From positions 1 to 10,912 of the forward strand of contig PCCT01000111.1 of the NCBI GenBank assembly GCA_002731985.1: a stretch of 10,912 nucleotides of DNA, given 5' to 3'. Below are positions 1 to 10,912 of this stretch, one piece after another. The notes below the pieces were generated by a model. The model was not told where the DNA came from. It searched no databases and worked only from the letters and a program-made list of their open reading frames with translations. The translations under genes and the position numbers were made by a program. This stretch comes from Nitrospinota bacterium. GTDB lineage: Bacteria; Nitrospinota; Nitrospinia; Nitrospinales; VA-1. Numbering within the stretch: position 1 is the stretch's first letter; the number at the start of each line of letters is the position of its first letter.

Positions 1-409
1 AAAGGACGGTCAGATAGAAAAACGTTTCGAGCCCAAAATCGTGCGAAGGGTAATTTCAATTCAGTCCAGCAGGCAAGTGGTAGATATTCTCAAACATGTG
101 GTTAAGGACGGCACAGGCAAAAATGCCGCCGTTAAAGGATACGAGGTCGCTGGGAAAACGGGTACTGCTCAAAAATATGACCCAAAAACAAGAAGTTATT
201 CGAAGACTGCTTATGTTTCTTCTTTTATCGGATTCGCTCCTGCCGATGCGGCGAAGGTGGCGATCCTGGTCATGATTGATACCCCTCAAGGCGTTCACTA
301 CGGTGGCTCGGTTGCCGCGCCTGTCTTCAGCAATATTGTCAGAGAAACATTGCGCTATCTCAATGTGCCGTCAAATGATCAACTCGTTTACATTCTGGAC
401 CGAGCATGA
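1..409 (+). CDS. ftsI: Peptidoglycan D,D-transpeptidase FtsI (PBP3-type), 3' part only
   Basis: Only the last 135 residues are in the window; the reading frame is open from base 2 and ends at TGA 407-409. Residues 52-55 of this fragment are KTGT, the third active-site motif of penicillin-binding transpeptidases, inside a typical AGKTGTAQK stretch. It is followed by the conserved SSFIGFAPAD segment and a YGGSVAAPVF segment near the C-terminus. The family cross-links septal peptidoglycan by joining D-Ala to DAP in the periplasm, anchored by an N-terminal helix that lies outside this window. The protein stops soon after the transpeptidase domain, so there are no PASTA repeats. Its place directly upstream of murE supports FtsI rather than another class B PBP. 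The SxxK and SxN motifs are not visible because the 5' part is missing. Confidence 0.93.
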   Translation, partial: KDGQIEKRFEPKIVRRVISIQSSRQVVDILKHVVKDGTGKNAAVKGYEVAGKTGTAQKYDPKTRSYSKTAYVSSFIGFAPADAAKVAILVMIDTPQGVHYGGSVAAPVFSNIVRETLRYLNVPSNDQLVYILDRA

Positions 410-428
410 TGGGACATTCAAGAGTGGT

Positions 429-465
429 ACAGGCACCAGCCTGTTTCGACCCGATTCGGTCGAAA
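429..465 (+). promoter_or_regulatory. Two adjacent hairpins in the ftsI-murE spacer
   Basis: The 86-nt spacer holds two inverted repeats with no base between them. The first is CAGGC-ACCA-GCCTG (430-443), extendable by one A-T pair. The second is TTTCGACC-CGATTC-GGTCGAAA (444-465), with an 8-bp stem and a 6-nt loop. An A-run (to 470) and TTTT (471-474) follow. Because A rather than T comes directly after the second stem, it is not a standard intrinsic terminator. A short TTCCC-AA-GGGAA repeat (473-484) overlaps the probable murE ribosome binding site. The pairings are read from the sequence; a role in mRNA processing or in tuning murE translation is inference. Confidence 0.45.
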
Positions 466-495
466 AAAAATTTTCCCAAGGGAATTATTTGGAAA

Positions 496-1998
496 ATGGA
501 CGTTGCATCCAAGCAAAATTTATCTGATCTGATTCACGGGTTCCCTGCAATAAACATTCTGGGAAACCTGGATCGTGAAATTTCATCTATTGTCTTTGAC
601 TCTCGTAAGGCTGAGGCCGGGAGTCTTTTTGTTGCCGTTCACGGATTCCAACAGGATGGTTTCAAGTTTATCAACGATGCCATCGCTCGCGGAGCATCGG
701 CGTTCGTCACAGAGGCTTCTGTCGAAGAGCTTTCGAAATTGAAGTTGGATGAAAATAATATAACCGCCATCTGCGTGGACGATTGCCGAAGTGCCCTCGC
801 ATGGATTGGTTCGGAATTCTACCACCGACCATCTGACCGAATGGATGTTTATGGTGTCACAGGGACCAACGGGAAGACGACCGTCACATACATTCTGGAT
901 GCGGTTCATAAAGTTCGAAACGCAACATCGGGAATCATTGGAACCATTCACTACAGTTATGGCGACACTAATATTGTCGCACCCATAACCACACCGGAGT
1001 CGCTGGACATCAATCGCATGCTTCATGAGATGACAGCCCGGAAGATTCGCCGATGCTTTCTTGAGGTCTCCTCTCATTCTCTGGCGCTTAAAAGGGTACA
1101 CGGGATGCACTTTGCCGTTGGCATTTTCACCAATTTGAGCCGTGACCATCTGGACTTCCACGGCACGATGGATGACTACAAGGAAATGAAGAAAAGTTTT
1201 TTTCGCGACAACTTCATAGAAAAAATAGTGACCAATATTGATGATTCTGTCGGACGCGAAATCGCTGATGAATTTTCCGGGGACATGCTGACCACCGGCA
1301 TCGAGCAAAACGCTGACGTCATGGCTGAAAACTGCAAGCTATCGGAAACCGGGAGTTGCTTCACGTTGAAAACTCCTTCCGGGTCCTGCGAAACACAGAC
1401 TCATCTATTGGGTCGCCACAACATATACAACCTGATTTCCGCCGCGTCAGCGGCACTTCTTCAGGGTATCCCTTTGGACGAGATCGACCGCGGACTCCGG
1501 TCTGTGGACCGCATTCCCGGTCGCTTTGAAAAGATTCCCTGCGACCGTGATTTTTCAGTTGTCGTCGATTATGCCCACACTGATGACGCACTTCGCAATG
1601 TACTGCAAGCGGCGCAAGCATTCACGCCGGGTCGCGTTATCACTGTGTTTGGTTGCGGTGGAGATCGTGATCGTGGCAAACGAAAAGCTATGGGCCGTGT
1701 TGCGGTGGAAGCAAGCGGATTCGCCATTGTAACTTCCGACAACCCACGCTCTGAAGATCCGCAGCATATTGTGGGTGACATTCTTGAAGGTATCCCCTCT
1801 TCCGCCATCCGAGGTAAGGACTACGAAGTTATCGTTGATCGAAAAGAAGCGATTGATTTTGCCATCGAACGAGCACGGCCTGGCGATCTGATCATGATCG
1901 CGGGAAAAGGGCATGAGGATTATCAAATTTTAAATACAGAAACGATTCATTTCGACGACCGGGAAGTCGCCGCTGAAGCGATCAGGGGGTTGTCGTAA
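496..1998 (+). CDS. murE: UDP-MurNAc-L-Ala-D-Glu:meso-DAP ligase MurE
   Basis: A 500-residue protein, close to the usual MurE length. It adds meso-diaminopimelate to UDP-MurNAc-L-Ala-D-Glu in the cytoplasm, using ATP. The N-terminal uridine-binding domain has DSRKAEAGSLFVAV (35-48). The ATP loop is VTGTNGKTT (121-129), followed by EVSSHSL (220-226) and NLSRDHLDFH (243-252). Lys232 in DYKEMKKSF lies where MurE enzymes carry a carbamylated lysine. The C-terminal domain has DNPR (415-418), the signature of DAP-specific rather than lysine-specific MurE, then KGHEDYQ (471-477). The frame is open back to ATG 406, overlapping the ftsI stop, but those 30 extra codons look non-conserved and cross the hairpin spacer. 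ATG 496, with AAGGGAA at 478-484, gives the expected N-terminus. The gene ends at TAA 1996-1998. Confidence 0.96.
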   Translation: MDVASKQNLSDLIHGFPAINILGNLDREISSIVFDSRKAEAGSLFVAVHGFQQDGFKFINDAIARGASAFVTEASVEELSKLKLDENNITAICVDDCRSALAWIGSEFYHRPSDRMDVYGVTGTNGKTTVTYILDAVHKVRNATSGIIGTIHYSYGDTNIVAPITTPESLDINRMLHEMTARKIRRCFLEVSSHSLALKRVHGMHFAVGIFTNLSRDHLDFHGTMDDYKEMKKSFFRDNFIEKIVTNIDDSVGREIADEFSGDMLTTGIEQNADVMAENCKLSETGSCFTLKTPSGSCETQTHLLGRHNIYNLISAASAALLQGIPLDEIDRGLRSVDRIPGRFEKIPCDRDFSVVVDYAHTDDALRNVLQAAQAFTPGRVITVFGCGGDRDRGKRKAMGRVAVEASGFAIVTSDNPRSEDPQHIVGDILEGIPSSAIRGKDYEVIVDRKEAIDFAIERARPGDLIMIAGKGHEDYQILNTETIHFDDREVAAEAIRGLS

Positions 1999-2008
1999 GG
2001 TGATTGAA

Positions 2009-3385
2009 ATGAAAGTTGCAGACTGTTTGAAAGCCATTGGGGGAGAACTCGTCTCAGGAGCCGGAGACAAGGTCTTTCGAGGTGTGTCCATAGACACGCG
2101 AACGTTGAAAGAGGACGAACTGTTTGTCTGCATTCGTGGCGACAGGTTCGACGGTCACAACTTCATCGAAGAAGCCCGAAACAAAAAAGCGGCGGCGATT
2201 GTTCTTTCGGAAAAAAGTAACGCTCTATCAAAAAATAGTGAGGCGCCTCCGGTTGTCCGTGTCGGTGACACGCTTAAGGCATTACAAGAATTATCTTCGT
2301 TCCACAGAAAACAAATTCCCGTACGAGTTGTTGGCATCACCGGAACCAATGGTAAATCCACAACAAAAGAAATGATAGCGTCCATAACGGAAACAAAACT
2401 CAAAACGGTTAAGACAAAGGGCAACCTGAATAATCACATCGGGCTTCCCCTTAGCCTGTTTCATCTTTCGTCAGACGACAAGGTTGCAGTTCTTGAAATG
2501 GGTATGAGCGCGGCAGGAGAGATCAAGCGTCTTGCTGAAATTGCGCAACCGGAAATTGGCGTACTCACCAATATCTCGGAAGGTCATCTGGTTCACTTAA
2601 AAACTCTGAAAAATGTTCAGGCCGCTAAGGGTGAGCTTTACGACGCGTTGAGCGAGCAGGGAACCGCTATCGTCAATGCCGATGACCCGCTGGTGCTTGA
2701 ACTTGCAAAGTCAGTGCGGGCCAAGGTTGTCACCTATGGCATTCACAGCGAAGCTGATGTGAAAGCCGGAGACATCCGCCCCATGAATAAAGAAGGGTTC
2801 GATTTCAATGTCCGACTTTTTGATCAAACTATTCCTATCCGCCTCCCGTTTCTGGGGGCATGCAATATCTACAACGCCCTGGCCGCTATGGCGACGGGTT
2901 ACTCGCTGGGGATTGGACCGGACGACATGAAAACCGGGCTGAGCAATGCCAGTCTTTTGTCCAACAGATATGAAACTACGGAATACCAGGGAGCGACGAT
3001 CATAAATGATGCTTACAACGCGAATCCCCGGTCCATGCATGAAGCCTTAAAAACTTTGGCTAACTACAAATGTGAGGGAAGAAAATTTTTTATCCTTGGC
3101 GACATGCTGGAGCTGGGAGAAATGGCGGAGTCTGCTCACGCAAAACTAGGCGAGAACATCACAGAACATTCCATCGACTACCTTGTTGCTGTTGGAGAAC
3201 TTTCAGCTCATGCCGCTAAGAGTGCCATAGCTTCTGGTATGGATAAAAAACAAATCGCCACAGCCGCCGAGCATAAATGCGCCGTGGCATTCATAAAAAA
3301 ACACATCCGTCCCGGTGACTGCCTGTTGGTCAAGGGGTCACGCGGATCAAAGATGGAAGAGGTTGTTCGAAGCCTGACTGTTTAA
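2009..3385 (+). CDS. murF: UDP-MurNAc-tripeptide:D-Ala-D-Ala ligase MurF
   Basis: A 458-residue Mur ligase of usual MurF length. It completes the cytoplasmic pentapeptide by joining D-Ala-D-Ala to the UDP-MurNAc tripeptide with ATP. Visible motifs, in order, are DTRTLKEDELFVCIRG (29-44), the ATP loop GITGTNGKSTTKEM (109-122), the MurF-typical GNLNNHIGLPLSL (138-150), EMGMSAAGEI (163-172), NISEGHLVHL (188-197), NDAYNANPRSM (333-343), LGDMLELGE (363-371) and KGSRGSKMEEVV (442-453). ATG 2009 is preferred because AAGGTGA (1997-2003) sits 5 nt upstream; an in-frame GTG at 2000 overlaps that site and would add three residues. It begins 10 nt after murE and is almost certainly co-transcribed and translationally coupled with it. 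No key residue appears to be lost. Confidence 0.96.
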   Translation: MKVADCLKAIGGELVSGAGDKVFRGVSIDTRTLKEDELFVCIRGDRFDGHNFIEEARNKKAAAIVLSEKSNALSKNSEAPPVVRVGDTLKALQELSSFHRKQIPVRVVGITGTNGKSTTKEMIASITETKLKTVKTKGNLNNHIGLPLSLFHLSSDDKVAVLEMGMSAAGEIKRLAEIAQPEIGVLTNISEGHLVHLKTLKNVQAAKGELYDALSEQGTAIVNADDPLVLELAKSVRAKVVTYGIHSEADVKAGDIRPMNKEGFDFNVRLFDQTIPIRLPFLGACNIYNALAAMATGYSLGIGPDDMKTGLSNASLLSNRYETTEYQGATIINDAYNANPRSMHEALKTLANYKCEGRKFFILGDMLELGEMAESAHAKLGENITEHSIDYLVAVGELSAHAAKSAIASGMDKKQIATAAEHKCAVAFIKKHIRPGDCLLVKGSRGSKMEEVVRSLTV

Positions 3386-3408
3386 CAAAACTAAGGATTG
3401 GTTGAGCC

Positions 3409-4494
3409 ATGCTGTATCACATTTTTTATCCACTGAGTTCCGACTACTCGTTTTTGAACGTGTTTCGATACATCACGTTCCGGTCGGCTTATTCAGGAAT
3501 CACAGCTTTGGCGTTCAGCATGCTAATGGGAAGAATGGTTATCCGCATGCTCAGAATGTTCCAGGTCGGTGAAAAAATTCGTGGCGATGGACCCAAGAGT
3601 CACATTGTTAAGTCTGGGACTCCAACCATGGGTGGGCTGCTCATTCTAGCAACGCTAATCGCCTCCACTCTTCTTTGGGCCGATCTGACCAAACCTTATA
3701 TATGGCTGGTCCTTCTGGCTACTGTCGGATTTGGTTTGATCGGATTCATGGACGATGTCATGAAACTTAGAAGTGATGAAGGAATGACGGCAAGGGTTAA
3801 GCTGGCATTACAAATTCTATTGAGCATCGCCATCGGAATTTATCTGATTTATTTTGATCCAAGCCGAAGCGAATATGCGACTCGTTTGCATGTTCCTTTT
3901 TTTAAAGAATTCCAACCCGACCTTGGCGCCTGGTATCTCCTGCTGATCGTTATAACGATCGTGGGAACATCGAACGCTGTGAATCTTACCGATGGTCTGG
4001 ATGGTCTGGCGATCGGTCCTATCATTATCGCCACGATCACCTACACGATGATTCTTTATCTTTGCGGACATTTCAAGTTTGCAGAGTATCTGCGCATTCA
4101 GCATATCAAGGATGCGGGTGAAATCGCTGTATTCAGTTCGGCAGTGATAGGCGCTAGCCTTGGTTTTCTCTGGTTCAATACCTATCCGGCACAAATTTTT
4201 ATGGGCGATGTGGGATCTCTGTCTTTAGGCGGACTGTTGGGGACGATTGCGGTGATAGCAAAACACGAACTATTGCTTCTTTTGGTAGGAGGAATATTCG
4301 TTATAGAAGCTCTCTCCGTCATCATCCAGGTTGCATATTTTAAACACACCGGTGGAAAACGTTTTTTCAAGATGGCGCCGTTGCACCATCATTTTGAACA
4401 TACAGGTTGGGCAGAACCCAAGGTGATTGTCCGTTTCTGGATCGTTGCCGCGGTTTTCGCCATGATCGGCCTGAGTACATTGAAGATGAGATAA
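3409..4494 (+). CDS. mraY: Phospho-MurNAc-pentapeptide transferase MraY
   Basis: A 361-residue polytopic membrane protein, almost the same length as E. coli MraY (360). It transfers phospho-MurNAc-pentapeptide from UDP to undecaprenyl phosphate at the inner face of the membrane, making lipid I. Landmarks are GPKSHIVKSGTPTMGG (61-76), Asp115-Asp116 in GFMDDVMKL, NAVNLTDGLDGLA (189-201), FNTYPAQIFMGDVGSLSLGG (256-275) with Asp267, and HHHFEHTGWAEPKVIVRFW (326-344). The three Asp residues fall at the same numbers as the catalytic and Mg-binding aspartates of the E. coli enzyme. Hydrophobic segments alternate throughout, consistent with about ten helices. ATG 3409 follows murF by 23 nt, with TAAGGA at 3392-3397 as a ribosome binding site. 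Confidence 0.97.
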   Translation: MLYHIFYPLSSDYSFLNVFRYITFRSAYSGITALAFSMLMGRMVIRMLRMFQVGEKIRGDGPKSHIVKSGTPTMGGLLILATLIASTLLWADLTKPYIWLVLLATVGFGLIGFMDDVMKLRSDEGMTARVKLALQILLSIAIGIYLIYFDPSRSEYATRLHVPFFKEFQPDLGAWYLLLIVITIVGTSNAVNLTDGLDGLAIGPIIIATITYTMILYLCGHFKFAEYLRIQHIKDAGEIAVFSSAVIGASLGFLWFNTYPAQIFMGDVGSLSLGGLLGTIAVIAKHELLLLLVGGIFVIEALSVIIQVAYFKHTGGKRFFKMAPLHHHFEHTGWAEPKVIVRFWIVAAVFAMIGLSTLKMR

Positions 4495-4497
4495 TTG

Positions 4498-5832
4498 ATG
4501 CAACTCGAAAACAAAAATATAACGGTGATTGGTATGGGGCGCACGGGAATCGCGACAGCTAATTTCCTAGTTGCGAAGCAAGCTCTTGTCACGCTCATCG
4601 ATTCCAAACCGCGTATAGAACTGGAAGGAACTGTTCAATCGTTGAGTCCGAATGTGCAAACAGTTTTCGAATGCTCAGAGCCTCCGGCAGATGCTGATCT
4701 GATCGTGCTCAGCCCGGGCGTAGACATTCATTCTCCATTTTTGGGAAAAGCGCGTAATCAAGGCACCGAAATTATCAGCGAAATTGAACTGGCCTCACGG
4801 TTCACGCAAACACCCATCATAGCAGTGACGGGTACGAATGGAAAATCTACAGTAACAACTCTTATCGGAAAAATTCTTGAGCAAGCGGGTAAAAAGGTAG
4901 CTGTGGGCGGCAATCTGGGCGCTCCTTTTATCGGGCTGCTGGATGAGGAACCGGTTGATTATTTCGTTCTTGAAATTTCGACTTTCCAGTTGGAGGGCGT
5001 GAAAAATTTTCGCCCGAACATCGCGATGATCCTCAACATCACACCAGACCACCTGGATCGCCACAAAACTTTTGAAGATTACGCGGCCCTCAAGGGAAAG
5101 ATTTCTGCATCCCAAACGGAAGAGGATTTTTTAATCCTTAACAGCGACGACGACAATGTATTGAAGCAGGCAGGCAGCAGTAAAGCGAAAAAAGCTTTCT
5201 TTAGCCTCCTCGGGAAAGTCAGTGAAGGGGCTTACCTGGAAAACGATTCAATGGTCGCCTGCTTTGAAGCATTAAATGAAAACCTGCTTTCTGTGGATGA
5301 GTTACAACTCGCAATGCAATGCCAGGTCGAGAATGTATTGGCCGCTGTCGTTGCGACTTCTCTTGCCGGTGCGAAACCAGATGACATTGCGAACGCTGTC
5401 AGTAAGTTTATTGGGCTTGAGCACCGTATCGAATGGGTGCGAACAATTCGCGGGATCGACTTCATTAATGACTCAAAGGGAACCAACGTAGGCTCGGTAC
5501 ACAAATCATTGATGAGCTTTTCACGCCCTGTCATTTTGATCGCTGGCGGCAAAGACAAGGGTGGAGACTTTCTGGCACTGAAAAAAATATTTAAGGAAAA
5601 GGTCAAACACCTGATCCTTATTGGAGAAACAAAAAGCAAGTTCCGGCTGATGCTGAATGGCTCTTTCAGCTATGAGGATGCCGGAAGCATGGAAGATGCT
5701 ATTGGACGCGCAATAGACAAGGCGGAGGCAGGAGATGTGGTATTGCTTTCGCCAGGTTGCGCCAGCTTCGACATGTTCAAGGATTTTGTTGAGCGTGGCA
5801 ACCGGTTTAAGGAAATTGTGAACCGGCTTTGA
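4498..5832 (+). CDS. murD: UDP-MurNAc-L-Ala:D-Glu ligase MurD
   Basis: A 444-residue Mur ligase (E. coli 438). It adds D-glutamate to UDP-MurNAc-L-Ala in the cytoplasm. The N-terminal Rossmann-like UDP-binding domain begins ITVIGMGRTGIAT (8-20). The ATP loop is VTGTNGKSTVTT (110-121), followed by NLGAPF (139-144), LEISTFQLE (158-166), NITPDHLDRH (180-189), GLEHRIEWV (306-314), NDSKGTNVGS (324-333), IAGGKDKGGDF (348-358) and SPGCASFDMFKDFVERGNRF (418-437), all typical of MurD. One block is unusual: where Mur ligases normally read GxHNxxNxLAA, this has MQCQVENVLAA (273-283), lacking the Gly and the His-Asn pair. ATG 4498 comes 3 nt after the mraY stop. An in-frame TTG at 4495 is a poorer choice. 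Only a weak purine stretch precedes the start, so coupling to mraY translation is likely. Confidence 0.96.
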   Translation: MQLENKNITVIGMGRTGIATANFLVAKQALVTLIDSKPRIELEGTVQSLSPNVQTVFECSEPPADADLIVLSPGVDIHSPFLGKARNQGTEIISEIELASRFTQTPIIAVTGTNGKSTVTTLIGKILEQAGKKVAVGGNLGAPFIGLLDEEPVDYFVLEISTFQLEGVKNFRPNIAMILNITPDHLDRHKTFEDYAALKGKISASQTEEDFLILNSDDDNVLKQAGSSKAKKAFFSLLGKVSEGAYLENDSMVACFEALNENLLSVDELQLAMQCQVENVLAAVVATSLAGAKPDDIANAVSKFIGLEHRIEWVRTIRGIDFINDSKGTNVGSVHKSLMSFSRPVILIAGGKDKGGDFLALKKIFKEKVKHLILIGETKSKFRLMLNGSFSYEDAGSMEDAIGRAIDKAEAGDVVLLSPGCASFDMFKDFVERGNRFKEIVNRL

Positions 5833-5860
5833 GCGAAAACCCTTAACGGTTTTTGCCGCT
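5832..5860 (+). other. Weak stem-loop at the murD stop codon
   Basis: AAAACC (5836-5841) and GGTTTT (5848-5853) are complementary around a CTTAAC loop. AGCG (5832-5835) can pair with CGCT (5857-5860) across a 3-nt bulge. The stem is A/T-rich and only one further T follows it before GCC, so it is at best a weak or partial terminator. It may instead protect or mark the murD mRNA end before the longer murD-ftsW spacer. Confidence 0.3.
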
Positions 5861-5897
5861 TATAGGAATTCGAGTTGGGTTGCCATCGGGTGATTCC

Positions 5898-5973
5898 TTC
5901 AGCAGGTTCTGGACAATTATCGGGAGTTACCCCGAATCTGTTGATGGGCTTTGCTGAAACAAGCGACTTTTTT
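5898..5973 (+). promoter_or_regulatory. Nested inverted repeats and T-run in the murD-ftsW spacer
   Basis: This lies in the 173-nt spacer between murD and ftsW, the longest gap in the cluster. TTCAGCA (5898-5904) pairs with TGCTGAA (5952-5958), extendable inward by two G-U pairs. Inside it, TCGGG (5920-5924) pairs with CCCGA (5931-5935) around the loop AGTTAC. Six T residues (5968-5973) follow the outer stem after 9 nt. That is too far for a textbook intrinsic terminator but compatible with an attenuator-like or leader structure. I found no convincing sigma70-type -35/-10 pair in the spacer. The pairing is directly visible; regulation of ftsW is inference. Confidence 0.35.
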
Positions 5974-5995
5974 AGGAATCGAGATCATGTTTTCT

Positions 5996-6008
5996 GGAGG
6001 AAACATTG
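5996..6008 (+). promoter_or_regulatory. Ribosome binding site and TTG start of ftsW
   Basis: GGAGG (5996-6000) sits 5 nt before TTG 6006-6008, an ideal spacing. In the ftsW frame a TAG stop at 5973-5975 closes the frame upstream, and there is no ATG between that stop and the TTG. The nearest ATG (5987) is in another frame. These facts together fix the start at an uncommon TTG codon. Confidence 0.85.
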
Positions 6009-7118
6009 GGCCGTCCAAAGCTGAAACAACTTCATTGCGATTCGATACTTTTTTTGACGATTACCGTGCTGGTATTCATCGGTCTCGTAATGGTGTTCAG
6101 TTCCAGCGGAGTGTATGCAATGGAAAAATACAACGACCCTTATTACTTCCTCAAACGTCAGGCTCTATGGGTTGTGTTGGGAACTATTATCATGCTCACG
6201 GTGCGAAAAATGGACTACCGCTACCTGGAAAAGTACGCCTATATCATCATGACCGCAACGTTCCTGATGCTGATTGCGGTAATGATGCCTGGGCTGGGAA
6301 AAGAGGTTGGCGGGGCCAGACGCTGGCTGGTTCTCGGGGGTTTGACTTTTCAGCCATCGGAGCTTGCCAAATTCGCGCTGGTGCTGTTCATCGCAAAGTC
6401 GTTGGTGAAGCGGGCCGACCAATTGAAAAATTTTGCTTACGGGTACCTGCCCAAGTTGATTGTTCTAGGATTTTTCTTCGTACCCATTCTGTTTCAACCC
6501 GATTTCGGAACGGCAATGATTATATGCGTTGTCACCTTCACCATGCTCATGATAGCAGGACTGCGCACGAAGTTTCTGGTCTATTCGGTTATAGCGATCA
6601 TCCCTTTCATCGTCGCGGCGATTATGGGAGCCAACTATCGGACACGACGAATCATCGCTTTTCTCGATCCATGGCAGGACCCATCGGACACAGGCTTTCA
6701 GGCAATTCAATCGTTTTACGCGTTCGGACGCGGAGGGATCTTCGGCTCTGGAATCGGGGACAGCAGTCAAAAACTGTTTTATCTTCCGGAAGCGCATACA
6801 GACTTTATTTTCTCGGTGATTGGCGAGGAACTCGGGTTCATAGGCACGCTGATCATCGTTCTGCTGTTTTCAGTATTGATCTGGAGAGGGTTTGTCATTG
6901 CCCACCGCGCCAAAGATTCTTTCGGCACTCATGTGGCGATTGGTCTGACGCTTTTACTCGGCACCCAGGCATTTGTGAACATGGGAGTCGCTGTGGGTTT
7001 ACTCCCAACAAAAGGACTGACGCTTCCGTTTATCAGTATGGGCGGGTCGTCGCTGTTGGTCCTGATGCTTTCAGTGGGGGTGTTACTGAATATTTCAGAG
7101 CAACCCGTCCAACATTGA
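6006..7118 (+). CDS. ftsW: Septal peptidoglycan glycosyltransferase FtsW (SEDS family)
   Basis: A 370-residue polytopic membrane protein of the SEDS family, a little shorter than E. coli FtsW (414). FtsW polymerises lipid II into glycan strands at the division site in partnership with FtsI, whose gene ends at the left of this window. Family blocks are FSSSGVYAM (31-39), GGARRWL (102-108), QPSELAK (116-122), QPDFGTA (164-170), RRIIAFLDPWQDPSDTGFQ (214-232), LPEAHTDFIFSVIGEELGF (260-278) and the C-terminal GLLPTKGLTLPFISMGGSSL (331-350). Asp266 in TDFIF corresponds to the extracellular-loop Asp considered catalytic in SEDS enzymes. About ten hydrophobic segments are visible. The short N-terminal cytoplasmic region (GRPKLKQLH) is basic. 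Placement between murD and murG favours FtsW over the paralogue RodA. The start is the TTG described separately. Confidence 0.95.
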   Translation: MGRPKLKQLHCDSILFLTITVLVFIGLVMVFSSSGVYAMEKYNDPYYFLKRQALWVVLGTIIMLTVRKMDYRYLEKYAYIIMTATFLMLIAVMMPGLGKEVGGARRWLVLGGLTFQPSELAKFALVLFIAKSLVKRADQLKNFAYGYLPKLIVLGFFFVPILFQPDFGTAMIICVVTFTMLMIAGLRTKFLVYSVIAIIPFIVAAIMGANYRTRRIIAFLDPWQDPSDTGFQAIQSFYAFGRGGIFGSGIGDSSQKLFYLPEAHTDFIFSVIGEELGFIGTLIIVLLFSVLIWRGFVIAHRAKDSFGTHVAIGLTLLLGTQAFVNMGVAVGLLPTKGLTLPFISMGGSSLLVLMLSVGVLLNISEQPVQH

Positions 7119-7128
7119 CGCACGGGCT

Positions 7129-8277
7129 ATGGGAAAAAAAGTCGTCATAGCAGGCGGAGGCACCGGGGGTCACTTATATCCCGGCATCGCCCTCGCAAAA
7201 GCACTCAAGAGGAATGATATGGATATTGAAATCACATTCGTTGGAACCAGGCAGGGCATCGAATCCAAAATTCTTCCCAGGGAAGATTTCAATTTAAAAA
7301 CCATTCTTTCCTCTGGTTTGTTGGGAAAGAAAGGGCTCAGTAAGTGGACTTCATTGTGCAAGCTCCCGATAGGAACAGCGCAGTCGATGTGTTTTCTTAT
7401 CCGCAACCGTCCTAATCTTGCTGTTGGTGTTGGCGGCTACGCTTCTGCTCCGCTGGTGTTTTCAGCCTGGTTGTTGCGTATTCCAATCCTCATTCATGAA
7501 CAAAACGCGTTTCCTGGCATGGCTAATAAATGGCTGGGAAAAATTGCAGATAAGGTAGCGATTTCTTTTGAAGAATCGAAACGCTTTTTTCCTAATAACA
7601 AGGTTGAAGTAACCGGCAACATGATCAGCGAAGAACTCTGTCGTCCAAGAGAAGAATTCCCGCCTTCTTCAAAAGATCCGTTTGGCATCCTCATTCTTGG
7701 AGGAAGCCAGGGAGCGCACTCCATCAACATGGCGATGATTGAAACGCTGGACCTTCTGGCGGACCGGAAAGGCGATATACACATCACTCACCAGACCGGG
7801 GAAGCGGATTATGAATCCATTAAGAATATGTACAAGGCGAAAGGCTTTACCGCCGATGTCCAGGCTTTCATAACGGATATGCCCGTGAGGTATCGGCTGG
7901 CCTCTCTTGTCATCTGTCGGTCGGGAGCGACAACGCTCGCTGAAATTACGGCGGCGGGAAGAGTTTCGGTTCTCATTCCTTTCCCTTACGCGACCCACAA
8001 CCATCAGGAGCACAATGCTCGAGTGGTCGAAGCCGCTAACGCAGGAGAGTTGATTTTGGACAGCGAGGTCTCTGGCGAGCGCCTTGCCCAATCTATTAAA
8101 AGGGCAATGGACGAACCGGATCAGATTCAGGAAATGGAAGACAACAGTTACGGGCTCGGCAATCGTGACGCCACTGAAAAAGTGCGAGAGATTTGCATGG
8201 AGCTGATGGGGAACGCTAGAAAAGCTGCAGGCAACGATAATAAACCCAAAGGAAGATATGTTTTGTCATGTTTCTAG
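7129..8277 (+). CDS. murG: Lipid II-forming GlcNAc transferase MurG
   Basis: A 382-residue GT-B fold glycosyltransferase, slightly longer than E. coli MurG (355). It moves GlcNAc from UDP-GlcNAc to lipid I on the cytoplasmic face of the membrane, making lipid II. Motifs are the N-terminal GGGTGGH (9-15), GVGGYASAP (100-108), HEQNAFPG (123-130), the donor-side GGSQGA (191-196), CRSGATTLAEI (263-273) and HQEHNA (292-297). An oddity is TGNMIS (162-167), where the family usually reads TGNPVR or TGNPIR. The last ~20 residues form a polar, basic tail beyond the family domain, encoded where the murC translation signal lies. ATG 7129 is 10 nt after the ftsW stop; no good Shine-Dalgarno is seen, suggesting coupled translation. 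Confidence 0.96.
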   Translation: MGKKVVIAGGGTGGHLYPGIALAKALKRNDMDIEITFVGTRQGIESKILPREDFNLKTILSSGLLGKKGLSKWTSLCKLPIGTAQSMCFLIRNRPNLAVGVGGYASAPLVFSAWLLRIPILIHEQNAFPGMANKWLGKIADKVAISFEESKRFFPNNKVEVTGNMISEELCRPREEFPPSSKDPFGILILGGSQGAHSINMAMIETLDLLADRKGDIHITHQTGEADYESIKNMYKAKGFTADVQAFITDMPVRYRLASLVICRSGATTLAEITAAGRVSVLIPFPYATHNHQEHNARVVEAANAGELILDSEVSGERLAQSIKRAMDEPDQIQEMEDNSYGLGNRDATEKVREICMELMGNARKAAGNDNKPKGRYVLSCF

Positions 8278-9644
8278 GAAAAACAAAAAGAATCCACTTC
8301 ATCGGGATTGGGGGCTCGGGTATGAGCGGCATCGCTGAAGTGTTGATCAATCAGGGATATGAAGTGAGTGGCTCTGACAGGGCGAAGACCCCTGTGACAG
8401 ATCACCTCGAACAACTAGGCGCGAAAATTTTCTTTGAGCACGCGCCTGGAAATATCAAGAACTCACAGGTTGTCGTAGCATCCAGCGCCATCGGTCCGGA
8501 TAACGTAGAAGTGGTCGCGGCAAAGGAAAGCATGATCCCGGTTATCCCCCGCGCAGAAATGCTGGCGGAACTTATGCGCATGAAATATGGAATCGCTATC
8601 GCCGGGACCCATGGCAAAACAACCACGACCTCTCTGGTATCGACAGTACTTGCAGGAGGACATATTGACCCGACTGTGGTCATCGGCGGCCGACTAAAAA
8701 ACATTGGCAGTCACGCCAAACTTGGACAAAGCGAATTTCTGGTAGCGGAGGCGGACGAAAGCGATGGTTCGTTCCTGAAACTGTCACCGACGATTGCTGT
8801 GGTCACGACACTCGATGAAGAACATATGGAATTTTATCTGACACTGGAAAACATGAAAAATACGTTCCTGGAGTTTATTAACAAAATTCCATTTTACGGT
8901 TCCGCCATCCTTTGTCTGGACGACCCCAACATACAATCGCTGATTCCAAGTGTAGAAAAACGATACATCACATACGGATTAACTTCTCAGGCAGATTACA
9001 CGGCACGCAATATTTCCATAGAGGGACTGAAAACATATTTCACCGTATACCATCAGGGTAAGGAACTGGGCCGCATACTTTCCGGAGCACTGGGAAGACA
9101 CAACGTACTCAACACTCTTGCGGCAGTTGCCGTGGGTATGGAGTTGGATCTCGACTTTCAAACGGTGGCCAGTTCGCTCACACATTTCGAAGGCGTCCAG
9201 AGACGATTCGAGATAGTGGAACAATCGGATGAACTGACCCTGATAGACGATTACGGACACCATCCCGTAGAAATAATTGCGACTCTTAAAACTGCGAAAG
9301 AAGCCTGGCCTGACCGAAGGCTCGTCGTCTTATTTCAGCCTCACAGATATTCGCGAACAAAGTTGCTGATGGAAGATTTCTGGTCTTCTTTTAATGATGC
9401 GGACCACCTGCTGGTAATGGACATCTTCCCTGCAGGGGAAGCTCCTATAGAAAACGTACACGCGCGTGACCTCGTTGAGGGCGTACACGAATGCGGGCAC
9501 AAAAGTGCTGAGTATGTAGAACACAGAAATGAAGTGAATGAACGTTTATCCCATCTTCTTAAACCCGGCGATGTATTGATGACGCTGGGAGCAGGCGATG
9601 TATGGAAACTGGGTAGAGATTTTTTAACTACCCGGTCTTCCTGA
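8268..9644 (+). CDS. murC: UDP-MurNAc:L-Ala ligase MurC
   Basis: A 458-residue Mur ligase that adds the first amino acid, L-Ala, to UDP-MurNAc in the cytoplasm. Typical MurC features are IHFIGIGGSGMSGIAEVL (9-26), ASSAI (71-75), the MurC-specific ATP loop GTHGKTTTTSL (113-123), EADESDGSF (161-169), GRHNVLNTLAAVAVG (276-290), GVQRRFE (309-315), IDDYGHHPVEI (326-336), QPHRYSRT (357-364) and MTLGAGDVWKLG (438-449). The metal/substrate segment reads TTLDEEHMEFY (180-190) rather than the usual TNIxxDH form; an Asp-to-Glu change here is known in many relatives, and the Asn-to-Thr change is less usual. ATG 8268 overlaps the murG stop by 10 nt, with AAAGGAAG (8248-8255) 12 nt upstream, so translation is probably coupled to murG. 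Confidence 0.96.
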   Translation: MFLGKTKRIHFIGIGGSGMSGIAEVLINQGYEVSGSDRAKTPVTDHLEQLGAKIFFEHAPGNIKNSQVVVASSAIGPDNVEVVAAKESMIPVIPRAEMLAELMRMKYGIAIAGTHGKTTTTSLVSTVLAGGHIDPTVVIGGRLKNIGSHAKLGQSEFLVAEADESDGSFLKLSPTIAVVTTLDEEHMEFYLTLENMKNTFLEFINKIPFYGSAILCLDDPNIQSLIPSVEKRYITYGLTSQADYTARNISIEGLKTYFTVYHQGKELGRILSGALGRHNVLNTLAAVAVGMELDLDFQTVASSLTHFEGVQRRFEIVEQSDELTLIDDYGHHPVEIIATLKTAKEAWPDRRLVVLFQPHRYSRTKLLMEDFWSSFNDADHLLVMDIFPAGEAPIENVHARDLVEGVHECGHKSAEYVEHRNEVNERLSHLLKPGDVLMTLGAGDVWKLGRDFLTTRSS

Positions 9645-9663
9645 AAATTTGACCACTAATCAG

Positions 9664-9683
9664 AGGAGGAACCCACCCCCATG
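9664..9683 (+). promoter_or_regulatory. Strong ribosome binding site before the upstream murB start
   Basis: AGGAGG (9664-9669), inside a longer AGAGGAGGAA stretch, lies 11 nt before ATG 9681. A C-rich run (ACCCACCCCC, 9671-9680) fills the gap. It is the strongest Shine-Dalgarno in the window. The alternative start ATG 9813 has only a weak purine run (GAGAAAAAA). This site is the main reason to place the murB start upstream and accept an N-terminal extension. Confidence 0.7.
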
Positions 9684-10736
9684 CTGAGCGGACCTTGGAA
9701 ACAACGGCTGATACGCTACGCAAATACTGGAACGGACCAACAATTCCCCATGAGGGATGGTCTGAATTCACCCAGAACTATTCTGGGACGAAAAATCCTG
9801 CAGAGAAAAAATATGAACTCTTCTTTTTCCTTCCAAAATAAAATCAAAGGCGAGGTGCGCTATAACGAGATCATGTCTAAATACACCTCAATGCGAATTG
9901 GCGGCCCGGCAGATGTGTTTGTTCTTCCGGAAAGCCTGAGAGACCTGCAAATCATTTTGAAACATCGTGGCAGTTGTCCTGTGTGGACACTTGGTGAAGG
10001 CACCAATCTCCTGGTTCGTGACCGGGGTATTCGAGGCATCGTGGTGTCGCTCAAGAATTGCTTCAAATCGATCAAGCGTCCGGTGTTTTACAAAACTCCC
10101 GATGGCAAAGAACGAGCCGTCATCCAGGTGGACGGAGGGGTGAAGCTATCCTACCTCGCCAAGTATGCCGCGCGTTATGGTCTGACAGGAATTGAATCTC
10201 TGGTTGGCATTCCAGGTTCTGTCGGCGGAGCAGTCGTGATGAACGCCGGTGCAGAGGGTACTGAAATCGGGCAGGTTCTTCGCAGTGTCAAACGCGTGAA
10301 CCTTGATGGCGAAGTCGAAATCTTTGACAAGGACGATATAACATTCGCTTACCGTAAAACTACTTTCCCTTCAGGAGATGGAATCGTTATCGAAGCGGAA
10401 CTGGATTTGGAGAAGGGAGAGGCGTCAGAGGTTCATCGCAAGATGGGCGATCATATTTCACGCAGAAGTTCAACACAGCCGTTGACGATGCCTAACTCTG
10501 GATCAATCTTCAAAAATCCGAAAGGCGACAGCGCCGGACGCCTCATTGAGTCGTCCGGATTAAAGGGCTGTAGCATGGGCGGGGCTGGTGTTTCTATCAA
10601 GCACGCAAACTTTATAGTGAACAAAGGAAATGCTTCGGCAAAGGATGTGATCAAACTGATCGAACATATCCAAACTGTGGTTGAGGAAAAAACAGGGACG
10701 AAGCTGGAACAGGAAATTGTAATCATCGGGGAGTAA
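9681..10736 (+). CDS. murB: UDP-N-acetylenolpyruvoylglucosamine reductase MurB
   Basis: A FAD flavoenzyme of 351 residues from ATG 9681, or 307 from ATG 9813. It uses NADPH to reduce the enolpyruvyl ether, giving UDP-MurNAc, the substrate of MurC. Motifs are SKYTSMRIGGPAD (66-78), LGEGTNLLVRDRGIRGIVVS (104-123), VGIPGSVGGAVVMNAGAEG (175-193), FAYRKTTF (222-229), SGSIFKNPKGDSAGRLIE (273-290), where the second Ser (275) matches the catalytic serine, GAGVSIKHANFIVN (301-314) and a final EQEIVIIGE containing the conserved Glu. Length and motif order fit the shorter type II MurB class. The conserved domain begins near residue 50. The first 44 residues are basic, rich in Arg and Gln, and match nothing I recognise. 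The upstream start is favoured by its ribosome binding site. It lies 36 nt after murC. Confidence 0.94.
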   Translation: MLSGPWKQRLIRYANTGTDQQFPMRDGLNSPRTILGRKILQRKNMNSSFSFQNKIKGEVRYNEIMSKYTSMRIGGPADVFVLPESLRDLQIILKHRGSCPVWTLGEGTNLLVRDRGIRGIVVSLKNCFKSIKRPVFYKTPDGKERAVIQVDGGVKLSYLAKYAARYGLTGIESLVGIPGSVGGAVVMNAGAEGTEIGQVLRSVKRVNLDGEVEIFDKDDITFAYRKTTFPSGDGIVIEAELDLEKGEASEVHRKMGDHISRRSSTQPLTMPNSGSIFKNPKGDSAGRLIESSGLKGCSMGGAGVSIKHANFIVNKGNASAKDVIKLIEHIQTVVEEKTGTKLEQEIVIIGE

Positions 10737-10775
10737 TAACACAGTCGGCACAATGGCTGGATTCCCGTTTACCAA

Positions 10776-10864
10776 ATGTGTAAGAGGTCCGTGTACAAAG
10801 GTACCCCCCTCCTCCTTTGTGTTCGGACTCTCTAGCCGGAGTCGAATACGGATCTCTTACACAT
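10776..10864 (+). ncRNA. Candidate structured RNA or palindromic element: three-way junction
   Basis: Bases 10776-10794 pair with 10846-10864 to form a 19-bp stem: 17 Watson-Crick pairs plus G10787-T10853 and G10793-T10847, which are G-U in + strand RNA. Directly inside, ACAAAGG (10795-10801) pairs with CCTTTGT (10814-10820) around a C-rich loop. GACTC (10826-10830) pairs with GAGTC (10839-10843), extended by a T10831-G10838 wobble and, past a bulged G10825, by C10824-G10844 and T10823-A10845. Only two bases of the interior (10821-10822) lie outside the three helices and their loops. GC and TTTT (10867-10870) follow, a poor terminator tail. It sits between murB and the putative ddl start. I recognise no known RNA family; a leader element, a processed RNA or a dispersed palindromic repeat are all possible. 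Confidence 0.6.
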
Positions 10865-10885
10865 GCTTTTAACGACAAACGCTGA

Positions 10886-10912
10886 ATGGAACTGAAAGAA
10901 AAGACAATTGGA
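10886..10912 (+). CDS. ddl: Probable start of D-Ala-D-Ala ligase (ddl), cut by the window edge
   Basis: ATG 10886 opens a frame reading MELKEKTIG up to the end of the window. This matches the way many D-alanine-D-alanine ligases begin, with a short charged stretch and then the first beta-strand (KIGVLxGG). In dcw clusters ddl commonly follows murB, and the enzyme would supply the dipeptide used by MurF, encoded upstream. Only nine codons are visible and no clear Shine-Dalgarno precedes them, so the call rests mainly on context. Another cluster gene such as ftsQ is the main alternative. Confidence 0.5.

Follow-up and report, generated by a model that had tools for sequence, protein, structure and literature searches.

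Genes and features of the window

The window, by which we mean the whole 10,912-nucleotide stretch of DNA analysed here, is the final 10.9 kb of contig C111 in a Nitrospinaceae MAG (assembly of 1.58 Mb, 65% complete). Among named genomes, MAGs of Nitrospinaceae and Nitrospina stand closest to it. It carries a run of dcw genes that were named from their open reading frames as murE, murF, mraY, murD, ftsW, murG, murC and murB, the Pfam test among them covering murB only. A 399-aa frame at 5951-7150 overlaps the ftsW-like frame at 6006-7118 on the same strand, and is probably a shadow frame. The murB termination codon occupies 10734-10736 and the ATG of ddl lies at 10886, with 27 bases of ddl present before the contig ends; the closest relative, L003, gives the same MELKEKTIG. 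The element described here sits between the two genes, 39 nt after murB and 21 nt before ddl, distances that an earlier sequence-only reading of this DNA had given correctly. The features are as follows.

9681-10736, + strand: murB, the gene 5' of the element (ORF; Pfam MurB_C, E 5e-36, and FAD_binding_4); 9681 is the limit of the open frame, and the real start is possibly further downstream
10776-10864, + strand: entire three-way-junction RNA element with a lineage-specific longer stem (-41.7 kcal/mol, z -7.06)
10786-10854, + strand: order-wide conserved core, with P1 GGUCCGU...ACGGAUC, P2 and P3 (49.3 bits with covariance model R1, 59.2 bits with R2)
10776-10794, + strand: 5' strand of P1 (MFE; flank comparison)
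10846-10864, + strand: 3' strand of P1 (MFE; flank comparison)
10795-10820, + strand: P2 hairpin, ACAAAGG-loop-CCUUUGU (MFE; covariance-model alignment)
10802-10813, + strand: P2 loop, UACCCCCCUCCU, with the anti-Shine-Dalgarno-like CCUCC at 10808-10812
10821-10845, + strand: P3 hairpin, variable in sequence, with covarying pairs (two-sided changes in 9/9 consensus pairs)
10886-10912, + strand: first codons of ddl, MELKEKTIG, truncated where the contig stops (N-terminus that of the 306-aa ddl frame of L003)

Fold of the element

The element folds far better than shuffled controls, the comparison that the sequence-only reading had proposed, with an MFE of -41.7 kcal/mol where shuffles average -20.4 and none of 200 is as good; for the wider region 10737-10890, z is -4.44. 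The closing stem, P1, pairs 10776-10794 with 10846-10864 over 19 bp, every pair being standard and two of them G-U, as had been written before. In the MFE structure, P2 is formed by 10795-10801 with 10814-10820 around a loop of 12 nt, and P3 by 10826-10831 with 10838-10843, the latter helix being longer in the consensus register of the R1 alignment. The two enclosed hairpins of the earlier description stand. Its count of about 34 pairs with only two unpaired junction bases is a little generous, since 32 pairs (19+7+6) form in the MFE structure and seven bases of the junction stay unpaired; the centroid lies nearer to the earlier count.

An alternative hairpin can be drawn from the 5' half of the element, at 10783-10832, where AGA-GUCCG pairs with CGGAC-UCU around P2. 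This structure reaches -22.9 kcal/mol within the first 60 nt of the element, is also possible in L003 (-19.9) and L006 (-21.7), and, as modelled, might be the first to form during transcription.

Two other explanations for the sequence were rejected. A coding sequence was rejected, as the core lengths modulo 3 fall in all classes (21, 14 and 8 of 43, two of these cores being misparsed) and relatives differ, by eye, in the frame that runs through the element. A terminator was rejected, as no terminator-like site was found at the window's element in a scan limited to loops of 3-8, and a T run follows P1 in only some relatives, as judged by eye.

Distribution among relatives

Of 60 genomes searched, the window's own among them, 56 contain the murB protein, and the murB-ddl spacer was read in 50 genomes including the window, with G023 read additionally. 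The same architecture is present in 43 of the 50 spacers, and that of G023 is the 44th with the element. Common to them are a P1 of the form GGUCCG(Y)/(R)CGGACC, a P2 of the form CAAAGG-loop-CCUUUG with variants, and a mostly G+C-rich P3 whose sequence changes. The seven spacers without the element belong to six members of the window's own genus (L004, L005, L007, L008, L009 and L010) and to G021 (L112); in five of these genus-mates the gap is 16-20 nt, while the spacer of L007 is A+T-rich. With six genus-mates lacking it, the element is therefore the exception in the window's genus, where model R2 finds it in two of eight genomes.

Model R1 rests on nine sequences, a set that excludes both the window's genus and g9, to which L006 belongs. 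In the window it matches the element only (49.3 bits, E 5e-11), with nothing further at E <= 10, and in this sense the earlier remark that nothing similar occurs elsewhere in the window holds. With a cut-off of E <= 1.3e-4, R1 has matches in 44 of 60 genomes; one more match (0.3), that of G041 as the 45th genome, lies inside another gene. Model R2 was built from 50 R1 matches, the window among them, and has matches in 52 of the order's 64 genomes, the window's own among them; 44 of the 52 were also read at the locus, the other eight being G060-G062 and G064-G068. All 28 genomes of the order with a completeness of 90% or more and a contamination of 5% or less have a match, and none of 13 genomes of the phylum outside the order has one. 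The 12 negative genomes within the order comprise the seven that were read and are element-less, four in which murB was not found (G033, G035, G041 and G054), and G063. Among 80 murB neighbourhoods, matches occur only in two records named Nitrospina sp., with none in L036, a record named Nitrospinae; the match coordinates of L032, a record named Nitrospinaceae, coincide with those of L007, an element-less locus.

Covariation and strand

The search of relatives that had been proposed to decide the nature of the element also yielded covarying pairs. In the alignment fitted to the covariance model (49 distinct rows), 98.3% of cells are paired and two-sided changes occur in 13 of 22 pairs (84 cells), including all nine pairs of P3; none of 500 shuffles reaches any of the measures, and shifting the partner by one column lowers pairing to 60-62%. 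This alignment is biased toward the structure. In a plain MAFFT alignment (39 sequences, RNAalifold structure), 97.4% of cells are paired, with 29 two-sided cells, a number not reached in any of 500 shuffles, and with six pairs showing two-sided change, a number reached in 26 of 500. The MAFFT result is in the same direction, but weaker. P1 and P2 are kept in sequence, whereas P3 is kept mainly in its pairing.

Over 50 aligned copies, G-U cells outnumber A-C cells by 77 to 6, which indicates an RNA of the + strand, the orientation that the sequence-only reading had favoured from two G-U pairs. Pairs thus covary across homologues as expected of a conserved structured RNA, and the element is almost certainly a conserved functional RNA.

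Copy number

The palindromic look of the element, and its patchy occurrence in the window's genus (2/8 genomes), would be in keeping with a dispersed or mobile palindromic repeat of the REP or MITE kind, which was among the possibilities raised at the outset. This explanation is now highly improbable. By BLASTN, one of the checks suggested earlier, the 65% complete assembly contains a single copy, and the covariance model gives one match at E <= 10 among the 150 of 484 first-look candidates that were scored. Over the order, R2 gives 58 matches in 52 genomes, 46 with one and six with two, copy numbers that, like those for R1 and outside the order, come from 67-86 scored candidates per genome under strict filters. 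A repeat search of six genomes, with 150 candidates scored in each at E <= 10, gave nothing better than E 0.495 beyond the known matches. Furthermore, of the 50 aligned copies 44 share one location, the spacer between murB and ddl, as read directly, all in one orientation and directly before ddl, the loop is conserved and the pairs covary. The repeat was rejected because a genome has no more than one or two strong matches and the spacer is constant, with the caveat that first-look candidates were scored in part only. The element is a conserved RNA module of the + strand and not a mobile repeat.

The extended closing stem

The length of the closing stem is a peculiarity of the window's lineage. 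In the flank comparison, the window, L003 and L006 are alone in having all or almost all of the P1 extension at 10776-10785, and most relatives have a 7-bp P1 core with a patchy extension. A set of own flanks outdoes swapped flanks in forming the extended P1 (13 of 2000 permutations as good, with counts that include the L113 and L027 rows, which began at a wrong match); however, this signal stems largely from three genomes, and the extended P1 was therefore rejected as a general feature. The 19-bp stem is a lineage-specific extension.

A long stem of this type may suggest an element for processing or stability of the dcw mRNA, either an entry site for RNase III/E or a 3' shield, uncoupling murB from ddl and the later genes. 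The 19-bp helix of the window, which is extended almost identically in L003 and L006, would suit such a function, as would the spacers of just 16-20 nt in five of the seven element-less loci, which suggest coupled translation. We consider this explanation unlikely, since the length of the stem is not conserved, and since it would leave unexplained both the conservation of CCUCC and the stand-alone copies that are described below.

The P2 loop

The loop of P2 carries a CCUCC, present in 40 of 44 ddl-linked copies and in all six others (46/50 in total), and extended to CCUCCUU in 38 of the 44. It is kept although the surrounding spacers vary in length and, by eye, in sequence. The loop is pyrimidine-rich with a consensus of U-A-CCCCUCCUU, and the four ddl-linked copies that lack CCUCC (L031, L023, L028 and L131) are still C-rich. 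In the case of G038, the P2 stem is mostly gone and the loop CCCCUCCUUCC is retained. By its sequence, the CCUCC loop is like the anti-Shine-Dalgarno tail of 16S rRNA; the tail GGAUCACCUCCUUU is present in four of five genomes searched, the incomplete G000, which is the window's own genome, being without a match.

One extension of this likeness is that the hairpin mimics the 3' end of 16S rRNA for a protein, such as an assembly or initiation factor, and so links the synthesis of the wall to translation capacity by feedback. The sequence is GGUCACCCUCCUU or GGUCACCCCUCCUU in some loops, near GGAUCACCUCCUU, and the stems around the loop are conserved. However, the 16S letters AUCACCUCC are without an exact match in the loops read, and a protein-binding mimic appears quite improbable.

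Copies away from ddl

Six genomes (G008, G016, G011, G013, G019 and G029) have a second match, with E values of 2e-12 to 2e-8. These copies lie in intergenic DNA, approximately 350-680 nt after a FecR-type gene in the five genomes where that gene is readable to its stop; the FecR domain was shown in the upstream gene of G019, and relatives of that gene are found in the others. P1 is nearly unchanged and the P2 hairpin is kept. In the g7/g5 copies P3 is longer and carries a second C-rich loop, which by eye contains CCUCC in three of four. Short T runs are found at some of the stand-alone copies. In G008 the next gene on the + strand is not the one found in G013, G019 and G029, a difference that favours an RNA gene over a leader. 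Of two further g7 genomes with a FecR-type gene, G023 has no second match in the region read, nor has G026, in which the contig stops too soon.

All six copies have a TCAC-N8-GTGA sequence 173-438 nt upstream (L173, L174, L178, L176, L165 and L164), which in four overlaps a GTGA-N6-TCAC palindrome; the background of TCAC-N7-9-GTGA is 0.064 per kb over the loci compared, which are partly redundant. By their consensus these are CRP/FNR-like sites, of the kind that a CRP/FNR-family protein would bind.

Other features of these regions may be noted. Between the FecR gene and the element, L173 and L174 have open frames, similar by eye, that begin MDFPF, and in L178 this frame is interrupted by in-frame stops; the frames may encode a possible small protein in some genomes. 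Approximately 30-170 nt before the stand-alone copy, L173, L174, L176 and L178 have a second helix, in which a C-rich strand is paired with a G-rich tract. By eye this helix appears to covary, and with it the stand-alone RNA would consist of two domains. In L173, L174, L177 and L178, on the downstream side of the FecR gene, a short conserved protein, MNIYEEIKAFLEEIKEENENL... and its relatives, can be seen by eye.

Possible contacts of the loop in cis

Against dinucleotide shuffles, the P2 loop pairs with downstream flanks no better than chance: among the 43 rows the mean z is -0.01, and p <= 0.1 is reached by 2 of 43. With upstream flanks, 10 of 43 reach a shuffle p <= 0.1 where about four are expected, the lowest values being 0.005, 0.03, 0.035 and 0.035, in a test that took the loop by pattern, often without its last T, and in which the L113 and L027 rows came from a wrong match; a mean z carries no meaning for the upstream flanks, where the shuffles had almost no variance. 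A pseudoknot or Shine-Dalgarno sequestration in cis by the P2 loop was rejected, the downstream comparison giving nothing beyond shuffles; the upstream values are a weak hint, from predicted pairing, of an upstream contact. In many relatives, but not in the window (10740-10775), purine tracts resembling GGAG are found just after the murB stop.

These results bear on the view that the element is a cis-acting leader of ddl, riboswitch-like or controlled by a protein, that would set ddl translation, for instance by switching between the three-way junction and an alternative fold. All 44 ddl-linked copies are directly before ddl in a single orientation, the sequence-conserved P1 and P2 could belong to an aptamer, the -22.9 kcal/mol hairpin in the first 60 nt provides a candidate alternative fold, and the ten upstream flanks that pair with the loop are in agreement. 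Weighed against this, the module is also found far from ddl in six genomes, six genus-mates and G021 keep ddl without the element, downstream pairing is at the level of shuffles, and the scan of loops of 3-8 found no terminator-like site at the window's element. As to a riboswitch, the element is fixed before ddl in the spacers read and has second copies elsewhere, and no expression platform was identified. A ddl leader is the strongest of the competing explanations, and on this evidence a doubtful one.

Candidate targets and proposed mechanism

For the downstream genes of the operon, the consensus loop was compared with the 16S tail in pairing with ribosome-binding sites (RBSs). At the RBS of what its motifs suggest to be ftsA, two genes downstream of ddl, the loop pairs more strongly than the tail in 15 of 20 genomes, more weakly in four and equally in one; at that of ftsZ, identified in the same way, it is stronger in 11 of 19. 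The comparison is uncontrolled and used one consensus loop throughout with start codons chosen by pattern (that of ftsA in G014 is perhaps one start early), and ftsA is no more than a weak lead, because a C-rich loop gains from any G run. A search of eight genomes for AAGGAGGGG-N3-9-ATG gave 45 matches, two of which are one site, with no gene clearly repeated among the 30 read; the one resemblance noticed among them, by eye, is between two Sel1-repeat-like proteins (L213 and L227), and ftsA of G037 is the sole operon gene.

The mechanism that we prefer, at a probability of roughly 40%, is that the element is a riboregulator whose P2 loop CCUCC pairs with the ribosome-binding sites of target mRNAs. 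The strand signal, together with a simple scan of the ddl site that found no promoter-like match, suggests that the element is transcribed as a part of the dcw mRNA, between the murB and ddl portions. The three helices are predicted to present the P2 loop as an exposed hook resembling an anti-Shine-Dalgarno sequence, which would pair with GGAGG or AAGGAGGGG tracts at target RBSs and so lower or adjust their translation. The riboregulator may be released from the operon mRNA or kept on it; as neither a promoter-like nor a terminator-like signal was found at the ddl site in the simple scan (terminator loops of 3-8 only), release as an sRNA would need processing. In the stand-alone form, the same hook would be placed under separate control through the upstream CRP/FNR-like site. 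One observation weakens the pairing mechanism, in that pure loop pairing has no need of the sequence conservation seen in P1 and the P2 stem, which by its nature suits the binding of a protein or ligand.

A more specific, and improbable, version of the mechanism is that an anti-Shine-Dalgarno-mimicking module in the Nitrospinales dcw mRNA tunes the downstream division genes, with ftsA first, while the CRP/FNR-controlled paralogue couples respiration or nutrient state to this control.

Comparison with known systems

A search with Rfam 15 (4227 models) gave no match in the window at gathering thresholds and none in L120, L012 or L125 at E <= 1, and a limited search of the literature on Nitrospina RNAs, ddl-linked motifs and C-rich loops found no description of the element. 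The earlier statement that no riboswitch or leader is described at this dcw position therefore agrees with Rfam and with that limited search.

RNAs with C-rich loops are known elsewhere. The CcsR or cuckoo RNAs of alphaproteobacteria have hairpins with CCUCC-type anti-Shine-Dalgarno loops, and B11 of mycobacteria is a 6C RNA. The 6C/B11 RNAs are actinobacterial and independent sRNAs, with two C-rich hairpins, whereas the element has one C-rich loop at ddl, within a three-way junction and in an operon; with its single loop and the absence of an Rfam match, it does not belong to the 6C family. B11 is described with two C-rich loops, together with a six-G tract of eccB4 (PMC10470900); the likeness lies in exposed C-rich hairpin loops for which base pairing with runs of G in the 5' UTRs of targets is proposed. 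Four CcsR RNAs are described as co-transcribed with a DUF1127 protein (PMC10253847). PmaR of Agrobacterium is likewise a structured sRNA with an accessible C-rich loop and a link to peptidoglycan genes, but is presented as a spoon-like single stem acting in trans in an alphaproteobacterium, with an interacting sequence that is not an anti-Shine-Dalgarno sequence according to its authors (PMC6234868).

In terms of location, UpsM of Rhodobacter is similar in being a non-coding RNA from a dcw operon leader that is confined to one family, but it derives from the 5' leader of mraZ, with an intrinsic terminator and RNase E cleavage (PMC5089854). The element lies instead between murB and ddl, where no terminator-like site was found, and is not an RNA of the UpsM type.

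The nearest systems in manner of working are the C-rich-loop sRNAs (B11/6C, PmaR and the cuckoo RNAs), a hairpin with a CCUCC-like loop of the 6C or cuckoo type being present in 46 of 50 copies of the element, and the nearest in location is UpsM; none of B11/6C, PmaR, CcsR and UpsM matches its anatomy, as far as those descriptions show. The element is a genuine and apparently new RNA, of an ordinary kind (a structured regulatory RNA) in an unusual place and with a conserved loop that is anti-Shine-Dalgarno-like. It represents an order-wide RNA under evident selection in a core cell-wall operon of marine nitrite oxidisers, and the covariance model makes the idea of a riboregulator directly testable in cultured Nitrospina. 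If it is true that the loop acts on RBSs, a riboregulator of the C-rich-loop kind would here have its root in an essential operon, and in a phylum distant from those of B11/6C, PmaR, UpsM and CcsR.
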